NCBI GenBank assembly: GCA_026421205.1
Contig: JAPKBM010000006.1
Location: 1-64,000 of the forward strand
Direction: 5' to 3'
DNA from: Planctomycetota bacterium
GTDB taxonomy: Bacteria; Planctomycetota; UBA1135
DNA: 64,000 nt
The position numbers were made by a program, and so were the translations under genes. Below the pieces are notes generated by a model that saw only the letters and a program-made list of their open reading frames with translations, had not been told where the DNA came from and did not search any database. Within the stretch, counting starts at the first letter, position 1. Each line of letters begins with the position of its first letter. Positions 1 to 64,000 of the stretch are shown here, in pieces.

Positions 1-207
1 CCCAAATTGGTCATAGGCTTGGCGCTTTTGAGCGTCAGATAAAATGGAGTAGGCTTCGGCACCTTCTTTAAAGTGTTCGTCTGCGCCGTCTTCTTTATTC
101 CGATCTGGGTGGTATTTCAGCGCAAGTTTTCGATAGGCTGATTTGACTTCGGCGTCGCTCGCATTACGAGCGACGCCGAGAACCTCGTAGAAATCTCTTT
201 GGCTCAA
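1..207 (-). CDS. dnaJ: DnaJ (Hsp40) co-chaperone, N-terminal J domain; continues beyond the window
   Basis: The reverse strand encodes the start of a J domain: [10 protein letters not shown] near the N-terminus, a basic helix ([13 protein letters not shown]) with the HPD tripeptide at about residues 33-35 that stimulates DnaK ATPase, then the helix III-IV region up to YDQFG at the window edge. The only start after the in-frame groEL1 stop is TTG at 207, three bases downstream of that stop, so dnaJ is probably translated from the groE messenger. The glycine-rich, zinc and substrate-binding domains lie outside the window. A specialised J-domain protein cannot be excluded, but the match at the N-terminus is typical of DnaJ. 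Confidence 0.85.
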
Positions 208-210
208 GAG

Positions 211-1824
211 TTAGGCAATGGCCCCTTCGGTCAAGGCACCGCCCTTGGATGGAAGATCCGTAACCAAGCTATTCGTCGTTAATAAGAGACCTGCGATGGA
301 GCCTGCATTTTGAAGAGCGGAGCGGACAACTTTTGCAGGATCTAAAATCCCAGCCTTGCCCATGTCCACATATTCACCGCGAAGAGCGTCAAATCCAGCC
401 CAGCCCGTTTGTTCTAAGACCTCCTCGACAATAAGACTTCCGTCGTGGCCCGCATTTTCGGCAATCAAACGCGTGGGAGCACGCAAGGCTTTGGCGACCA
501 AGTCAACGCCTAGCTTTTCATCACCTTCGGCCGCCTCTAAGGCTGCATCCATGGTAGGAAGACAGCGAAGAAGGGCTATGCCTCCACCTGGAACAACGCC
601 TTCTTCCACTGCAGCACGAGTGGCGTGAAGTGCATCTTCCACACGGTGGCGACGTGATTTCATTTCGGCTTCCGTGACGCCGCCCACATGGATGACGGCC
701 ACCCCACCGGAAAGTTTTGCCAAACGTTCGTTAAGCTTTTCTTTGTCGTAATCACTGGTGGAGCGCTCAATTTCTGCCTCAATTTGACGGATACGGTCGC
801 CGATTCCTTCTTTGCCTCCAGCGCCGCCCACCAAAATTGTGCGGTCTTTCTCAACGGTGACTTTCTTCAAGGCACCGAGGTCTTCGAGCTCAAGAGTTTC
901 CAGCGTGTCGCCCGTTTCTTCCATGACGGCTTTTGCGCCCGTAAGCACTGCCAAATCTTGGAGCATCGCTTTGCGACGGTCTCCAAACCCAGGAGCTTTT
1001 ACGGCAACCACTTTCATGATTCCACGAATGCGGTTAACCACTAAAGCTGCAAGTGCTTCGGCTTCCACATCCTCGGCAATGAGTAGCAAAGCTTTTCCAG
1101 TTTGGGCAATTTTCTCAAGCACCGGAAGAAGTTCCATCAAGTTACTGATTTTCTTCTCATGAATCAGCACAACCACGTCTTCGTACTCCGCTGTCATGTT
1201 GTTCGTATCTGTGATGAAGTAGGGGGAGATGTAGCCTTTGTCAAAGGACATGCCGTCTACATAATCAAGGTAGGTGTCTACTCCTTGGGCTTCCTCCACC
1301 GTGATAACTCCTTTGTTTCCAGCTTTTTCTACAGCTTCTGCGAAAAGATCCCCAATGGCCGTATCTTGGTTAGAGGAAATGGTGCCGACCTGAGCAATGT
1401 CTTCTTTACCTTCTACGGCGCGAGACAATTCACTCAAATGAGCAACGGCAGCGGCAACGCCAGCATCAATGCCATTGCGTAACGCGGCTGGACTGGCACC
1501 GGCGGCCATGTACTTCAAGCCATTGCGGACAATGTCGGCAGCCAAAACGGTGGCCGTGGTCGTGCCGTCTCCGGCTTGGTCATTCGTCTTTGAAGCGACC
1601 TCTCTCATGAGCTTGGCACCCATGTTGAGAAATGGATCTTCTAGGTCGATCTCTTTCGCCACGGAAACACCGTCTTTGGTGACCACGGGGCCTCCAAAAG
1701 ACTTTTCCAGAATCACATTGCGCCCTGCTGGACCCAAGGTGACGGTGACTGCTTTTGCCAAGGTTTCAATGCCCTCGTAAAGTTTTTCCCGAGCCTTGTC
1801 ATCAAAAAGAATTTGCTTAGCCAT
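211..1824 (-). CDS. groEL: Chaperonin GroEL, copy 1 (60 kDa)
   Basis: 537 residues, the full length of a group I chaperonin. The ATP site shows TLGPAGRNV at 29-37, TKDG at 49-52 and GDGTTT at 85-90. The C-terminal equatorial segment contains EEGVVPGGG. The tail ends in LTEGAIA and lacks the Gly-Gly-Met repeats typical of the major GroEL. It is the third gene of a leftward operon, 5 nt after groES, and has no obvious Shine-Dalgarno sequence, so translation may be coupled to groES. The second copy upstream is quite divergent, as in other bacteria with specialised chaperonins. Which of the two is the housekeeping form cannot be told from sequence alone. Confidence 0.95.
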
Positions 1825-1829
1825 GATAA

Positions 1830-2132
1830 TTAGGAGTTAGCGATTTTTGCGAGGATTTCGTCGGCGCGAAGAATTTTGTACTCCTCACCATTCATTTCAA
1901 CTTTGCTTCCGGCGTACTGAGCGAAGATGACTTCTTCGCCGACGGCAACCGGCATGTCTATGCGTGACCCATCTTTGCTTTGTTGCCCTGGTCCAGCTGC
2001 AACGACAACTCCACGGTTGGGGCGTTCTTGAGCAGAATCAGGAAGGACAATGCCGCTGGCGCTGACTGATTCAGCTTCTACAGGGCGAATGAGGACACGG
2101 TCCTCAATGGGGGTAAATGCGATGTTACTCAT
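1830..2132 (-). CDS. groES: Co-chaperonin GroES (10 kDa)
   Basis: 100 residues, normal for GroES, which caps the GroEL ring during folding. It has the opening [10 protein letters not shown], the mobile loop ([18 protein letters not shown]) and the beta-barrel segment with [12 protein letters not shown]. It starts 2 nt after the groEL2 stop. A strong Shine-Dalgarno sequence (GGAGGAG on the coding strand, 2143-2149) lies inside the end of groEL2, 10 nt before the ATG. It is the only groES in the window, so it may serve both GroEL copies that flank it. Confidence 0.96.
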
Positions 2133-2134
2133 GA

Positions 2135-3754
2135 TTAAAAGTCTCCTCCCATGTTGTCCTGGTTATCTTCTGCATCCGTGGGGGAGTCCACGATGAGGCA
2201 GTCCGTAGTCATTAAGACTGCGGCCACAGAAACCGCATTTTCCAAGGCGGTCCGTGTTACTTTCAATGGGTCGACCACACCCATGGTGTAGAGATCCCCG
2301 TATTCTCCGGTCAATGCGTTGTAGCCGTATTCAAAGGAGTCGTCTTTCAAGATGCGTCGCATGATGAGAGAGCCGTCTTCGCCGGAATTCTCCGCAATCG
2401 TTTTAACGGGAAGCTGAAGGGCGGCAAGCAAGATGTTTTTCCCGATGACTTCCTCTTCCGTGAGGTCCAATCTATCGGTGGCCTGACTCGCCCGTAATAA
2501 AGCGACTCCACCACCGGGCAAAAGACCTTCGGCAATCGCGGCTTGCGTCGCGTGCTTGGCATCCTCGAAGCGATGCTTTCGCTCTTTGACCTCCACTTCC
2601 GTGGCTCCGCCGACGGAAATTTGTGCAATGCCTCCAGCAATCTTTGCCAAACGCTCTTCCATCTTTTCGCGATCATAGTCTGAAGTCGTTTCTTCAATTT
2701 GGCGGCGAATGAATCCGGCGCGCGCGGCGATCTCGTCGGCCTTGCCGTGGCCTTCTACGACGGTCGTATTGGACGAGTCCACAATCATGCGGTTGGCCGA
2801 GCCAAACATGGCTTCGGTGACTTCCGTGAGTTCAATTCCGTCATCTTTCATGAGAGCTTGGGCGCCAGTCACGACGGCAAGGTCTCGGAGTATTTCTTTC
2901 CGGCGATCTCCATAGCCGGGAGCTTTCACGGCGCAGACATCTAGAATGCCACGCATTTTGTTGATGACCAAGGCTGCAAGGGCTTCGCCTTCCACGTCTT
3001 CGGCTATGATTAGCAAAGGCCGTTTTGTTTCTTTGGAGATTTCCAAAGCCGGAAGCAACGATTGCACCGAACTGATTTTATCTTCATGAATTAAAATCAA
3101 GGGCTTCTCCATGATGCATTCCAGCGTTTCCATGTCCGACGCAAAGTTTGGAGAGAGGAATCCACGATCAAACTGCATTCCAGTAACCACTTTCACTTCG
3201 GTATCCAAACTTTTCCCGTCTTCAATGGTGATGACACCGTCGTTGCCTACTTTCTCAAAGGCGTCCGCCAGCATTTGGCCGATGGCCTTGTCGTTATTGG
3301 AAGCAATGGTGGCGACGGCCAAGATGGCGGCGTTGTCATTGACCGGGCGCGCCTTCTCAGAAAGAAAATCCTTGACGGCCAGGGTGGCCTTTTTCATCCC
3401 CCGAATCATGGCCTGTGGATCTCCGCCGACAGCAAGGTGTCGGAGGGCTTCACGGTAGAGACTCCACGCCAGCAAGGTGGCGGTGGTGGTACCGTCTCCA
3501 GCACGGTCGTTGGTTTTTGTTGCCGCTTCCTTGACGATTTGCGCGCCTAAGTTTTCATTGCGGTTTTCCAAATCAATATCACGGGCGACGGTGACACCGT
3601 CCTTGGTGACGGTGGGGCCACCCCATGATTTATCCAAAATGGCACACCGGCCTTTGGGGCCAAGTGTGGAGACGACCGCTTTTGCAAGTTTTTCCACGCC
3701 AGCCAAAATGGCTTCGCGGGCTTCGGTGTCAAAGGTAAGTTCTTTTTGAGCCAT
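2135..3754 (-). CDS. groEL: Chaperonin GroEL, copy 2, first gene of the groE operon
   Basis: 539 residues from ATG at 3754; the frame stays open to 3883, but MAQKELTFDTEAR aligns with the family N-terminus and AAGGAATCAC precedes this ATG as a good ribosome binding site. ATP-binding motifs are TLGPKGRCA at 30-38, TKDG at 50-53 and GDGTTT at 86-91. The C-terminus is acidic and ends in NMGGDF, a trace of the Gly-Met tail. It differs from copy 1 at many positions. No CIRCE-type inverted repeat (the HrcA operator) is visible in the 120 bp between this gene and the divergent gene at 3877. Confidence 0.95.
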   Translation of the reverse strand: MAQKELTFDTEAREAILAGVEKLAKAVVSTLGPKGRCAILDKSWGGPTVTKDGVTVARDIDLENRNENLGAQIVKEAATKTNDRAGDGTTTATLLAWSLYREALRHLAVGGDPQAMIRGMKKATLAVKDFLSEKARPVNDNAAILAVATIASNNDKAIGQMLADAFEKVGNDGVITIEDGKSLDTEVKVVTGMQFDRGFLSPNFASDMETLECIMEKPLILIHEDKISSVQSLLPALEISKETKRPLLIIAEDVEGEALAALVINKMRGILDVCAVKAPGYGDRRKEILRDLAVVTGAQALMKDDGIELTEVTEAMFGSANRMIVDSSNTTVVEGHGKADEIAARAGFIRRQIEETTSDYDREKMEERLAKIAGGIAQISVGGATEVEVKERKHRFEDAKHATQAAIAEGLLPGGGVALLRASQATDRLDLTEEEVIGKNILLAALQLPVKTIAENSGEDGSLIMRRILKDDSFEYGYNALTGEYGDLYTMGVVDPLKVTRTALENAVSVAAVLMTTDCLIVDSPTDAEDNQDNMGGDF

Positions 3755-3876
3755 GTGATTCCTTAAAAGGGGAACCCCACTCCTGCAATTGTGATGCCAA
3801 CCGAAACCGCCGATATCATGCCTCTGGGCCGTCATCTCTGCCGCATCTGGCACGCCGTCCATCGCACCCTGCCGAA

Positions 3877-4935
3877 ATGGCACTCATGCTTTCCCTTCTT
3901 AGCCTCCTTCTCCCCCTTTCGGTCCCTTGCTTGGCGCAAGAGGGCGTATTCCCGGCTCACCCGCTTTCCCCTGGCCCCTGGACTCTGCATCTCACCGACG
4001 GCACCCGTCTTTTTGGAAGTCCGCAGGGAGGGGGCGCGGATGCCCTCCAATTCCAGCCAACTTCCTCAGCCGTCTCTCCGTTTTCCGTGAATCTCCTGAG
4101 TGTTCGCGCACTAACCCGTGGCTTTCCCTTGCTCGGCCCGTCCCCATCTCAAGACAGGGTGCGTCTTCAAACGCCCGACGGCATCGGTGATTTGCACGAG
4201 GGTTGGTTGTTGGGTTGCATGGAAGGTGGACTTTCTTTTGAGGAAAATGGAACTACCCATTTTTTCACTTGGAGCCGGATTCAATCTTTGGAACTTCTGC
4301 CAGAGGAAACACCCACTCAATTGGGGACCGACTGGGTTTTACTTCAGGACGGTTCTTTTTTTCGAGGGAAGCGTCAGCCGCAAAAAAAGGAGGAACCTTG
4401 GACTTTCCAAACGGAAGCGATGGGTGAGGTCATCCTTAATCCAGCCAATCTCTTGCGAGTGCGTCAAGAAAACCCTCTTGAGCAGTCATTGGCTTGGGAA
4501 ATTCCATTGTTACGCAAGGGTCCACGTCGGGAGGCTTTGATTCGTGAACCCCAGCGAATGCGCTCCGTAGAGGGTCGGCCACTGACCGTGGGGGGAGTGG
4601 CGCAGGGTTGGGGTTGGGGAATGTTGGCACCGAGTACGCTGAAGTTTTCGTCTATCGCTGGAACGCTTCACTTCGGACTTGGTTTTGATTCGGAAACCCA
4701 GTCCTACTTGCGGCGTGCACCAGTCACCGCTCAATTATTTTTGGAAGAGGCGTTGCTGTGGGAAAAAATTATTTTTCCAGCACAAGAGGCCACTTGGTAT
4801 TCCGTTCCCTTACTGAAACCAGGGGTCTTGACCCTAACCGTTTCTTCCGATGGCCCTGGGGCTCATGTGGACTGGTTAGATCCTGTAATTTCGCCTTCGT
4901 CGCTCGCTTCGGTGGGCGAGGCTGCTTTACGTTGA
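3877..4935 (+). CDS. Secreted hypothetical protein, possible carbohydrate-binding-like C-terminal domain
   Basis: 352 residues, not recognised as a named family. Residues 1-20 form a signal peptide (hydrophobic LSLLSLLLPLSVPCL, then AQEG). The middle looks like short beta-strand repeats (TLHLTDGTRLFGSP, VLLQDGSFFRGK). The last 120 residues contain GLGFD, an APVTAQLFLEE strand, a tryptophan-rich strand and VSSDGPGAHVDWLDPVI, a pattern reminiscent of NPCBM-like or discoidin-like jelly rolls; that is a tentative reading. ATG codons at 3877 and 3886 are both possible, and neither has a clear Shine-Dalgarno sequence. The 3' end overlaps the convergent diguanylate cyclase gene by 73 bp. Confidence 0.75.
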   Translation: MALMLSLLSLLLPLSVPCLAQEGVFPAHPLSPGPWTLHLTDGTRLFGSPQGGGADALQFQPTSSAVSPFSVNLLSVRALTRGFPLLGPSPSQDRVRLQTPDGIGDLHEGWLLGCMEGGLSFEENGTTHFFTWSRIQSLELLPEETPTQLGTDWVLLQDGSFFRGKRQPQKKEEPWTFQTEAMGEVILNPANLLRVRQENPLEQSLAWEIPLLRKGPRREALIREPQRMRSVEGRPLTVGGVAQGWGWGMLAPSTLKFSSIAGTLHFGLGFDSETQSYLRRAPVTAQLFLEEALLWEKIIFPAQEATWYSVPLLKPGVLTLTVSSDGPGAHVDWLDPVISPSSLASVGEAALR

Positions 4936-5885
4936 GGGTCGTAAAAACAGACTCGGTTTTTACCGCCGACCTTCGCGGCTTTGAGAGCTTCATTGGCTCG
5001 AAGGAAAAGTTGCGTGGGGTCTTGAAGGTTATGGCCTTGATAAACCGCAACCCCTTGGGATAGTTTTAAACTGACGCGGTGCCCCCCTTCTTCCAAAATC
5101 GTTCGGTCGGAGGCAATACGAATTCGTTGGGCCACGGCCATGGCTTCTTCAAGCGTGGTGTTTGGAAGAAGGATGCCGAATTCATCACCGCCAATGCGCG
5201 CTGGAAGGTCAATGCTTCGGAGACTTTGTCGAAGGACTTGGCCAGTCGTGCGAAGCCCTAGGTCCCCAAACTCATAGGAGACTTGGTCGTTCAGGCTTTT
5301 GAAGTCATCGAGGTCAATGAGAATCAAGGAGAGAGGAGCGCCATGGCGGTGCGTGCGTTCAAATTCTTCCGCCAAGCGTTTTCGAAAATGGCGATCGTTG
5401 GCAAGCCCCGTTTTGTGGTCAGTGATCAACTGGCTCTCAAGGGCCGCTGCTCGGGTCCGTGTGGCCTCCATGAGATGGTCCATGCGGAGGAGGTTTTGGA
5501 GCCTCGCTTCGGCCTCGGGGAGGGAATAGGGGGCCGGGAGCCAGTCGGCAAGTGCGTCTCGAGAGCGAAGAAGGCGGCCGATGCCACTGGTGAGGGCTTT
5601 TTCCCAAGGAAGAAGGAGCCAAGGGATGGAACGGGTGGGCGAAAGGAGGGGGAGGAGCGTGTCCCACTCTAGTGTGGAATCGCTCAGAGTGAGCGGGAGG
5701 AGGAGTGCGGCTGTAACCTCTTTACTGTCAAGGACTTCCATACTTCCAGCAAGATCCTTTGATATGCGGACTCTCCACCCTTGATCCTGAAACCAGGATC
5801 GAAGTTCCGTCACGGGCTCGCCGCGGTGGTTTAAAATGGCCAGCGTCCGCGGGTTGTCGGCGCGGCCAGGAAGGTTTGTAAGCAT
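4863..5885 (-). CDS. Diguanylate cyclase (GGDEF domain) with receiver-like N-terminus
   Basis: 340 residues. The C-terminal half is a GGDEF domain that makes cyclic di-GMP from two GTP: DHKTGLANDRHF opens it, DLDDFK at 191-196 carries metal-binding aspartates, and GGDEF at 232-236 is intact. RSID at 223-226, five residues before GGDEF, matches the RxxD product-inhibition site. The N-terminal 120 residues resemble a degenerate response-regulator receiver without a clear phosphoacceptor, so the input signal is unknown. A helical linker (about 125-150) joins the two. A TATTCT hexamer at 5898-5903 lies 12 nt before the ATG, implying a very short leader. Confidence 0.93.
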   Translation of the reverse strand: MLTNLPGRADNPRTLAILNHRGEPVTELRSWFQDQGWRVRISKDLAGSMEVLDSKEVTAALLLPLTLSDSTLEWDTLLPLLSPTRSIPWLLLPWEKALTSGIGRLLRSRDALADWLPAPYSLPEAEARLQNLLRMDHLMEATRTRAAALESQLITDHKTGLANDRHFRKRLAEEFERTHRHGAPLSLILIDLDDFKSLNDQVSYEFGDLGLRTTGQVLRQSLRSIDLPARIGGDEFGILLPNTTLEEAMAVAQRIRIASDRTILEEGGHRVSLKLSQGVAVYQGHNLQDPTQLFLRANEALKAAKVGGKNRVCFYDPQRKAASPTEASDEGEITGSNQST

Positions 5886-5957
5886 GGCTACATCCCAAGA
5901 ATATCACCAACTTTATAGGAAATCCGAAAAAGGAGCGCGGGTTTCTCAACTGGACTG

Positions 5958-5985
5958 TTGACGGGGAGGATTGAGACTCTAAAAT
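5958..5985 (+). promoter_or_regulatory. Sigma-70-type promoter of the rpsB operon
   Basis: TTGACG (5958-5963) and TAAAAT (5980-5985) are separated by 16 bp, the best housekeeping promoter seen in this window. It would start transcription around 5992 and give rpsB a leader of roughly 95 nt. Confidence 0.6.
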
Positions 5986-6059
5986 ATTCGGTTCCGTTCC
6001 TCAGGTTCGCCCTGGAAATGGACAATCCCTCAGATTTCCTGTGGGACACTCAAAACTTA

Positions 6060-6079
6060 ACCCCTGACTGACGCAGGGT
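6060..6079 (+). promoter_or_regulatory. Hairpin that could hide the rpsB ribosome binding site
   Basis: ACCCCTG (6060-6066) can pair with CAGGGT (6074-6079), with one bulged C. The 3' arm contains AGGG (6075-6078), the only Shine-Dalgarno-like sequence before the rpsB ATG at 6086. Ribosomal protein S2 is known to autoregulate its own messenger in other bacteria, so this could be the target, but that link is inference. Confidence 0.4.
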
Positions 6080-6085
6080 AACGCA

Positions 6086-7072
6086 ATGACACAACTTTCT
6101 GTAAAGGCGTTAGTGGATGCCGGTGCACACATCGGTTGCCGAGTCGGTCGCTGGAATCCCAAAATGGCTCCGTTCATTTTGGAATCTCGGAACCGAATCC
6201 ACCTCATCGATCTTAAACAAACTATCCGCGGTATCCTCCGCGCGAAGCACTTCCTGCGTGAAGTCATCGCAACTGGGGACGCAGCGCTTTTTGTAGGCAC
6301 CAAACAACAGGTGCGTGGTGAAGTACGTAACGCACGCGAACGGGTCAAAATGCCCTACGTGTGTGACCGTTGGATTGGCGGAACTTTGACTAACTATGAA
6401 GTCATTGGTTCGCGGATCGCTCACTTGGAAACCTTGGAAAAGCAGGAAGCCGAAGGCTACTTGGCCACCTTGAGCAAAAAAGAAGGTGCACGGTTCAACC
6501 GTGACAAAGCCAAGATGCTCCGCAACCTGGATGGAATCCGGGACATGTTCCGCCTTCCTGGTGTCATGATTGTGGTGGACCCTAAGACAGAGCGCAAAGC
6601 GGTTCGTGAAGCGCATCGCATGGGCATTCCTGTCATTGGCATTGTGGACACAGATTGTGACCCTTCTGGTTGTGACATTGTGATTCCTGCCAATGACGAC
6701 GCTATTCGTTCCGTCTCCTTAATTCTGGGCCACCTATTTTCCGCGGTGGAAGACGGTTTGGCTTTACGCAAGGAACGTGGTATTACCACGCAGATTAAGC
6801 GGGAAGTCAAAGTGGAAGAATTTGCACCGGTCCCCCGCCCTCGCAAGAGGAAAAAGGGAATGTCCGATGGGAAACCACCCATGCCTCAGCCTCGGCCTCG
6901 CGCCGGGAAACGGGTTCCCATGGAAGGCGGCGTAAACCGTCCTGTAGAAATCACACCACATGAAGAGCCAACTCCAGTGCCGGCGGCAGCCGCACCTGAG
7001 GCTCCAGCACCTGAGGCTCCAGCACCTGAGGCTCCAGCACCTGAGGGAACCGCTCCTCCTGAAAAAGCCTAG
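6086..7072 (+). CDS. rpsB: 30S ribosomal protein S2 with long C-terminal extension
   Basis: 328 residues, about 70-90 longer than usual S2. The first 230 residues are the normal fold: LVDAGAHIGCRVGRWNPKMAPFI, then SRNRIHLIDL, a coiled-coil region, and the conserved DTDCDPSGCDIVIPANDDA segment. After about residue 245 a basic stretch (RPRKRKKGM) leads into a Pro/Ala/Glu tail with PEAPA repeats at about 303-320. It is first in rpsB-tsf-pyrH-frr, the common bacterial order. S2 binds the 30S subunit late, near S1, at the mRNA exit; the tail is probably surface exposed and disordered. Confidence 0.96.
   Translation: MTQLSVKALVDAGAHIGCRVGRWNPKMAPFILESRNRIHLIDLKQTIRGILRAKHFLREVIATGDAALFVGTKQQVRGEVRNARERVKMPYVCDRWIGGTLTNYEVIGSRIAHLETLEKQEAEGYLATLSKKEGARFNRDKAKMLRNLDGIRDMFRLPGVMIVVDPKTERKAVREAHRMGIPVIGIVDTDCDPSGCDIVIPANDDAIRSVSLILGHLFSAVEDGLALRKERGITTQIKREVKVEEFAPVPRPRKRKKGMSDGKPPMPQPRPRAGKRVPMEGGVNRPVEITPHEEPTPVPAAAAPEAPAPEAPAPEAPAPEGTAPPEKA
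6992..7045 (+). repeat. 15-bp tandem repeat in the rpsB tail
   Basis: Three perfect copies of GCACCTGAGGCTCCA plus a 9-bp partial copy, in frame, encoding the PEAPA repeats. Exact repetition points to recent slippage or strand-switching expansion; copy number may vary between strains. Confidence 0.9.
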
Positions 7073-7081
7073 TAAATCAAG

Positions 7082-7684
7082 ATGACTACCATTACCGCAA
7101 GTGCCGTTGCCTTGCTTCGCTCCAAGTCTGGAGCAGGCATGATGGAGTGCAAAAAAGCTTTGGTCGAAGCCCAAGGGGATGAAACTCAAGCTTTCGATAT
7201 CCTTCGCAAAAGAGGACTGAAGACCGCAGACAAAAAATCAGATCGTTCTACCGCAGAGGGTCGTGTTTTCTCTTACATCCACCACAATCAGAAAGTGGGC
7301 GTTCTTGTAGAGATTGCCTGTGAAACAGATTTTGTGGCCAGAGGAGATGAGTTTGAAGCTCTTTGCACTGATTTGTGCATGCACATTGCTGCAACGGTTC
7401 CATCTCCGGTTGCTGTCCATGCAGACGACGTGCCGTCGGAATTAGTGGATGAGGAAAAGCGCATCTTGATGGATTCGGATGACATGGCCGGAAAGCCGGA
7501 TGAAATCAAAGAAAAGATGGTTGCTGGCCGCATCTTAAAGTTCATTAAAGAACGCGCCTTGCTTGAGCAAGAGTACGTCAAGGATCCTTCCATGAGTGTG
7601 GAAGATCGTCTAAAGGCATCCATTGCCAAGTTGGGCGAAAACATGAAGGTCAACCGTTTCGCGAAATTCCAACTCGGGGCCTAA
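7082..7684 (+). CDS. tsf: Translation elongation factor Ts
   Basis: 200 residues, the short EF-Ts type seen in many bacteria (the E. coli protein has 283). The N-terminal UBA-like module shows LRSKSGAGMMECKKAL. The core contains the TDFVAR motif (about residue 80) that touches EF-Tu and drives GDP release. The shorter length fits loss of part of the second core half and the coiled coil. It starts 9 nt after rpsB and is followed after 3 nt by pyrH, consistent with one transcript. Confidence 0.95.
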   Translation: MTTITASAVALLRSKSGAGMMECKKALVEAQGDETQAFDILRKRGLKTADKKSDRSTAEGRVFSYIHHNQKVGVLVEIACETDFVARGDEFEALCTDLCMHIAATVPSPVAVHADDVPSELVDEEKRILMDSDDMAGKPDEIKEKMVAGRILKFIKERALLEQEYVKDPSMSVEDRLKASIAKLGENMKVNRFAKFQLGA

Positions 7685-7687
7685 TTT

Positions 7688-8413
7688 ATGGCATCGGCAC
7701 CCTCCGGCGGCAACCAACGCATTCTCCTGAAAATCAGTGGAGAGGGTTTTGCCGCCGAAGGAGGTACCACGTTAGATATTGAGCGTGTTCGCCGTTTGGC
7801 GAAACAACTCAAAGTCTTGACTCGCGAAGGCGTGGAAGTAGCTGCAGTTATCGGGGGTGGAAACATTCTTCGTGGTGCGCAGTCAGAAGATTTAGGCATT
7901 GCGCGCGCCACCGCGGATTACATGGGCATGTTGGCTACCGTCATCAATGGCCTGGCCTTAAGTGATGCCCTAGAGGCCAACGGCGTTCCTTCTCGAGTGA
8001 TGTCCGCTATTGACGTCCACAAAGTTTGTGAACCTTTTATTCGCCGACGGGCTTTGCGTCACCTCGAAAAAGGTCGCGTTGTCATTTTAGTCGGGGGACT
8101 TGGAAGTCCTTACTTCACCACAGATTCGGCTGCGGCGCAACGTGGAGTGGAGTTGGGCTGTGACCTTCTGTTGAAGGCCACCATGGTGGATGGCGTCTAT
8201 GACAAGGATCCGCAGAAGCACGCCGACGCCACCTTGTTCTCGTCATTGACCTTTGACCAAGTGTTGGATCAGCGCTTGCAGGTCATGGATCAAACTGCAT
8301 TCACCCTCTGCCGTGAAAACGCACTCCCCATTGTGGTTTTTAATATGGCGAAAGAAAAGGGTGTGATTCAGGCATGCCATGGCGAGAAAGTAGGTACATT
8401 AATTTCAACATGA
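7688..8413 (+). CDS. pyrH: Uridylate kinase (UMP kinase)
   Basis: 241 residues, typical for the hexameric bacterial UMP kinase of the amino-acid kinase fold, which phosphorylates UMP to UDP in pyrimidine synthesis. Visible are LLKISGEGF near the N-terminus, the glycine-rich VIGGGNILRG, a TADYMGMLAT segment, GGLGSPYFTTDSAAA for nucleotide binding and a VDGVYDKDP loop. The stop overlaps the frr start (ATGA), indicating translational coupling. Confidence 0.96.
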   Translation: MASAPSGGNQRILLKISGEGFAAEGGTTLDIERVRRLAKQLKVLTREGVEVAAVIGGGNILRGAQSEDLGIARATADYMGMLATVINGLALSDALEANGVPSRVMSAIDVHKVCEPFIRRRALRHLEKGRVVILVGGLGSPYFTTDSAAAQRGVELGCDLLLKATMVDGVYDKDPQKHADATLFSSLTFDQVLDQRLQVMDQTAFTLCRENALPIVVFNMAKEKGVIQACHGEKVGTLIST

Positions 8414-8988
8414 GTTCTTCTGTCGCAACATTTCTGGATTCCGCCAAAGACCGCATGGACAAATCGGTCCAGCATTTCATGGATGAGACAAGAGGCATTC
8501 GTACGGGACGGGCTTCCGTCGGCTTGTTGGATAGTGTCCGCGTGGATTATTACGGGCAAAGGTCACCGCTGAATCAAATCGCCAGTGTGACGGCGCCTGA
8601 TGCGCGCACTTTGATTGTGAAGGCCTTTGATCCTTCTTCTAACAAGGAAATCGAAAAGGCGATTACGGCAGCGGGTTTGGGGCTGAATCCAGTGGTGGAC
8701 GGCACCATCGTGCGCATTGCAATTCCCCCTCTTTCCGAGGACCAACGCAAAAAGTTGGCTTCACGAGTGAAGTCCGTCGGGGAAGACGCTAAAGTTGCCC
8801 TCCGAAACGTCCGGAGAGACACCATTAAGGAAATCGAAACGGCGTCCAAGGACAGTAGTCATGAGCCAAAAATCACCGAAGATGACGTGAAATACGGCAA
8901 AGCTACGGTTCAAGATGTTCTGAAAGAATTTGAAAAGAAGGTCGAAGATCTCATTGACGCGAAGTCAAAAGATATCATGACTATTTAG
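8410..8988 (+). CDS. frr: Ribosome recycling factor
   Basis: 192 residues, slightly longer than the usual 185. The start is ATG at 8410, overlapping the pyrH stop as ATGA; the frame stays open to 8374, but that extension is not family-like. Motifs include GIRTGRASVGLLD and VDYYGQRSPLNQIASV, the APDARTLIV strand, IPPLSEDQRK and the long antiparallel helices (KKLASRVKSVGEDAKVALRN) of the tRNA-like L shape. With EF-G it splits post-termination ribosomes. It is the last protein gene of the block before tRNA-Lys. Confidence 0.96.
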   Translation: MSSSVATFLDSAKDRMDKSVQHFMDETRGIRTGRASVGLLDSVRVDYYGQRSPLNQIASVTAPDARTLIVKAFDPSSNKEIEKAITAAGLGLNPVVDGTIVRIAIPPLSEDQRKKLASRVKSVGEDAKVALRNVRRDTIKEIETASKDSSHEPKITEDDVKYGKATVQDVLKEFEKKVEDLIDAKSKDIMTI

Positions 8989-9007
8989 TTGAGCGTGTTC
9001 GCTCATC

Positions 9008-9083
9008 GGGGGCATAACTCAGTTGGTAGAGTAGTTGGCTTTTAACCAATAAGTCCTAGGTTCAAGTCCTAGTGCCCTCACCA
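9008..9083 (+). tRNA. tRNA-Lys (anticodon TTT)
   Basis: A complete 76-nt cloverleaf: acceptor GGGGGCA pairs with TGCCCTC (one G-T), the anticodon stem GTTGG pairs with CCAAT around loop CTTTTAA with anticodon TTT at 9041-9043, the T arm is CCTAG-GTTCAAG-CTAG-like, and the discriminator A is followed by an encoded CCA. It lies 19 nt after frr and may be processed from the same transcript. Confidence 0.95.
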
Positions 9084-9085
9084 TC

Positions 9086-9112
9086 GCGCCGTCTTCGGAC
9101 GGCGCATTTTTT
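9086..9112 (+). terminator. Rho-independent terminator after tRNA-Lys
   Basis: GCGCCGTC and GACGGCGC form a perfect 8-bp stem closed by a stable TTCG tetraloop, followed by A and six T. It starts 3 nt after the tRNA CCA and ends the rpsB-tsf-pyrH-frr-tRNA unit. It reaches into the last codon of the convergent gene. Confidence 0.9.
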
Positions 9113-10037
9113 ATGCTCGCGCGCCTTGAACTCGTCCGCGGCGGCGCATCTCATTTTCAATGGCACCATGGAGTTGCTTGTACGACGGCCATTCTTGCGG
9201 GGCAAGTAATTCTCCTGCGCTGGCTTCGGCAGCTAAACGGTGGATCACAATTTCCTGAGGGAGTACTTCCAGAGCATCGGCTACATGTTGGATGTAATCC
9301 GCTGCCGCTTGCAGCTCAATGTCTCCTTGGATCCATTGGGCGGCCAACTTTGTTTTGCGAAGTACCATGAGTTGGTGGAACTTGACGCCATGGACCCCAG
9401 CTTTTTTGATTTCGTTCATTTGCCGAAGAAGTCCACCAGGTTTTTCACCCGGTAACCCATCAATGCAATGCGCAACGATGCTTAATCCGTACTCATGAGC
9501 GAGCGCACATGCTTTGTGAAAATTTTCCAACGTATCAAAGCGCTCAATGCGCTTTTGCACCGCGTCGTCGGCCGTTTCAAAGCCCAATTCCAGCCATACT
9601 TCCTCAAAAGTATCTTTCGCCGATGCCATCAAGGCTGCCGCTTCCGGAGTAAAACAATCTGGCCGGGTGCCGATGGCCACAATAGGAGCGTCGTCGGCCC
9701 ATTGCTTTGCGGTTTCTAGGCCTTGCTGTAGGGGAAGCAGGCTAGGGTAAGTGCTGGAATAAGATTGGAAGTACACAATGGCCGATGGGCCTTCCTTCAC
9801 CCCCCTTTGGGCTCGCTGCAACCCTTCTGCCCATTGCTCCTCCAAGGGAATTCGTGCTTTCATCGCTCCCGTTCCACTGCCGGAGACGTCACAATAAATG
9901 CACCCGCCACGGCCCCGCACCCCGTCTCGGTTGGGGCAGGTGAGGCCCAGGTCTAACATGACCCGCCGCAGCCGACGCCCTCGGGTCCGCTTTAAATGGC
10001 GGCCAAGACTGTTGACGGGGGCTTGTTCGGTTAGCAT
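9111..10037 (-). CDS. Radical SAM protein of the YhcC/TIGR01212 type
   Basis: 308 residues. The cluster cysteines follow the YhcC pattern: C34 in LTCPNRDG, then GGCIYC with C46 and C49, a C-x11-C-x2-C spacing rather than the usual CxxxCxxC. The fold continues with YFQSYSSTYP, GTRPDCF, WLELGFETADD and HCIDGLPGE, all hallmarks of this family. Its physiological substrate is not established. It is divergent from selB with only 15 bp between start codons. The ATG is preceded by TAGAAT and then GAGGAA abutting the start, which is too close for a normal ribosome binding site. Confidence 0.9.
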   Translation of the reverse strand: MLTEQAPVNSLGRHLKRTRGRRLRRVMLDLGLTCPNRDGVRGRGGCIYCDVSGSGTGAMKARIPLEEQWAEGLQRAQRGVKEGPSAIVYFQSYSSTYPSLLPLQQGLETAKQWADDAPIVAIGTRPDCFTPEAAALMASAKDTFEEVWLELGFETADDAVQKRIERFDTLENFHKACALAHEYGLSIVAHCIDGLPGEKPGGLLRQMNEIKKAGVHGVKFHQLMVLRKTKLAAQWIQGDIELQAAADYIQHVADALEVLPQEIVIHRLAAEASAGELLAPQEWPSYKQLHGAIENEMRRRGRVQGARA

Positions 10038-10043
10038 TTCCTC

Positions 10044-10049
10044 ATTCTA
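10044..10049 (-). promoter_or_regulatory. Putative -10 element for a leaderless YhcC-type transcript
   Basis: TAGAAT on the reverse strand ends 6 nt before the ATG at 10037, so RNA would begin at or beside the start codon. It belongs to a recurring pattern in this window. Confidence 0.4.
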
Positions 10050-10052
10050 CGC

Positions 10053-11963
10053 ATGAGTCCTCCACAAACACTTCCAGTTGTTCTTGGCACCGCAGGTCAT
10101 ATTGACCACGGGAAAAGTGCATTGGTAGAGGCATTGTGCGGGGAGCATCCCGACCGATGGGCGGAGGAGAAAGAGCGCGGCATCACAATGGACTTGGGGT
10201 ATGCCGAAGCCGTTTGGGAAGACGGCATGGAGATCGGCTTTGTGGATGTGCCGGGTCATGAGCGCTTGGTTCGAAAAATGGTGGCGGGTGCAACCGGCAT
10301 GGGTGCAGCAATTTTAGTCGTGGCGTGTGATGACGGGGTGATGCCGCAAACCCGTGAGCACTTTGAGGTGTTGCAATTGTTGGGGATCCACCAAGGCTTG
10401 GTGGTGCTGACGAAAGTTGATTTAACGGATAAGGACATGTTGGAGCTTGTGCACGCAGAAGTAGAGGAATTATTGGAGGGCAGTGCATGGGAAGGTTGCC
10501 CGGTCCTTTCCGTGAGCGCGCATTCTGGCCAAGGAATGCCCGAACTTCGCCAAGCTCTTCGTCTTCTTGCGGAAGAAGTTAAGAGGAAGCCAAGTCCAGC
10601 AGCATTCCGATTACCCGTGCAAAGAGCTTTTGCCCTTCATGGTGCAGGCACGGTAGCAACGGGCGTTTGCGCATTTGGGTCGTTGCAAGAAGGAGATCCC
10701 GTGGAGGTACACCCCCATAAAAAAACAAGTCGTGTGAGGCGCGTCCACATTCACGGTCGGCCCCATGCTGCAACAGGGCCGGGCTTGCGTACCGCGCTCA
10801 ACCTCCCCGATTTCCAAAAAACGGATTGCTCACGAGGAACCGTGTTAGCAGCCCCAGGAACCGTGCAATCAGGGCATCTTCTGCGAATTTGGTGGCAGCC
10901 TGTGCCGAAGGCACCCAAGTTAAAGCAAGGTGGAGAGGTTCATGTCTTGTCGGGGACGGCAGCGGAGAAAGGTCGGCTTTACTTGCCCTTGGATATTCCC
11001 GTGCACGGTGTTGTCGCCGAAGTCCTTTTAGAGGTTCCAATGGCCTTGGTTCCAGGAGATGCTGTTTTGCTCCGGCGCTTAAGTCCAGCACAAAATTTAG
11101 GGGCGGGTCCATTTTTGGGCTTCGCAAAACATCGACTGCGCGCGAAAGATGTGGACTTAAGAGAAGAATTGTCAACGCGTGCGCAGTGTTTGGGTAACCC
11201 GATAGAACTTTTAGCGCATGAGTTAGATCAATCCCAAGTTCCAGTGAAGCCAAAGGCACTTTGTTTGTCGTTGGGCTGGCGCACCGAGGCGTTGATGCCG
11301 CTGTTGGAGGACCTCACGCAGCAAGGCCGTGTGCGCGTTGTAGGCGAGGGTTATGTCGGCCTGGGAAGTGCTGGGGAACTGGTACAGGATGTGGCCGAAG
11401 TCATTGCCCATTGGCAAAAAAAGCATCCACATCGTAGTTGTCTCCCGGTCCAAGCTTTGCAAGGCCGTCTTGGAAAAGAAAAGTTTGCCACATTGGCCTC
11501 GATGTCCATCGGAGAGATGGAATTACTGGGCCTTGTTCCGCAGGCAGGTACGTTGTGGAGAATAATAATGGCCTCTTTACCGGAGGATTTGGTGGCTCAA
11601 GGAAGTCGATGTCTGTCCCAGCTTGTAGGAGCTGGTTTGATGCCGCCGGATTTGGAGACACTGTGTGCGGAGCAGAATGTTTCTGCGGAATGGAAAGACG
11701 TGATGGCGGAGTATTTGGAGGACACTGGGCAAGTCCTCCGACGCGGCTCTTTGCTTTTTGCCAGAGAACCTGTGGAGAAGCTCCGGGAATTGGTTGTAGA
11801 GCAGCTCAACGCCGACGGCATGAATATCCCCGCCTTGCGGGATTATTTCGGCACTTCTCGAAAGTATCTTATGCCCCTATTAGAGTTTTTGGATGAACGA
11901 GGGGTAACCATGCGTCGTGGCCCCAACAGGATTTTGAAGAATCCGACGGCTCCACTGCTTTAG
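10053..11963 (+). CDS. selB: Selenocysteine-specific elongation factor SelB
   Basis: 636 residues, normal for SelB, which delivers Sec-tRNA(Sec) to in-frame UGA codons. The GTPase domain shows GHIDHGKS (15-22), ERGITMDLGY (41-50), DVPGHE (65-70) and TKVD (120-123). EF-Tu-like beta domains II and III follow. The C-terminal part reads as winged-helix repeats that would bind the SECIS hairpin (VSAEWKDVMAEYLEDTGQVLRRG, then LRDYFGTSRKYLMPLLEFLDERG). The genome should therefore also encode selA, selD and tRNA-Sec, none of which is in this window. No selenoprotein was recognised nearby. Confidence 0.92.
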   Translation: MSPPQTLPVVLGTAGHIDHGKSALVEALCGEHPDRWAEEKERGITMDLGYAEAVWEDGMEIGFVDVPGHERLVRKMVAGATGMGAAILVVACDDGVMPQTREHFEVLQLLGIHQGLVVLTKVDLTDKDMLELVHAEVEELLEGSAWEGCPVLSVSAHSGQGMPELRQALRLLAEEVKRKPSPAAFRLPVQRAFALHGAGTVATGVCAFGSLQEGDPVEVHPHKKTSRVRRVHIHGRPHAATGPGLRTALNLPDFQKTDCSRGTVLAAPGTVQSGHLLRIWWQPVPKAPKLKQGGEVHVLSGTAAEKGRLYLPLDIPVHGVVAEVLLEVPMALVPGDAVLLRRLSPAQNLGAGPFLGFAKHRLRAKDVDLREELSTRAQCLGNPIELLAHELDQSQVPVKPKALCLSLGWRTEALMPLLEDLTQQGRVRVVGEGYVGLGSAGELVQDVAEVIAHWQKKHPHRSCLPVQALQGRLGKEKFATLASMSIGEMELLGLVPQAGTLWRIIMASLPEDLVAQGSRCLSQLVGAGLMPPDLETLCAEQNVSAEWKDVMAEYLEDTGQVLRRGSLLFAREPVEKLRELVVEQLNADGMNIPALRDYFGTSRKYLMPLLEFLDERGVTMRRGPNRILKNPTAPLL

Positions 11964-12116
11964 GACTGATGGGATGCCACGATGCAAGTATTCCCACGTA
12001 CATTTTTTCTTCTCCTCTCTCTTTTTCGCGCTCTCTTGTTTCGGGAGTAGTGACGATTCTGGTGCTGGAAGTCAGATCCAGGTGTGTCTATCTCTGGCAG
12101 TAATTCGCGGAGTGAT

Positions 12117-12836
12117 TCAGTAAGTCTTACTTCTGATCATGTCAGCGGCCTTTTTGATTCGTTTTTGCGTGCTAATTTCGCACCAAAATCCAGAATGAAG
12201 AAGGCCGCGGGGTGCATGGTTTTGCTCCATCAATGGCAGCACTGCGTGCCGCACTATGCAGAGGAGTTCGGCGGGCCACTTCGCCTGATATTGCTGAAGC
12301 TGCTCCACCCACGAGAGGGCCGGTCGGCAGATTCCTGTAAAGACTCCGGCGTGCGGCTCATAGGCCGGAGGTCCCTTGGGACGTAAGGCAAGGAGCCTTT
12401 GATGTTCATCCACTTGGAACCCACCGAAGGTCTCCAGAGAACTTTTTGTATGAAGCACCAGAGTCGAGGGCGGTTCTAGGAGGAGGTCGGCACAATTGTA
12501 ATCCGTGAAAATTTTTGCATTGATGACTAAGTCAGGAACCGCGCCCCAGCGGTGAGATACTTCGAGTAACGTCCCTCCGGTTCCTAGCAGTTCTGGTTCT
12601 TCGAGGAAATGAAGTTGAAGTCCATGCGCATGCGTTTCGGCTACTTCGCGTACTTGTTCGGGCTTCCAATGCAGGTTGAGCCAGACATCGGTAATACCTG
12701 CAAGTTTGAGTCGAGGTAATAGAAAGGCAAGCGGAGAGGTTCCGGCTACCGGGACACAAGCCTTCGCCCACCGATTGCGGAGTTCTCCCAGCCGCGTGGC
12801 TTTTCCGGCGGTCAACAAAAGAGCGGTCTTGGTCAT
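12117..12836 (-). CDS. MurU-like sugar-1-phosphate nucleotidyltransferase with altered metal site
   Basis: 239 residues from ATG 12836; upstream open sequence to 13016 lies inside the kinase gene and is not family-like. MTKTALLLTAGKATRL is a variant of the nucleotide-binding loop (usual GxGTRL), followed by WAKACVPV, LLGTGGTL and HAGVFTGI. MurU couples UTP to MurNAc-1-phosphate in cell-wall recycling. The metal-binding aspartate, normally in a NGD motif, reads NAK at 106-108, and the second (DVGT) reads EIST at 220-223. Activity is therefore uncertain. The gene overlaps the AmgK-like gene by ATGA and looks co-translated with it. Confidence 0.8.
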   Translation of the reverse strand: MTKTALLLTAGKATRLGELRNRWAKACVPVAGTSPLAFLLPRLKLAGITDVWLNLHWKPEQVREVAETHAHGLQLHFLEEPELLGTGGTLLEVSHRWGAVPDLVINAKIFTDYNCADLLLEPPSTLVLHTKSSLETFGGFQVDEHQRLLALRPKGPPAYEPHAGVFTGICRPALSWVEQLQQYQAKWPAELLCIVRHAVLPLMEQNHAPRGLLHSGFWCEISTQKRIKKAADMIRSKTY

Positions 12837-13690
12837 GAAAGAATACGTGTTACGTGGATGCGCGCACGGCTTTGAGGTTCTTCGTAGTCCGTGCGCCCCT
12901 CTTGGATTAAACGCCCAAATGTTCCAAGGGCCTTCCAGACGCGTTGAAGTTGTGTGACGCGAAAGATTTCTTTGGATTTTTCTTCCGACCAACCTTCGGC
13001 ATCGCCGACCTCGCACGCTTCCCGAAGAAGCCTTTTTTGAAACAACTCGGAAACATCGTAATAGGCATCCGTCGCTAAGGAGGCTAAGTCATAAAGGACG
13101 GGGCCTGGGCGAAGATCTTGGTAATCAATGCATGCCACCTCACCTGTTTCCAGGAACAAAAGATTGCGAGAATGAAAATCTCTGTGCTGCGGCGCCCAAG
13201 GCTTCTCCGACGCAGATTTCGCGAGAGCCTGGCAGTCCTTCGCTAAAACTCCCGACGCGGAGTCCGCGTAGTCTTGAAATATCTGCAATTCCTTCAAGAA
13301 AAGTGTTTCATCTAAAGCCCATCTTGCATTCGAAATTGACAAGGGAATGGGGGACTTCGAGAAATTCCGTCGGAGTTCTAAAACTTGCTCCATGTGCTCT
13401 AGGGTTGGCTGATGCACAAAGTGCATATCCCCCAAATCCTCAACCCAATATGCCGTTTGTGCACCGTCGGCGCGGGTACACACTTCCCTGATGCGAGGCG
13501 CCCGAACCTTTTGCTGATGCAACCACTTCCAAAGCGCAGGGTCGGGGACTTGTGCCGACGTGACTAGCAACCATCCATGTTTCTCTGGGGCAAAAGGTCG
13601 GTAATACCGACGGTCTCCCGCTTCCGGTGTTAAAAGTTTGCCGATTTTATGAGCGTCGCCTTGCAAGGCACGGGTTAAGTCCTCCTTCAT
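12833..13690 (-). CDS. AmgK-like sugar kinase (aminoglycoside phosphotransferase fold)
   Basis: 285 residues. The kinase signature is HRDFHSRN at 169-176 (catalytic Asp, metal-binding Asn), followed by IDYQD at 188-192 and GPVLYDLASL at 196-205, wording characteristic of AmgK, the anomeric MurNAc/GlcNAc kinase of peptidoglycan recycling. EDLGD at 84-88 is another family mark. It lies between a sugar isomerase-like gene and a MurU-like gene, linked to both by 4-bp overlaps. AmgK-MurU pairs make UDP-MurNAc from recycled MurNAc. The pairing supports this role, though the partner's altered metal site raises doubt about the final step. Confidence 0.85.
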   Translation of the reverse strand: MKEDLTRALQGDAHKIGKLLTPEAGDRRYYRPFAPEKHGWLLVTSAQVPDPALWKWLHQQKVRAPRIREVCTRADGAQTAYWVEDLGDMHFVHQPTLEHMEQVLELRRNFSKSPIPLSISNARWALDETLFLKELQIFQDYADSASGVLAKDCQALAKSASEKPWAPQHRDFHSRNLLFLETGEVACIDYQDLRPGPVLYDLASLATDAYYDVSELFQKRLLREACEVGDAEGWSEEKSKEIFRVTQLQRVWKALGTFGRLIQEGRTDYEEPQSRARIHVTRILS

Positions 13691-14541
13691 GCGTCTTGCG
13701 GAAAAAAGTCATCTCGAAAAGAGTCCACATGTTGCATTTGTTCTTTCATTACTTCCTCTAAATCCTGTTTCCCCTTTGAGAAGTCACGAATTTCTAGTGC
13801 TCCGCTTCCCTGGTAATTCCCCTCTTCCAACTTTTTCAAAACCTCTGCCCAAGGGATGGAGCCTTGCCCTGGTGCAAGGTGCGCATCCTTCTTTCCATCA
13901 TTGTCATGCACGTGTAAGTGATCCAAGCGGGGGAGTGCATCTTCCAACTCCGCCAACACCCCACCCAAAACATGCGCATGGCCCAAGTCCAAACAGATCC
14001 CCGCCTCTTCATGAGGGTCCACGCGGTTTAATAACTGCACCAAAGCACCGGCGCGGGTGCCGTCGGAAATGATATTTTCCAAAAGGAGTTTGACGCCACA
14101 CTTTTTGGCGATGGGAAGAAGTTCGGCCACGGCAGAATCCGCCAAGGCCTGGGTTTCCGAAGTCCATACATCTTTGGGCCAACCCAAATGAAGGACCGCG
14201 CCTTCTGCACCCAACGCAGCCGCTGCGTGCAAGCCTTCGGCCATGCCTTGGATTGCCACGCGCCGATCCGCAGGGTCTGGGGCAATAACAGACCACGTTT
14301 CTCCTCGTTCCAATAAATCTGGCACGGAAGGGTAGAAGGGCAAATGAACCGTGTGGGTGCAAAGTCCTGAGTCGGCCAATGCCTGCCCAAATTCCCGAAG
14401 TCGTGACTCATTCCGCCATGGCACATGAGGTTCCGCCAGCCAAACTTCGGCCCCGCCACACCCGCAATGTTGCAGGGCTTGGAGCGCGCGGGCATTCATG
14501 GTGTGGTACACCAATAGATGCGTGGACAGGGTCAGTTCCAT
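13687..14541 (-). CDS. Sugar phosphate isomerase/epimerase-like TIM barrel (AP endonuclease family 2 fold)
   Basis: 284 residues from ATG 14541; a TTG at 14544 directly before it is the alternative. The barrel pattern shows GGAEVWL, HTVHLPFYPS, EGAVLHLGWP, KLLLENI, GICLDLGHAH, LDHLHVHDNDGKKDAH and GALEIRD, with the His, Glu and Asp residues that bind metal in xylose-isomerase-like enzymes. The substrate is unknown. Being first in an operon with AmgK-like and MurU-like genes suggests amino-sugar or cell-wall sugar metabolism, which is inference. It is divergent from the HEAT-vWA gene with only 19 bp between the two ATG codons. Confidence 0.85.
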   Translation of the reverse strand: MELTLSTHLLVYHTMNARALQALQHCGCGGAEVWLAEPHVPWRNESRLREFGQALADSGLCTHTVHLPFYPSVPDLLERGETWSVIAPDPADRRVAIQGMAEGLHAAAALGAEGAVLHLGWPKDVWTSETQALADSAVAELLPIAKKCGVKLLLENIISDGTRAGALVQLLNRVDPHEEAGICLDLGHAHVLGGVLAELEDALPRLDHLHVHDNDGKKDAHLAPGQGSIPWAEVLKKLEEGNYQGSGALEIRDFSKGKQDLEEVMKEQMQHVDSFRDDFFPQDA

Positions 14542-14549
14542 CAAGCAGG

Positions 14550-14556
14550 TATCCTA
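14550..14556. promoter_or_regulatory. Shared heptamer TATCCTA: overlapping divergent -10 elements
   Basis: TATCCT on the + strand (14550-14555) ends 5 nt before the ATG at 14561. TAGGAT on the - strand (14551-14556) ends 6 nt before TTG 14544 and 9 nt before ATG 14541. The two putative -10 boxes share six bases, so only one could be occupied at a time. Confidence 0.4.
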
Positions 14557-14560
14557 GACG

Positions 14561-16105
14561 ATGATGATTGCCGCTTCACTCCTCCTCTTCCCTTCTCTTT
14601 TTGCTTTGCAAATGGATGAGACGGTCAAGGACTTCAAGCGCTACTTCCGGAAATCCAAAGACCCCATTGAGCGCGTGGAATTCATCCGATCCCTAGAGGA
14701 CATTGATAGTCCCGACGTCCTCAAGGTGCTTCTACCCGTCCTCAAGGACAAGGACCCGAACGTCATCCGGGCTGCGGAGATTGTGATTGCGCAACTACCG
14801 ACGCCCTCCTCGCGTGCCGGTTTTCTTTTGCCCTTTGAAAAAGGGAAGCCACTTTTGCAGGTCGTGGCGGGAATGAAAGCAGCCTCGACCGGGAAATGGC
14901 GGGAATATATGGAATCTAGCCGTCTCTATTTACGGCATAAGGATGCCGATGTTCGGCTCTGGTCGGCGGTTTGCGCGGGCGCTTTTTTGGACGAGGCGGC
15001 GTTGGATGATTTAGTGGCCTTAGTGGGGGAAGACGAAAACCCCTTGGTGCGCGTGGCGGCCATCGATGCTTTGCAAGTGATTGGGGTAGGGCAGGAAGAT
15101 GTGGCCGCGCCTCCGTTATTGCTGGCCTTGGGGTCGGAGAATTTATCCGTGGCAACGGCGGCTTGTTTGGCCCTGCAAAGAATTCGTCATAAAGAGGCAA
15201 TCCCAGCACTCCTGAACCTTTGGGAGACCGGAGAGGGTCGGATTTTGCAAAATATCTATCCGACTTTATTAGAAATCACGGACTTGCAGTTTAGTGATGA
15301 CCCTGCACAATGGCGTCGGTGGTGGAATCGTGCGGCGGAAAATTATGTGATTCCGACACCAGAAGAATTGGCAACGCGCGCGGCAGCTCGTTCAAAGGCG
15401 GCTGGTCAATATATATCGAAAACGAAAAGCGCATCTTTTGCTGGTATTGACACGCCCAGCCGCGAAGTTGTTTTTGTGGTCGATGTTTCGGGGTCCATGG
15501 AAGACCTCGTTTTGCAGCGAGACAAATTCCGAGAAGCTGGACACAAGCGTTTGACCAAGATGGAAATCATCAAAAAAGAATTGGAGTCGGCCATTGAGGG
15601 CCTTGGCCCGGAAGTGCGTTTCAATGTGCACTCTTTTGCCAGCAACACGCGTTCTTGGCGGAAGACATTGATGCCTGCCAATGCATTGAATAAAAAAGGA
15701 GCCATTCAATACGTAAAAAAATTGAAAGCTCTGGGCGGTGCCGCGGCCCAAGCGCGGGCGTCGGTCGGACTCTCCGGATCTGCCGGTGCGGAGGAAGGAC
15801 GCACCAACACTTGGGGTGCGCTTCTTCTTGGCTTGGGGGTGGGCAATGAAAAAGTCCGCCGTGCCGTCACGCAATCTGCCTCTGAAGAGGTGGTTGGCGT
15901 CGGCGACACCCTCTTTTTCTTTTCGGACGGCCTCCCGACCGTAGGGGAGTTCGTGGATACGGTGGAAATCCGCAATGGGATTGCCGAAATCAACCGTTTT
16001 CGGCGGATAACCATCCATACCGTGGCCATTGGGGACTTTAAGAAGGACTGGATGCGCATGTTGGCCTCAGAGAACCGAGGGCAATTTGTGGATTTAGGCC
16101 GTTAA
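14561..16105 (+). CDS. Secreted HEAT-repeat plus von Willebrand factor A domain protein
   Basis: 514 residues. A short signal peptide (AASLLLFPSLFALQ) is followed by HEAT-like helical repeats to about residue 235, with recurring patterns such as DADVRLWSAVCAGAF and NPLVRVAAIDALQVIG. A vWA domain starts near 300 with a complete MIDAS metal site: DVSGS at 308-312, the TNTW threonine and SDG with D456. Such domains bind protein ligands through a divalent metal. This architecture is frequent in Planctomycetota, but its role is unknown. It is divergent from the sugar isomerase gene; no terminator is visible before the rho leader. Confidence 0.88.
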   Translation: MMIAASLLLFPSLFALQMDETVKDFKRYFRKSKDPIERVEFIRSLEDIDSPDVLKVLLPVLKDKDPNVIRAAEIVIAQLPTPSSRAGFLLPFEKGKPLLQVVAGMKAASTGKWREYMESSRLYLRHKDADVRLWSAVCAGAFLDEAALDDLVALVGEDENPLVRVAAIDALQVIGVGQEDVAAPPLLLALGSENLSVATAACLALQRIRHKEAIPALLNLWETGEGRILQNIYPTLLEITDLQFSDDPAQWRRWWNRAAENYVIPTPEELATRAAARSKAAGQYISKTKSASFAGIDTPSREVVFVVDVSGSMEDLVLQRDKFREAGHKRLTKMEIIKKELESAIEGLGPEVRFNVHSFASNTRSWRKTLMPANALNKKGAIQYVKKLKALGGAAAQARASVGLSGSAGAEEGRTNTWGALLLGLGVGNEKVRRAVTQSASEEVVGVGDTLFFFSDGLPTVGEFVDTVEIRNGIAEINRFRRITIHTVAIGDFKKDWMRMLASENRGQFVDLGR

Positions 16106-16281
16106 ACTCGGCTTGCCTTCCTGGGAACGCGCCCCCATAATGGGCTCTGCGTCGTAGCACGGCTTAGCCTGGTTTGTCGGTTCGGGACGTAGAGACTGGA
16201 GATTTCTCCACCTCACTTGACTCATTCGTTGATGGCGCAGTTTCCAGGGCTGCTTGACCTCACGACCTCACTGAGGAAATC

Positions 16282-17616
16282 ATGACCGAAGAATCCGTAC
16301 CTGAAAAGGAAGAACGTCGGCGGAAGCGTAGACGTCGTCGCCCCGGTGGCATTCCCCACACCCCTCAGCCTTCTGAGGGGTCAGAGGCCGTGGCCGCGCC
16401 TGAAAAGAAGCGTCGTCCTCGTCCTCGTCGGTCGCCTGGAGCGTCCGCCGAACGGACCGAGCGCCCCCCGCGTTCCTCCGCATCCACTTCGGTAGACGTC
16501 TCTGGTTTATTAGATTTGCGTGAGGATGGCACCGGATTCCTTCGGCAATTAGATGAGGATTTAAAGGCCCAAAAGACGGATCCCATGATTCCGGCTCCGC
16601 TCACGCGAAAGTTTGGCTTGAAAAACGGCTCTATTATTGCTGGAAAGGGGACTCAGAGCCGTGGGCATGACAGCCCCCGCGTGAATTTGATTGAAACGGT
16701 GGACGGGGAAAAACCGACCCAGCGGAAACGATCGGGCGGCTTCCAAAAATTCACCGTGATTGACCCTGACTTTCAGTATGAGTTAGGCGGTTGCGAGCAA
16801 GAAGGGCAGTTGTCCATGCGTATTTTGGATTTGCTTTGCCCCTTAGGGCGCGGACAGCGTGGGCTTTTGGTGGCGCCCCCGCGCACCGGAAAGACAACCC
16901 TCATGCAGCAAATTGCCACGAGCATTCAAGGGTTGTATCCCGACGTCCATCTTATGATTCTTTTGGTGGATGAACGCCCAGAAGAAGCGACCTACTGGCG
17001 ACGGGCTGTCAAAAATGGCGAGGTCTACGTCAGCACCATGGACGAGTCTCCGAAAAATCATGTTCGTTTGGCCGAACTCGTGCAGTTTCGTGCGGAGCGT
17101 TTGGTCGAGGCCGGAAAAGAAGTTGTGATCCTTTTGGATTCCATTACGCGGTTGACGCGCGCTTACAACAACCTTTTGGGTGGTAAGGATTCCAAGACGA
17201 TGTCGGGTGGTTTGTCTACGAATGTCTTTACAAAGCCTAAGCGGTTTTTTGGCGCCGCGCGGAACACCGAAGACGCCGGTTCACTCACCATTTTGGCCAC
17301 CGCGTTGATTCGAACCGGTTCTAGAATGGACGACATTATTTTCGAAGAGTTCAAAGGTACCGGCAACATGGAGCTGACCCTGGATCGCATGTTGGCCGAC
17401 CGTCGTATCTTTCCGGCCATGAGCATTACATCCACGGGTACCCGAAAGGAAGAACGGCTGTTCACACGAACGACCATGAAGAAAATCAATATTTTGCGCC
17501 GTGTGTTGAGTCGGATGCGCCCACGCGAGGCTATGGAAATGATGATTGACCGTTTAGCTCAATATCCATCGAACGAAGACTTCCTTGCTGCGTTCTCCTT
17601 GGATGATGTCTCCTGA
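16282..17616 (+). CDS. rho: Transcription termination factor Rho
   Basis: 444 residues, close to the usual 420. The N-terminus is a very basic low-complexity stretch (KEERRRKRRRRRP) before the RNA-binding domain. The ATPase core has Walker A APPRTGKT at 198-205, MILLVDERPEEAT with the Walker B region, and the Q-loop/R-loop segment with LLDSITRLTRAYNN and GGKDSKTMSGGLS. TGAGGAAATC gives a good ribosome binding site. The 176-bp leader contains several CCTCA copies able to pair with the TGAGG ribosome binding site; rho is autoregulated in other bacteria, so this may matter. Its end overlaps the next ABC gene. Confidence 0.96.
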   Translation: MTEESVPEKEERRRKRRRRRPGGIPHTPQPSEGSEAVAAPEKKRRPRPRRSPGASAERTERPPRSSASTSVDVSGLLDLREDGTGFLRQLDEDLKAQKTDPMIPAPLTRKFGLKNGSIIAGKGTQSRGHDSPRVNLIETVDGEKPTQRKRSGGFQKFTVIDPDFQYELGGCEQEGQLSMRILDLLCPLGRGQRGLLVAPPRTGKTTLMQQIATSIQGLYPDVHLMILLVDERPEEATYWRRAVKNGEVYVSTMDESPKNHVRLAELVQFRAERLVEAGKEVVILLDSITRLTRAYNNLLGGKDSKTMSGGLSTNVFTKPKRFFGAARNTEDAGSLTILATALIRTGSRMDDIIFEEFKGTGNMELTLDRMLADRRIFPAMSITSTGTRKEERLFTRTTMKKINILRRVLSRMRPREAMEMMIDRLAQYPSNEDFLAAFSLDDVS

Positions 17617-18559
17617 TTCTTCGGTGCTTGCCGTCAAGGTCCAAGGGCTAAAAAAATCCTATGGATCCATCGCAGCCTTGCAGGGAGTCGATTTTGAAGC
17701 CCCTGTGGGTGCAGTCACGGCATTTTTGGGGCCCAACGGTGCGGGGAAAACGACCGCAATCCGAATTTTGACGGGATCTTTATTGCCGGACGCAGGCTCC
17801 GTGCACTTATTCGGCGCTGACGCCTTGCGGTCAGGACAGGACCTCAAAAAGCGCGTGGGGTATTTGCCGGAAAACAACCCGCTCTGGCCAGAGATGACCG
17901 TAGAGGAAACCTTGGCCTTTGCTTGGTCGGCGCAAGGTCGGGTTGGACATAAGATGTCCGCCGTGGAGCGTGTGGTGGTGAGCGTGGGCTTGGAGCCTGT
18001 TTTCCGTCGGCGAATCCAAGAGTGCTCCAAAGGTTTTCGCCAGCGCGTTGGCTTGGCCCAGGCGTTGATTCATGACCCCGAACTGGTGATTTTAGACGAG
18101 CCGACCAATGGCTTGGACCCTTTGCAAGTGATTCAAATCAGAGAGCTTGTCCGTGAATTGGGACGGCAGAAAACAGTGCTTTTGACTACTCACGTGCTCC
18201 CTGAAGTCGAAGCTCTTGCCGACCGCGTGGTGCTTTTGCATGAAGGCAAAAAAGTAGTGGAAGGCACCCTCGCCGAAGTAACTTCGGTGAAAGCCGGGCA
18301 ACAACAATTCAAGGTCACCGTCAACGGCTCGGAGGAAGATTTGAAGTCCATGTTAGCTACGGCCGGTGTGACTCGCTTGGAATCGGGTTTCCCTTCTTCT
18401 TCCGCCCAAGCCTCGGCGGTAGTTTTGGCCGATGGGGGGCAGGAAATCTTTGAGGCTGCGGTGAAGCATGATTTAGTTTTACTAGAGTTGGCGCCGCGTT
18501 CAGGGACTTTAGAGTCTTTGTTTTACGGGCTCACGCAAGCGGAAGGTTTGCATGTATAA
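17603..18559 (+). CDS. ABC transporter ATP-binding protein, GldA/NatA-like
   Basis: 318 residues from ATG 17603 (ATG 17606 is equally possible), overlapping the end of rho. Walker A is GPNGAGKTT, the signature helix is represented by CSKGFRQRVGLAQAL, Walker B is LVILDEPTNGLDP and the H-loop is TTHVLPEVEAL. About 80 extra C-terminal residues form the regulatory domain of this exporter class. With the next three genes it matches the widespread ABC-2 module of ATPase, permease, auxiliary periplasmic protein and DUF4340 protein, known as GldA/F/G in gliding bacteroidetes but also found in non-gliders. The substrate is unknown. Confidence 0.92.
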   Translation: MMSPDSSVLAVKVQGLKKSYGSIAALQGVDFEAPVGAVTAFLGPNGAGKTTAIRILTGSLLPDAGSVHLFGADALRSGQDLKKRVGYLPENNPLWPEMTVEETLAFAWSAQGRVGHKMSAVERVVVSVGLEPVFRRRIQECSKGFRQRVGLAQALIHDPELVILDEPTNGLDPLQVIQIRELVRELGRQKTVLLTTHVLPEVEALADRVVLLHEGKKVVEGTLAEVTSVKAGQQQFKVTVNGSEEDLKSMLATAGVTRLESGFPSSSAQASAVVLADGGQEIFEAAVKHDLVLLELAPRSGTLESLFYGLTQAEGLHV

Positions 18560-19274
18560 TATTCTTCTTTTCGCGAAGCGGGAATTACGCGTCTTCGTAG
18601 ACACACCGGTGGGTTACGTGGTCTTGGCCGTGTTCCCCGCAACCATGGCCGCACTTTTCTTTTTAGCCGGTTCTTTTTTTGCAGAAAGCGAGGCGACTTT
18701 GCGAAACTTCTTCACGTGGATGCCCATAGCGATGGCTTTGCTGGTCCCAGCTTTAACCATGCGGATGTGGTCGGAGGAAATTAGAGAGGGGACGGAGGAA
18801 CTCTTACTGACTTGGCCGATTCGTTTGCGGGAATTGGTGTTGGGAAAATTCTTGGGTGCATTAAGTCTTTTATTCCTCACCCTTTTGGCTACGGCCATGA
18901 TTCCAATGACGGTGGCTTATTTGGGAGATGTTGATGGGGGGGTCGTGCTTGCAGGTTATTGCGGTACTTTCTTATTGGGTGCGGTTTGCGCTAGTTTAGG
19001 CCTGTTGCTTTCTTCGCTCACGCGCAATCAAATTGTGGCTTGGTTGTCGTCGGCGGCTATCTTGATTGCTTTGAACCTTTTAGGCTTGGCGGCTACGGCG
19101 CGTTCCATTCCGCCTTCGTTGGCGCATGCACTGGAAACCTTGGACCTTGGCTTGCATTTTTATTCCATGAGTCGTGGGGTAATTGACGCTGCCGACCTTC
19201 TCTTTTTCTTAGGCCTCACTCTTTTCTTCTTGGTTTGTAACGGATTGGTGTTGGAGCGGAGGTTGCGCCGATGA
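18552..19274 (+). CDS. ABC-2 type permease, GldF-like
   Basis: 240 residues with six predicted membrane helices. The short cytoplasmic segment EEIREGTEELLLTWPI is the typical coupling region of ABC-2 permeases of the GldF/NosY group. It overlaps the ATPase gene by 8 bp and the auxiliary gene by ATGA, so the four-gene module is tightly coupled. Confidence 0.9.
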   Translation: MYNILLFAKRELRVFVDTPVGYVVLAVFPATMAALFFLAGSFFAESEATLRNFFTWMPIAMALLVPALTMRMWSEEIREGTEELLLTWPIRLRELVLGKFLGALSLLFLTLLATAMIPMTVAYLGDVDGGVVLAGYCGTFLLGAVCASLGLLLSSLTRNQIVAWLSSAAILIALNLLGLAATARSIPPSLAHALETLDLGLHFYSMSRGVIDAADLLFFLGLTLFFLVCNGLVLERRLRR

Positions 19275-20962
19275 GCACCCGCCCGAAAACATCGGTATGG
19301 ACTGTTTCCCTTCTGCTTGGTTGCCTTTTTAGCTTCTTGGCTTTTGTGGAGACCTTGACTTGGCGTATTGATTTAACGGAGGATCAGCGCTACACCATTT
19401 CCCCAGCCACCTTGTCGCTTTTGGGGCAGTTGGAAGATCGCTTGCAGGTAAAACTTTACTTCAACGAAGACATCGAAGGTGCCGAGCACTTGATGCCAGC
19501 ACGGAAAGACCTCGTCAATCTTTTGGAAGAAGTTGCACGTTATTCCAAGGGCCGCATGGTTTTGGAGACCGTAGACCCCACGGTCGACTTAGTCGCTGCA
19601 CGTGATGCAGAGCACGTTGGTGTAGTTCCCATTACGGTGACCGATCGGGAAGTGGGAGGCGTCAGCATGGAGAGTCTTTATCAAGGCTTAGAAATGCGTT
19701 ACCAAGACCGTTCGGAGGTCATTCCATTTTTGGTGCCTGGTGAATTCGAATTTGCTTTTTCGGTTCGACTTGCTGCACTTCTTCGGGAAAATCGCCCGGT
19801 CCTTGGCTTCTTCTCCCGAGAGCCCGCCCTCTCTCCGCCCATGCCAGGCCTCCCGCAAAAGGCTTCACCCAACCGCATTTTTGAAAAGCTAAGGGAGCGG
19901 CTTGGCTCTCGTTACGCTATTCGCGACTATCGGACGGCGTCGGCGGACGCACCTTTTGATCGGGATTTATCTGCGCTGGTGGTGGCGCGCCCCGAAGAGG
20001 TGACGGAGGAAGAGCAGGAGCAGTTGACGGCGTACTTGCAAGACGGGGGGAATATTTTAATTTTCATGGACCATGAGGTCATTGATCCCAGTCAAGGTTT
20101 CACGGTCACTCCGTTGCAAACCGGAATGGAAGAATGGCTTTCTCTGTGGGGGCTCAAAGTTCACCCACATTGGGTGTATGACCAGCAAGCCCAAGTTCTT
20201 CCCGTGGGCGAGCAGTTCGTGACATTGCCCGACGGTCGCCGCGCGCGCAATGTCATCACGATGCCTTATGGTCTTTTCCCGATGCTCACAGGAGATGCAC
20301 TTTCTCGTGGGCATGTGGTGACCTCTGAATTGGATCGGGTTGCCATGATGTGGGCGCATCCGATTTCATACAAACAAACGGTGCCGGGATTAAGCGCGGA
20401 AAATCTTCTGCGGAGCTCGGAGAAATCTTGGGCGTTACCTCCCGACGTGAATGTCAGCATGAGTCGATCGAACTTGGAGCTCTTGCAGGCTATGGCTTCT
20501 ACTAAGGGGCCTCCGTCTCGTTTTGCCTTGGGCACAATTTTATCTGGCGCCTTCGCCGAGGGTGCAAAGCCTGGAGTCTTGGTGGTTCTGGGAGACGCCG
20601 ACCTTTTCCATAACCGTTCCTTGCCACAGGGGTCCGAGAATGCCATTTTCGGTGTGAACTTGTTGGATTGGCTTTCTCAAGAAGATGAATTGATCGCTTT
20701 ACGTACCCGAGGACGTCGGTCCCGTGAACTGCGTGATTTCTATCAAGAATCCATTGAAATCCAAGGTGGTCTGGCTGGAACTGATGTGGAGAACCGAGTG
20801 ATTGACCGTCGGGCGCAGAAGGCGCGAATTTCTGCACAACGAACGATGGCCTGGTCCAATATTTTCTTTCCGCCCCTTCTTATTCTTCTTGCCGCTTTTG
20901 GGCACTTTGCGGTGCGTCGATCTCAGTCAAGAGTCCCTTTTGTCCGAGGAGATTCCCGATGA
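19271..20962 (+). CDS. ABC transporter auxiliary protein, GldG-like
   Basis: 563 residues. An N-terminal membrane helix (LLLGCLFSFLAFVETL) is followed by the typical opening RIDLTEDQRYTISPAT of GldG-like auxiliary proteins, a large periplasmic domain (VKLYFNEDI, then ARPEEVTEEEQEQL and NILIFMDHEV), and a C-terminal helix (NIFFPPLLILLAAFGHFAV). It couples to the next gene by ATGA. Its partner membrane proteins are the preceding permease and ATPase. Confidence 0.88.
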   Translation: MSTRPKTSVWTVSLLLGCLFSFLAFVETLTWRIDLTEDQRYTISPATLSLLGQLEDRLQVKLYFNEDIEGAEHLMPARKDLVNLLEEVARYSKGRMVLETVDPTVDLVAARDAEHVGVVPITVTDREVGGVSMESLYQGLEMRYQDRSEVIPFLVPGEFEFAFSVRLAALLRENRPVLGFFSREPALSPPMPGLPQKASPNRIFEKLRERLGSRYAIRDYRTASADAPFDRDLSALVVARPEEVTEEEQEQLTAYLQDGGNILIFMDHEVIDPSQGFTVTPLQTGMEEWLSLWGLKVHPHWVYDQQAQVLPVGEQFVTLPDGRRARNVITMPYGLFPMLTGDALSRGHVVTSELDRVAMMWAHPISYKQTVPGLSAENLLRSSEKSWALPPDVNVSMSRSNLELLQAMASTKGPPSRFALGTILSGAFAEGAKPGVLVVLGDADLFHNRSLPQGSENAIFGVNLLDWLSQEDELIALRTRGRRSRELRDFYQESIEIQGGLAGTDVENRVIDRRAQKARISAQRTMAWSNIFFPPLLILLAAFGHFAVRRSQSRVPFVRGDSR

Positions 20963-21963
20963 GCTTTCGCGACAAAAAACTTTTCCTCTTATTCCTGATG
21001 CTATTTACTTTAGCCTTAAGTGTGCATCGGCCTTGGGAGGGAAGTGCGCACACACAAACTTCGGCTACCGTGCTCGCCATGTTTCCTGGTTTGAACGAAG
21101 ACGGCGATCAGATTGCCATGATTGAAATCGTTTCTCCGTCAGGAATGGTGACTTTGCAGCGCGGTCAGCAAGGGAAACGAGATTATCCATGGAAAGTTGT
21201 GCAGCGCTTTGGGCATCCCGCCGATCTCACTCGCCTGCGCCATTTGTTGGATAGTATGGCGGCGTTGACTACGGCAGATTTGGTGTCAGAGGAGAAGTCC
21301 AGTCACGAAACCTATCAAGTAGAGAAAAGTCGGGCTACGCGGGTGCGTGTATTAAATGCTCAAGGTGTCATCCTCGCGGACCTAGTCGGCGGGGGTCTTC
21401 GTTCTCAAGATCCGACGTCTGGCCGCGATGCTGTGTTGGAGTTCTATATTCGCCCTACCGCAAGCTCCGCAGTTTATCTTGCTGGGAATTATTCAGCTCC
21501 TTTAACTTCTCCCGACGATTGGTGTGACACTTGGTTTCTTCGAGATTTAGAAACTGCACGAATCCAAACGTTAGAAAGAGAAGACTTAGACGGCACTGAA
21601 TCTTGGAAGTTGGTGCGTACCCTGACCGAGGACTCCTCTCAAAGCGTTTGGCAAATGGTTGCCCCTGTCTCTAGGGAAGTCCCCGCGTTTGTGGGGGACT
21701 CCTTCGCTTATTCCGTGGTGCATTTTCGTGCAGCGGAAGTTATCGGTGCTTCCATCGAGGACCCGCGCTTGGGTCAAGTCACGGATATCTTTCGCGTTGG
21801 CATTGATGACGATGTCTTAGAAATGGTTTTTGGAGCACCGGCAGGAGAAAATCGCCGCTATGGAATCGTGCGTGGGCTTCCATTCCTGTACGCGGTTGCT
21901 CAGCACGATGTCGAGCAACTCCGGCAATCCGTTCGAAAAATGCAGGTTCTCGACGAAGACTAG
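20959..21963 (+). CDS. DUF4340-like membrane-anchored periplasmic protein
   Basis: 334 residues: an N-terminal membrane anchor (LFLLFLMLFTLALSV) and a periplasmic region with repeated beta segments such as ATRVRVLNAQGVILADLVGGG and AVYLAGNYSAPL, followed by DTWFLRDLETARI. This layout and its place behind a GldG-like gene match DUF4340 proteins, which accompany such ABC-2 modules. Function is unknown. It is the last gene of the rho-linked module; guaB begins 31 nt later. Confidence 0.8.
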   Translation: MSFRDKKLFLLFLMLFTLALSVHRPWEGSAHTQTSATVLAMFPGLNEDGDQIAMIEIVSPSGMVTLQRGQQGKRDYPWKVVQRFGHPADLTRLRHLLDSMAALTTADLVSEEKSSHETYQVEKSRATRVRVLNAQGVILADLVGGGLRSQDPTSGRDAVLEFYIRPTASSAVYLAGNYSAPLTSPDDWCDTWFLRDLETARIQTLEREDLDGTESWKLVRTLTEDSSQSVWQMVAPVSREVPAFVGDSFAYSVVHFRAAEVIGASIEDPRLGQVTDIFRVGIDDDVLEMVFGAPAGENRRYGIVRGLPFLYAVAQHDVEQLRQSVRKMQVLDED

Positions 21964-21983
21964 GTTTTTTCGCATAGGTTCGG

Positions 21984-21989
21984 TAGAAT
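21984..21989 (+). promoter_or_regulatory. Putative -10 element for a leaderless guaB transcript
   Basis: TAGAAT ends 5 nt before the guaB ATG at 21995. There is no Shine-Dalgarno sequence before that ATG. It lies just after the stop of the upstream operon. Confidence 0.4.
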
Positions 21990-21994
21990 CAGCT

Positions 21995-23440
21995 ATGGAC
22001 CTTCCCTTGGCCCTCACCTTTGACGATGTCCTCCTGATTCCGCAAGAATCGGACATCCTTCCCACCGAAGTCAACGCTTCCACACGTTTTTCGCGCGGAG
22101 TTCGCCTGAAAATCCCGGTGTCTTCGGCTGCCATGGACACGGTAACCGAAGCTGGATTGGCCATTGCCATGGCTCAGCAGGGCGGCATCGGCATTATTCA
22201 TCGCAACTTGTCCATTGAGGATCAAGTGCAAGAAGTGGAGCGCGTGAAGCGTTCGGCTCACGGTGTCATCCGAGACCCACTCACCTTGGCGCCCACCAAC
22301 ACGATTGCCGATGCACGTCGGTTGATGGAAGAACACGAAACTTCCGGGTTCCCCATTTTGGCCGACGGAAAGGTCGTCGGTATTTTGACGCGCAGAGATT
22401 TGGAATTTCGTGGCGGAGACGATGTCAAAATTCAGGACCTTATGACCACGCAGTTAGTGACGGCTCCATCCGGCACAAACTTGGCACAAGCGCAAGAAAT
22501 TCTGGAAAATGCCAAAGTGGAAAAACTTCTTCTTTTGGACAAGGACGGGGGCTTGGATGGTCTCATCACCATGAGGGATATTCGGTTAAGCCGTGAGTTC
22601 CCAAACGCTGCCAAAGATGACGAGGGGAGTTTGTTGGTAGGAGCTGCGGTGGGCGTGATGGACTATGATCGCGCGGAGGAACTTTTAGACGCGGGCGTAG
22701 ATGTCCTTGTCGTGGACACGGCTCATGGGCATAGCTCCAACGTTATTGAAACGGTCAAAGAATTAAAGAGACGTTTGGACGTAGACGTGGTGGCCGGAAA
22801 CATCGCTACGGCCGAAGCCGCTGAGGCATTGGTGGAAGCGGGAGCCGACGGCATTAAGGTCGGCATTGGACCCGGAAGCATTTGTACTACGCGAGTGGTT
22901 GCAGGCGTCGGCGTTCCACAATTTAGCGCGGTTTACGCGGTCAGCCAGGTTTGTGCGGCTTCGGATGTTCCGGTAATTGCCGATGGAGGCATTCGTCATT
23001 CTGGAGACGCCGTCAAGGCTTTGGGCGCGGGAGCCTCTTCCGTGATGCTGGGGTCTTTGTTTGCCGGTACCGAAGAAAGCCCGGGCGAATCCTTCCTCTA
23101 TCAAGGCCGCTCCTTCAAAGTAGTGCGCGGCATGGGTTCCTTGGCCGCCATGGTGGACGGGGGCAAAGCAAGGTACGGTCAAGCCGCCGTCCACGAAACG
23201 CAGAAACTGGTTCCGGAAGGCATCGAAGGCATGGTTCCCAGCCGTGGCCCTTTGGCGCCATTCTTGTACCAATTTGTAGGCGGCGTTCGCGCAGGCATGG
23301 GTTACGTCGGCGCCGAAGACCTTGACATTTTCCGTGCCAAAGCACGTTTTGTGCGCATCACCAGCGCGGGCGTTTCAGAGAGCCATCCTCACGATGTTCG
23401 CGTTACCAAAGAAGCACCGAACTACCGCACGGTTCAATAA
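21995..23440 (+). CDS. guaB: Inosine-5'-monophosphate dehydrogenase
   Basis: 481 residues from ATG 21995; the frame is open from 21830, but [16 protein letters not shown] is the family N-terminus. IMPDH oxidises IMP to XMP with NAD+, the committed step to GMP. The catalytic loop GPGSICTTR carries C297, and [12 protein letters not shown] and GMGSLAAM bind the phosphate. Residues about 90-205 hold two CBS domains between barrel strands. The gene is followed after 8 nt by guaA, forming a complete IMP-to-GMP pair. Confidence 0.96.
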
Positions 23441-23448
23441 TTCAGTCC

Positions 23449-24987
23449 ATGCACGAACGCATCCTCATTGTGGACTTTGGGTCCCAGTACACTCAGCTCA
23501 TCGCGCGCCGTGTTCGCGAGCACGAGATTTTTTCCGAAGTTGTCCCGGCGCACAAAGCGCACTTGTCCTTGGGGGATGACCTGCGCGGCATCATTCTTTC
23601 GGGTGGCCCAGCAAGTGCCTATGAAAAAGGTGCGCCTGATTTGGACCGGACCGTCTTAGAGGCCGAAGTCCCTATTTTGGGTATTTGTTATGGCATGCAG
23701 TGGATGTGTGAAACGATGGGCGGCAAAGTGGTTCCAGGTGAACAGCGGGAATTTGGTTTCACAGAAATGAAAGTTCCCGAAGTCTCGCCACTCTTCGAGG
23801 GCGTTGCCGAAGACACCGTGGTTTGGATGAGCCATGGAGACCGTGTGGAATCTTTGCCAGAAGGTTTTGTGCGCTTGGCGCATACGGCAGACTGTCCCGA
23901 AGCTGCTGTGGGAGATCCATCTCGAAATCTCTACGGACTTCAATTCCATCCTGAGGTGGCGCACACCCACGAAGGAGATCGATTGCTGGAAAACTTTTTG
24001 CGGAAAATTTGCCAGTGCCGTGGTGATTGGGCACCTGCCGACCTTGCGCAAGAATTGATTGCTCGTGTTAAAGAGCAAGTCGGTGAGACGGGTGAAATCG
24101 TTTTGGGATTGTCCGGCGGAGTGGACTCTTCCATTGTGGGTGCTATCTGCCAAGCGGCCATTGGCAGTCGATGTCATGCAATTTTTGTGGATACAGGCTT
24201 ACTGCGCGCCGGCGAACGAGATATCGTGAAATCTACCTTTAAGGACCACTTTGAATTGGACCTGACTGTCGTCGATGCCGCTGATCGTTTCCTGGGTAAA
24301 CTCGCTGGGCAAACGGATCCAGAGCGGAAAAGAAAAATCATTGGCCATGAGTTTGTGGATATTTTTAGAGAGCAAGCCACACGTTTTGAAAACGCACACT
24401 TCCTTGGCCAAGGCACGCTTTACCCCGACGTGATTGAATCGGTTCCTGCCCATGGTGGCGCTACCGAGGTTATTAAGTCACACCATAATGTGGGTGGCCT
24501 TCCTGACGACTTAGATATGGAGTTGGTGGAACCACTTCGCCTTCTCTTTAAAGATGAAGTCCGAGACCTTGGCCGTGTTCTTGGTCTTCCGGAAGAAATG
24601 GTTGCGCGTCAACCTTTCCCGGGCCCGGGTCTCGCCGTGCGTTGTGTGGGGGATTGCACCGTAGATCGTATTGAGCGTCTCCGAGAAGCTGACCGTATTG
24701 TTCGAGAGGAGCTGGAAACGCGGGGAGAGCACGATGGCGTTTGGCAATACTTTGCCGTCTTAACTGGGGCGCGTTCCGTCGGCGTGATGGGGGATAAAAG
24801 GACCTATGAAGAGGCGTGCGCTATTCGTTGCGTGCAGTCCTCCGATGGCATGACGGCAGATTGGGTTTACCCATCTAGGGAGTGTCTTCAGGCAATCTCC
24901 AGCCGAATAATCAACGGGATTCGGGGAATTAACCGTGTGGTTTTGGATATTACGTCGAAGCCACCCGGTACGATTGAATGGGAGTGA
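23449..24987 (+). CDS. guaA: GMP synthase (glutamine-hydrolysing)
   Basis: 512 residues, standard two-domain form. The class I glutamine amidotransferase domain has GICYGMQ with nucleophile C80 and the LQFHPEVAHT triad segment. The ATP pyrophosphatase domain has the PP-loop SGGVDS at 222-227. The C-terminal dimerisation domain shows RQPFPGPGLAVR and ends in the family-typical KPPGTIEWE. It converts XMP to GMP. No Shine-Dalgarno sequence is seen in the 8 nt after guaB. A 6-bp inverted repeat (CCTAAC/GTTAGG) follows the stop but lacks a T tract. Confidence 0.96.
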   Translation: MHERILIVDFGSQYTQLIARRVREHEIFSEVVPAHKAHLSLGDDLRGIILSGGPASAYEKGAPDLDRTVLEAEVPILGICYGMQWMCETMGGKVVPGEQREFGFTEMKVPEVSPLFEGVAEDTVVWMSHGDRVESLPEGFVRLAHTADCPEAAVGDPSRNLYGLQFHPEVAHTHEGDRLLENFLRKICQCRGDWAPADLAQELIARVKEQVGETGEIVLGLSGGVDSSIVGAICQAAIGSRCHAIFVDTGLLRAGERDIVKSTFKDHFELDLTVVDAADRFLGKLAGQTDPERKRKIIGHEFVDIFREQATRFENAHFLGQGTLYPDVIESVPAHGGATEVIKSHHNVGGLPDDLDMELVEPLRLLFKDEVRDLGRVLGLPEEMVARQPFPGPGLAVRCVGDCTVDRIERLREADRIVREELETRGEHDGVWQYFAVLTGARSVGVMGDKRTYEEACAIRCVQSSDGMTADWVYPSRECLQAISSRIINGIRGINRVVLDITSKPPGTIEWE

Positions 24988-25147
24988 CCTAACTTCTTTT
25001 ATATTAGGAGGTTAGGGGCGTATTTTCTTGGGATTATTCTCTTGCGGAATTCCAACAACCTATTCAGTATGGAGATACCCTTCATTGAGACGCCGTTCCC
25101 CTCGGTTCGCCGATTCCGTCGTCTCCCTACCCCCCCTAGGAGTCCCC

Positions 25148-27379
25148 ATGAAATTTTCTTCGTTTTTGCGCCTCACGGTTCTTTTTGCGGCTGTGGCATT
25201 TTTCTCTCCGCTCGCTTCTGCCCAAGGCTGGATTCATACCTGGTACGGTGACGTCGGTTATCAATCCCTCGGTGAGTCTTGTTCTGACCTCGGTGACATC
25301 GACGGTGACGGATATGCCGATATCATTTTGGGTGCTCCCCGAGATAAGACTGCTGGCCCTGATGCGGGTTTAGCCCGAATTTATTCAGGGGGTACTGGTT
25401 TTAAAATTTGGGAAGGCTTAGGCTGGGTTCAGGGGGATGCCTATGGGTTCTCCGTCTCCGGTGCCGGTGACTTGAATGGTGACGGAACACCAGACTTTTT
25501 GATTGGTGCCCACCAAGCCGACTTTAATGGCCAAGGAAGTGGCCGAATTTATGCTTACTCTGGCGCGGGCTTTCAATTCCTGTATGCCGTAGACGGCATT
25601 GGAACCTTGGACTGGCTGGGTGTTTCTTTGAGTGACGCCGGCGATGTGAACAACGATGGCTTTGATGATTTCATTGCCGGAGCATGGGAATATGGTGGCA
25701 GCTTAAGCAGTAATGGAGACGGCACGGGTTACGCGCGTGTTTACTCCGGAATCGACGGTTCGGTTTTGCACACCATTGTGGGTGCCGGCCCGAAAGACTT
25801 CTGTGGTCGTTCGGTGGGCGGTGCAGGAGATATCAATAGCGATGGCTTCGATGACTTCATGATTGGTTCCTATGGCCGTGATAACAATTTTACGAATAGT
25901 GGAAACATCAGTGTTTACTCGGGTGCCACAGGTGCGCTCCTACTTTCTATGGATGGTATTGCCTCCAAGGACAAAATCGGGCTGACCTGTCACAATGCAG
26001 GCGACACCAATGGCGATGGCGTGAATGACATCATCACAGGTGGCTACGGTCAGACGGCCGCCAATGGCCCCTACTCTGGCGTTGCAATGGTCTTTTCCGG
26101 CGCAGACGGATCCATCCTTCATACGTGGTACGGAGATAATCAAGCGGACTACTTCGGTTCTGCTGTCGGGGGTGGCCAGGACCTAGACCAAGATGGCTTT
26201 TCCGATGTCGTGGTGGGGATCTACAACGATGATTCTACGGGCGGAAATGCGGGCGCCATGCGCGCATACTCGGGTGCCACGGGCTTAGAGATTTTCACTG
26301 CTTACGGAGACTCTCAACATGATTTGATGGGCTATTCCGTAACGATGACCCCTGACGTGAATGGCGACGGAGTTCCGGATGCGGTTAGTGGCGGATTGCA
26401 ATATGACGGTGGTCCCGGCCCTGGAAACGGCGTTGCCCGCGTGTGGGATTCCACCGTGGCACCTCCGCCACCTCCACCCCATTGGTTCTCTTTGCCGACC
26501 ACCTTTGTTTCAGTTGGTGCAGGCTATGTCGATGACTTCGAAAGTTATGCCGGAAACGTGCCTTCCCACTTTGGAATCAACGCTTTGGACACTTTCCGTC
26601 GTCAGCCGTCGGCAGACGCATGGTGCAACATTGGCCAGATGGGTCCTTGCACCGGTGGCATAAGTGGCAATGGCCCCTACTCGGGTTCCTTTGGCTTGGA
26701 GATGGGCAATGAACCTCTTTCTATCACGCACGCAAATGTGGCGAATGCACTCATCATTGGCTTGGACGGCACCGGTGCCGGCTCCTTAGTCTTGAATATG
26801 AAAGTTTGGAACCACGGAGAAGAAATCGGTGATGGTGATGGCGTATTTGTCTCGGAGAATGGGTTAGATTGGACGCAAGTTCAAATGGGCTGGAATAATC
26901 TATCCGTTGGTGTTTGGAGTGACGTGAATGACGTTGACTTGTCCAATGCCGGAGTCAATACGGATGGCCCGTTCTACTTGTGTATAGCTCAAGAAGATAA
27001 TTATCCCATCGGCGATGGTGATGGAATTAACATTGATGACATCTCCGTGGCAGTTTCCGCACCTGCGGGCTACACAATCACAGATGTTATTCCGGGCGTT
27101 GCGGGTTCTATGAATGGCATCCTTGTTTCGGGAGCCACCCCTGGCGCGCGGTCATATTTCACCTACGGAGTTCGTCTAGGTACGACGAATATTCCAGGCT
27201 GTTCCGCCACCCTTGATATTGGTGGGGCCAAGTTGGGTGGTTACGCCCCTGCTGACGCCAATGGAAACGTGACTTTTGTGACTCCAGTTCCTCCTTCTGT
27301 AGCAGGGATTACGATTTACATTCAGGCACTGGAACACGCACTTTGTGAAGTCACCAACGTATACGCCCAAACGTTCTAA
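25148..27379 (+). CDS. Secreted FG-GAP repeat (integrin-like beta-propeller) protein
   Basis: 743 residues. ATG 25148 has an AGGAG ribosome binding site (25138-25142) and gives a clear signal peptide (LTVLFAAVAFFSPLASAQ); the longer frame from 25028 is not plausible. Seven FG-GAP repeats follow, each with a calcium-binding DxDxDG-like loop (DIDGDGYAD, DLNGDGTPD, DVNNDGFDD, DINSDGFDD, DTNGDGVND, DLDQDGFSD, DVNGDGVPD), probably one propeller. A proline linker (PPPPPP) leads to a jelly-roll-like domain and a C-terminal beta domain ending in CEVTNVYAQTF, of a kind common in marine planctomycete secretomes. Its ligand is unknown. Confidence 0.9.
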   Translation: MKFSSFLRLTVLFAAVAFFSPLASAQGWIHTWYGDVGYQSLGESCSDLGDIDGDGYADIILGAPRDKTAGPDAGLARIYSGGTGFKIWEGLGWVQGDAYGFSVSGAGDLNGDGTPDFLIGAHQADFNGQGSGRIYAYSGAGFQFLYAVDGIGTLDWLGVSLSDAGDVNNDGFDDFIAGAWEYGGSLSSNGDGTGYARVYSGIDGSVLHTIVGAGPKDFCGRSVGGAGDINSDGFDDFMIGSYGRDNNFTNSGNISVYSGATGALLLSMDGIASKDKIGLTCHNAGDTNGDGVNDIITGGYGQTAANGPYSGVAMVFSGADGSILHTWYGDNQADYFGSAVGGGQDLDQDGFSDVVVGIYNDDSTGGNAGAMRAYSGATGLEIFTAYGDSQHDLMGYSVTMTPDVNGDGVPDAVSGGLQYDGGPGPGNGVARVWDSTVAPPPPPPHWFSLPTTFVSVGAGYVDDFESYAGNVPSHFGINALDTFRRQPSADAWCNIGQMGPCTGGISGNGPYSGSFGLEMGNEPLSITHANVANALIIGLDGTGAGSLVLNMKVWNHGEEIGDGDGVFVSENGLDWTQVQMGWNNLSVGVWSDVNDVDLSNAGVNTDGPFYLCIAQEDNYPIGDGDGINIDDISVAVSAPAGYTITDVIPGVAGSMNGILVSGATPGARSYFTYGVRLGTTNIPGCSATLDIGGAKLGGYAPADANGNVTFVTPVPPSVAGITIYIQALEHALCEVTNVYAQTF

Positions 27380-27394
27380 ATGCTTCGCTTTCTG

Positions 27395-27425
27395 GAGGCC
27401 GCCTTTTTTGGCGGCCTCTTTTTTT
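27395..27425 (+). terminator. Rho-independent terminator after the FG-GAP gene
   Basis: GAGGCCGCC and GGCGGCCTC form a perfect 9-bp stem around a T6 loop, followed by seven T. It starts 16 nt after the stop codon. Confidence 0.92.
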
Positions 27426-27455
27426 GTTCCATATTGCTCTCCGGAAACGCCACAT

Positions 27456-27461
27456 TAAGAT
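27456..27461 (+). promoter_or_regulatory. Putative -10 element before the small membrane-protein gene
   Basis: TAAGAT ends 6 nt before GTG 27468. TTGCTC lies 16 bp upstream of it. The intervening GAGGGG touches the start codon and is too close for normal ribosome binding. Confidence 0.3.
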
Positions 27462-27467
27462 GAGGGG

Positions 27468-28041
27468 GTGATTTCACAAGACCCCATTCCCTCTTTACAG
27501 GCCAATCCAGACTGGTTGGTCTTGGGGTTTGTCTGCTACTTACTAGCTGGTTTCTTCTTTTACTCTTCTTTGGGCCGAGGTCGTCCTCGCCATAGGCTTC
27601 GGATGATTTTTGATACGGGGCCCCGCAGTTTGACGGTTCTTCGGGATGCGGTTTTGGCAAAGGCCCGTGGGCAAGCCGGCGCTACATTGATAGTGACCGG
27701 ATCGAGTTTCCTTCTTGCGGGCATGCTGTTACCTGCACCCCCTCTTCCACACGTCCAGTGGGGGGGGGGCGGCTTCTCTCTTTCTCTTGGCCATCCTTTT
27801 TCAAGCTTTGCTCGCCGGGCATGTGCGCCGGTCCATGCGTAACGCTGTGAAGGACCATCTCAGTCAGCATCCTTTTTCTTTTGAAGATCAGATTTCCTTA
27901 ACACGCGAAATTGGTGATTTATTTGCAGTACCCTCTTCCCGAGAGGACACTTTAGAGGGTTATGTTGCTAAAGTGCGCCACGCATTAGGGATTCAAGAAA
28001 GCCCAAGTCGACTTTTCGGAAAGTCTTCTTTACGCCGATAA
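27468..28041 (+). CDS. Small membrane protein, frame broken at a 10-G tract
   Basis: Two overlapping frames together read as one protein of about 190 residues. The first (GTG 27468) gives a membrane helix (LVLGFVCYLLAGFFFYS), a cytoplasmic loop with RSLTVLRDAVLAKAR and a second helix (TLIVTGSSFLLAGMLL). After the G tract the +1 frame gives a third helix (ASLFLLAILFQALLAG) and a soluble tail to the TAA at 28041. Removing one G from 27760-27769 restores a single frame. The cause could be a sequencing error, slippage in the strain, or phase variation. The family was not recognised. It sits 37 nt before comF. Confidence 0.65.
27760..27769 (+). repeat. Homopolymer of ten G within the membrane-protein gene
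   Basis: Nine G would keep the reading frame; ten breaks it. Such tracts are prone to slippage during replication and to miscalling during sequencing. Confidence 0.9.
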
Positions 28042-28078
28042 CCACCTCACGCCTTTTGATTTCTTCGTCTCCCTTTTG

Positions 28079-28768
28079 ATGAAGAATTTCTCCCTTTGGA
28101 TGCGTCAAGGACTTCAGTCTTTGATGGAAACGCGTTGCGCCTTGTGCGCCATGCCCATGCCTTGGCCGACGGCCCCGGAACTTTGTGATGCGTGCCGGCA
28201 AGAATGGCCGACTTCAGGCAGCAACTTCTGCGGGAGTATCCTCGCAGCGGGCCTCTACGTGGGGAGCCTTCAAACCACCGTATTGCGGGCAAAGGAAGAA
28301 GCCAACTCACCCTTGCAGTCGGTTCTTGCTCAGCGTCTTCTGACCAGCATCCAAAAGGCTGACTTGGCGCCAGGGTGTTTTGTTCCCATTCCCCCTTCTT
28401 TCCGCCGACGCCTCCGGGCCCATTCCTTGCCGGTGGCCCTTGCAAATCACCTCTCTCGCTCTTTACATTGGCCGTCTGTTGCCCTCCTCAAGAACTGCAG
28501 AAAAACAGCCCCGCAGGCCTCTCTTCAAGGAAGAGGCCGTCGGAGGAACCGAAAAAATTCCATGGCGCTGCAGCTTTTTGCAAGAAAGCCCGTAGCCCCC
28601 GTCTGGTTGGTGGACGATGTTTGCACAACTGGAGCGACTTTGGCCGAGGCAGTTCGTGTTTTCCGAGAGCATGGAATTCCTTGCGCCGGGGCGGTGGTGG
28701 CGGCTCGTGTGGATGCATCCCCCAATTTTTTGGAATCTTCCTTCCTACTTCCTAGACTTTCAGCGTGA
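28079..28768 (+). CDS. ComF-family phosphoribosyltransferase-like protein
   Basis: 229 residues from ATG 28079. The N-terminus has a zinc-ribbon-like pair (CALC and CDAC) followed by the conserved VPIPPSFRRRLR segment. The C-terminal part has the PRPP-binding motif VDDVCTTGAT with D179-D180. ComFC proteins act in DNA uptake in competent bacteria and occur widely in others, where the role is less clear. No other competence genes are nearby. It overlaps gluQRS by GTGA. Confidence 0.88.
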   Translation: MKNFSLWMRQGLQSLMETRCALCAMPMPWPTAPELCDACRQEWPTSGSNFCGSILAAGLYVGSLQTTVLRAKEEANSPLQSVLAQRLLTSIQKADLAPGCFVPIPPSFRRRLRAHSLPVALANHLSRSLHWPSVALLKNCRKTAPQASLQGRGRRRNRKNSMALQLFARKPVAPVWLVDDVCTTGATLAEAVRVFREHGIPCAGAVVAARVDASPNFLESSFLLPRLSA

Positions 28769-29700
28769 AAGGTCGTCTCGCACCTAGTCCCACGGGCGTT
28801 TTGCATTTGGGAAATGCCCGAAGCTTCGTGCTGGCATGGCTTCAAGCCCGTTCCCAAAATGGAACTCTGATTCTTCGTGTAGAGGATTTAGATGGCCCAA
28901 GAATTCAGGAGGATTCATGGCAAAAGTGTGTGGAGGATTTGAAGTGGTTAGGCCTTGATTGGGATGAAGGCCCTTATTTTCAGAGAGATCGTCCTGGGTT
29001 TTATGAGGCCGCCTTTGAAAAACTCAAAGAGGGGGGCTGGATCTACCCATGCACTTGCACGCGTAAAGATGTGGCGTTGGCAGCTAGCGCGCCTCATCTT
29101 GAGGAAGAAGGGCCCATTTATCCTGGCACATGTCGACAGAAACCTTGGTCCCGTATTCAGGAGACTTCGGAGGTTTCATGGCGGTTTGCGGTGCCCCCTT
29201 CTTGCACTCTTGAGGTCCCCGACCTTTTCCTTGAGTCCCGTTCATGGAACGTAGACATAGAGTTAGGAGATTTCATCGTGTGGAAAAAAAACAAGTCCCC
29301 GGCCTATCAATTGGCCGTAGTCATGGATGACGCAGCGCAAGGAGTGACGCATGTTCTTCGCGGCGATGACTTATTCCCTAGCGCAGCGCGACAAATGATG
29401 CTGTATCAAGCACTTCAGCTTTCCGTTCCCGCTTTTGCTCATGTGCCCTTAGTGGTCGGGAATGACGGCCGCCGCCTTGCCAAGCGGCATGGAGACACTT
29501 CACTCCGGTATTTAAGGGGACAAGGCCATACGCCTCAGCAAGTTTTGCAGTGGATTGCGCAGAGTTGTCTGGCGGAAGACGTGCTCCCGGTCAAGAATGC
29601 TTCTCCTCAGGAAATGCTTGAGGCCATGCGGATAGGTTGGAATTTGAGGCAGGTCCGTCCCGAAACGGTAACTTGGACCGGAAGTCTAGAAGCCCCATAG
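28765..29700 (+). CDS. gluQRS: Glutamyl-Q tRNA(Asp) synthetase
   Basis: 311 residues, the length of GluQRS, which lacks the anticodon-binding half of GltX and attaches glutamate to queuosine in tRNA-Asp. The HIGH-like motif is HLGN at 14-17, and the KMSKS equivalent is RLAKRH at 237-242. The zinc site is represented by CTCTRKDV and YPGTC. RVEDLDGPR and HVLRGDDL are also diagnostic. The start is GTG 28765, overlapping the comF stop. A truncated glutamyl-tRNA synthetase is the only serious alternative. Confidence 0.92.
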   Translation: MKGRLAPSPTGVLHLGNARSFVLAWLQARSQNGTLILRVEDLDGPRIQEDSWQKCVEDLKWLGLDWDEGPYFQRDRPGFYEAAFEKLKEGGWIYPCTCTRKDVALAASAPHLEEEGPIYPGTCRQKPWSRIQETSEVSWRFAVPPSCTLEVPDLFLESRSWNVDIELGDFIVWKKNKSPAYQLAVVMDDAAQGVTHVLRGDDLFPSAARQMMLYQALQLSVPAFAHVPLVVGNDGRRLAKRHGDTSLRYLRGQGHTPQQVLQWIAQSCLAEDVLPVKNASPQEMLEAMRIGWNLRQVRPETVTWTGSLEAP

Positions 29701-29701
29701 C

Positions 29702-29736
29702 AAGAGCCCCAAGAGCTTGCGCGCTTGGGGCTCTTT
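29702..29736. terminator. Candidate bidirectional terminator between convergent genes
   Basis: AAGAGCCCCAAG and CTTGGGGCTCTT form a perfect 12-bp stem with a 10-nt loop, directly after the gluQRS stop and 13 nt before the convergent lipoprotein stop. The T tract is short on both strands. Confidence 0.6.
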
Positions 29737-29748
29737 AGATCATGACTC

Positions 29749-30057
29749 CTAGTGGTTGTAAGGATTGTCCTTGTCGTAGTTGAAGAACAAACGGTTTGTG
29801 TCATGGTGCACTGAGCTCATATCCCGTTTAAATGCGGTTTCTCTAGCATCAAACTCACCGGCAACTTTTTCCAAGGTGTCGTGGTCAAACATATCACGGC
29901 CGTAGGCATCCTCACTGTGAATGTAATTGCCGCCTTGAACAACATAGGAGATACCGTCGGACATGGCTTTTGCGCCCGCGACAAACACGGAACAGGACGG
30001 AAGAAGAGCACCGCCTAGGAGGACGGCAAGCGTGAGGGAGTTGCGGGAAATTTTCAT
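29749..30057 (-). CDS. Small lipoprotein of unknown function
   Basis: 102 residues from ATG 30057; the frame is open upstream to 30432, but that part is antisense to hisS. The N-terminus is a lipoprotein signal (MKISRNSLTLAVLLGGALLPSC), with the lipobox cysteine at residue 22. The mature part is short and polar, ending DKDNPYNH, with no known domain. It is divergent from hisS; 127 bp separate the start codons. Confidence 0.7.
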   Translation of the reverse strand: MKISRNSLTLAVLLGGALLPSCSVFVAGAKAMSDGISYVVQGGNYIHSEDAYGRDMFDHDTLEKVAGEFDARETAFKRDMSSVHHDTNRLFFNYDKDNPYNH

Positions 30058-30171
30058 CTCGGGGACAAGGGGGGACGCCCGTGGGCGTAGTGCTAAGAGA
30101 TTAGTGGGGCCGGGAAGGGGAGTCAACGAGTTATCCATTGCGCATGGCATGAGAATCAAAGAGGGGGAGGC

Positions 30172-30177
30172 TATCCT
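30172..30177 (+). promoter_or_regulatory. Putative -10 element for a leaderless hisS transcript
   Basis: TATCCT ends 7 nt before the hisS ATG at 30185. There is no ribosome binding site at normal spacing. Confidence 0.4.
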
Positions 30178-30184
30178 TTGTGGC

Positions 30185-31495
30185 ATGGCTGGAAACCCCA
30201 TCCGCGCCCCAAGGGGCACTCGTGATTTTCTCCCGGAGGACCTCACTCTGGTTCGTTTGATGGAGCAAACGGCAAGGGATTTGGCTCTGGCAGGAGGATT
30301 CCTTGAAATACGCACCCCGTTCTTCGAGGAAACCACACTTTTTACCCGTTCTTTGGGGGACACTTCGGATGTCGTTGCGAAAGAAATGTTCACAGTGCCT
30401 CGACGAGGAGAATCAAAGGGTCCTGGGCTCACGTTTCGCCCGGAGGGGACGGCCGGCGCCGCACGGGCCTATGTCAGTCAGGGGCTCTCTGGCCGGGCAC
30501 CCTTTCAAAAATGGTTCTATTTGGGCCCCATGTTCCGCTATGAGCGGCCTCAAAAGGGTCGAGAGCGCCAATTCACCCAATTTGGCATTGAAGTCTTCGG
30601 GACCCAGTCCCCCATGATGGACGCCGAGATCATCCATCTAGCCACGCGTTTTTTTGAAGAATTAGGCTTTGGGGCTGAATTGGAAGTAAGAGTGAACACG
30701 ATGGGAGACCTCGCAGATCGAGATCGGTGGAGGCAGCAATTGACGGCATTCTTCCTGCCTGGATTGGGCAACCGTTGTTCTGACTGTCAAGATCGTGCAA
30801 CCAGGAACGTCTTTCGCTTGCTAGATTGCAAAAGTTCCACTTGTCAGGAGGCTAATCAAGGCGCCCCTTCCTTGTGGGATACTCTCGGAGATGAGGCAAA
30901 AGCCCATCATGAGGCTGTGACAGCGGCTCTGCGGACCCTTGGACGAGAGCCCCAGTTGGACACAGGAATTGTGCGGGGCTTGGACTATTACACCCGTACT
31001 GTTTTTGAAGTGCATTGCCCTACTTTGGGTGCGCGTTCCGCACTTTGCGGAGGAGGTCGCTATGACGGGCTTGTGGAAGAAGTGGGGGGAGTGCCGACGC
31101 CGGCCGTCGGCTTTGCGATCGGTTTCACGCCAACAGAAATTGCGATGACAGAGCTCGGACTGCCGGCGGCGGAAAAGTTAGCCCAGTTGAAACGATTTGA
31201 CCAGCCCCAAGTTTATGTGGTTGCCGTGACGGCCGACGACCGCCCGCACGTGCTTCAGCTGGCGGACTCATTGCGACGAGAAAATTTGGGTCGCGTTGAT
31301 TTGGATTACCGAGATAAATCCCTCAAGTCACAGTTTAAAGAAGCCGGGAAATCGGGCTCGCGAACTTGCGTGGTTCTTGGGCCAGATGAGAGAGAGGCCG
31401 GGGTAGCCGTTTTGCGAAACATGGAAACTCGCGAAGAGACTCCCGTGCCCTTAGCGGAGTTGCCGGAGCGCATTCGGCAACAGCTTCAATCATGA
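30185..31495 (+). CDS. hisS: Histidyl-tRNA synthetase
   Basis: 436 residues from ATG 30185 (APRGTRDFLPED is the family N-terminus). Class II motifs are present: FRPEGTAGAARAY (motif 2 region), FRYERPQKGRERQFTQFG, the HisA motif RGLDYYTRTVFEV and GGGRYDGL, and GFAIGFTPTEI (motif 3 region). A small insertion has four cysteines (CSDC and CKSSTC), like the zinc-type insert of some HisRS. The anticodon-binding domain is about 345-436. It overlaps nadD by ATGA. Confidence 0.96.
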   Translation: MAGNPIRAPRGTRDFLPEDLTLVRLMEQTARDLALAGGFLEIRTPFFEETTLFTRSLGDTSDVVAKEMFTVPRRGESKGPGLTFRPEGTAGAARAYVSQGLSGRAPFQKWFYLGPMFRYERPQKGRERQFTQFGIEVFGTQSPMMDAEIIHLATRFFEELGFGAELEVRVNTMGDLADRDRWRQQLTAFFLPGLGNRCSDCQDRATRNVFRLLDCKSSTCQEANQGAPSLWDTLGDEAKAHHEAVTAALRTLGREPQLDTGIVRGLDYYTRTVFEVHCPTLGARSALCGGGRYDGLVEEVGGVPTPAVGFAIGFTPTEIAMTELGLPAAEKLAQLKRFDQPQVYVVAVTADDRPHVLQLADSLRRENLGRVDLDYRDKSLKSQFKEAGKSGSRTCVVLGPDEREAGVAVLRNMETREETPVPLAELPERIRQQLQS

Positions 31496-32100
31496 CGCGT
31501 GTTTTTTTTGGTGGGTCTTTTGACCCTATTCATCGTGGCCACCTTGCGATTGCCGATGCCGTAAAAAAGATGGTACAGCCGACGGATTTTTTTTGGATTC
31601 CGGCTTGGATCTCTCCACACAAAATTCAGACTCCTCCTGCCGCAGTGCAGGACCGTTTAGCCTTATTGCAGTGTGCATTAAAGCCGCGAGAAAACGACGT
31701 TATTCTTGATTTAGAAGTCCGGCGAGAAGGCCCCTCGTACACAATAGAAACGCTCCGGATTTTGCAGGAGAATCGGCCTAAACATGAGGACTATTTCGTT
31801 TTGGGTGGGGATTCTTTAGAACGGATCGCCCAATGGAGGGACATCGGCGAAATCATGACGCGCGTCACTTTTCTGATTGCCCCGCGCCTGCATTGGGGGC
31901 CAGAGAGTGAACTGGGTTGGAGAGCAACCTTGCCGGAAGGGTTGAGCGCCGTTTTTAAGGGCCGATGGCTTCCGATGGAGCCTGTGGACTTGTCTTCCCG
32001 TGAAATCCGAGATCAATTACGTTTGGAAAAAGAAGTTCCGGAGGACTTCCCCAACGGAGTGCTTTCGGAGATTCGCCGAAGGCGCCTTTACCAAAGCTGA
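31492..32100 (+). CDS. nadD: Nicotinate-nucleotide adenylyltransferase
   Basis: 202 residues. GGSFDPIHRGHL at 7-18 is the NadD nucleotidyltransferase motif, with FWIPAWISPHK, YFVLGGDSLERI and the C-terminal SSREIR motif. It makes deamido-NAD from nicotinate mononucleotide and ATP. It overlaps hisS by ATGA upstream and the convergent PpiC gene by 13 bp downstream. Confidence 0.94.
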   Translation: MTRVFFGGSFDPIHRGHLAIADAVKKMVQPTDFFWIPAWISPHKIQTPPAAVQDRLALLQCALKPRENDVILDLEVRREGPSYTIETLRILQENRPKHEDYFVLGGDSLERIAQWRDIGEIMTRVTFLIAPRLHWGPESELGWRATLPEGLSAVFKGRWLPMEPVDLSSREIRDQLRLEKEVPEDFPNGVLSEIRRRRLYQS

Positions 32101-33026
32101 AGCTTTGCATCTTCAAGAAGCGCAGTCCGGTAGGCCTGAATTTCCTGCATAGATGCGGGTGCCGCCAATATTTCTTGAATCAGTGTCCCTCGAACATTTT
32201 CTAAAAGCGTTGTCGTTCTCGCAACGAGCTTGACAATATGAAATCCGGCCCCAGTCTTGAAAACATTGGAGAATTCTCCTGGTTGCAGTGCTTTGACCGC
32301 CGTGCCAAATGCAGGCCCATAAAGACGCCCGTTGTAATGAGGCAGATCGCCGGACTTCTCACGAGACACACGGTCATGAGAAAACTCTTTGGCCATGACG
32401 GAGAACCCCATTCCATTTTGAAGCTCTTGGAAAACTTCATTGGCTTTCCCTTCCGCAAGCTCTTGAAGTTCCTTTCCTTGAATGTCGGCTGGTTTCCTTC
32501 CCTGGCGAATGAGCTCCGCGCGGAGGACATTGGGCATGATAAGGATGTGCTGCACATGAACTTTATTTCCCTCGGGCCCGTAAGCAAAATGGAATGCTTG
32601 TTTGATCTTGTCATCCGTTGCAAGGCGTGTTTTTAAAACAAGTTGCTCTAGGAGGATTTGCTGCGTGACCTCTCGCTGAAGACCCGTTCGGAAGAGTGAG
32701 AGGTCTTGGCCATTTTGCTGTAAACCTTTCTCAAAGTCTTCTTCGGATAAATCCCTCTTTTGTTCGGCCTCTCGTTGCGCAACGCGCTCTCGAAGGAGGG
32801 CGTCGGACACAAGGATCTGGTAGCGTTTTGCTTCTTCTCGGACGAGCCAGTCCGTGGCTAATTCTTGGACACCTCGCTTGCCGAAGCGGACATAAAGATA
32901 TTCCAGGTAGTCTTTACGTTGGATTTCATGCTCATTCACCCGTGCAATAACGTTGGCGGCCAGAAGGTTTGGAGCAGGAGCATCTTGAGGGATGGCTCCC
33001 CAGAAGAGGGAGAAGAGAAGAATCAT
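32088..33026 (-). CDS. PpiC/SurA-type periplasmic peptidyl-prolyl isomerase
   Basis: 312 residues. A signal peptide (ILLFSLFWGAIPQDA) precedes a SurA-like helical chaperone segment (ARVNEHEIQRKDYLEYLYVR) and a parvulin domain at about 175-275: VHVQHILIM, FSVMAKEFSHD, GDLPHYNGR and VFKTGAGFHIVKL. Such proteins help fold exported proteins. The position of the single parvulin domain and the length resemble PrsA/SurA relatives. It is divergent from the phosphoesterase gene, with 80 bp between starts. Confidence 0.88.
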   Translation of the reverse strand: MILLFSLFWGAIPQDAPAPNLLAANVIARVNEHEIQRKDYLEYLYVRFGKRGVQELATDWLVREEAKRYQILVSDALLRERVAQREAEQKRDLSEEDFEKGLQQNGQDLSLFRTGLQREVTQQILLEQLVLKTRLATDDKIKQAFHFAYGPEGNKVHVQHILIMPNVLRAELIRQGRKPADIQGKELQELAEGKANEVFQELQNGMGFSVMAKEFSHDRVSREKSGDLPHYNGRLYGPAFGTAVKALQPGEFSNVFKTGAGFHIVKLVARTTTLLENVRGTLIQEILAAPASMQEIQAYRTALLEDAKLQLW

Positions 33027-33088
33027 GGAAGAAGATGAAGAGGTGGCTTGCGACTTGAGGGTGGGGAGACGAAAATACCCCGTCCGAC

Positions 33089-33101
33089 CTGTTCCGAACA
33101 G
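33089..33101 (+). promoter_or_regulatory. Inverted repeat CTGTTC-C-GAACAG before the phosphoesterase gene
   Basis: A perfect 6-bp inverted repeat around one base ends 5 nt before the ATG at 33107. TCCGA also recurs three times at about 10-bp spacing (33083, 33093, 33102). It is a possible operator; no regulator is assigned. Confidence 0.35.
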
Positions 33102-33106
33102 TCCGA

Positions 33107-33877
33107 ATGAGAATAGCCTTTATCTCCGATCTTCACGCAAACCTAGAAGCCCTTGAACGGGTCTTAGAGGATGTGGCGGGGCAAAACGTAGACCAAGTGG
33201 TCTGCCTTGGAGACATTGTAGGTTATGGCGCTTCGCCGGCCGAAGTTTGCCGGTTGACGATGGAGCATTCCGATCTCACCTTGCAGGGGAATCACGATGC
33301 GGCCTTGCTGGATGACATTCATGCTCGGGGATTCAATGAGCGCGCTTTGAAGGCAGTGGACTGGACACGAAAAGCCATGGACCCTGAGTTGGAGGAGTAT
33401 TGGGCAATCTGGGATTGGCTAGGGGGGTTGTCCCCGAATATGGAATTGCCGATAAGCGCTACGGATTCCGTGCAGTTGGTGCATGCAAGCCCGCGGGATC
33501 CTTTGGCGGAGTATTTGCTTCCGAACCTCCCGCAAAACCATCGACGTCTTTTAGAGAATTTTGAGCAAGCGCATCACCGTGTGACTTTTTTTGGTCACAC
33601 GCATCATCCGGGTGCTTTCGCAACCCGAACCCCTTTCTATCGCGCACAAGGAGAGGAAGACCAATTGGCTCTTCGCGAAGACCATTCCTACCTCATTAAT
33701 GTTGGCTCAGTTGGCCAGCCAAGAGACGGTGACCCGCGCTTGTGTTACGTAATTTTTGACGGTGAGGTCGTGCGGTGGCGCCGCCTTGTTTACAATCACG
33801 AGGCTGCCGCCGAACGTATTTACGCTGCCGAAGGCTTGCCCAACACGCTTGGAGAACGCCTTTTGGTGGGCCGCTAA
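33107..33877 (+). CDS. Calcineurin-like metallophosphoesterase
   Basis: 256 residues with the full set of metal-binding motifs of the YfcE/MJ0936-like branch: ISDLHANLEAL, CLGDIVGYG, QGNHDAAL and FGHTHHPG, plus a final NVGSVGQPRDGDPR. These enzymes hydrolyse phosphodiesters; the substrate here is unknown. No Shine-Dalgarno sequence precedes the ATG. yidC follows immediately, so the two are probably cotranscribed. Confidence 0.9.
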   Translation: MRIAFISDLHANLEALERVLEDVAGQNVDQVVCLGDIVGYGASPAEVCRLTMEHSDLTLQGNHDAALLDDIHARGFNERALKAVDWTRKAMDPELEEYWAIWDWLGGLSPNMELPISATDSVQLVHASPRDPLAEYLLPNLPQNHRRLLENFEQAHHRVTFFGHTHHPGAFATRTPFYRAQGEEDQLALREDHSYLINVGSVGQPRDGDPRLCYVIFDGEVVRWRRLVYNHEAAAERIYAAEGLPNTLGERLLVGR

Positions 33878-33883
33878 TTGACC

Positions 33884-35860
33884 ATGAACTTTAGATCCAT
33901 TCTTACTCTGCTCCTTTGGGGCATCATTGCTTGGCTGCTCGTGCGCTCATGCTCTCCGGAGAGCACGGCCCCTACGGATCATGGAAGCCTCGATGTCCGC
34001 CTTGAAAGTTTTGCCTCCACGCAGGAGCAAGAAAAAACTTTTGTTTTGGAGAACGAGTTGGTTTGGTCAAAGTGGACCACGGCCGGCGCAGGTTGCCTTG
34101 AGGTTCGCCTCAAAGAGTTTGCGCCTGAGCTTGGCAGTGAGGAGTCTCTCGTTGTGTTTGAGGCCGTTCCAGAAATGCCACCACCCGCCGGTCAAGGCCC
34201 TACGGTCGTGCATTATCGAAAGCGCCTTGGTCTTCGTGTTTTTGAGGTGGGAGATGTTTTGGGCGGAAGTCCCGACGCCGCACAATGGTCGGTTGAAGTT
34301 CTTACGGAATCACGTGAACTCCTCTTTACGGTGACTTCGGCAAGTGGCGTTCTCCTGACAAAAAGAGTCCGTCTTCCAGAAAGTCGCTATCACTTCGACG
34401 TGGAGCTGACCGCGGCTTCTAGCTCTTCCAGCACGATTGGGAAAACTTTGGCAATGCGTGTCGGAACGGGTGGAGGCATGCTTCGTGAAGAGGATGCTTT
34501 CTACCGCAACCCGTATGCAGCTGCGGCAATCATGGAATATGGCTCAGTTGAGGACATGGAAACCTATTATCCAGACGGCTCTTTACCGGACCGTCGGGAC
34601 ATGGCCTCTCGCTGGAATGGTGAAATCCCTTACGTGGTGGAAGGCTCGAAGTATTTTTTGAGTTTGATTCGAGCTTTGGACCAACCTTTTCAAGGTGCCG
34701 TAGCCGAAGTTCTTTGGGATGAAACCGCCCGGGAGGATGCTATTTTCAAGGGGCTCTCCCCCGAAGATCGCAGCATGTACCGAGAGATTGGCGTCGCGGA
34801 ATGGGCATGGCGGAAGGCCCATGGAAACCAGTTCCCGTCGGGGGAGGATTTGGCCGATGACCTCGAGTTGGATGCCCAGTTCATCAATAATGTTTTGTCG
34901 GATTACCGTATGCGCTTGCAGCAGGGGAGTTCCGGAGAGTATTGGTCGAAAACATCCGTGTCCGGAGATTTCTCTTTGCATTTAGGGAGACCAGAAGACG
35001 CACCCGAGAAACAACGTATTCAATGGTACGTTGGCCCGAAGAGTCCAGAGGCTCTCGCGGATTACGGCCCAGCGGCAACGGCGGCGGAGTTTGCAGACTA
35101 CGGCTCCTCTTTCTTTTATAAACTTTTCTTTACGAATCATATTGCACCCGCCATTTTGGGCATTCTTAAGTTTTTCCAATCGATCGTTACCAATTGGGGT
35201 GTGGCCATCATCTTGCTGACCCTTTTAGTGCGCGGTAGCTTGATGCCTTTGAATAGGAAAAGCCAGTTAAAGATGGCGGAGTACCAGGTGAAGATGAAAA
35301 AGGTGAAACCAATGATGGACGCCATCAACACCAAGTTCGCGAAGGATCCACAGCGGAAACAGCAGGAGACGATGAAACTTTACAAGAAATATAAAGTTTC
35401 CCCTCCGTTGGGTGGCTGCCTTCCAATTTTCATTCAAATGCCCATTTTTATCGGACTTTTCGCGGCCCTTCGTTCTTCCATTCTTTTACGCCAAGAGGGC
35501 TTTGTGGGTTGGATTACAGATCTTTCCCGTCCTGATGCTTTGATCGATTTCGGGGGTCCCATTGCCGACGTGTTCCTTTTACGGAGTGTGACGTCGTTCA
35601 ACTTGCTTCCAATTGTAATGGTGATTCTTTGGGTGGTTCATCAGAAGTCCATGCCCAAGCAGGTGGATCCCCAGCAGGCGCAAATGCAAAAAATGATGAC
35701 ATGGATGCCTGTATTGTTTGGCATTATGTTGTACAACTACGCCGCTGGACTTTCGTTGTATATGATTGTTTCTTCGGCCGTTGGCATCTTTGAAGCAAAG
35801 ATCATTAAGAAAAAGTGGCCCGTGGCGGTGCCCGAGTCCGGTGGAAAAAAGGCTGGCTGA
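33884..35860 (+). CDS. yidC: Membrane protein insertase YidC
   Basis: 658 residues from ATG 33884 (a TTG at 33878 is the only earlier option). An N-terminal membrane helix (LTLLLWGIIAWLLVRSC) is followed by the large periplasmic beta domain of the Gram-negative type. The conserved membrane part starts around residue 420, with FFQSIVTNWGVAIILLTLLVRG; R450 is the hydrophilic-groove arginine. KYKVSPPLGGCLPIFIQMPIF and ALRSSILLRQ are signature segments. The periplasmic domain supports a diderm envelope. It inserts and folds inner-membrane proteins with or without SecYEG. mnmE overlaps its end, a common bacterial neighbourhood. Confidence 0.95.
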   Translation: MNFRSILTLLLWGIIAWLLVRSCSPESTAPTDHGSLDVRLESFASTQEQEKTFVLENELVWSKWTTAGAGCLEVRLKEFAPELGSEESLVVFEAVPEMPPPAGQGPTVVHYRKRLGLRVFEVGDVLGGSPDAAQWSVEVLTESRELLFTVTSASGVLLTKRVRLPESRYHFDVELTAASSSSSTIGKTLAMRVGTGGGMLREEDAFYRNPYAAAAIMEYGSVEDMETYYPDGSLPDRRDMASRWNGEIPYVVEGSKYFLSLIRALDQPFQGAVAEVLWDETAREDAIFKGLSPEDRSMYREIGVAEWAWRKAHGNQFPSGEDLADDLELDAQFINNVLSDYRMRLQQGSSGEYWSKTSVSGDFSLHLGRPEDAPEKQRIQWYVGPKSPEALADYGPAATAAEFADYGSSFFYKLFFTNHIAPAILGILKFFQSIVTNWGVAIILLTLLVRGSLMPLNRKSQLKMAEYQVKMKKVKPMMDAINTKFAKDPQRKQQETMKLYKKYKVSPPLGGCLPIFIQMPIFIGLFAALRSSILLRQEGFVGWITDLSRPDALIDFGGPIADVFLLRSVTSFNLLPIVMVILWVVHQKSMPKQVDPQQAQMQKMMTWMPVLFGIMLYNYAAGLSLYMIVSSAVGIFEAKIIKKKWPVAVPESGGKKAG

Positions 35861-37193
35861 TTGCATTGTGGCGCCCGCTACGGCTCTTGGGCCTGCGGAG
35901 CGCGCTGTTCTCCGCCTGAGTGGCCCGGGCCTGTTGGAGCAGGCCCCTCATTTTTCCTCGTCCCTTTTTGCCAAGCTTCCTCGAAAAAGAGTCTCGGTAG
36001 TGCGCTCTTGTCCTCAATGGGGAGAGGTTGATGTCATGGTTTTTCCGGGGCCTCATTCCTTTACGGGGGAGGACGTTCTTGAACTCCATCTCCCTGGCTC
36101 CGTTCCTTTGGTTCAAGACATATTGGATTATCTTCTTCGATGTGGGCTTCGTTTGGCTGAGCCCGGTGAATTTACGCGTCGTGCTTTTGTGAACGGGAGG
36201 TTGGACCTGACTCAATCCGAAGCTATTTTGGATTTAATCCAAAGTAGAACTTCGGCGGACGCGGAAGAAGCTATTCAGCTCTTACGTGGAACTTCTGGGA
36301 AGCAACTCCAAGAGGCACGAGATGGGCTAACGCATGCCCTCGTTCAAGTGGAAGTAAGCTTGGATTTTGAAGAGGGAGATTCCCAAGATCTTGTTCCCGG
36401 TGAAATTCACTCGTTACTTTCTTCTACTTTGACATTGCTTCAGAGTAATTTATCGGCGGGAAGCCATCGGCAAAGCTGGGAAGAGAATACATTTCGTATT
36501 GGACTTTTAGGCGCACCCAATGCGGGGAAAACTACTTTATTTAGGGCTCTCACAGGGGAAAAGGGCTTGGTCTCTTCCCAGCCTGGGACGACGCGAGATC
36601 TTCGAGAGGGTCTATGGCGAGTGACATCTGCAAAAGAGCCTTGGATCTTGTTGGATGCACCGGGTTTCGGCGGAAACGCCGTGGATGCGAGAGACGAGAA
36701 GGCAAGAGCGCTCCTTAAGGGTCAACGCTTTGATTTGGTTTGGTGGGTGGTCAATCCTCAGCAGGGGGTGAGGCCTGAAGAGGTGCCAACGGTGGGGGCG
36801 CCGATGGTGGTGGCCTTGACGCACGGTGACACTTCTCACTCTCTCTCTGGGGACGCAATTCGAACACTCCAAAGTGCAGGGCCCTGTATTTGGGAACAAG
36901 GAGATGCGGAGGTCTTCCATGATTCCCTCCAGGGCGAGACCCAAAAAGTTTTTGCAGCTCTGGAGAGGAGACGCAAGAGCCGTTCTGGAGCCAGAGAGCG
37001 TCATCAAGATGTCCTGAAAAGGGCAATTGCTGCGGTGGAGGCCGCACAAGTTTCTCTGAACCATCCAGATTCTTTGGACTGCGTGGCGGAGGATCTGCGC
37101 CAAGGATTATGGGCTATGGGGGAATTGGTTGGGGAAATGTCCCCAGAAGACCTTCTTGATCGACTTTTCCACCAATTTTGTGTCGGAAAATAG
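35841..37193 (+). CDS. mnmE: tRNA modification GTPase MnmE, divergent G domain
   Basis: 450 residues from GTG 35841, chosen because ADCIVAPATA aligns with the MnmE N-terminus. The tetrahydrofolate-binding domain shows GPHSFTGEDVLELHLPGS and EPGEFTRRAFVNGRLDLTQ. The G domain has GAPNAGKT at 224-231 and GTTRD; G3 reads DAPGFGG instead of DTAG, and G4 reads THGD at 327-330 instead of NKxD. The C-terminal FCVGK keeps the conserved cysteine. With MnmG it modifies U34 in tRNA. The altered G4 may weaken guanine specificity. Confidence 0.92.
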   Translation: MEKRLADCIVAPATALGPAERAVLRLSGPGLLEQAPHFSSSLFAKLPRKRVSVVRSCPQWGEVDVMVFPGPHSFTGEDVLELHLPGSVPLVQDILDYLLRCGLRLAEPGEFTRRAFVNGRLDLTQSEAILDLIQSRTSADAEEAIQLLRGTSGKQLQEARDGLTHALVQVEVSLDFEEGDSQDLVPGEIHSLLSSTLTLLQSNLSAGSHRQSWEENTFRIGLLGAPNAGKTTLFRALTGEKGLVSSQPGTTRDLREGLWRVTSAKEPWILLDAPGFGGNAVDARDEKARALLKGQRFDLVWWVVNPQQGVRPEEVPTVGAPMVVALTHGDTSHSLSGDAIRTLQSAGPCIWEQGDAEVFHDSLQGETQKVFAALERRRKSRSGARERHQDVLKRAIAAVEAAQVSLNHPDSLDCVAEDLRQGLWAMGELVGEMSPEDLLDRLFHQFCVGK

Positions 37194-37212
37194 ATTTTCC
37201 CTTCTCCGCAAG

Positions 37213-37268
37213 GTGGTTCGCCACAAGGAGTTGTGGTAGAAAGTCTTTTCTGGGTGGGTCTCTACCAC
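37213..37268 (+). promoter_or_regulatory. Overlapping alternative hairpins in the nrdR leader
   Basis: Three hairpins share arms: GTGG/CCAC around TTCG (37213-37224), CCACAA/TTGTGG with AGGAG in and beside its loop (37221-37236), and GTGGTAGA/TCTACCAC (37233-37268). Forming one excludes its neighbour. The last ends 9 nt before the nrdR ATG. No NrdR-box-like palindrome was seen. Confidence 0.4.
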
Positions 37269-37277
37269 CCCTAGGCT

Positions 37278-37745
37278 ATGCGTTGCCCCTACTGCAAAAC
37301 TGACAATGATCGCGTCATTGATTCGCGCTCTTCTGCGGATGCTTTTTCCATTCGCCGGCGTCGCGAGTGCATGGAGTGCAGTCGTCGCTTCACCACCTAT
37401 GAACGGATGGAAGAGACACCACTTCGGGTGGTTAAAAAAGATGGGTCACGCGTGCCCTTTGATCGTAGCCAAATATTGAAAGGCATGTTGAAGGCTTGTG
37501 AAAAACGCCCTGTGGGCTTAGAGCAATTAGAGGACATTACTGCGGCTATTGAGCGTAAATTAACGGAGATGTTTGACCGCGAAGTGGGCAGTAAATACAT
37601 CGGTCAGTTGGTGATGGATTCTTTGCAAGACTTAGATCAAGTGGCGTATGTTCGTTTTGCTTCGGTTTACCGTGAATTCAAAGACATTGAACAATTCATG
37701 GAAGAGTTGAAACCGTTTCTCGAATCAAAGAATCATGGGAAATAA
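37278..37745 (+). CDS. nrdR: Ribonucleotide reductase repressor NrdR
   Basis: 155 residues, typical length. An N-terminal zinc ribbon (CPYC at 3-6, CMEC at 31-34) with RRRRECMECSRRFTTYER leads to an ATP-cone domain at about 49-139 (VVKKDGSRVPFDRSQILKGM). NrdR senses ATP/dATP and represses ribonucleotide reductase operons. Its stop lies inside the start of the next gene, which itself begins with an ATP cone. Confidence 0.96.
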   Translation: MRCPYCKTDNDRVIDSRSSADAFSIRRRRECMECSRRFTTYERMEETPLRVVKKDGSRVPFDRSQILKGMLKACEKRPVGLEQLEDITAAIERKLTEMFDREVGSKYIGQLVMDSLQDLDQVAYVRFASVYREFKDIEQFMEELKPFLESKNHGK

Positions 37746-39402
37746 CGTGATTCGAATTCGTAAACGTGACGGATTCGAGGAAAGTTTTGACGCGCTCCGT
37801 TTGTCGGAGAGCCTTCAATCAGCATCTGGAGATGTCTTGCCGGAAGGTGGATGGCTTGGCCGTTTGGTTCACCAAGTTCGTCAGCATTTCTCCTCTCGTG
37901 TTTCCGCCGTGGAAACCGCAGAGATTTCTGTTTTGTGTGTGCGCCTTCTTCGGGCTTCGGGTCTTGAGGAAGCTTCCTTGGCCTATCAAGATTTCAGATT
38001 CGCCATGGATACGGCGGTCTCCCAGCTTCGGGTTCATACGGGAAAGGGTGCGCATGCCAAAAGCGGTCCATGGGACCGATCTCGCCTCGCCTTGTCTTTG
38101 GTTCGGGAACGCTATTTGGAAAACACCGTGGCGCGTCAGGTTGCCCATTCCGTGGAGCGCCGCTTTTCCATGGCAGGGCAAGTCCACCTCACCGGTCGTT
38201 TTGTGGCCGCTGCCGTGGATAATGAGTGCAGGACTTTAGGTTTAGCCCCTTCCAGTCTCTATGCGGAAGAGGTCGGGATTGACCGAGGCCAACTTCGGGC
38301 TTGGCTGGGTGGAGACTGTATGCCTGCTTCTGCAAACCCTTGTGCAAGCTCCGCACCTTGGATGGGCGCCCCAGGCCAGGATCCAAGACAACCTCTGGGC
38401 GAGGAAGTGCTCGCACGCTTTGCTCTGGAAGAGGTCCTTTCAAAAGTACAAGCCGACGCCATGACGGCGGGGCATTTTGCTTTGCCCGCTTTGGGGGATT
38501 GGCTTCGTCCAGCCCGAAATCGGCTTCGCCCTAGTCCGGGAGAATCTGAGACGGATTTCTGGAAACGTGTCCGCAGAGAAAAATCGTCTGCCCGGGAGAT
38601 TCAAGTCTTCTGGCCTCGCGTGTTCCCCTGGACGCAACTTACCGTAGATGCGCCCCCTTGGCTGGATGGGGTAACCCATCGGGTCCGTTTAGGGACGTCC
38701 TGTTCCAAGCTGGCTCTTCAGTGGATTCGTGCAGGACATTGGGTTTCTCTTCCCTTAGCAGCATTTGCGCAGGCCGCCGACGTCCACCAAAAGGACTTGG
38801 CAGAATCTGGGAAGTGCACGCTCTCGTGGCAACCTCCACATCGTCTTCCGCCTCCCGCCGACCGTGCGATGCAGACTTTAGATGGCTTCGCAGTCGTCAA
38901 TGTTGGAGGGCTTGCGCAATCATTGACCACACCTAGTCTCTCAGGATGGATTCAAAGTGTGCAAACTGCATCGGATTTAGCGGCTCAATCTGTGGCTGCA
39001 TTGTGTGCTCGTGGCCAAGGGTGCGGCTACCCCAGGGCTACGCTTTTCCCGGTGGGACTTTCTTCGGCCTTGCAACGCTTATTCCCCGGAGACGAACTAC
39101 GCTCCGATCGAGTTCGCCGTCAATTACTCAGTTTGCGTCACATCATGGAGCAGAGCCTGCGTCAAGCTCAATTGCGCTCCACGCCCGCTTCTCCGCCTCA
39201 TCCGGGCCCCGTAGGAATTCGTCTCGCTGAACTAGAAGGACGCCCTCCGCATCAGGCATACTCTTGGGGCTGGAGTCTCCCCAAAGACTCTGGCCTTCCG
39301 TCGGTGACCTCTTTTGACACTTCTCCTTGGTTAGAATTTCCTGCGGCGGTCGCCCACGCAGACTCTTCCTGGATCAAACATCAAACTCCTTCATGTACCT
39401 GA
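37735..39402 (+). CDS. ATP-cone protein resembling a reduced class III ribonucleotide reductase (NrdD-like)
   Basis: 555 residues. Residues 5-100 form an ATP cone (VIRIRKRDGFEESFDALRL). Residues 113-170 (WDRSRLALSLVRE, then VAAAVDNECRTLGL) look like the second helical module that follows the ATP cone in some NrdD-type reductases. Residues 229-259 (FALEEVLSKVQADAMTAGHF, then LPALGDWLRP) recall the NrdD segment in which the enzyme has a histidine-rich AH..GD.H.HDLG pattern; those histidines are mostly absent here. FAVVNVGGLAQSL followed by a long helix resembles the NrdD NLPRxA region. No glycyl-radical motif (RVxGY) is visible and the protein is short. Homology is proposed from pattern reading only. 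It overlaps nrdR by 11 bp and smc by 10 bp. Confidence 0.7.
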   Translation: MGNNVIRIRKRDGFEESFDALRLSESLQSASGDVLPEGGWLGRLVHQVRQHFSSRVSAVETAEISVLCVRLLRASGLEEASLAYQDFRFAMDTAVSQLRVHTGKGAHAKSGPWDRSRLALSLVRERYLENTVARQVAHSVERRFSMAGQVHLTGRFVAAAVDNECRTLGLAPSSLYAEEVGIDRGQLRAWLGGDCMPASANPCASSAPWMGAPGQDPRQPLGEEVLARFALEEVLSKVQADAMTAGHFALPALGDWLRPARNRLRPSPGESETDFWKRVRREKSSAREIQVFWPRVFPWTQLTVDAPPWLDGVTHRVRLGTSCSKLALQWIRAGHWVSLPLAAFAQAADVHQKDLAESGKCTLSWQPPHRLPPPADRAMQTLDGFAVVNVGGLAQSLTTPSLSGWIQSVQTASDLAAQSVAALCARGQGCGYPRATLFPVGLSSALQRLFPGDELRSDRVRRQLLSLRHIMEQSLRQAQLRSTPASPPHPGPVGIRLAELEGRPPHQAYSWGWSLPKDSGLPSVTSFDTSPWLEFPAAVAHADSSWIKHQTPSCT

Positions 39403-42400
39403 AACGCATTGAACTCGAAGGTTTTAAGTCCTTCGCTGATCGCACCGTAATCCCCGTGGAGCGCGGCCTTACTGGCATTGTCGGCCCCAATGGCTGTGGC
39501 AAGTCAAACGTGGTTGATGCTCTCATATGGGTGATGGGCGAGCGGTCGGCAAAGGCTTTGCGCGCCGACGCCATGGACGATGTGATTTTTAAAGGTGCAG
39601 AAGGACGCGCTAGTGCGCCGTATGCCATGGTAGAAATTATCCTGGGGGACGAAAAGGGGGAAATCGTAGAGGCCGGCGGTGAAGTTGCCGTAGGACGTCG
39701 GCTTTTTAAAACAGGGGAAGCCGAGTTTCTTCTGAATGGCCGGAAAGTACGCCGAAAGGATGTCCGGGAACTCTTGATGGATACCGGCTTGGGTGTTCGC
39801 GGCTATATGGTGTTGGCGCAGGGGAAAATTGCAGCCGTATTGGAGGCGAACCCTGCAGAGCGCCGCAGCATTTTTGAGGAAGCAGCCGGTATTAGTCGAT
39901 ATAAAGAGCGTAAAAAAGAGACGCAGCGGAAGTTGGCCCAGGTCGCGCTGGATTTGACACGGGTGGATGACGTTTTAGAGGAAGTGCGTCGGAGTGTGCG
40001 TTCACTCCGCATTCAAGCGGGTAAGGCCCAGCGTTTTCTGGAAATGCGAGATCGGTATCGCGAGCTACGTGTGCGTGTTGCTTTATTGGATTCCACACAG
40101 TTGCGAGCTGATGAAAAGCGGGTCCGGGAAGAGGCTGGGCAGCTGGAAAAGCATTTGCAAGAATTTCGTGATGCACGGGATGCTGCGGAAAAACAATTAG
40201 CTGCTTTAACGCAGGAAGAAGAGGTTCTTCGGGATCGCCATGACACGCTTCGGCAAGAGGCGTCGGCAAACAAAGAGGGTGTGGCTCGTCTTGAGGAGCG
40301 TATTCACGGCCAAGAGGCTCGTACTTCTGAATTGAAGCATCAGCTGAAGAAGGACGAAGAACGTTTAGCAGAGTTAATTACTTTGGGCGAGGGAGCTTCT
40401 GCAGAGGCCCTCGAGATGGAATCATCGGTTGGGGAGGCTTTCCAGGCGCGAGAAGCGGCAGGGAGTGCCATGGCCTTGGCGGAAGCGACGTTTCAGCAAG
40501 CAAGAGATGCTGGTCGTGAGGCGAAGTCAACCTTAGAGGTCTTACGAGCCGAAATATTGGAAGCATTGTCGGAGCGAACTCGTTGTAACAACTTAGTCGC
40601 CGATGCAGCCAAAGCGCGCAGTGAAGTGGCAGGTTCCCTTTCTTCGCTTCAACGTCGTCAAAGTGAGTTACTGCCGGAATTGCAAACCCTCCAAAGCGCG
40701 CACCAAACACTGGAAGCTGCTCAAGAGGCGTCCCGTGCCCAGAGCATGCAAGCGCAAGCGAATCTTCACGCAGTTACGGAAAACCGAATGCATTTGCGTG
40801 CAGAGGAAAAGGGCTACGCCGATGCTGCTGCCGACGCCCGTCGGCGTGCGGTTGCCGCGCGTGCTCGTTTAGAGGCCTTAACTAGTTTAGAGGAAGACAT
40901 GCAAGGGCTTCCTCCGGAAATCCGTGATTTGCTTCAGGAGTCTTCCAGCACATTCCCGAGTCTGCTGTTGGATCAAATTCAAGTGGCGGCGCCATGGGAT
41001 CGATTGCTTGAAAACATCTTAGGGCGCTTGCAACACGCACTTTGGACAACAAATCGAGAGGCTCGAAATACGCTTACCTCTGGGTCCGCGGATATCTTTT
41101 TCCCTTTTCAAAATCCGAAAGTCTGCGTAGAAATTCCAGGGGCAATTCCATTGCGTCAAATCCTGCAAGGAAGTGCGGATTCCTGTGATGCCCTTTGTTC
41201 TCGTCTTGGGGCCGTGTACACCGTCAAGTCCGGTGCCAATGCTGCGGAGTTTGCCGAAAAATATCAGGATGCCTTTTTCCTCTCGGAAGATGGAGAGTTG
41301 CATGGCCGAGGGTATTGCCGAGTTGGCATGCTTACCAGCGATAGCGTGGGTGTGTTGGCCAGGCGTAATGACCGAACCGAAGCCTCGGCGTTGTTGGACA
41401 CAGCGGAGGTCGAACTGGAGTCTGACACGGAGAAGGAAAAGACCATCCACGAGGAAATTATTCTCTTGAGCCAAAAGATTACCGTTGCAGAACAAACTAG
41501 CCGAGAGGCCTTGTCTGCACAAGAGAGAGCGGATGCACGCCTTCAAGAGAGTGGTCAGCGGATGCTCCGAAGAAAGGAGGAGGCTTCCGTCATGGCCACG
41601 GAAAAAGACCAGCTGGAGGCTTTGCTGGAGACTGCTGAGGGGAAAGAAACTCAGGCAACGAAAGACCGCGACGCGGCGGAGGTCACACGTTTGGCAAAGA
41701 GCGAGTCGTTGTCTGGCTTAGAGCGTGACACGGAGGAAAAAACAGAGGTTGCAGATCAGGCAAGTCAGCAGCTTCAAGAGACACGTGTTGAGTTCCATCG
41801 TCAACAACAAGCAGAAGAACACTTGACGCAGCGAGTTGGAGATAGAAAAACGCAAGCGCAAAAGGCGTCGGCGGAAAGAGCTGGATTAACTTCTGAATTG
41901 AAGGAATTTGTGGACCGTATTGCTGAATTAGAGGGCAATGTAGAATCGGCAAAGCTGGAAAGAACGACATTGCTAGGCCAGCGGACAGAATTAGACGGGC
42001 GCGTAGGGGAGGCCTCGGCACAATCAACTCGTGCGTCCGATGTGCTCCATAAGGAACGTTCTCAGAGAACCGGAGAGCAGGGGCATTTGGACCAATTGAT
42101 GGAACAGCGGCAAGCCTTGGCTTTAGACGAGCAAAAATACCGCTTGCAGTTTGATGAGTTGGTCCGAGGAATTCAGGAAGAGTTCCACCAAGACTTGGAA
42201 GACCTTGCGTCTAGTTTGCAAATTGACCCAACGGTTCCAGCTCCGGAAGGGATGGACCCCGCATTGATGCATGAGGAGTACTCTGAATTGCGCGCAAAGA
42301 TTGAGTCGATTGGTTCTGTAAACCTAGACGCCGTGAACGAATTAGACGACAGAGAGGCACGCTTGAAATTCTTGGATGAGGAACAGGTGGACCTTCAAGA

Positions 42401-43049
42401 GGCTCAAGGGAATTTAGAGGCCACTTTGGAGGAGTTGGATATACAGTGCAGAGAGCGTTTTGTGGAAACGTTTGAATTGGTGCAGGGTCACTTCGAACAA
42501 ATATTCAGACGTCTGTTCCGTGGAGGCAAGGCGGAGATTACCTTGACTGCCGACATGGACCCCTTGGATGCCGGAATTGAAATCACTGCACGCCTTCCGG
42601 GGAAAAATACGAAAAAACTTAGTTTGCTCTCCGGTGGAGAGCAAACATTGACAGCGCTGTCCTTACTCTTGGCTGTCTTTCAATCTCGCCCCTCGCCGTT
42701 TTGCCTTTTGGACGAAGTGGACGCTGCCTTGGATGATGCTAACGTCGAACGTTTCATTGACGTAGTCCAGGAGTTCTCTGACAATACGCAGTTCATGGTG
42801 GTAACGCACAACCGGATTACCATGTCACGTTGTGAACGCCTCTTCGGCGTGACGATGCGCAAGCGAGGCGTCTCTATGTTAGTTTCGGTGGACATGGCGG
42901 ATATCCCATCCTCTGAAGCTTCCATGTCACCTTCGGAACAGCCTTCGGTTTCTCGTGCATCTGAAAAACCGGAGGAACCGGGAATTTCTGATGCAAGAGA
43001 AGAGGCTCTTCGCCGGGCAACGAATGGCGTCGGCGAAGCGCTGAACTAA
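39393..43049 (+). CDS. smc: Chromosome segregation protein SMC
   Basis: 1218 residues from ATG 39393; the frame is open from 39327, but MYLKRIELEGFKSFADRT is the family start. The head has GPNGCGKSN at 31-39 and a QGKIAAVLEANPAERRSIFEEAAGI region. Long coiled coils flank a hinge at about 505-650. The C-terminal head has LSGGEQ at 1079-1084, Walker B FCLLDEVDAALDD and the H-loop TH. The tail is acidic and serine-rich. SMC dimers with ScpAB organise and segregate the chromosome; scpA and scpB are not in the window. Confidence 0.95.
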   Translation: MYLKRIELEGFKSFADRTVIPVERGLTGIVGPNGCGKSNVVDALIWVMGERSAKALRADAMDDVIFKGAEGRASAPYAMVEIILGDEKGEIVEAGGEVAVGRRLFKTGEAEFLLNGRKVRRKDVRELLMDTGLGVRGYMVLAQGKIAAVLEANPAERRSIFEEAAGISRYKERKKETQRKLAQVALDLTRVDDVLEEVRRSVRSLRIQAGKAQRFLEMRDRYRELRVRVALLDSTQLRADEKRVREEAGQLEKHLQEFRDARDAAEKQLAALTQEEEVLRDRHDTLRQEASANKEGVARLEERIHGQEARTSELKHQLKKDEERLAELITLGEGASAEALEMESSVGEAFQAREAAGSAMALAEATFQQARDAGREAKSTLEVLRAEILEALSERTRCNNLVADAAKARSEVAGSLSSLQRRQSELLPELQTLQSAHQTLEAAQEASRAQSMQAQANLHAVTENRMHLRAEEKGYADAAADARRRAVAARARLEALTSLEEDMQGLPPEIRDLLQESSSTFPSLLLDQIQVAAPWDRLLENILGRLQHALWTTNREARNTLTSGSADIFFPFQNPKVCVEIPGAIPLRQILQGSADSCDALCSRLGAVYTVKSGANAAEFAEKYQDAFFLSEDGELHGRGYCRVGMLTSDSVGVLARRNDRTEASALLDTAEVELESDTEKEKTIHEEIILLSQKITVAEQTSREALSAQERADARLQESGQRMLRRKEEASVMATEKDQLEALLETAEGKETQATKDRDAAEVTRLAKSESLSGLERDTEEKTEVADQASQQLQETRVEFHRQQQAEEHLTQRVGDRKTQAQKASAERAGLTSELKEFVDRIAELEGNVESAKLERTTLLGQRTELDGRVGEASAQSTRASDVLHKERSQRTGEQGHLDQLMEQRQALALDEQKYRLQFDELVRGIQEEFHQDLEDLASSLQIDPTVPAPEGMDPALMHEEYSELRAKIESIGSVNLDAVNELDDREARLKFLDEEQVDLQEAQGNLEATLEELDIQCRERFVETFELVQGHFEQIFRRLFRGGKAEITLTADMDPLDAGIEITARLPGKNTKKLSLLSGGEQTLTALSLLLAVFQSRPSPFCLLDEVDAALDDANVERFIDVVQEFSDNTQFMVVTHNRITMSRCERLFGVTMRKRGVSMLVSVDMADIPSSEASMSPSEQPSVSRASEKPEEPGISDAREEALRRATNGVGEALN

Positions 43050-43050
43050 A

Positions 43051-43995
43051 TTATTTTCGTTTTAGCGCTTGCTCTTCCAGGCTTGGAAGGGCAGTCATGA
43101 CCAGGGTGCCGATTTTTTTTAAACTCTCTACCGAGCAAGTGGACAGGTCATCTTTATTCGTGTGCCAGAATCGGTTAGCGGGGCCGAAGTGGAAGTCAAT
43201 GAGGTCAATACCCGGTACGCCCTTGCGCAGGAAAGTTCTATGATCATCTTTTACCTCTTGCCGTCCAATCAAGAGTTGGTGGTATCCTAGACCTTGTGCT
43301 GTCTGTTCAAAGATGCGCGCAATCCAACCGGTTGACATGGACTCAATTAAGACGCCCAATTCTTTGTCACCGACCATATCCATGAGTACCAGGGCTTTGA
43401 TAGAGGAGAGGGTTCCGTCGGCTTTCATCTTTTCTGACAAGTGACGGCTTCCAAAAGTGGAGTTTGTGTTGTCATCCCATCGGATTGGGTAAAACGGTTC
43501 TTCCCCGTCAAACCAACATAGGGTGATCCCTAGTCCTTGCCGCGGCCCTTCTCCTCCAAGTTGCCGGCCCAACTCTATAAGGAGTGCCGTGGAGGATCCA
43601 GCGTCGTTTGCGCCGACAAATTTGGGTCGATCAAACGTGTCATAGTGACTGCAAAGCCAAAGACTGCCCTCCTCTGTTCCAGGACGGTAAGCCAAGAGAT
43701 TCGTTCCCGTGACCGTACCTTTGCGACGTGCGCCCTCAGGAGGCGTGGCCGCAAAAGTGTCCGTGCGAAACTCCCAGCCAAGACCCGCTAATTGTTCTTG
43801 GATGTAAGCTCTCGTTTGGGCGGATTCTTTCGTGTCAATGCGTCGGGCGCCGATGTCTTCTACGAGGAAGCGCAAGTCTTCAAAGCATCGCACAGCATCA
43901 AAATCAGCGGGAGTTAAAGTCGGAGCCAAGTCATTTTCGCCACAACTGCTGATGGCGAAGGGAAGAGCAAGCAGAAGGAGAGTGTGCCTAAACAT
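43051..43995 (-). CDS. M28-type zinc peptidase or glutaminyl cyclase-like lipoprotein
   Basis: 314 residues from ATG 43995. A lipoprotein signal (MFRHTLLLLALPFAISSC) puts the protein on the envelope. The di-zinc fold shows CSHYDT, GANDAGSS, WFDGEE, a DMVGD segment and a late IDFHFG with WHTNKDD. The order and the WFDGEE motif fit M28 aminopeptidases and the related glutaminyl-peptide cyclotransferases; the two cannot be separated here. It overlaps the OPT transporter gene by 8 bp, suggesting peptide breakdown coupled to uptake. It ends 1 bp from the smc stop. Confidence 0.85.
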   Translation of the reverse strand: MFRHTLLLLALPFAISSCGENDLAPTLTPADFDAVRCFEDLRFLVEDIGARRIDTKESAQTRAYIQEQLAGLGWEFRTDTFAATPPEGARRKGTVTGTNLLAYRPGTEEGSLWLCSHYDTFDRPKFVGANDAGSSTALLIELGRQLGGEGPRQGLGITLCWFDGEEPFYPIRWDDNTNSTFGSRHLSEKMKADGTLSSIKALVLMDMVGDKELGVLIESMSTGWIARIFEQTAQGLGYHQLLIGRQEVKDDHRTFLRKGVPGIDLIDFHFGPANRFWHTNKDDLSTCSVESLKKIGTLVMTALPSLEEQALKRK

Positions 43996-45916
43996 TCTTT
44001 TTCGAAGGGGAACCAGTGCGGTAAAGGAGGTACGCCAAACCCATGTAGGCAACCAAAGTGAAGGTGTCTGCCGATGCCGGGGAGTCCCACAGCGGCTTGT
44101 TGGAGATATTTCCCTCCCCAAACTTGCTGGAAGCCCAAATGGCCCCAATCCAAGTGAGGCCGAGTAGGGCTTCACCGGCAATCAAACCAGATGCCGTTAA
44201 GACTCCTTGTTCCGCATTCTTCTTGCCAAAACGTCGATTGGTGAAGAGACGTAATAGTCCACCTGAAAACACGGCGGCGGAAAGACTAAACGGAAGATAA
44301 AGCCCGACAGCAAACGGAAGACTGGGTGCGCCAAGAAGTTCCACCACCAAGGCGAGTGCGCCACCAATGATGAGGAGAACCCAAGGCAAGTCCTGATTGA
44401 AAATACCTTCTACAATAGTTTTCATGACGTTCGCTTGCGGTGCCAAAAAATCTGGATTGACGGCGGCCGGAACACCGGGGTCTGCACCAACAAGGTTTAA
44501 AACTGGGCCGGCTTCCGTCGGCAGAAGAATGATGAAGGGAATCATGACGGAAAGGGAGACGGCGGTGAAAACCGTGCCTAAGAGTTCCCCGATTTGTTGT
44601 TTTTTGGGCGTGGCGCCCAAAAGGTAGCCAGTTTTTAAATCTTGGGAAGTGTCGCCGGCCAGGCATGCGGCAATGCACACGACGGCGCCGACGGAAATAG
44701 CTTGCACCATGCCCACTTTTCCCCCAGCTCCAAATGCTAAAAAGAGGAGTGAGGTGCCAATCAACGTGGTGATCGTCATGCCCGAAACGGGATTAGAGGA
44801 TGCGCCAACTAGTCCAACGATTTGAGAAGAAACCGCAACAAAAATCCCCGAAAAGATGAGTACCGAGAGTGCACCCCAGAAGCTGCCCACAATGCCGAAG
44901 CTCCAAAGCGCTCCTGTGCATAGGATGCCCAAGGCTACGACGGGTTTCCAGGGAAGGTCCTGCTCTGTACGCTTGGGTTGCGCTTTTTTCGCCGATGCCT
45001 GCCCTGCCCGTGCCAAACTGCCTTGAAGGCTTGAAGCAAAGCGGAGGAGTGTTTTTGCCAGAGAAGCCAGCCCGCCGACGGTGACGGCGCCTGCACCAAT
45101 GAAGGCAATATAATTGCTGCGGAGTTCTCCGGCATTCATCGCGGAAATTACTTTGTCGGCTGGGGGGAGAAGGCCGGAAAGATTGTCACCGACAAACCAA
45201 AGAAGCGGTGCCAAGACAAGCCAGCCCAAAGCAGCACCGGCCATCATCATGGAGGCCACGCGAATACCCAAAATGTAACCTACGCCTAAGAGAGAGGGAA
45301 TGGCGTCAATGGCGAGGACGGTCCGGTAAGAGCCGAAGGCCAACGGCGCATGGAGCCCATCGCGGATGAGGCCAAAGATTTTGAAACTTGCGGCGTAAAC
45401 GGCTCCGAGGCCAAGACCCGCAAAGACTTTTTTTGCACTGTCGCCCCCGGATTCACCCGCTTTCAGAACTTCGGCACAGGCGGTGCCTTCGGGGTAAGGG
45501 AGATTGTCATGTTCTTGGACGATGAGAAACCGTCGGAGTGGAATCATGAAAAGGACTCCGAGGACTCCGCCTAGCAGGGTGGTCAAGAGAACAGTGCCCA
45601 AGGGGGGGGCTTCGCCCCAGAGGTAGAGGGCCGGAATGGTGAAAATCATGCCCGCGGCCAGCGATCCTCCGGTTGAACCCACGGTTTGTGCCATGTTGTT
45701 CTCCAGAATATGCCCACCCTTCAGGGCTCTCAGGATTGCCATGGAGACTACGGCCACGGGGATGGACGCCGAAACAGTCAGCCCCACTTTGAGGCCGACG
45801 TAGGCATTGGCCGCAGCAAAAAGGGCGCCAAGAAGAACACCAATGACCACGGAACGCACGGTGAGTTCGCGGGGGGATTCCTCGGGAGAGATGTGGGGGC
45901 GGAAACCGTCGGACAT
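43988..45916 (-). CDS. OPT-family oligopeptide transporter
   Basis: 642 residues with about 15 membrane helices. The N-terminal SPEESPRELTVRSVVIGVLLG, NAYVGLKVGLTVSASIP, the NNMAQTVGSTGGSLAAG segment, LPYPEGTACAEVLKAG and a central NPVSGMTI are typical of bacterial OPT transporters, which move peptides or metal-peptide complexes. It is first in an operon with the M28-like peptidase. TATCCT ends 7 nt before its ATG, and no Shine-Dalgarno sequence is visible. Confidence 0.93.
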   Translation of the reverse strand: MSDGFRPHISPEESPRELTVRSVVIGVLLGALFAAANAYVGLKVGLTVSASIPVAVVSMAILRALKGGHILENNMAQTVGSTGGSLAAGMIFTIPALYLWGEAPPLGTVLLTTLLGGVLGVLFMIPLRRFLIVQEHDNLPYPEGTACAEVLKAGESGGDSAKKVFAGLGLGAVYAASFKIFGLIRDGLHAPLAFGSYRTVLAIDAIPSLLGVGYILGIRVASMMMAGAALGWLVLAPLLWFVGDNLSGLLPPADKVISAMNAGELRSNYIAFIGAGAVTVGGLASLAKTLLRFASSLQGSLARAGQASAKKAQPKRTEQDLPWKPVVALGILCTGALWSFGIVGSFWGALSVLIFSGIFVAVSSQIVGLVGASSNPVSGMTITTLIGTSLLFLAFGAGGKVGMVQAISVGAVVCIAACLAGDTSQDLKTGYLLGATPKKQQIGELLGTVFTAVSLSVMIPFIILLPTEAGPVLNLVGADPGVPAAVNPDFLAPQANVMKTIVEGIFNQDLPWVLLIIGGALALVVELLGAPSLPFAVGLYLPFSLSAAVFSGGLLRLFTNRRFGKKNAEQGVLTASGLIAGEALLGLTWIGAIWASSKFGEGNISNKPLWDSPASADTFTLVAYMGLAYLLYRTGSPSKKNV

Positions 45917-45923
45917 GAGGAGC

Positions 45924-45929
45924 AGGATA
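45924..45929 (-). promoter_or_regulatory. Putative -10 element of the OPT operon (leaderless)
   Basis: TATCCT on the reverse strand ends 7 nt before the ATG at 45916. It faces a similar element of the divergent gene within a 29-bp gap. Confidence 0.4.
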
Positions 45930-45932
45930 CGG

Positions 45933-45938
45933 TATTCT
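45933..45938 (+). promoter_or_regulatory. Putative -10 element of the glycosyltransferase gene (leaderless)
   Basis: TATTCT ends 7 nt before GTG 45946, the mirror image in spacing of the OPT element 3 bp away. Confidence 0.4.
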
Positions 45939-45945
45939 TCTTTCC

Positions 45946-46647
45946 GTGAAACTGTCCGTCGTCATTCCCATTTACAACGAAGAGGAAACTCTTTTAGAAA
46001 TCCTGGAACGGGTGCGTGCTACGCCCTTTGAAAAAGAGATCATTCTTGTGGATGATTGTTCGCAGGACGGTACGCGCGCCATTTTGAAGGGTTTGGAGGC
46101 CGATGCAGATTTAAAAGTTTTGTATCACGCAAAAAACCAGGGGAAAGGTGCCGCTTTACGTACTGGTTTTGCTGAGGCTTCCGGTGATGTCATCCTGATT
46201 CAGGATGCTGACTTGGAATATGACCCTGGGGAGTATCCTTTACTGTTAGAGCCTATTGAAAAAGGCTTAGCCGACGTTGTTTATGGTTCTCGCTTTAAAG
46301 GCGCTCGAATGAATCGTGTGCACTTGTATTGGCACCAGATGGCGAATACTTTCTTGACGATGTTGTCTAATATGATGACCAATTTGAACTTGACCGACAT
46401 GGAGACGTGTTACAAGGTTTTTCGAAAAGAAGTTATTCAAGGGCTACAGTTGGAGAGTAACCGTTTTGGTTTTGAGCCAGAAATTACTGCCAAAGTTGCC
46501 CGCAAGCGATTAAAAGGAAAGAGAGTCCGTATTTACGAAGTGCCCATTAGTTACTACGGCCGAGATTACGCCGACGGCAAGAAGATCGGTTGGAGAGATG
46601 GCGTGGCTGCCATATGGCACATCATGCGCTATAACTTATTTAAGTAG
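45946..46647 (+). CDS. Family 2 glycosyltransferase, dolichyl-phosphate mannose synthase-like
   Basis: 233 residues from GTG 45946. The GT-A fold shows [42 protein letters not shown] and the metal site QDADLEYDP, with a C-terminal [18 protein letters not shown] that marks the DPM1-like branch. It probably transfers a sugar from a nucleotide sugar to a polyprenyl phosphate or glycolipid. No membrane helix is evident. Its end overlaps the convergent hydrolase gene by 19 bp. Confidence 0.92.
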
Positions 46648-47432
46648 GCGGTTGCTTCTAGGCTGAGTGGCCCCAATGGCGGGGCAATATGTACGCACAC
46701 GTTCTGGTTGAGGACGGGTCGAATCGTTTGCAGGGCTTTTTCGGGCGTGTTATTTTCCTTGCTCAGGTGGGCTAAAACCAAAGTATGTAGGCTTGGGCCT
46801 GCAGCTTCCTGAAGGAGGTCGGCCGTTTGCTGATTGGACAAGTGGCCCTCCGGCCCTGAAACGCGGTCTTGCAAAATACGCGGGTAGGGTCCGTCTCGAA
46901 GCATAGTGAAATCGTGATTGGCTTCGAGAACGAGAAGGTTGAGGGAGTGAAGGTGGGGGCGGAGGACGTCGGCGGTTCCTAAATCCGTAAAGTACCCCGC
47001 ACGTGCGTTCTCCGTTTCAAAGAGAAATCCGAAGGTAAAGCCTGCGTCGTGAGGGAGTTGGATTGGAGTGATGGACAAAGGGCCGACGGAAAAAGGAACT
47101 TGGTCTTGGATGGAACGATGGTCAATCTTTCGCCGCTCTCGCTCTTTTTTTGAAAGGTAGCTTTTACTACCAAAAGATTCGTCATGGGCATAAAGCGGTA
47201 CCCGGGCGCGTGCTGCTACTGGGACGACATTTTTACTGTGGTCCGCATGGTGGTGGGTCATCAAAACGGCGTCAATTTGTGTGAGAGATTCGCCGCAACG
47301 TTCGGCTAGTAACCGGCCTGTACGCTGTGGAATACCGCAATCCAATACAACGCGAACTTTTTGATTTCCTTGCCCCGCTGTGACCAAAGTACAGTTTCCG
47401 CTAGAGCCACTTGCGAGGACATGAACATGCAT
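46629..47432 (-). CDS. Metallo-beta-lactamase-fold hydrolase (YycJ/WalJ-like)
   Basis: 267 residues. [12 protein letters not shown] near the N-terminus and the metal motif THHHADH, with later FTDLG and LEANHD and a final LAHLSKENN, match the YycJ/WalJ branch, suspected to be exonucleases that affect cell-wall and DNA-repair functions. The protein is soluble. TAGGCT lies 6 nt before the ATG, and no ribosome binding site is seen. Confidence 0.9.
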
Positions 47433-47438
47433 TTGGAC

Positions 47439-47444
47439 AGCCTA
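47439..47444 (-). promoter_or_regulatory. Putative -10 element of the MBL-fold hydrolase gene (leaderless)
   Basis: TAGGCT on the reverse strand ends 6 nt before ATG 47432. It lies 3 bp from the extended -10 of the divergent CHAT gene. Confidence 0.35.
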
Positions 47445-47447
47445 GCG

Positions 47448-47456
47448 TGTTATACT
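47448..47456 (+). promoter_or_regulatory. Extended -10 promoter of the CHAT gene
   Basis: TGT-TATACT is a good extended -10 element. Transcription would start near 47463, inside the adjacent inverted repeat, giving a leader of about 25 nt. Confidence 0.5.
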
Positions 47457-47459
47457 GCT

Positions 47460-47480
47460 AAAGTCGCCTATTGCGACTTT
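47460..47480 (+). promoter_or_regulatory. Perfect inverted repeat at the CHAT transcription start
   Basis: AAAGTCGC and GCGACTTT are separated by CTATT, a perfect 8-bp inverted repeat directly after the -10 element and 6 nt before the ATG. It could be a repressor operator or a 5' hairpin limiting translation. Confidence 0.5.
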
Positions 47481-47486
47481 GTTCTC

Positions 47487-50400
47487 ATGCCGTTTTCCGT
47501 TTTCCACTTTTTCTTTGTTCTCGCTCTTCCCATGCAAGACGCAGGGGAAGTTGAAATTTTTGTGGACACGCCTCACATGGGGCAAGTTTCGGAGACTTCT
47601 CCGGTTCAGACGAAGGGGCTTCCTAAGGGCTACGATCAAGTTGCGCTCCCCCGCGCCGAAGGTTTTCTCTTTATCGTGCCTCAAGCGGGATCGTGGACCA
47701 TCCGCCTCCATTCTCACTATTTTGATTCCTACCTCTTGATTCAAAACGCGCAGGGGAATTTTTTAAGTACTTCATTCGGAGACGGCCTCTCGCGGGATGA
47801 TGACGGCTGGTATGGCTTTCACTCCCAAATACTTCTCTCAGATTTGGACGCAGGGCAACGGCTTTCTATTCGGGCTATTGCCCTTCACGGTAAAATAGGT
47901 GCCTTTACTTTACACATTGAAAAAGGTGCGCCAGAGCCCCTTCCTCAGCGATCGGCCGAAGCTTTGCGACTTAAAGACTTGCAGGAGGGCATTGACAGGC
48001 TAAGTGAAGCTGAGGGTAAGGAAAGTGCCTTTGTTGCTTTGGCACGCTATCGCCTAGGAGAGGCACTTTTTCAACATGGCCAAATGACAGAGGCGCGGTC
48101 CGAACTCAATCTTTCATTAGCTGCGCTAGAGCGAGAGGCTGGCCTTGGGTCTTTTGATGCTTCGCGGACGAGAAGCTTGTTGGCGGATGTATGTCTGCAG
48201 TTAGGCGACAATTCAGAAGCACGCAGATTATGGGAAGATAATCTCAAGCATGAAGGAGAGGACCCCTTTACTCTTATTCAGTTAGGTCGCTTGCACCTTG
48301 ATCAGAAGAATCTTTTGGATGCGGACGAGGTTTTAATGCGAGCAGCGCTTTGGATGGCCAATAACAAGTCTGAAAACATTGACTTGAGTCTTATGTTGAA
48401 TTTGGAATTGGGTCGTCTCAGCAAGGAACGTTATGCATGGGATGCGGCCCTTTTTTATTGGGAAACCGCATTAGGGTTAACCAAGCGTTCGATTGATTTT
48501 TCACCTTTTGCTGCTTTGGAATTGCGCCTTGCAATGGGCGAAGCATGTCAACACTTGGGCCAGCATGAGAAAGGTTACCCTCTATTGGAGGAGGCCGCAG
48601 TTTTGGCGAAGCAGTTGTTTGGAGAGAGGCATCCTAAGGTTGCTAAGGTCCTCGGGTTTTTAGGTGTCGCCGCGCAGGTTAAGGGGAACCCAGCCGCCGC
48701 CGTTGAATTCTTTCAAGAAGGTAAAGGGATTTTTCGAGATGCTGGAGTGCTTGAAACAAGTAAGGAGTATCTAGCAACGTTGCAGGATTTAGCCTCTGCA
48801 GAGCTTCAGACGGGCGCGTTGGACGAGGCCTTGAAGCATGCCTTGGAGACAGTTGCGGGCGGTGAAACTCGCCTTTGGTCTCTGTTTGCCGGTTTGAGTG
48901 AATATGAGCGACTTGCTTTTGCACGTTTCCATGCAGCAAAAATGGCTCTACTACTTTCCGTAGATGCAGAAGATGATCAGTCAGCTTTGATGCAATATGA
49001 AGCTCTCTTGCGCTGGAAGGGGCAAATCTCCCGTAGTCTTTCTGCAAGCCAACGGCATTTAACGCCAGAAGCTCGCGCAGTTTATGAACAAATGAAGGCC
49101 TTGGATGGTCAATTGTGGCAGGCTGTCCTTGGTGCTGAAGAAAATCCAATAGAGTCACAAAGAATTGCGGCTGAGTATGCTAGCTTGCAGCGAACATTTT
49201 TAAATTTGACTGGTACTGGTCGACCCGAAGTCCCGAGTTTTTCCGATGTGTCGCAATCATTGCCAACCAATACTGTGGCAGTTGACTTTTATGTCTACCC
49301 TAGATATCGGAAATCTTTTGACGATGGAAGTCCATGGGGCAATTCTGAATTAGTGGCTTGGATTTTCACAGCTGGTCAAGCTGTTCCGAATCGTGTTGAT
49401 TTGGGTCCTGTTGATGATTTGCAGAGTGAGGTTGAATCTTACTTGGATTATTTAGTGCCAACTCGTGGCGGACGTGCGTTGGGAGCTAAAAAGGATCGCC
49501 CAGGGACATTTCTGCGAAAAATTTTATGGGATCCACTGAAGCCTTATATTGGGGAGTCGTCGATGGTCTTTGTTTCGCCTGATTCTTTTCTTGCAACGCT
49601 TCCTTTAGAAACCTTGCCCGTGGGAGAGGAGGAGTTCCTTATAGAACAGCATGCCTTCGTTTATGCGCAAGATATGGTTTCTTTGGCTTTGCAGGAGGAG
49701 TTGGCAGAATCAAGAGAGGGAGCACTATTTGTGGTGGGTGGAGTTGCTTATGACGGTGAAGTGAAAGAGCAAGAGGAGGGCGCTCTAAGTCCCGAAGTTC
49801 AGGAGGCTCTGGAACAGCTAGAAAAGTTTAAAGAGATGGGTCTATTCACTGAAGAAGAGTTTGAGGCAAAAAAAGAAACACTGTTAGGGAAAAGTAATCT
49901 TACTCGAGGTGGTCGTCGCGGCGACGCAACGACGTTCACGAAAAAGTGGGACGAACTTTCTGCAACACTCGGTGAAGCTAAATCGATCCGAGGACTATTT
50001 AAAGATCAGCGTTGGTCTTCAAAGCCACTTTTGTTGACAGGAGAGCAGGCTTCTGAATCACGTGTGAAGGACGAGTTGCCTAATTATCGTTATATCCATT
50101 TAGCTACACATGGTTTTTTTGAGCCAGAGGAATTGCCAAACTTGGCTGCGCAGGTTTCTAAGAGTGATCCTCAGGCGATGGCCGCATTACGCGCACAGCG
50201 TCGTTTAGTCGGTCGTATGCCTGGACTTTTATCTGGGCTGGTTTTCGCGGGAGTTCGTTATGGTGAAACAGGTGATGAAGATGGATATCTCACTGCTGAG
50301 GAAGTGGCTAGCTTGGATTTGACACAGTGTGATTTAATGGTTCTTTCTGCATGTAACACGGCTACGGGAGCTCAGCGTGCGGGAGAAGGGATGATGGGGC

Positions 50401-50639
50401 TTCGTCGTTCTTTCCGACAAGCCGGGGCGCGGACAGTGCTGTCTTCTTTGTGGCCCGTGGACGATGAAGCTACTGCAGAGTTGATGAAATCTTTTTACCT
50501 TAAACTATGGGAAGGTGGTCAATCCAAAGTGGAGGCTTTGGCTGAGTCTCAGCGTGAAATGCTACGAAAGCTTCGTATTGAAGGTCGGCAGAGCCCTCGG
50601 CTGTGGGGCGCTTTTGTTCTTTCTGGTGATTGGCGTTAA
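47487..50639 (+). CDS. Secreted TPR-CHAT protein (caspase-like protease) with SHOCT-like insert
   Basis: 1050 residues from ATG 47487. A signal peptide (FSVFHFFFVLALPMQDAG) leads to a pre-peptidase-like beta domain (SWTIRLHSHYFDSYLLI), then TPR repeats at about 160-490. The C-terminal CHAT domain has the caspase-type dyad: H875 in HLATHG and C956 in LSACNT, followed by GEGMMGLRRSFRQAGA and SLWPVDDEAT. Between the first CHAT strand and the His, residues 773-801 (ALEQLEKFKEMGLFTEEEFE, then AKKETLLG) read as a SHOCT-like helical hairpin. TPR-CHAT proteins are common in Planctomycetota; targets are unknown. The second half looks more A+T rich than its surroundings. Confidence 0.88.
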   Translation: MPFSVFHFFFVLALPMQDAGEVEIFVDTPHMGQVSETSPVQTKGLPKGYDQVALPRAEGFLFIVPQAGSWTIRLHSHYFDSYLLIQNAQGNFLSTSFGDGLSRDDDGWYGFHSQILLSDLDAGQRLSIRAIALHGKIGAFTLHIEKGAPEPLPQRSAEALRLKDLQEGIDRLSEAEGKESAFVALARYRLGEALFQHGQMTEARSELNLSLAALEREAGLGSFDASRTRSLLADVCLQLGDNSEARRLWEDNLKHEGEDPFTLIQLGRLHLDQKNLLDADEVLMRAALWMANNKSENIDLSLMLNLELGRLSKERYAWDAALFYWETALGLTKRSIDFSPFAALELRLAMGEACQHLGQHEKGYPLLEEAAVLAKQLFGERHPKVAKVLGFLGVAAQVKGNPAAAVEFFQEGKGIFRDAGVLETSKEYLATLQDLASAELQTGALDEALKHALETVAGGETRLWSLFAGLSEYERLAFARFHAAKMALLLSVDAEDDQSALMQYEALLRWKGQISRSLSASQRHLTPEARAVYEQMKALDGQLWQAVLGAEENPIESQRIAAEYASLQRTFLNLTGTGRPEVPSFSDVSQSLPTNTVAVDFYVYPRYRKSFDDGSPWGNSELVAWIFTAGQAVPNRVDLGPVDDLQSEVESYLDYLVPTRGGRALGAKKDRPGTFLRKILWDPLKPYIGESSMVFVSPDSFLATLPLETLPVGEEEFLIEQHAFVYAQDMVSLALQEELAESREGALFVVGGVAYDGEVKEQEEGALSPEVQEALEQLEKFKEMGLFTEEEFEAKKETLLGKSNLTRGGRRGDATTFTKKWDELSATLGEAKSIRGLFKDQRWSSKPLLLTGEQASESRVKDELPNYRYIHLATHGFFEPEELPNLAAQVSKSDPQAMAALRAQRRLVGRMPGLLSGLVFAGVRYGETGDEDGYLTAEEVASLDLTQCDLMVLSACNTATGAQRAGEGMMGLRRSFRQAGARTVLSSLWPVDDEATAELMKSFYLKLWEGGQSKVEALAESQREMLRKLRIEGRQSPRLWGAFVLSGDWR

Positions 50640-50705
50640 GAGAATCCGAGTTGAGTTCGAAGAATAAGTGCTCCCCTTTTTTTCTTATTCTGGGTTAAGC
50701 TCTAT

Positions 50706-51130
50706 TTGCTTCTGATTGCCTCTTCGTTTCAACAGCAAGGAAATGATGGATTACTCTTGTTTCATCTCATGTCCTCGGATAATACTTTACTTATAGAGAA
50801 TGAGGGAGAAGTGGCGCACACTTGGCCAGGAGTGATGGAGCCAAGATTTTCTGTCCAACTTCAAGATAATCGTATGCTTTTACGAACACTGAATATTAGC
50901 CAAGATGGTATTGAGGGCTCTGGCGACCATGTTTAAAGAGTTTCTTTTGATGGCAGTGTCCTTTGGGACTATGATTGTCTGTCACAGATTATTTATCTCA
51001 TCATGATGCAGAGCCTCTTCCAAATTCAGTGGATTTTCATAATATCCCTTTTGTCAATTACCCTCCATCTTATTTACGCGAGAAAATACCTACGTTTAAA
51101 AGATTCGGCGCATCAGACGAGTGTTCTTGA
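50706..51130 (+). pseudogene. Decayed aryl-sulfate sulfotransferase-like gene
   Basis: The first frame (TTG 50706) reads LLLFHLMSSDNTLLIENEGE, then VAHTWPG and MLLRTLN, the opening of arylsulfotransferase-like propellers. A TAA at 50934 interrupts it, but the same frame continues RVSFDGSVLWDYDC, as expected. A frame change near 50980 then gives DYLSHHDAEPLPNS, the conserved HHDxEPLPNG motif, before a TGA ending at 51130. The remaining two thirds of the domain are missing. So the gene has a nonsense codon, a frameshift and a truncation. The stop is TAA, so selenocysteine readthrough cannot rescue it. This fills the only gap over 300 bp between intact genes. Confidence 0.65.
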
Positions 51131-51146
51131 TTGCAGGGACGTGATA

Positions 51147-51180
51147 AGAAGGAGTGCCTTCTTTTTCTGTCACTCCTTCT
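51147..51180. terminator. Hairpin between the pseudogene and the Kelch gene end
   Basis: AGAAGGAGTG and CACTCCTTCT form a perfect 10-bp stem with a 14-nt loop. A T-rich stretch follows a few bases later on the + strand. It is a plausible terminator in this convergent region. Confidence 0.45.
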
Positions 51181-51191
51181 AATCGTATTTT

Positions 51192-53693
51192 TTACTGTGG
51201 TGTGTAGGACTGGAAAGTTGGCAGTTGACCATTTGGCCCAGCCACATCCCCGCCTCTAACCGTGACGGTTCCATCTTCGTTGGTCGTTACTGAACCGCCC
51301 GAATGGCTCGAGTTAGTTCTGTCTTCGCTTTGATATTGATTGCCTGCTGTTTGCCCAGCATTAAAGGTGTAGTGCTTCATCCCTGTGCCACGGAGAACTC
51401 CAACTCCGCCCAAGATGTGAACCGTGTAGTTGCCATTAATGTCAGGCCGTAGCAATGAAGCCGTAGATGTGAAGCCTATTGGTTCAGGCAATGGGTCAGT
51501 GGCGACAGTGCCACCAAAAGTAAATCCACCTTGTCCATCATCAGTGGTTGCCGTTATGTCGTATAGTTCACTGCTAGCGGTGAAATCATAGTCCTCACCA
51601 TTCAAAATACTAGTGACACCTCCTGCAAGAACATATTCTGTTGCCGTGGCACGATTCTTTGAGAAGAAAGCGCGTGCTTCTTGCATTGGAGTCCATTCGG
51701 TGTAGTTCAATGTCTCAACATTGAATGAGCAGACGCGATTTGTGACGTCTCCATTGGTTAGTCCGCCAAAGAACAGCCGAAGGCCTGTGCCGTGCCCAAT
51801 CCCTGCGATAGCAACAGCAGCAATGCGGTAGGGGAGGTTAGGTCCAGCAGTCCATGAGTCCGTAGCTGGGTCATAAATTTCAGAGCTTTTTGTATTACGT
51901 TTGGTCATGGTGCCTAGATTCTCGACCTTACCATTGTTATTTTTTCCAGTAACTCCGCCAGCGACAAAGATTCTTCCGTCAGGAAGCAAAAAGCCAAAGT
52001 GATGTGAACGTGGAGTTGACATTGGTGCAACTTCAGTGACTTCTGAAGTGTAGGGGTTAAAGATTTCAGCCCTTCGTGTGATGCCCGTCTGGTTTGGATC
52101 ATCTGGATGGGGGCCAACCATCCCACCTGTGATAAAGATTCTTCCATCAGGAAGTCTTTGGAGTTTATGGTGAGCTCGCGCGACGTTCATGCGGGCAATT
52201 AAGGTATTCTCCCCTGTTTGGAGGTTCATGTCCCAAATTTCATTTGTGGCAATAACAGGCTCACCCGATTTAGGGTAAAGATGATTTGCGCCCCCAAAGG
52301 TCAATAGCTTTTCGACGCCTCCATTAATGCCAAATTGATAGACTTTTGTGCGCATTCCAGGTGTTTTAGGTCCATTTGCAAAGCTTTCTTCTTCTCCCCA
52401 GTTCCCAGGCATGTTTGGGTAAACGGTAAACACATTTGTAAAGTCAGCAAAGAACTCCTCTGGTGTTCCAGCGTTGGGATCTCCAGTAAATGCTTGCAGG
52501 TAAAAAGCCGCCCCAACTTGTAGATTCCCACCAGCCATGCCAGGTCTAATCATTTCTGAGAAGTTGAATTCACCGTTTGCGTCAATTGTTCCTAGTGGCT
52601 GCCTAAGATCTCCATAGATGAATGGCCCTTGAACCGCTAAAGTGTCGTTTCCTTCACTTGATATTTCATTCAGACTCGTGTCGGTTCCGCGTACTGTGCT
52701 TCCAACGATGTATACCAGCCTTCCAGGTGTTGCATCCTTTAGGACGACTTCAACGGGCTTTCCAATTGCTGTTCCATAGACCTGTAAGGAAGCATCTTGA
52801 TTGCCAGTGATGAAGTCATTGTGGTCATAGAGCACAAGCTGTCCAGTTGAGGTATTGCTGTTCGGCTGAGCGATATGTGCAAGAAGACTGAGACCGTTGG
52901 TATTACGCGTGTCATGGTGAATGCTAAGCCCCGTTGGGGTCCCAGGAAGATGTGAATTGAAACCGCGTCCTGTAACTTGATTGGCTTCAGGGTCGAATTC
53001 TATAAACTTGACGTCGTTTGCACCGAATCGACAGCCAATCCAGAGTGTGCCCGTTGCCGCATCCAAATCCATTGCAAAGGCATTTAGCCCACCAATATCT
53101 ACAGGGGCCTGCATCGGATCACCCATGCTATTGAAACGGTGTAATCGTGTGTTTGTATTCACGAGGTTATACATTTCGGCAACCCACATGTCACCGTTAA
53201 CTTTTTTGCTCGATGCGATACCGACGACAGCACCTTGTACGATATATGCTGATAGATCAACATCATTAACGATGCTTAGGCTTTCTGTTGAGTGATTGTA
53301 ATTCAGACTGTAAGCGCGTAACGCTGTATCTGAAACACCTTGAAGAAGCGCAGCTTCTGTATTAAATGTCAAGTCACTAAGACGGTTGTTAATGCCAATT
53401 ACACTTAGTTTGTGGTAACGCCTTATTGTTCCATCTAGCTCTAATTGGATAATGTAGGGAGTATTACTTTGAATTAGGACCGCGGAGACCCAGAGAAATC
53501 CCATGCCTTGCGATGAGCCGATGGTGACGAAGTCTGTATTTTCTGCCGCGTCCCATGGTCCAGCGATTACGTCTCCCATTGCCGGAATTTGAGTCCAAGG
53601 AGTAGCGTCAATATTCTGTTGGGCAGATATAGTATTTGCCGTTAACAGCGAGAAGCTAAATACGGCGAACAAAAGGGAAGGAAATTGTTTCAT
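51192..53693 (-). CDS. Secreted Kelch-repeat beta-propeller protein
   Basis: 833 residues with a signal peptide (LLFAVFSFSLLTANTISAQQ). The N-terminal 330 residues look like a first propeller (GSSQGMGFLWVSAVL, then ATGTLWIGCRFG). A middle domain contains GPFIYGDLRQPLGTIDANGE, like the beta-sandwich that ends many marine planctomycete secreted proteins. From about 460, Kelch-like repeats appear: LPDGRIFITGG, LPDGRIFVAGG, LRLFFGGL, EYVLAGGV and VHILGGVG. This is similar to galactose-oxidase-type propellers, but no copper ligands could be assigned. The gene looks more A+T rich than its flanks. Function unknown. Confidence 0.85.
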   Translation of the reverse strand: MKQFPSLLFAVFSFSLLTANTISAQQNIDATPWTQIPAMGDVIAGPWDAAENTDFVTIGSSQGMGFLWVSAVLIQSNTPYIIQLELDGTIRRYHKLSVIGINNRLSDLTFNTEAALLQGVSDTALRAYSLNYNHSTESLSIVNDVDLSAYIVQGAVVGIASSKKVNGDMWVAEMYNLVNTNTRLHRFNSMGDPMQAPVDIGGLNAFAMDLDAATGTLWIGCRFGANDVKFIEFDPEANQVTGRGFNSHLPGTPTGLSIHHDTRNTNGLSLLAHIAQPNSNTSTGQLVLYDHNDFITGNQDASLQVYGTAIGKPVEVVLKDATPGRLVYIVGSTVRGTDTSLNEISSEGNDTLAVQGPFIYGDLRQPLGTIDANGEFNFSEMIRPGMAGGNLQVGAAFYLQAFTGDPNAGTPEEFFADFTNVFTVYPNMPGNWGEEESFANGPKTPGMRTKVYQFGINGGVEKLLTFGGANHLYPKSGEPVIATNEIWDMNLQTGENTLIARMNVARAHHKLQRLPDGRIFITGGMVGPHPDDPNQTGITRRAEIFNPYTSEVTEVAPMSTPRSHHFGFLLPDGRIFVAGGVTGKNNNGKVENLGTMTKRNTKSSEIYDPATDSWTAGPNLPYRIAAVAIAGIGHGTGLRLFFGGLTNGDVTNRVCSFNVETLNYTEWTPMQEARAFFSKNRATATEYVLAGGVTSILNGEDYDFTASSELYDITATTDDGQGGFTFGGTVATDPLPEPIGFTSTASLLRPDINGNYTVHILGGVGVLRGTGMKHYTFNAGQTAGNQYQSEDRTNSSHSGGSVTTNEDGTVTVRGGDVAGPNGQLPTFQSYTPQ

Positions 53694-53818
53694 GGTGGAG
53701 GATGGGAGGGGTCTTGACAGGGCGAGATGCCATTATGCCACTAATAACTAGGAACTTGCAATATTTTTTCACCTCGTTCTGGACTTTTAGGGGAGGCAGA
53801 GAGACGATTTGTGGCGTA

Positions 53819-54610
53819 ATGAAGGAAGAAACGTGGTTTTATTCGAAGGACGGTGGCGCTTCTTCTGGAGTCCCTGAGAGCGAAGTCGCCTTTCTTTTGG
53901 AGTCCCGTGAACTTGGGCCGCATACTTTGCTTTGGAAGGACGGTATGGAGGAGTGGAAACGGGCCGATCACTTACCTCGTTTTGCATCCTCCTTGAGAAG
54001 TAAACCGGAAGAAGGGGTAGAGGAGCTTGGTCCAGTGGCGGAGAAGGTTAAAAGTGAGGCTGAGGAGCCACTACAACCCCACCCTTCTTTTCAGGTAAAG
54101 GTACAGGCTACGTCAGTTCAGCCTTGGACCCGCTATTTCGCGCGCAGTTTGGATCTCAGCTTGGCTCAAACAGTATATTTTGCGTTTGGAGGCCAAAGTG
54201 CCATCCTGTTTGAGGTTTCTGTGATGGCAAAATTTGCCGTTCCATTTTTGGCAAGTTGGGTGCTGGCGGAAACTGTTCTCCTAACTTATTGGGGGACCAC
54301 ACCTGGGAAATGGTTGCTGGGCATTGAGATTTCCACGGAGCGGGGAGAGAGGTTGCACTGGAAGCAAGCCCTGCGCCGAAGTGTGGAAGTGTGGATAAGA
54401 GGAATGGCTTTGGGCATCCCTCTTTTGACTCCTCTTGCACAGATTCATGCATATAGCTTGCTGACGCAGCAAGGGGTGACGCCTTGGGACAGAATCACAC
54501 AGACGGTCGTGCGGCATAAACAGGTACCGATTTTTCGTTGGTTCGTCGTTTTGCTTTTGCTATACGGTGTGTACAGCAACCTAAACTTGTTGCTGTCTGA
54601 GTCTTTTTAA
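53819..54610 (+). CDS. GYF_2 plus RDD domain membrane protein
   Basis: 263 residues from ATG 53819, the start of the recognisable GYF_2-type domain (WFYSKDGGASSGVPESEVAF, then LWKDGMEEWKRADHLPRF). After a charged linker comes an RDD-type membrane domain with the opening PWTRYFARSLDL (the R and D positions of the family) and four or five helices, including TTPGKWLLGIEI. This fusion is widespread in bacteria with unknown role. The frame is open upstream to 53702, but that part is not domain-like. Its stop overlaps the convergent cytochrome stop by 4 bp. Confidence 0.85.
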   Translation: MKEETWFYSKDGGASSGVPESEVAFLLESRELGPHTLLWKDGMEEWKRADHLPRFASSLRSKPEEGVEELGPVAEKVKSEAEEPLQPHPSFQVKVQATSVQPWTRYFARSLDLSLAQTVYFAFGGQSAILFEVSVMAKFAVPFLASWVLAETVLLTYWGTTPGKWLLGIEISTERGERLHWKQALRRSVEVWIRGMALGIPLLTPLAQIHAYSLLTQQGVTPWDRITQTVVRHKQVPIFRWFVVLLLLYGVYSNLNLLLSESF

Positions 54611-56787
54611 TCGGACTGAGTCCACCAGCGTTGCGCAAGCCATCGGCGGCGACGATCTACTTCGGCGGAATCTAAGGAACTTGGAGGGGAAGCGTCGGCA
54701 GATTGAATAAGCTGTAGGCTGAACCGTGCTTCATCGGAAAGATTCACGTTTTCCAAGACTTGTTCCATGGCGACTATGGAGGAGTTTTGCAGGGGAAGCG
54801 TGGCGCAACGCAGTAAAGCATCTGCAGCAGCCGTTTGCTCCTCTCGATTCCCTTGGGTTAACCATGGCAAGAGGAGTGCTTCGCCCTCGGGAAGGCCGAT
54901 GGCACCGACGGCCTCCATACGGCGTGTTCGCGTGGGCGGCGGCTGAATGAATGCCTTGAGGAAATCCGTACGGTCAATTTCCGTGCGTTGAATCCAACGA
55001 CCGAAAGGTTCTCCAAGCCAGGCCATCGTTTGCAAACAGTGTTCTTGCATATAGAGGGAATCCTGGTGAATCCCGCTGAGCAATGAAGGATAGATGGCGG
55101 GCGACATTCGTGTGAAGACAAAACGTGCGTCATCGACCGGCCGGAGAGGTTGGCTGAGAAATCGATGAAGCATGGATTTCATTTCCCCGAGAAGTTCTGG
55201 GCTTGCAATCCGCGAAACGTAAGAGGAGGGTTTTAGGAATCTTTTTTTGTCCCAGTTTTCCTTCTGAGACTGAAAATAGATTTGTGCGGTTTCCAAGGTC
55301 CAAGTGGTGTTTTGGAGTAAAGTCTGTACCTGTGGAAAGCGTTCAAAGGTCATTACTTGAAGAAGCCCGGCGAGTCCGGCGCCCTCTCCAAGTTTGAGAA
55401 GGCCAACGGCCAGAGAAAGCACGTTGTCGGGGTCCTTCTCATATTTTAGGCGCAGAATCATGCGAGGGATTCCTGCTTCATAGGGCTGCTTCGCCCACCA
55501 GGCGTAGGCCCATCGCTGAATATCAAGCGGCGTATTTTTTTCTTCCACCCAATGCAAAATGGCTGCCATGCGTTTCGTCGGGTGGAGCTCCTGCAACTTA
55601 CGCAAGGCTTTTCCGGTGGGGGATGCGAGGCGGACATTTCCGTTAGCGAAGGAAGCCTCCCAAAGTTCTTTCCAAGCCAATATTTCTTCTCGCTCTTTTT
55701 GCGAAAGTACCGGGAGAGTTTTACCGAAATCTCTGACAAGGGTGGGGTGGCCTTGGCGAGAAGGGCCTTGGTTGATGCTTGGCGGCGGCGCTAAATCTTT
55801 GGAGATCGACGTCTTCCCCTCACCGGGAAGAAGAGAGATGGTTTGAAGGACGGAAGCCTCGTCATCCGGCTGAAAAGGGTTGGTTCGGTAGAGGAGCCGG
55901 ACTTCCACAGCGTCAGGCGGAACGAGGGGATGCAGTGTAGTTTCCCAAGTCTTTCCGGCGGGGAGTTGCGTGTTATTTAAGTCTATTTCATCCCGATAAG
56001 GGTCACGAAAGCGGTACACCTGTTGCCACTCTCCCCAAGTTTTCTTTTGCATGGAACGCCATTGCAGATCTGCCGCCCGGGACCGCTCATCCGTAGGGAA
56101 ATTATGACCGGCTCCATGGTTGGTTAGTTGGAGATGCACTTGACCCTTGAGGAAACTAGCCTCTAAAGCCACGGCTTCTTGCAGGCTTGCCAAGTCATGC
56201 GCGGCCGGAAAAGAGTGAACGCGCCCTCGTCGGCCCCCTTCGCGAAACGTATCCTTCATGTGGCAAGAAAGACAATTTTCTTTTTGAAGTTCTTCGGGTG
56301 CCGCGCGCCATTGTTCTACGGTTCCGTGTTGATTGTGGCAAGACCCACAGGTGTCCACTGACGTCAAACGAAGGTCGGTGGTCGGTGCGCATGCAGCATC
56401 CGTTCGTGGATTCAATTGCGCCGACGCCACACCACCTTCTGGTCGCGAATGGCAAGAGAGACAGTCAACACCCAGAGAGCGATCCGACTGGCGAGCAAGA
56501 ACGCGTTCCCCCGGCTTGAATTGCAAGACTGGTCGGGGGGCATGGCAGGCTAGACATTCTTCATTTAAGAAGTTTTGACTTAGCCTGCGCACTTCAGGGT
56601 TTTGAAACGCAAAGGCATGGTGAGATTCTTGCCACTCCTCCCATACGGCGGGGTGACAGCTTTGGCAATCCTGCGAGGAAATCGGTGGGGCCACCTCCGT
56701 GTGCATCGGGGGAAGGACTAAGCGAAAGAGTGCCGCGGTGCCAAGCCCTGCGAGGAGCAGGGGGAGAAGGCGTTGGAGCTGCATCAT
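54607..56787 (-). CDS. Pentahaem c-type cytochrome with long helical C-terminal region
   Basis: 726 residues from ATG 56787, which overlaps the ABC ATPase stop as ATGA. An N-terminal anchor (LLPLLLAGLGTAALFRLVL) precedes five CxxCH haem sites at 41-45, 78-82, 109-113, 147-151 and 172-176. Distal histidines (ESHHAF, VHSFPAAHD, GAGHNFPTDERSR) fit cytochrome c554-like packing. A beta domain follows, then about 350 helical residues resembling HEAT repeats. It is periplasmic and membrane bound. It could shuttle electrons or reduce a substrate such as iron, given its operon; that is inference. Confidence 0.85.
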   Translation of the reverse strand: MMQLQRLLPLLLAGLGTAALFRLVLPPMHTEVAPPISSQDCQSCHPAVWEEWQESHHAFAFQNPEVRRLSQNFLNEECLACHAPRPVLQFKPGERVLARQSDRSLGVDCLSCHSRPEGGVASAQLNPRTDAACAPTTDLRLTSVDTCGSCHNQHGTVEQWRAAPEELQKENCLSCHMKDTFREGGRRGRVHSFPAAHDLASLQEAVALEASFLKGQVHLQLTNHGAGHNFPTDERSRAADLQWRSMQKKTWGEWQQVYRFRDPYRDEIDLNNTQLPAGKTWETTLHPLVPPDAVEVRLLYRTNPFQPDDEASVLQTISLLPGEGKTSISKDLAPPPSINQGPSRQGHPTLVRDFGKTLPVLSQKEREEILAWKELWEASFANGNVRLASPTGKALRKLQELHPTKRMAAILHWVEEKNTPLDIQRWAYAWWAKQPYEAGIPRMILRLKYEKDPDNVLSLAVGLLKLGEGAGLAGLLQVMTFERFPQVQTLLQNTTWTLETAQIYFQSQKENWDKKRFLKPSSYVSRIASPELLGEMKSMLHRFLSQPLRPVDDARFVFTRMSPAIYPSLLSGIHQDSLYMQEHCLQTMAWLGEPFGRWIQRTEIDRTDFLKAFIQPPPTRTRRMEAVGAIGLPEGEALLLPWLTQGNREEQTAAADALLRCATLPLQNSSIVAMEQVLENVNLSDEARFSLQLIQSADASPPSSLDSAEVDRRRRWLAQRWWTQSD

Positions 56788-57431
56788 GAAAGGACCCCAT
56801 CCTCTAAATGCATCACTCGCCCACCGAGTTGCTCCGCTTCGGCTAGGGTGTGGGTTACAAGGAGAACTGCAGTCTTTGACTCCTCCAAGATTTTTTGCAG
56901 CCATTCTTGGCTCTGTGTTTTGGATGTTTCGTCCAAGCTGGCGTACGGCTCATCCAGTAGAAGAAGCTCTGGCCGGAGAGCCAGTGCGCGTGCGAATGCA
57001 AGGCGTCGGGACTCTCCGCCCGAGAGTTGGGCGGGCTTTTTTTGACAATGCTCGTTGAGCGAGACACAGGTGAGCGCATCCATGGCTTGTTCTTTCGCCA
57101 TTGCTTTACTTCGCTTTTGCGCGCGGAGCGCGTCGTAGACATTTTGAAATACAGTCCGTGTGGGCCAGAGCCCTAAGTCTTGAAAAACAAATTGAATTCC
57201 TCGTTGCCAAGGCGGCGTTCTCAGCGCGGGTTTCCCGTGCAGGAAAAGTTGGCCTTCATCCGGTGTCTCTAGCCCTGAAATAATTCTCAGAAGCGTCGTT
57301 TTCCCACATCCAGAGCTTCCGAGGATGGAAATGCGCTCTTCGACTTGTATGGTAAGGCACACTCCTTGAAGGACTTTTTGCCCTGCAAAACTCTTGTGAA
57401 TGTTGCCAAGTTGGGCGAGGGGTTCAATCAT
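56784..57431 (-). CDS. ABC transporter ATP-binding protein, FbpC/PotA-like importer class
   Basis: 215 residues from ATG 57431. Walker A is GSSGCGKTT, signature LSGGESRRLAFARALAL, Walker B LLLLDEPYASLD and H-loop THTLAEAE. The length is short for FbpC, which normally has an extra C-terminal regulatory domain; that domain is absent here. The gene overlaps the permease gene by 8 bp and the cytochrome gene by 4 bp, so all four genes look co-translated. Confidence 0.92.
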   Translation of the reverse strand: MIEPLAQLGNIHKSFAGQKVLQGVCLTIQVEERISILGSSGCGKTTLLRIISGLETPDEGQLFLHGKPALRTPPWQRGIQFVFQDLGLWPTRTVFQNVYDALRAQKRSKAMAKEQAMDALTCVSLNEHCQKKPAQLSGGESRRLAFARALALRPELLLLDEPYASLDETSKTQSQEWLQKILEESKTAVLLVTHTLAEAEQLGGRVMHLEDGVLS

Positions 57432-58992
57432 GGCGAGCTCGGTGGAATGCCGCATAAATCATCAGCGGAAGGAAAAGAATCAGTACCATTAAAATCCCGA
57501 AGGCGGCAACAAAGTTGTCTCGGGCAAAGTGAAGGGCATTAAAGTAGCGGACGGCGGCACTTGCATTGGAAGCGGGCAAGAGTATGGCCAAGTCCAGTTC
57601 ACGGACCGAAAAAGCTAAAACCAAAGCACCTGCAAGGAGCCACGCGGCTTTGTGCGGGCCAACGTGATAACGGAAAATCCGTGTGATGAGAGACACTCCT
57701 GCAAGAGTTGCCGCTTCCTCTTGCTCTGGGGGATTCCGTCGGAATCGTTCATGGAGAAGAAACACAGCAATGGGTAAGAAGCGACCTGCGTAAACTAAAA
57801 TAGGCAAGCCGATACTTGAATAAAAAAAGTGCGAGGAAGATTGGTTGAAAACATAAATAGCACTGATCCCTAACCCCAAGGCAGGCGTCAAGAGAGGAAG
57901 GCTGAGGAAAAGTAAAATGAACTGTTTTTTTCTGGAGGAGGAATGAAGAAGTTTGTGAGCCCAAAAAGGCGCGAGGACTAAAGTGATTCCGCCGGCTGCC
58001 AGTCCTATGCCCAGGGAACGGAGGAGGTCGGCCCGACCACGATTGAAAGCAGCGGAAAAGCCTTCCGCAGAACGAGAAAGCCAAGTCCCATCAGAGAGTG
58101 GGCCCCCTGCACCAGTCTCCCAGAGGATGCGGGAAAGGGGAAGAAGGAGGAGGAAAAGGGCCCCGATCAATGCCAGGAGGGTGGCCCCTATACGGTAATA
58201 TTTTTTTGTGAGTCGAAGCGGTTTCGCCCGCCGACCTGTTCCAAAATCTGGAGCACCCCATTTCCTTTCTACTTGCATACTTCCCGCTAAAACGATGAGG
58301 CCAAGGAGCACTAAAGGGACCGAAGCTCGGGCGCCGGCCGTCCAATCCTGATCTCTGAATTGATGGAAAACTTCGGCGGCGTACACAGAAAATTTATCTC
58401 CTACGGTTGCGAAGTAATCAGGAACGGCGAAATCGGTGCTGGTAAAGATGAAGACTAAGGAACTTCCAAAAACTGCTCCTGGAATGGCTGTGCGAAACAT
58501 CTCCCAAAGCGCACGCCGAGGGCCACCAGCCAAGAGTGCAGCTTCATGGCTGGCGGCGGATTGATTTTGCAAACTTCGTGCCGCCAAGAGTGCGGGTAAA
58601 GGGGCGTATGCCAATCCTAAAGTAAATGAGGTCATCCAAGCAGCGTCCCACCCAGTTAATCCGTGCCAGGCTTGTGCAAGAAGAAGGGGGGGGAGTAAGA
58701 GAGGCAGGGGGGCGCAAAGCTTGAAGTAAAACGCTCCTGGTATTTGGAATCTCCAAACCAAGATTGCGTAGGGCAGACCCACCAGAAAAGCGAGTGCGGC
58801 AGCTGTTCCTGAAAGTTGTGCCGTGTCTTTCAGAAGATTTTGGATGCGCGGATCGAGAAGCGTTTGAAGTGAGCTTCCGTCAAAAAGTGGCTTGAATAAA
58901 GCAGAAAGGGGAAGAATGGAAATTACCAAAGTGACGAGCAAAACTAGAAACCACCACGGGCTTGTAATGCGAGTCAGTCGGGCGAGGGGCAT
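57424..58992 (-). CDS. ABC importer permease, FbpB-like fused two-domain form
   Basis: 522 residues with about 12 membrane helices in two similar halves. Each half has an EAA-type coupling loop: EAALLAGGPRRALWEMFRTAI and EEAATLAGVSLITRIFRYHV. This fused permease is typical of ferric-iron, thiamine and some anion importers (FbpB/ThiP type). It starts one base from the binding-protein stop. Confidence 0.92.
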   Translation of the reverse strand: MPLARLTRITSPWWFLVLLVTLVISILPLSALFKPLFDGSSLQTLLDPRIQNLLKDTAQLSGTAAALAFLVGLPYAILVWRFQIPGAFYFKLCAPLPLLLPPLLLAQAWHGLTGWDAAWMTSFTLGLAYAPLPALLAARSLQNQSAASHEAALLAGGPRRALWEMFRTAIPGAVFGSSLVFIFTSTDFAVPDYFATVGDKFSVYAAEVFHQFRDQDWTAGARASVPLVLLGLIVLAGSMQVERKWGAPDFGTGRRAKPLRLTKKYYRIGATLLALIGALFLLLLPLSRILWETGAGGPLSDGTWLSRSAEGFSAAFNRGRADLLRSLGIGLAAGGITLVLAPFWAHKLLHSSSRKKQFILLFLSLPLLTPALGLGISAIYVFNQSSSHFFYSSIGLPILVYAGRFLPIAVFLLHERFRRNPPEQEEAATLAGVSLITRIFRYHVGPHKAAWLLAGALVLAFSVRELDLAILLPASNASAAVRYFNALHFARDNFVAAFGILMVLILFLPLMIYAAFHRARHD

Positions 58993-59988
58993 TTAACGTA
59001 AAAACAGTTTTTTGAACTCTGGGCTGAGCGCCTCTAGCTCCGTAGCCACAGCCTCCCAATCAATCGTTAGCATGGCGAAGTCAATATGAGGCTGAGGTCG
59101 ACCGAAAGGGACTTCCACGCCAGGCCGCAGAGGGATTTGTTGAGAACGGCTTTTGGCAAGGTAACTTTCTACCGAGGCCGAGGTGACAAAATCAATGAAT
59201 CGCTCTGCGGCTGCTCGATGTGGCGCGCCGTTTAAAATACAAACGGTGTTGGGGATGACAAGGACCGCTGGAAATTCTTTGGATTGCCCAGGGTAGTGTA
59301 CGGAAACGTCGAAGCCATTATCTTGCGCAGCAGCGGCGTCGTCGGTGTCCGTTAAACACCACGGAAAATCTTTTTCGCACACACGGCGCATGGCGTCGGC
59401 ATTGCCGCTGGTGATGCCCAATCCAGAATCCCGTGCAGTTTTAAGCCAAGTCAATACAGCCTTGCGTCCGAAAAGTGTGGACCAAACAGCAAAATGCGTG
59501 AGGGTTGTCCCGGTGAGTGGCGCAGCCATGGCGCCAACCGAGTTCACCGGGCTTTGCCCGATTTCATGGACCAAAGTTGGGAATTCTTGCGTCTCGGATT
59601 GATGCAAAATCACACGCGCGCGTGCAGCAAAGCCGATCCAGTGGTGCTCCGGGTCTCGAAATTCCTTCGGGATTCCTTGAGTTTGTTCCGAAGAATAGGC
59701 CGAAGTCAACCCAGCGCGTTTTAAGCGAATAGTGTGCGCCGTTTCGTTATTCCAGAAGACGTCGGCATAGGGATGTTTTCTTTCCGCAAAGATGCGATTT
59801 ACTAAGCCGACCGTTTTGTTTCTTTCGACATCAAAGTGTGCTTCCACATGAAGACCGGTCTCTTTTTCAAAAAGTGCAATAATGGGTTCCGAATGCACTT
59901 GATCCAAAGAGCAGTAAACCACTAAGTCCGCAGGCTTGGAGCAAGCTCCAATCGCCAAGAGAGCCAGCAGGGGGGGGGCGAGTTTCAT
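58993..59988 (-). CDS. ABC importer substrate-binding lipoprotein, FbpA/iron(III)-like
   Basis: 331 residues. Lipobox LLAIGAC places C16 as the lipid anchor. LVVYCSLDQVHSEPIIALFEKETGL is the opening of extracellular binding family 1 proteins of the FbpA/AfuA type. Later marks are ADVFWNNET, DTDDAAAAQ and FPAVLVIPNTVCILNGAPH. Two adjacent tyrosines typical of iron coordination are not clearly present, so phosphonate, thiamine or another ligand remains possible. It is the first gene of the operon; CATAAT about 20 nt upstream may be its -10 box. Confidence 0.85.
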   Translation of the reverse strand: MKLAPPLLALLAIGACSKPADLVVYCSLDQVHSEPIIALFEKETGLHVEAHFDVERNKTVGLVNRIFAERKHPYADVFWNNETAHTIRLKRAGLTSAYSSEQTQGIPKEFRDPEHHWIGFAARARVILHQSETQEFPTLVHEIGQSPVNSVGAMAAPLTGTTLTHFAVWSTLFGRKAVLTWLKTARDSGLGITSGNADAMRRVCEKDFPWCLTDTDDAAAAQDNGFDVSVHYPGQSKEFPAVLVIPNTVCILNGAPHRAAAERFIDFVTSASVESYLAKSRSQQIPLRPGVEVPFGRPQPHIDFAMLTIDWEAVATELEALSPEFKKLFLR

Positions 59989-60081
59989 CGTTTTACTTTT
60001 GCAAGTATTATGCCAAGAGTACTGGCGAGGGACTCTGATAGATGTTCCCTGATTGCCCCATGGCGGCCTATATTTATTAAC

Positions 60082-61563
60082 TTACCACTCAACGTAGCCG
60101 AGGGCTTGGAGCTCCGCGAGCCGCTCTGGGGAAAGCTGACGGATGTTTCGAATTGCTGGCGCCAGTCCGTACTCTGCGCGTGTATCCGCACAGAGTTTCC
60201 TCCAAGTTTCGAGGGTTTCAATGACTTGTTTCAGGAAGGCTTGGCCCGTGGGAGTTCCGACCCTATTCTTGTGCTCCCCGGGGTCAGTCTCCAAGAGGTA
60301 TGCTTCGGGCCGACGGTTTGAATTAGGAAAAAGCATGGCCTTATTCTTCCCCGTTCGAAAGGCCATTTGTTCTTCAGGCCAATTCGTTTCTCCAATGACA
60401 TTCTGCGTGTCTTCTTGGGGGGGCAAGGCACTTTGAAAATTGAGTGCACGCCCCATGACAGAGTTTGGAATAGGGATGCCACACAGCTCCAATAGACTTG
60501 GCATGAGGTCCAAAAGTTCAATATTGTCTGGACGGCGAAGACCACCGACACCGTTGGGCGTGCGCACAAGGAAGGGGACATGCAAAGTATGGTCATAGAC
60601 TTGATGATGCCCATATTGACCATGTTCCCAAAACTCTTCTCCGTGGTCGGATGTGACCAGAATCACGGTATTCTCCCAAAGTTCTTGCTCTTTCATCCAA
60701 GCCACAAGATCTCCAAAGACGGCATCCGTCAATCCAATCTCTGCGTCGTAGAGTGAGATAAGAAAGTTTAAATCTTCCGAATCCGGTGCGCCTTCCCCTT
60801 CCTTTGGGTGGTGTTTTTTGTAAAATCTTTGCTGAATCACGCGAATAGCATTCTTGACCTGATTCTTTTCTGAAAACTCTAAGGCGCCTTCCCACGCAGT
60901 TCGATATTTCCCTTGGTAGTCTGGATCCGCAAACTTCTCAACGAACTCAGACTCTGGGATATAAGGCGTGTGGACTTGGTACGTGTGAAGAAACATGAAA
61001 AAAGGTTGTTCTTCATTTCTTTTTTCTAACCAAGCCTTCGCAGTAGTAACACGGTTTCGGACCCCGCTAAATCCCGAATCAAAATGATCAAAGCCTTGTG
61101 CAAACCCACGGGACTCTGTGACATTTCCGCCGTCCGTGATGGCAACGGTGGCGTATCCCGCATTTTGAAAAGACTCTGCCATCGTTTCGGCCTTGTCGGC
61201 CAACCGTGGGAAGATGGGTTCTCCTTTTTGGTCAAGAGTTCGGTTCCAAACCCCGTGAACCCGTGGGTAGGTGGACGTGAAAATACTGCCATGAGATGGA
61301 GAAGTCGAGGATGCGGCCGCCCATGCGAACTCATAGAGGGTGCCCTCTTTGGCAAAGGCATCAATGTTGGGCGAGGTGTCCTTTTCATACCCATAACAAC
61401 CCAAGTGGTCCGCCCGCAGTGTGTCCACTAAGAAGATGAGAACATTGGGAGGTGGAGCGGCGTCGGCCGACGGCGTCTCTGGAGCGGGGGAAGGAGTCTC
61501 TCCGCAAGCTTGGGCCAAGCCCAGGAGCAAGGCGAAAAGGAATCTGTGAGGGGTTCGTGGCAT
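60082..61563 (-). CDS. Sulfatase-fold (alkaline phosphatase superfamily) lipoprotein with Thr/Ser instead of Cys
   Basis: 493 residues from ATG 61563; a GTG at 61572 adds three residues and lies 8 nt after a TATCCT box. The lipoprotein signal ends in LLLGLAQAC. The fold shows NVLIFLVDTLRADHLGCYGY, SPNIDAFAKEG, SPSHGSIFTSTYPRVHGV, SDHGEEFWEHG and a C-terminal ALGYVEW. The formylglycine motif CxPxR is replaced by a TSPSH version, so maturation to a true sulfatase is not possible by that route. A phosphatase, phosphodiesterase or phosphotransferase role is likelier. It is divergent from the aminotransferase gene. Confidence 0.88.
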   Translation of the reverse strand: MPRTPHRFLFALLLGLAQACGETPSPAPETPSADAAPPPNVLIFLVDTLRADHLGCYGYEKDTSPNIDAFAKEGTLYEFAWAAASSTSPSHGSIFTSTYPRVHGVWNRTLDQKGEPIFPRLADKAETMAESFQNAGYATVAITDGGNVTESRGFAQGFDHFDSGFSGVRNRVTTAKAWLEKRNEEQPFFMFLHTYQVHTPYIPESEFVEKFADPDYQGKYRTAWEGALEFSEKNQVKNAIRVIQQRFYKKHHPKEGEGAPDSEDLNFLISLYDAEIGLTDAVFGDLVAWMKEQELWENTVILVTSDHGEEFWEHGQYGHHQVYDHTLHVPFLVRTPNGVGGLRRPDNIELLDLMPSLLELCGIPIPNSVMGRALNFQSALPPQEDTQNVIGETNWPEEQMAFRTGKNKAMLFPNSNRRPEAYLLETDPGEHKNRVGTPTGQAFLKQVIETLETWRKLCADTRAEYGLAPAIRNIRQLSPERLAELQALGYVEW

Positions 61564-61580
61564 CGTCTTCACGCCAGTTT

Positions 61581-61586
61581 AGGATA
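61581..61586 (-). promoter_or_regulatory. Putative -10 element of the sulfatase-fold gene
   Basis: TATCCT on the reverse strand ends 8 nt before GTG 61572 and 17 nt before ATG 61563. If transcripts start at 61572, the GTG would be the true start. Confidence 0.3.
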
Positions 61587-61614
61587 GGGTTCCCCAAAGT
61601 TCAGGACCTCTTCC

Positions 61615-62808
61615 ATGACACAAACACTTTCTCCTCTCCTTCTTGCAGACCGCATGGCGCGGCTTGGCACGGAAACCGCTTTTGAAGTTCTCGCCCAGTC
61701 AAAGCAGTTAGAGGCTGAGGGCAAAGATATTATTCATTTGGAGATTGGAGAGCCAGATTTTGGCACCCCACAGAATATTGTGGATGCGGGAAAAAAAGCT
61801 TTGGACGATGGGTTTACGCACTACGGCCCTGCTGCCGGCTTGCCGCAAGCAAGGGAATGTGTGGCCGATTACGTAGGCAGAACCCGAGGGATTTCGTGCA
61901 ACGCGGATGAGGTGGTCATTGTGCCGGGTGGAAAGCCCACCATGTTTTATGCCATTTTGGCTTTAGCCGGGCAGGGAGATGAGGTGATTTATCCTAATCC
62001 CGGGTTCCCGATTTATGAATCAATGATTCAGTTCGCGGGCGCCACGGCGGTGTCTTGCCCAATCCGCTCTTCCAATGCCTTTGCACTGGACCCCGAGGAC
62101 GTTATTTCCCGAATTACGGCCAAAACGAAACTGGTTATTTTGAACTCTCCGGCAAATCCAACAGGCGGTGTCACGCCACAGGCCGAATTAGATCGAGTCT
62201 TGGCTGCCTTGAAAGATCGGCCTGACATTTGGATTTTGTCGGACGAGATTTATAGCCGGATTTTGTATGACGGCGCGGAGCACTCCAGCCCTATGTCTGA
62301 CCCAGAGATTAGAGACCGTGTAATTTTGCTTGATGGCTGGTCCAAAACGTATGCCATGACGGGTTGGCGTATGGGCTTTGGCGTCATGCGACCCGACTTG
62401 GCAAAGCAAATTGCCAAACTCATGGTGAATTCAAACTCTTGTACGGCATCTTTTTCACAAATTGCAGGCATGGAAGCCTTGACCGGAGACCAGGCTCCTG
62501 TGGAAAACATGGTGAAAGAGTTTGATAAGCGCCGTCGATTTATCGTGGATTTATTGAATGATATTCCGGGTGTGCACTGTCATTTGCCGAAGGGCGCTTT
62601 TTATGTGATGCCAAGTATTGAGGAACTCAACATTCCCGCGAAGGAATTGCAGCATAAAATTCTTTTTGAAGGAGGCGTTTCCTGTCTTGCCGGTACTGCC
62701 TTTGGTGCGGAAGGAGAAGGCTTTCTTCGCTTTAGTTATGCGAATTCCATGGCGAACATTGAAAAAGGGATTCGCCGTGTCCGCTCCATCATCGAAAACC
62801 TCGCATGA
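61615..62808 (+). CDS. Class I/II pyridoxal-phosphate aminotransferase (aspartate/alanine type)
   Basis: 397 residues. The fold I aminotransferase pattern is clear: [52 protein letters not shown], and the PLP lysine in [14 protein letters not shown]; the C-terminal FLRFSYANS includes the substrate carboxylate arginine. It probably moves amino groups between aspartate, alanine or an aromatic amino acid and 2-oxoglutarate; the exact donor cannot be read. It overlaps the threonine aldolase gene by ATGA. Confidence 0.93.
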
Positions 62809-63845
62809 GCCGTATCGCGGATTTTCGTTCGGATACGGTCAGTCGGCCGACGCCCCGTATGTTAGAGGCTATGACGCAGGCACACGTTGGCGATGATGTG
62901 TTGGGGGATGACCCCACGGTGCAACAATTAGAGCGGAAATTTGCGAACCTCTTCGGTAAAGAGGCGGCAATTTTTGTTCCGTCGGGAACGATGGCGAATC
63001 AAATCGCTGTTGCGGCACATATTGTTCCAGGCGAAGAGGTCATTGTGGAAGCCAGCGCGCACATCCATCAGTTCGAGGGAGGTGGGCTCAGTCGTGTTGG
63101 CGGTGCGCACGTTCGGACGCTTCAAGGAGATGGTGGCTTGTTTGCTTTTCCGGAGTTGGCGCGCGCTTTCCGAGAGCCCTCTGTTCATATGCCGCGCACC
63201 GCGCTTGTTTGTCTGGAGCAGACGCATCTTTTTTCAGGAGGCTCCATCCTTCCCTTGGAATATATGCAAGAGGTCCAGACCATGGCGGGTTACCACGGTG
63301 TTCCTGTTCACATGGACGGAGCTCGAATATTTAATGCGCAGGCGGAAACCGAGGTCAGTTTTGATGCTTATGGAGCTACGGCGGATTCAGTCAGTATTTC
63401 CCTTTGTAAGGGGTTGTCTTGTCCTGTCGGCTCGTTGCTCTTAGGAGGAGGGGCTTTTATGGAGCGAGCACGCCGGGTCCGGAAATGGATGGGGGGTGGT
63501 ATGCGCCAAGCTGGTTACCTCGCTGTTTGTGGTTTGGTGGCTCTCGAGGAGACACTTCCCATGATTGCAGAAGACAACGCTCGATGTCGCCGGCTTGGTG
63601 CCATTGCGCTGGGTGTAGAGGGAGTTCGCCTTGCCCAAGAGACCATTGACACAAATATCCTTTTCTTGGAAGTGACACATCCTACGGTGGATGCGCCCAT
63701 GGTGGAGTCCGCTTTGAATGATTACGGTGTTGCCACTCTTGCCATGGGAGACCGGCTATTACGCTTTGTCACACACTCTGGTATTACTGACGCCGACGTA
63801 GAACACGCAGCCAAAGCCCTTCAGAAAATCCTCCAAGAATTGTAA
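62805..63845 (+). CDS. ltaE: Low-specificity threonine aldolase
   Basis: 346 residues of PLP fold [23 protein letters not shown] and [12 protein letters not shown], then [10 protein letters not shown] and the PLP lysine in [16 protein letters not shown], are typical of LtaE, which cleaves threonine to glycine and acetaldehyde. It is coupled by ATGA to the upstream aminotransferase, so the pair may serve amino-acid interconversion. The next gene starts 2 nt after its stop. Confidence 0.93.
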
Positions 63846-63847
63846 CC

Positions 63848-64000
63848 ATGTCCGTTTTTAAAGCTTATGACATCCGTGGAACTTATCCGGATCAAATTGA
63901 TGCCAACTTGGCTTACCGCATCGGCCGCGCTTTTGCCGATTTTATAGGGAACGGGCCTCTTGCTATCGGCCATGACATGCGCACGATGGCTCCCGAAATT
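63848..64000 (+). CDS. Phosphohexomutase (phosphomannomutase/phosphoglucomutase), N-terminal fragment
   Basis: 51 residues before the window ends. FKAYDIRGTYPDQID near the N-terminus and AIGHDMRTMAPEI fit the ManB/AlgC branch of alpha-D-phosphohexomutases, where the region after this fragment would carry the catalytic serine. It interconverts hexose 6- and 1-phosphates. It follows ltaE by 2 nt. Confidence 0.85.
   Translation, partial: MSVFKAYDIRGTYPDQIDANLAYRIGRAFADFIGNGPLAIGHDMRTMAPEI

What the first reader, a model, noticed from the sequence alone, without database searches (positions are those of the whole stretch)
54607..59988. Ferric-type ABC importer operon ending in a pentahaem cytochrome
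Binding lipoprotein, fused permease, a short ATPase and a 726-residue pentahaem cytochrome are joined by overlaps or 0-bp gaps. The cytochrome's long helical C-terminal region is unusual. Co-translation suggests a link, for example periplasmic redox processing of iron before uptake, or maturation of a metal cofactor. The ATPase lacks the usual regulatory tail.
Basis: partly seen in the sequence, partly recalled or inferred. Interest (0 to 1): 0.55.

Follow-up and report, generated by a model that had tools for sequence, protein, structure and literature searches.

The report
Metal importer paired with five-haem cytochrome
A bacterial uptake pump related to iron importers is encoded together with a five-haem electron-carrying protein, and many related bacteria keep the pair, some even where the genes have moved apart, which may mean that the cargo is chemically reduced or oxidised during uptake.

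Summary
In detail: four minus-strand genes at 54607-59988 (binding lipoprotein, fused permease, short ATPase, 726-residue pentahaem protein) abut or overlap. In the window's order the genes are collinear in all 40 loci fetched (picked because both end genes lay on one contig). The helical tail is a HEAT-repeat protein, a separate gene in relatives and mostly a lipoprotein; the window carries a fusion. Of 392 Planctomycetota genomes 241 have the binding protein and 136 the cytochrome; 118 have both. In 14 genomes fetched because the pair was split, the ATPase stays beside the cytochrome and the permease lies elsewhere. The binding protein has the ferric-binding fold but Asp-Asp in place of the iron-binding tyrosine pair, so 'ferric-type' describes ancestry, not proven cargo. 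The cytochrome has the fold of Thermochromatium pentahaem c552 (Z 21.6), with five haem motifs plus five further almost invariant His/Cys. In other lineages the transporter sits beside ChrB_C, a chromate-response domain. Best reading: an ABC importer for a hard metal ion coupled to a periplasmic redox protein. Cargo unproven; FeoB is present too.

The parts
58993..59988 (-). Substrate-binding lipoprotein, ferric-binding-protein fold
   Evidence: SBP_bac_8/6; AF2 pLDDT 94.5, best Foldseek hit iron-bound HitA 6ivy TM 0.82
59338..59352 (-). TDTDD motif (aa 213-217); D216-D217 take the place of the FbpA iron ligands Tyr195-Tyr196
   Evidence: Alignments to ferric-binding proteins (FbpA numbering recalled); D214 131, D216 130, D217 130 of 131 distinct sequences; letters read
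57424..58992 (-). Fused two-half ABC permease, 522 aa
   Evidence: weak PhnU2/molybdate-type NCBIfam hits; two homologues hit BPD_transp_1
56784..57455 (-). ABC ATPase, 223 aa, no C-terminal extension
   Evidence: ABC_tran 3.3e-33
54607..56787 (-). Fused cytochrome-HEAT gene, 726 aa
   Evidence: one other fusion among the 40 order loci (L052)
55783..56787 (-). Cytochrome part (aa 1-335): N-terminal helix, five-haem region, beta-sandwich
   Evidence: AF2 pLDDT 88.9; VIA-align Z 21.6, rmsd 3.0, 268 aligned to 5ze8
54607..55782 (-). HEAT-like helical part (aa 336-726), a separate gene in relatives
   Evidence: tblastn maps; HEAT_2 in three homologues; lipobox by a simple pattern in 25 of 40 called homologues
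56653..56667 (-). haem motif 1 CQSCH
   Evidence: 94 of 95 (one gap)
56542..56556 (-). haem motif 2 CLACH
   Evidence: 95 of 95
56449..56463 (-). haem motif 3 CLSCH
   Evidence: 95 of 95
56389..56391 (-). Cys133, invariant cysteine outside the haem motifs
   Evidence: 95 of 95 distinct sequences
56335..56349 (-). haem motif 4 CGSCH
   Evidence: 95 of 95
56260..56274 (-). haem motif 5 CLSCH
   Evidence: 95 of 95
60082..61572 (-). Sulfatase-family lipoprotein upstream, possibly first gene of the transcript
   Evidence: Pfam Sulfatase; found directly upstream in only some loci (L052, L053, L058, L061 and, in part the same genomes, L093, L096, L097, L102)

Best explanation
This is a redox-coupled ABC import module. 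The binding lipoprotein captures a hard cation, most likely a transition metal, in the cleft where ferric-binding proteins hold iron, but with a carboxylate site (D29, E82, D216, D217) in place of the His/Tyr-Tyr site, beside a retained anion-binding loop (GTT 160-162, N196). It hands the ion to the fused permease and ATPase. The pentahaem cytochrome, held at the outer face of the membrane by its N-terminal helix, passes electrons to or from the cargo (for instance Fe(III) to Fe(II), or release from an oxidised mineral or complex) before capture; the HEAT-repeat part is a scaffold that keeps cytochrome and binding protein together. Shown: gene order and co-retention, predicted folds, conserved residues, lipoprotein signals. 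Inferred: that the cargo is a metal, that these acidic residues touch it, the direction of electron flow, that cytochrome and transporter act on the same substrate, that the helix stays as an anchor, and the scaffold role.
For: Order level: of 61 genomes 52 have the binding protein; in 47 it shares a contig with the best cytochrome hit a few kb away, in the other 5 the two lie on different contigs. The 40 loci fetched from these all have SBP-PERM-ATP-CYT in that order, HEAT in 36. Genome collection: of 38 loci with SBP, permease and ATPase called and at least 4.5 kb downstream, 34 have the cytochrome; of 55 counted by SBP alone, 42; of all 80, 47. Phylum: 118 of 136 cytochrome genomes have the binding protein against 123 of 256 others (Fisher p 7e-15, uncorrected for kinship). 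Dispersal: 14 of 14 loci fetched because the cytochrome lay away from the SBP keep the ATPase next to it (L172-L185). The best permease match in each of these 14 genomes is at a third place: 13 at E 2e-94 to 5e-128; G104 only 3e-62, within the range of other permeases, which reach 2e-71. Other gene orders: CYT-SBP-PERM (L187-L190), divergent (L186). Metal-type cargo: ferric-binding proteins are the nearest solved relatives; Asp takes the places of His9, Tyr195, Tyr196 in 129, 130, 130 of 131. Export: lipobox on SBP (Cys16 in 118 of 131) and on 25 of 40 HEAT homologues.
Against: No ligand is shown. Acidic residues also suit polyamines, sugars or aminophosphonates, and FbpA's Glu57 is Asn81 here. 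NCBIfam's best models for the SBP are phosphonate binders, though far below cut-off. FeoB is in 36 of 41 genomes, the window's included, so iron uptake does not need this module. No Rfam metal riboswitch in 54000-61700 or in seven relatives. 18 of 136 cytochrome genomes lack the SBP and 123 of 241 SBP genomes lack the cytochrome at E 1e-30. Of 55 collection loci with room, 13 lack the cytochrome, ten of them with neither cytochrome nor ChrB_C in the locus, among them two Hydrogenedentota loci (L149, L165) that have the whole transporter. Five SBP loci of family f72 (L192-L196) have neither cytochrome nor permease beside them; permease matches in the three of those genomes tested are weaker (1e-49 to 1e-53).
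Confidence: 0.45

Rival explanations
1. The transporter imports a small organic cation or zwitterion (polyamine, aminophosphonate, amine), and the cytochrome oxidises it or accepts electrons from its breakdown in the periplasm.
For: NCBIfam ranks 2-aminoethylphosphonate binders first for the SBP (45.5 bits in the window, 127.7 in L154) and PhnU2 first for the permease (39.8 bits against 593); proteins of the same fold bind glucose-6-phosphate or pyridoxal phosphate (4r73, 6wce).
Against: All those scores are far below the curated cut-offs; in the PDB searches ferric-binding proteins beat the phosphonate binder (139 against 89 bits; 95 against 46); no amine or phosphonate enzyme gene was noticed beside the module (by eye; only a few neighbours were run against Pfam).
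Confidence: 0.2
2. A chromate/oxyanion or trivalent-metal stress module: the cytochrome reduces a toxic metal and the transporter clears or senses the product; ChrB_C does the equivalent job elsewhere.
For: Residues in ChrB's C-terminal half affect its chromate response (PMC3817168, passages read).
Against: The window genome has no ChrB_C match; of 160 loci scanned, 11 have ChrB_C and none of these has the cytochrome; 14 of the 20 genomes are one family (f49), so events are few; importing a toxic ion makes little sense.
Confidence: 0.15
3. Housekeeping coupling: the importer supplies iron (or another cofactor metal) for cytochrome c assembly, and the cytochrome is merely a respiratory electron carrier that shares the transcript.
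For: Cytochromes need iron; co-transcription alone would give the operon (general knowledge; no call).
Against: Co-retention of this cytochrome with the ATPase directly beside it where the SBP lies elsewhere is more than supply of a common cofactor predicts; FeoB is already present.
Confidence: 0.15
4. The SBP is an ordinary Fe(III)-binding protein that uses carboxylates instead of tyrosines, with no functional role for the cytochrome.
For: Fold and nearest relatives.
Against: Tyr pair absent throughout; conserved cytochrome linkage.
Confidence: 0.05

Closest known systems
FbpABC / HitABC-type ferric ABC importers
   Same: Binding-protein fold (6ivy TM 0.82), retained anion-loop residues and N196, one binding protein, a fused permease and a single ATPase (operon layout of FbpABC recalled)
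   Different: His9 and Tyr195-Tyr196 replaced by Asp29 and Asp216-Asp217; cytochrome and HEAT protein in the operon; short ATPase in part of the order
Pentahaem cytochromes: Thermochromatium tepidum c552 (5ze8), ExtKL, Gsu2801 (grouped in PMC11976967, passages read)
   Same: Five haems plus C-terminal beta-sandwich over 268 residues, Z 21.6; profile E 4e-21
   Different: Invariant His154 aligns to Arg in c552; the stretch with Cys133 is not aligned, so that residue could not be compared; ABC transporter in the operon
MccSep multihaem selenoprotein (9wt8)
   Same: Profile match E 6e-10; shared GH..P loop
   Different: In the printed alignment the residue that is X in 9wt8 and A in the U325A mutant 9wt9 falls in the loop held here by D-E-R (aa 233-235); E234 is Glu in only 71 of 95
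Metal importers with a redox partner (EfeUOB, FtrABCD; recalled, not searched)
   Same: A redox protein co-encoded with a metal importer
   Different: Different transporter class and different redox cofactor
ChrB_C (PF09828) loci
   Same: The same SBP family, mostly with permease and ATPase, near a different candidate metal-handling partner
   Different: No cytochrome in the 11 such loci scanned; other lineages

Membership tests
Ferric-binding-protein (FbpA) importers | Ferric-binding-protein fold of the SBP | tested here: met
   profile
Ferric-binding-protein (FbpA) importers | Adjacent tyrosine pair as iron ligands | tested here: not met
   Asp at 216 in 130 and at 217 in 130 of 131 distinct sequences (one Asn, one Glu); no Tyr
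Ferric-binding-protein (FbpA) importers | Binds Fe(III) and transports iron | not testable with these tools
   needs protein or cells
Phosphonate (PhnS) or thiamine importers | SBP above the curated NCBIfam cut-off | tested here: not met
   45.5 bits against 310 (PRK15046) and 20.5 against 93.4 (sfuA); 127.7 against 310 and 53.4 against 93.4 for L154
Pentahaem cytochrome family (c552 / ExtKL / Gsu2801) | Five CXXCH haems and the c552 fold | tested here: met
   (motifs); Foldseek 1.6e-12; Z 21.6, rmsd 3.0, 268 aligned
Pentahaem cytochrome family (c552 / ExtKL / Gsu2801) | Above the NCBIfam cut-off for ExtKL | tested here: not met
   19.1 bits against 250: not ExtKL itself
Pentahaem cytochrome family (c552 / ExtKL / Gsu2801) | Haem ligation and potentials | not testable with these tools
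Cytochrome c554 (four-haem) | Four haems in the c554 fold | tested here: not met
   five CXXCH; only a local Pfam Cytochrome_C554 match over aa 41-114
ABC import ATPase with regulatory C-terminal domain | C-terminal domain after the nucleotide-binding domain | tested here: not met
   223 aa, ends after the NBD; 16 of 40 order loci have 330-379 aa, but Pfam names no C-terminal domain in the three long ones scanned (L105, L133, L155)

The most novel reading that the evidence does not exclude
A redox-gated ABC metal importer: a five-haem cytochrome whose fifth distal ligand or catalytic residue is the invariant Cys133 (five haems, and five further almost invariant His/Cys: H57, C133, H154, H191, H228) reduces the cargo directly at the binding protein, so that oxidation state decides what enters. 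ChrB_C would be an exchangeable second solution for the same step, making that 'chromate' domain a metal-processing partner more generally.
Probability: 0.2. Interest if true: 0.8.

Novelty: new variant of a known kind. Interest (0 to 1): 0.55.

Why it matters
One operon, found in much of a phylum in several gene orders and as separate loci in some families, ties a multihaem cytochrome to an ABC importer; if the link holds, it is a direct handle on redox steps in bacterial metal uptake. It occurs in the complete chromosome record of Planctomycetes bacterium Pla163 (L107; the record title does not mark it as a MAG), so the link may be testable in a strain. It also warns that annotation as 'ferric' is unsafe for a large SBP family that lacks the iron ligands.

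Tried and rejected
Alignment A4 (fused protein with separate CYT and HEAT rows) was useless because MAFFT laid HEAT rows on the cytochrome, so only the cytochrome part was folded; the HEAT part has no model here. Longest-ORF calls were misleading in GC-rich loci and were replaced by tblastn maps. No riboswitch was found. The idea that the module replaces FeoB was tested and rejected; Nramp in 21 of 41 and ZnuA in 32 of 41 genomes gave no complementary pattern that I could see. The T. tepidum c552 paper is not held, so its haem ligation was not compared. The 50 rows shown by VIA-align include no NrfA, HAO or MccSep, which excludes nothing. Literature: ten searches, judged by titles and starts of abstracts, listed no paper on this gene cluster; the library holds only open-licence papers. 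The tree (quick method, 113 rows; rows near contig edges and rows at least 97% identical to a kept one were dropped first) needs at least 7 changes of the label 'cytochrome adjacent'; starred branches force only one, so several origins are not proved.
Full report
What is there. On the minus strand, 59988 to 54607, lie a binding lipoprotein, a fused permease, a 223-residue ATPase and a 726-residue protein with five CXXCH motifs, joined by a 0-bp gap and by overlaps of 32 (or 8, by start codon) and 4 bp. The window genome is a 2.15-Mb assembly estimated 88% complete; the window lies in its contig C11. A sulfatase-family lipoprotein ends 93 bp upstream and a convergent RDD/GYF protein overlaps the 3' end by 4 bp.

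The gene order is conserved. Of 60 relatives plus the window genome, 52 of 61 have the binding protein. In 47 of these it shares a contig with the best cytochrome hit a few kb away; in 5 (G009, G014, G019, G024, G050) the two are on different contigs. Of the 9 genomes without the binding protein, six (G032, G037, G040, G044, G049, G052) have only a distant cytochrome hit (33-36% identity, in frames of 750-1008 residues), G027 only a marginal one, G017 none, and G011 has the cytochrome 2.2 kb from a contig end. I fetched 40 of the 46 relatives' loci in which both lay on one contig; all 40 have SBP-PERM-ATP-CYT in that order and 36 a recognisable HEAT gene behind. ATPase and cytochrome overlap by 4 bp in 20 of 40.

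The helical tail. In relatives the part matching aa 336-726 is its own gene; of the 40 order loci only L052 (G006) is fused as in the window. Pfam finds HEAT repeats in the three homologues scanned, and 25 of 40 called homologues carry a lipobox by a simple pattern. The fusion therefore most likely joins two exported proteins.

Beyond the order. In 392 Planctomycetota genomes the binding-protein profile matches 241 and the cytochrome profile 136 at E 1e-30; 118 genomes have both (Fisher p 7e-15, not corrected for kinship). Some weaker cytochrome hits (E near 1e-35) are probably paralogues. Other arrangements exist: CYT-SBP-PERM-ATP (L187, L189, L190; L188 without a recognised ATPase), divergent (L186), and split. 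In 14 genomes fetched because the cytochrome was not beside the SBP, the ATPase is directly upstream of the cytochrome in 14 of 14. The best permease match is at a third place in all 14: strong in 13 (E 2e-94 or better), unspecific in G104 (3e-62; other permeases reach 2e-71). Many of these assemblies are in dozens to hundreds of contigs, so 'separate' is firm mainly in the less broken ones (G124 about 10 contigs, G189 about 20; in G217 SBP and cytochrome lie about 146 kb apart on one contig, in G252 SBP and permease about 790 kb). The retention of these proteins without close linkage is the strongest evidence that they work together. Against it, 123 SBP genomes lack the cytochrome at this threshold, and five f72 loci show an SBP with no partner gene recognised.

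Binding protein. The AlphaFold model is confident (pLDDT 94.5) and matches iron-bound HitA best. Profile and sequence searches of the PDB also put ferric-binding proteins first. Aligning to FbpA, HitA and VmFbpA (FbpA residue numbers recalled) puts H9 at D29, E57 at N81, Q58 at E82, and Y195/Y196 at D216/D217. Over 131 distinct sequences D29 is Asp in 129, D216 in 130 and D217 in 130; G160, N196, R123 and D214 never vary. So the anion-binding half is kept and the iron chelate is replaced by carboxylates. That favours a hard cation but does not prove a metal.

Cytochrome. The AlphaFold model (pLDDT 88.9) matches the pentahaem c552 of Thermochromatium tepidum over 268 residues (Z 21.6; the next rows, Z 8.4 and below, cover little beyond the beta-sandwich). 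Besides the CXXCH residues, C133 and H154 are invariant in 95 of 95, H57 and H228 in 94 and H191 in 93 of 95 (of these four misses three are gaps in rows L091 and L178, one is Pro in L080). Five haems need five distal ligands if all are six-coordinate; this set has five members, one a cysteine. A cable-bacteria paper groups c552-like, ExtKL and Gsu2801 proteins as a pentahaem family (PMC11976967, passages read).

Alternative partner. ChrB_C (PF09828) lies within 6 kb of the SBP in at least 20 of the 54 Planctomycetota genomes that have it (places; 14 of the 20 are family f49), and near the SBP genes in loci titled Bacteroidetes, Bacteroidales, Omnitrophota, Wallbacteria and Chthoniobacterales. 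A tblastn scan of 160 loci (L052-L211, some genomes present twice) finds ChrB_C in 11, none of them with the cytochrome. Residues of ChrB's C-terminal half were tied to chromate response by mutagenesis (PMC3817168, passages read). This supports metals or oxyanions as the theme but points away from plain iron.

Tests that went against iron. FeoB is in 36 of 41 genomes, the window's included. No metal riboswitch was found. NCBIfam's best SBP models are phosphonate binders, well below cut-off.

Verdict. A conserved module that my ten literature searches did not find described: FbpA-fold importer plus pentahaem cytochrome plus HEAT lipoprotein. That it is a redox-coupled importer of a hard metal ion is my best reading at 0.45; the cargo remains the open question.

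Noticed in passing
G013:C5:302113-302937, G005:C172:25074-25895, G007:C17:156430-157248, G021:C110:49533-50348, G016:C34:160996-161814, G001:C1:35185-36000, G002:C8:43312-44124, G003:C6:52675-53490, G011:C348:6929-7735, G024:C28:5134-5955: In ten genomes of the window's family a ZnuA-type metal-binding protein gene lies about 1.6-3.5 kb behind the module on the opposite strand; the window genome has no ZnuA match.
   Followed up: partly
L162:2177-7073: chrB, chrA, a DUF1259 gene and a LamG-like gene lead into SBP, permease and ATPase in a Chthoniobacterales contig.
   Followed up: partly
L209:4547-5158 (minus): A ChrB_C gene lies between the permease and ATPase genes of this transporter family.
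   Followed up: partly
window 47361-50639 (plus): 1092-aa ORF that reads like a TPR plus CHAT-type protein (by eye, no search).
   Followed up: no
window 51192-53693 (minus): 833-aa secreted protein with kelch-like repeats (by eye, no search).
   Followed up: no
L137: A contig titled Candidatus Kuenenia stuttgartiensis carries an SBP that is sister to L105 in the tree, away from the ChrB-linked f49 rows; possibly a mislabelled bin.
   Followed up: no
L077:12713-17501 (minus): Upstream of the SBP in this order member lie ORFs with 3, 18 and 1 CXXCH motifs (longest-ORF calls), apparently a separate multihaem cluster.
   Followed up: no
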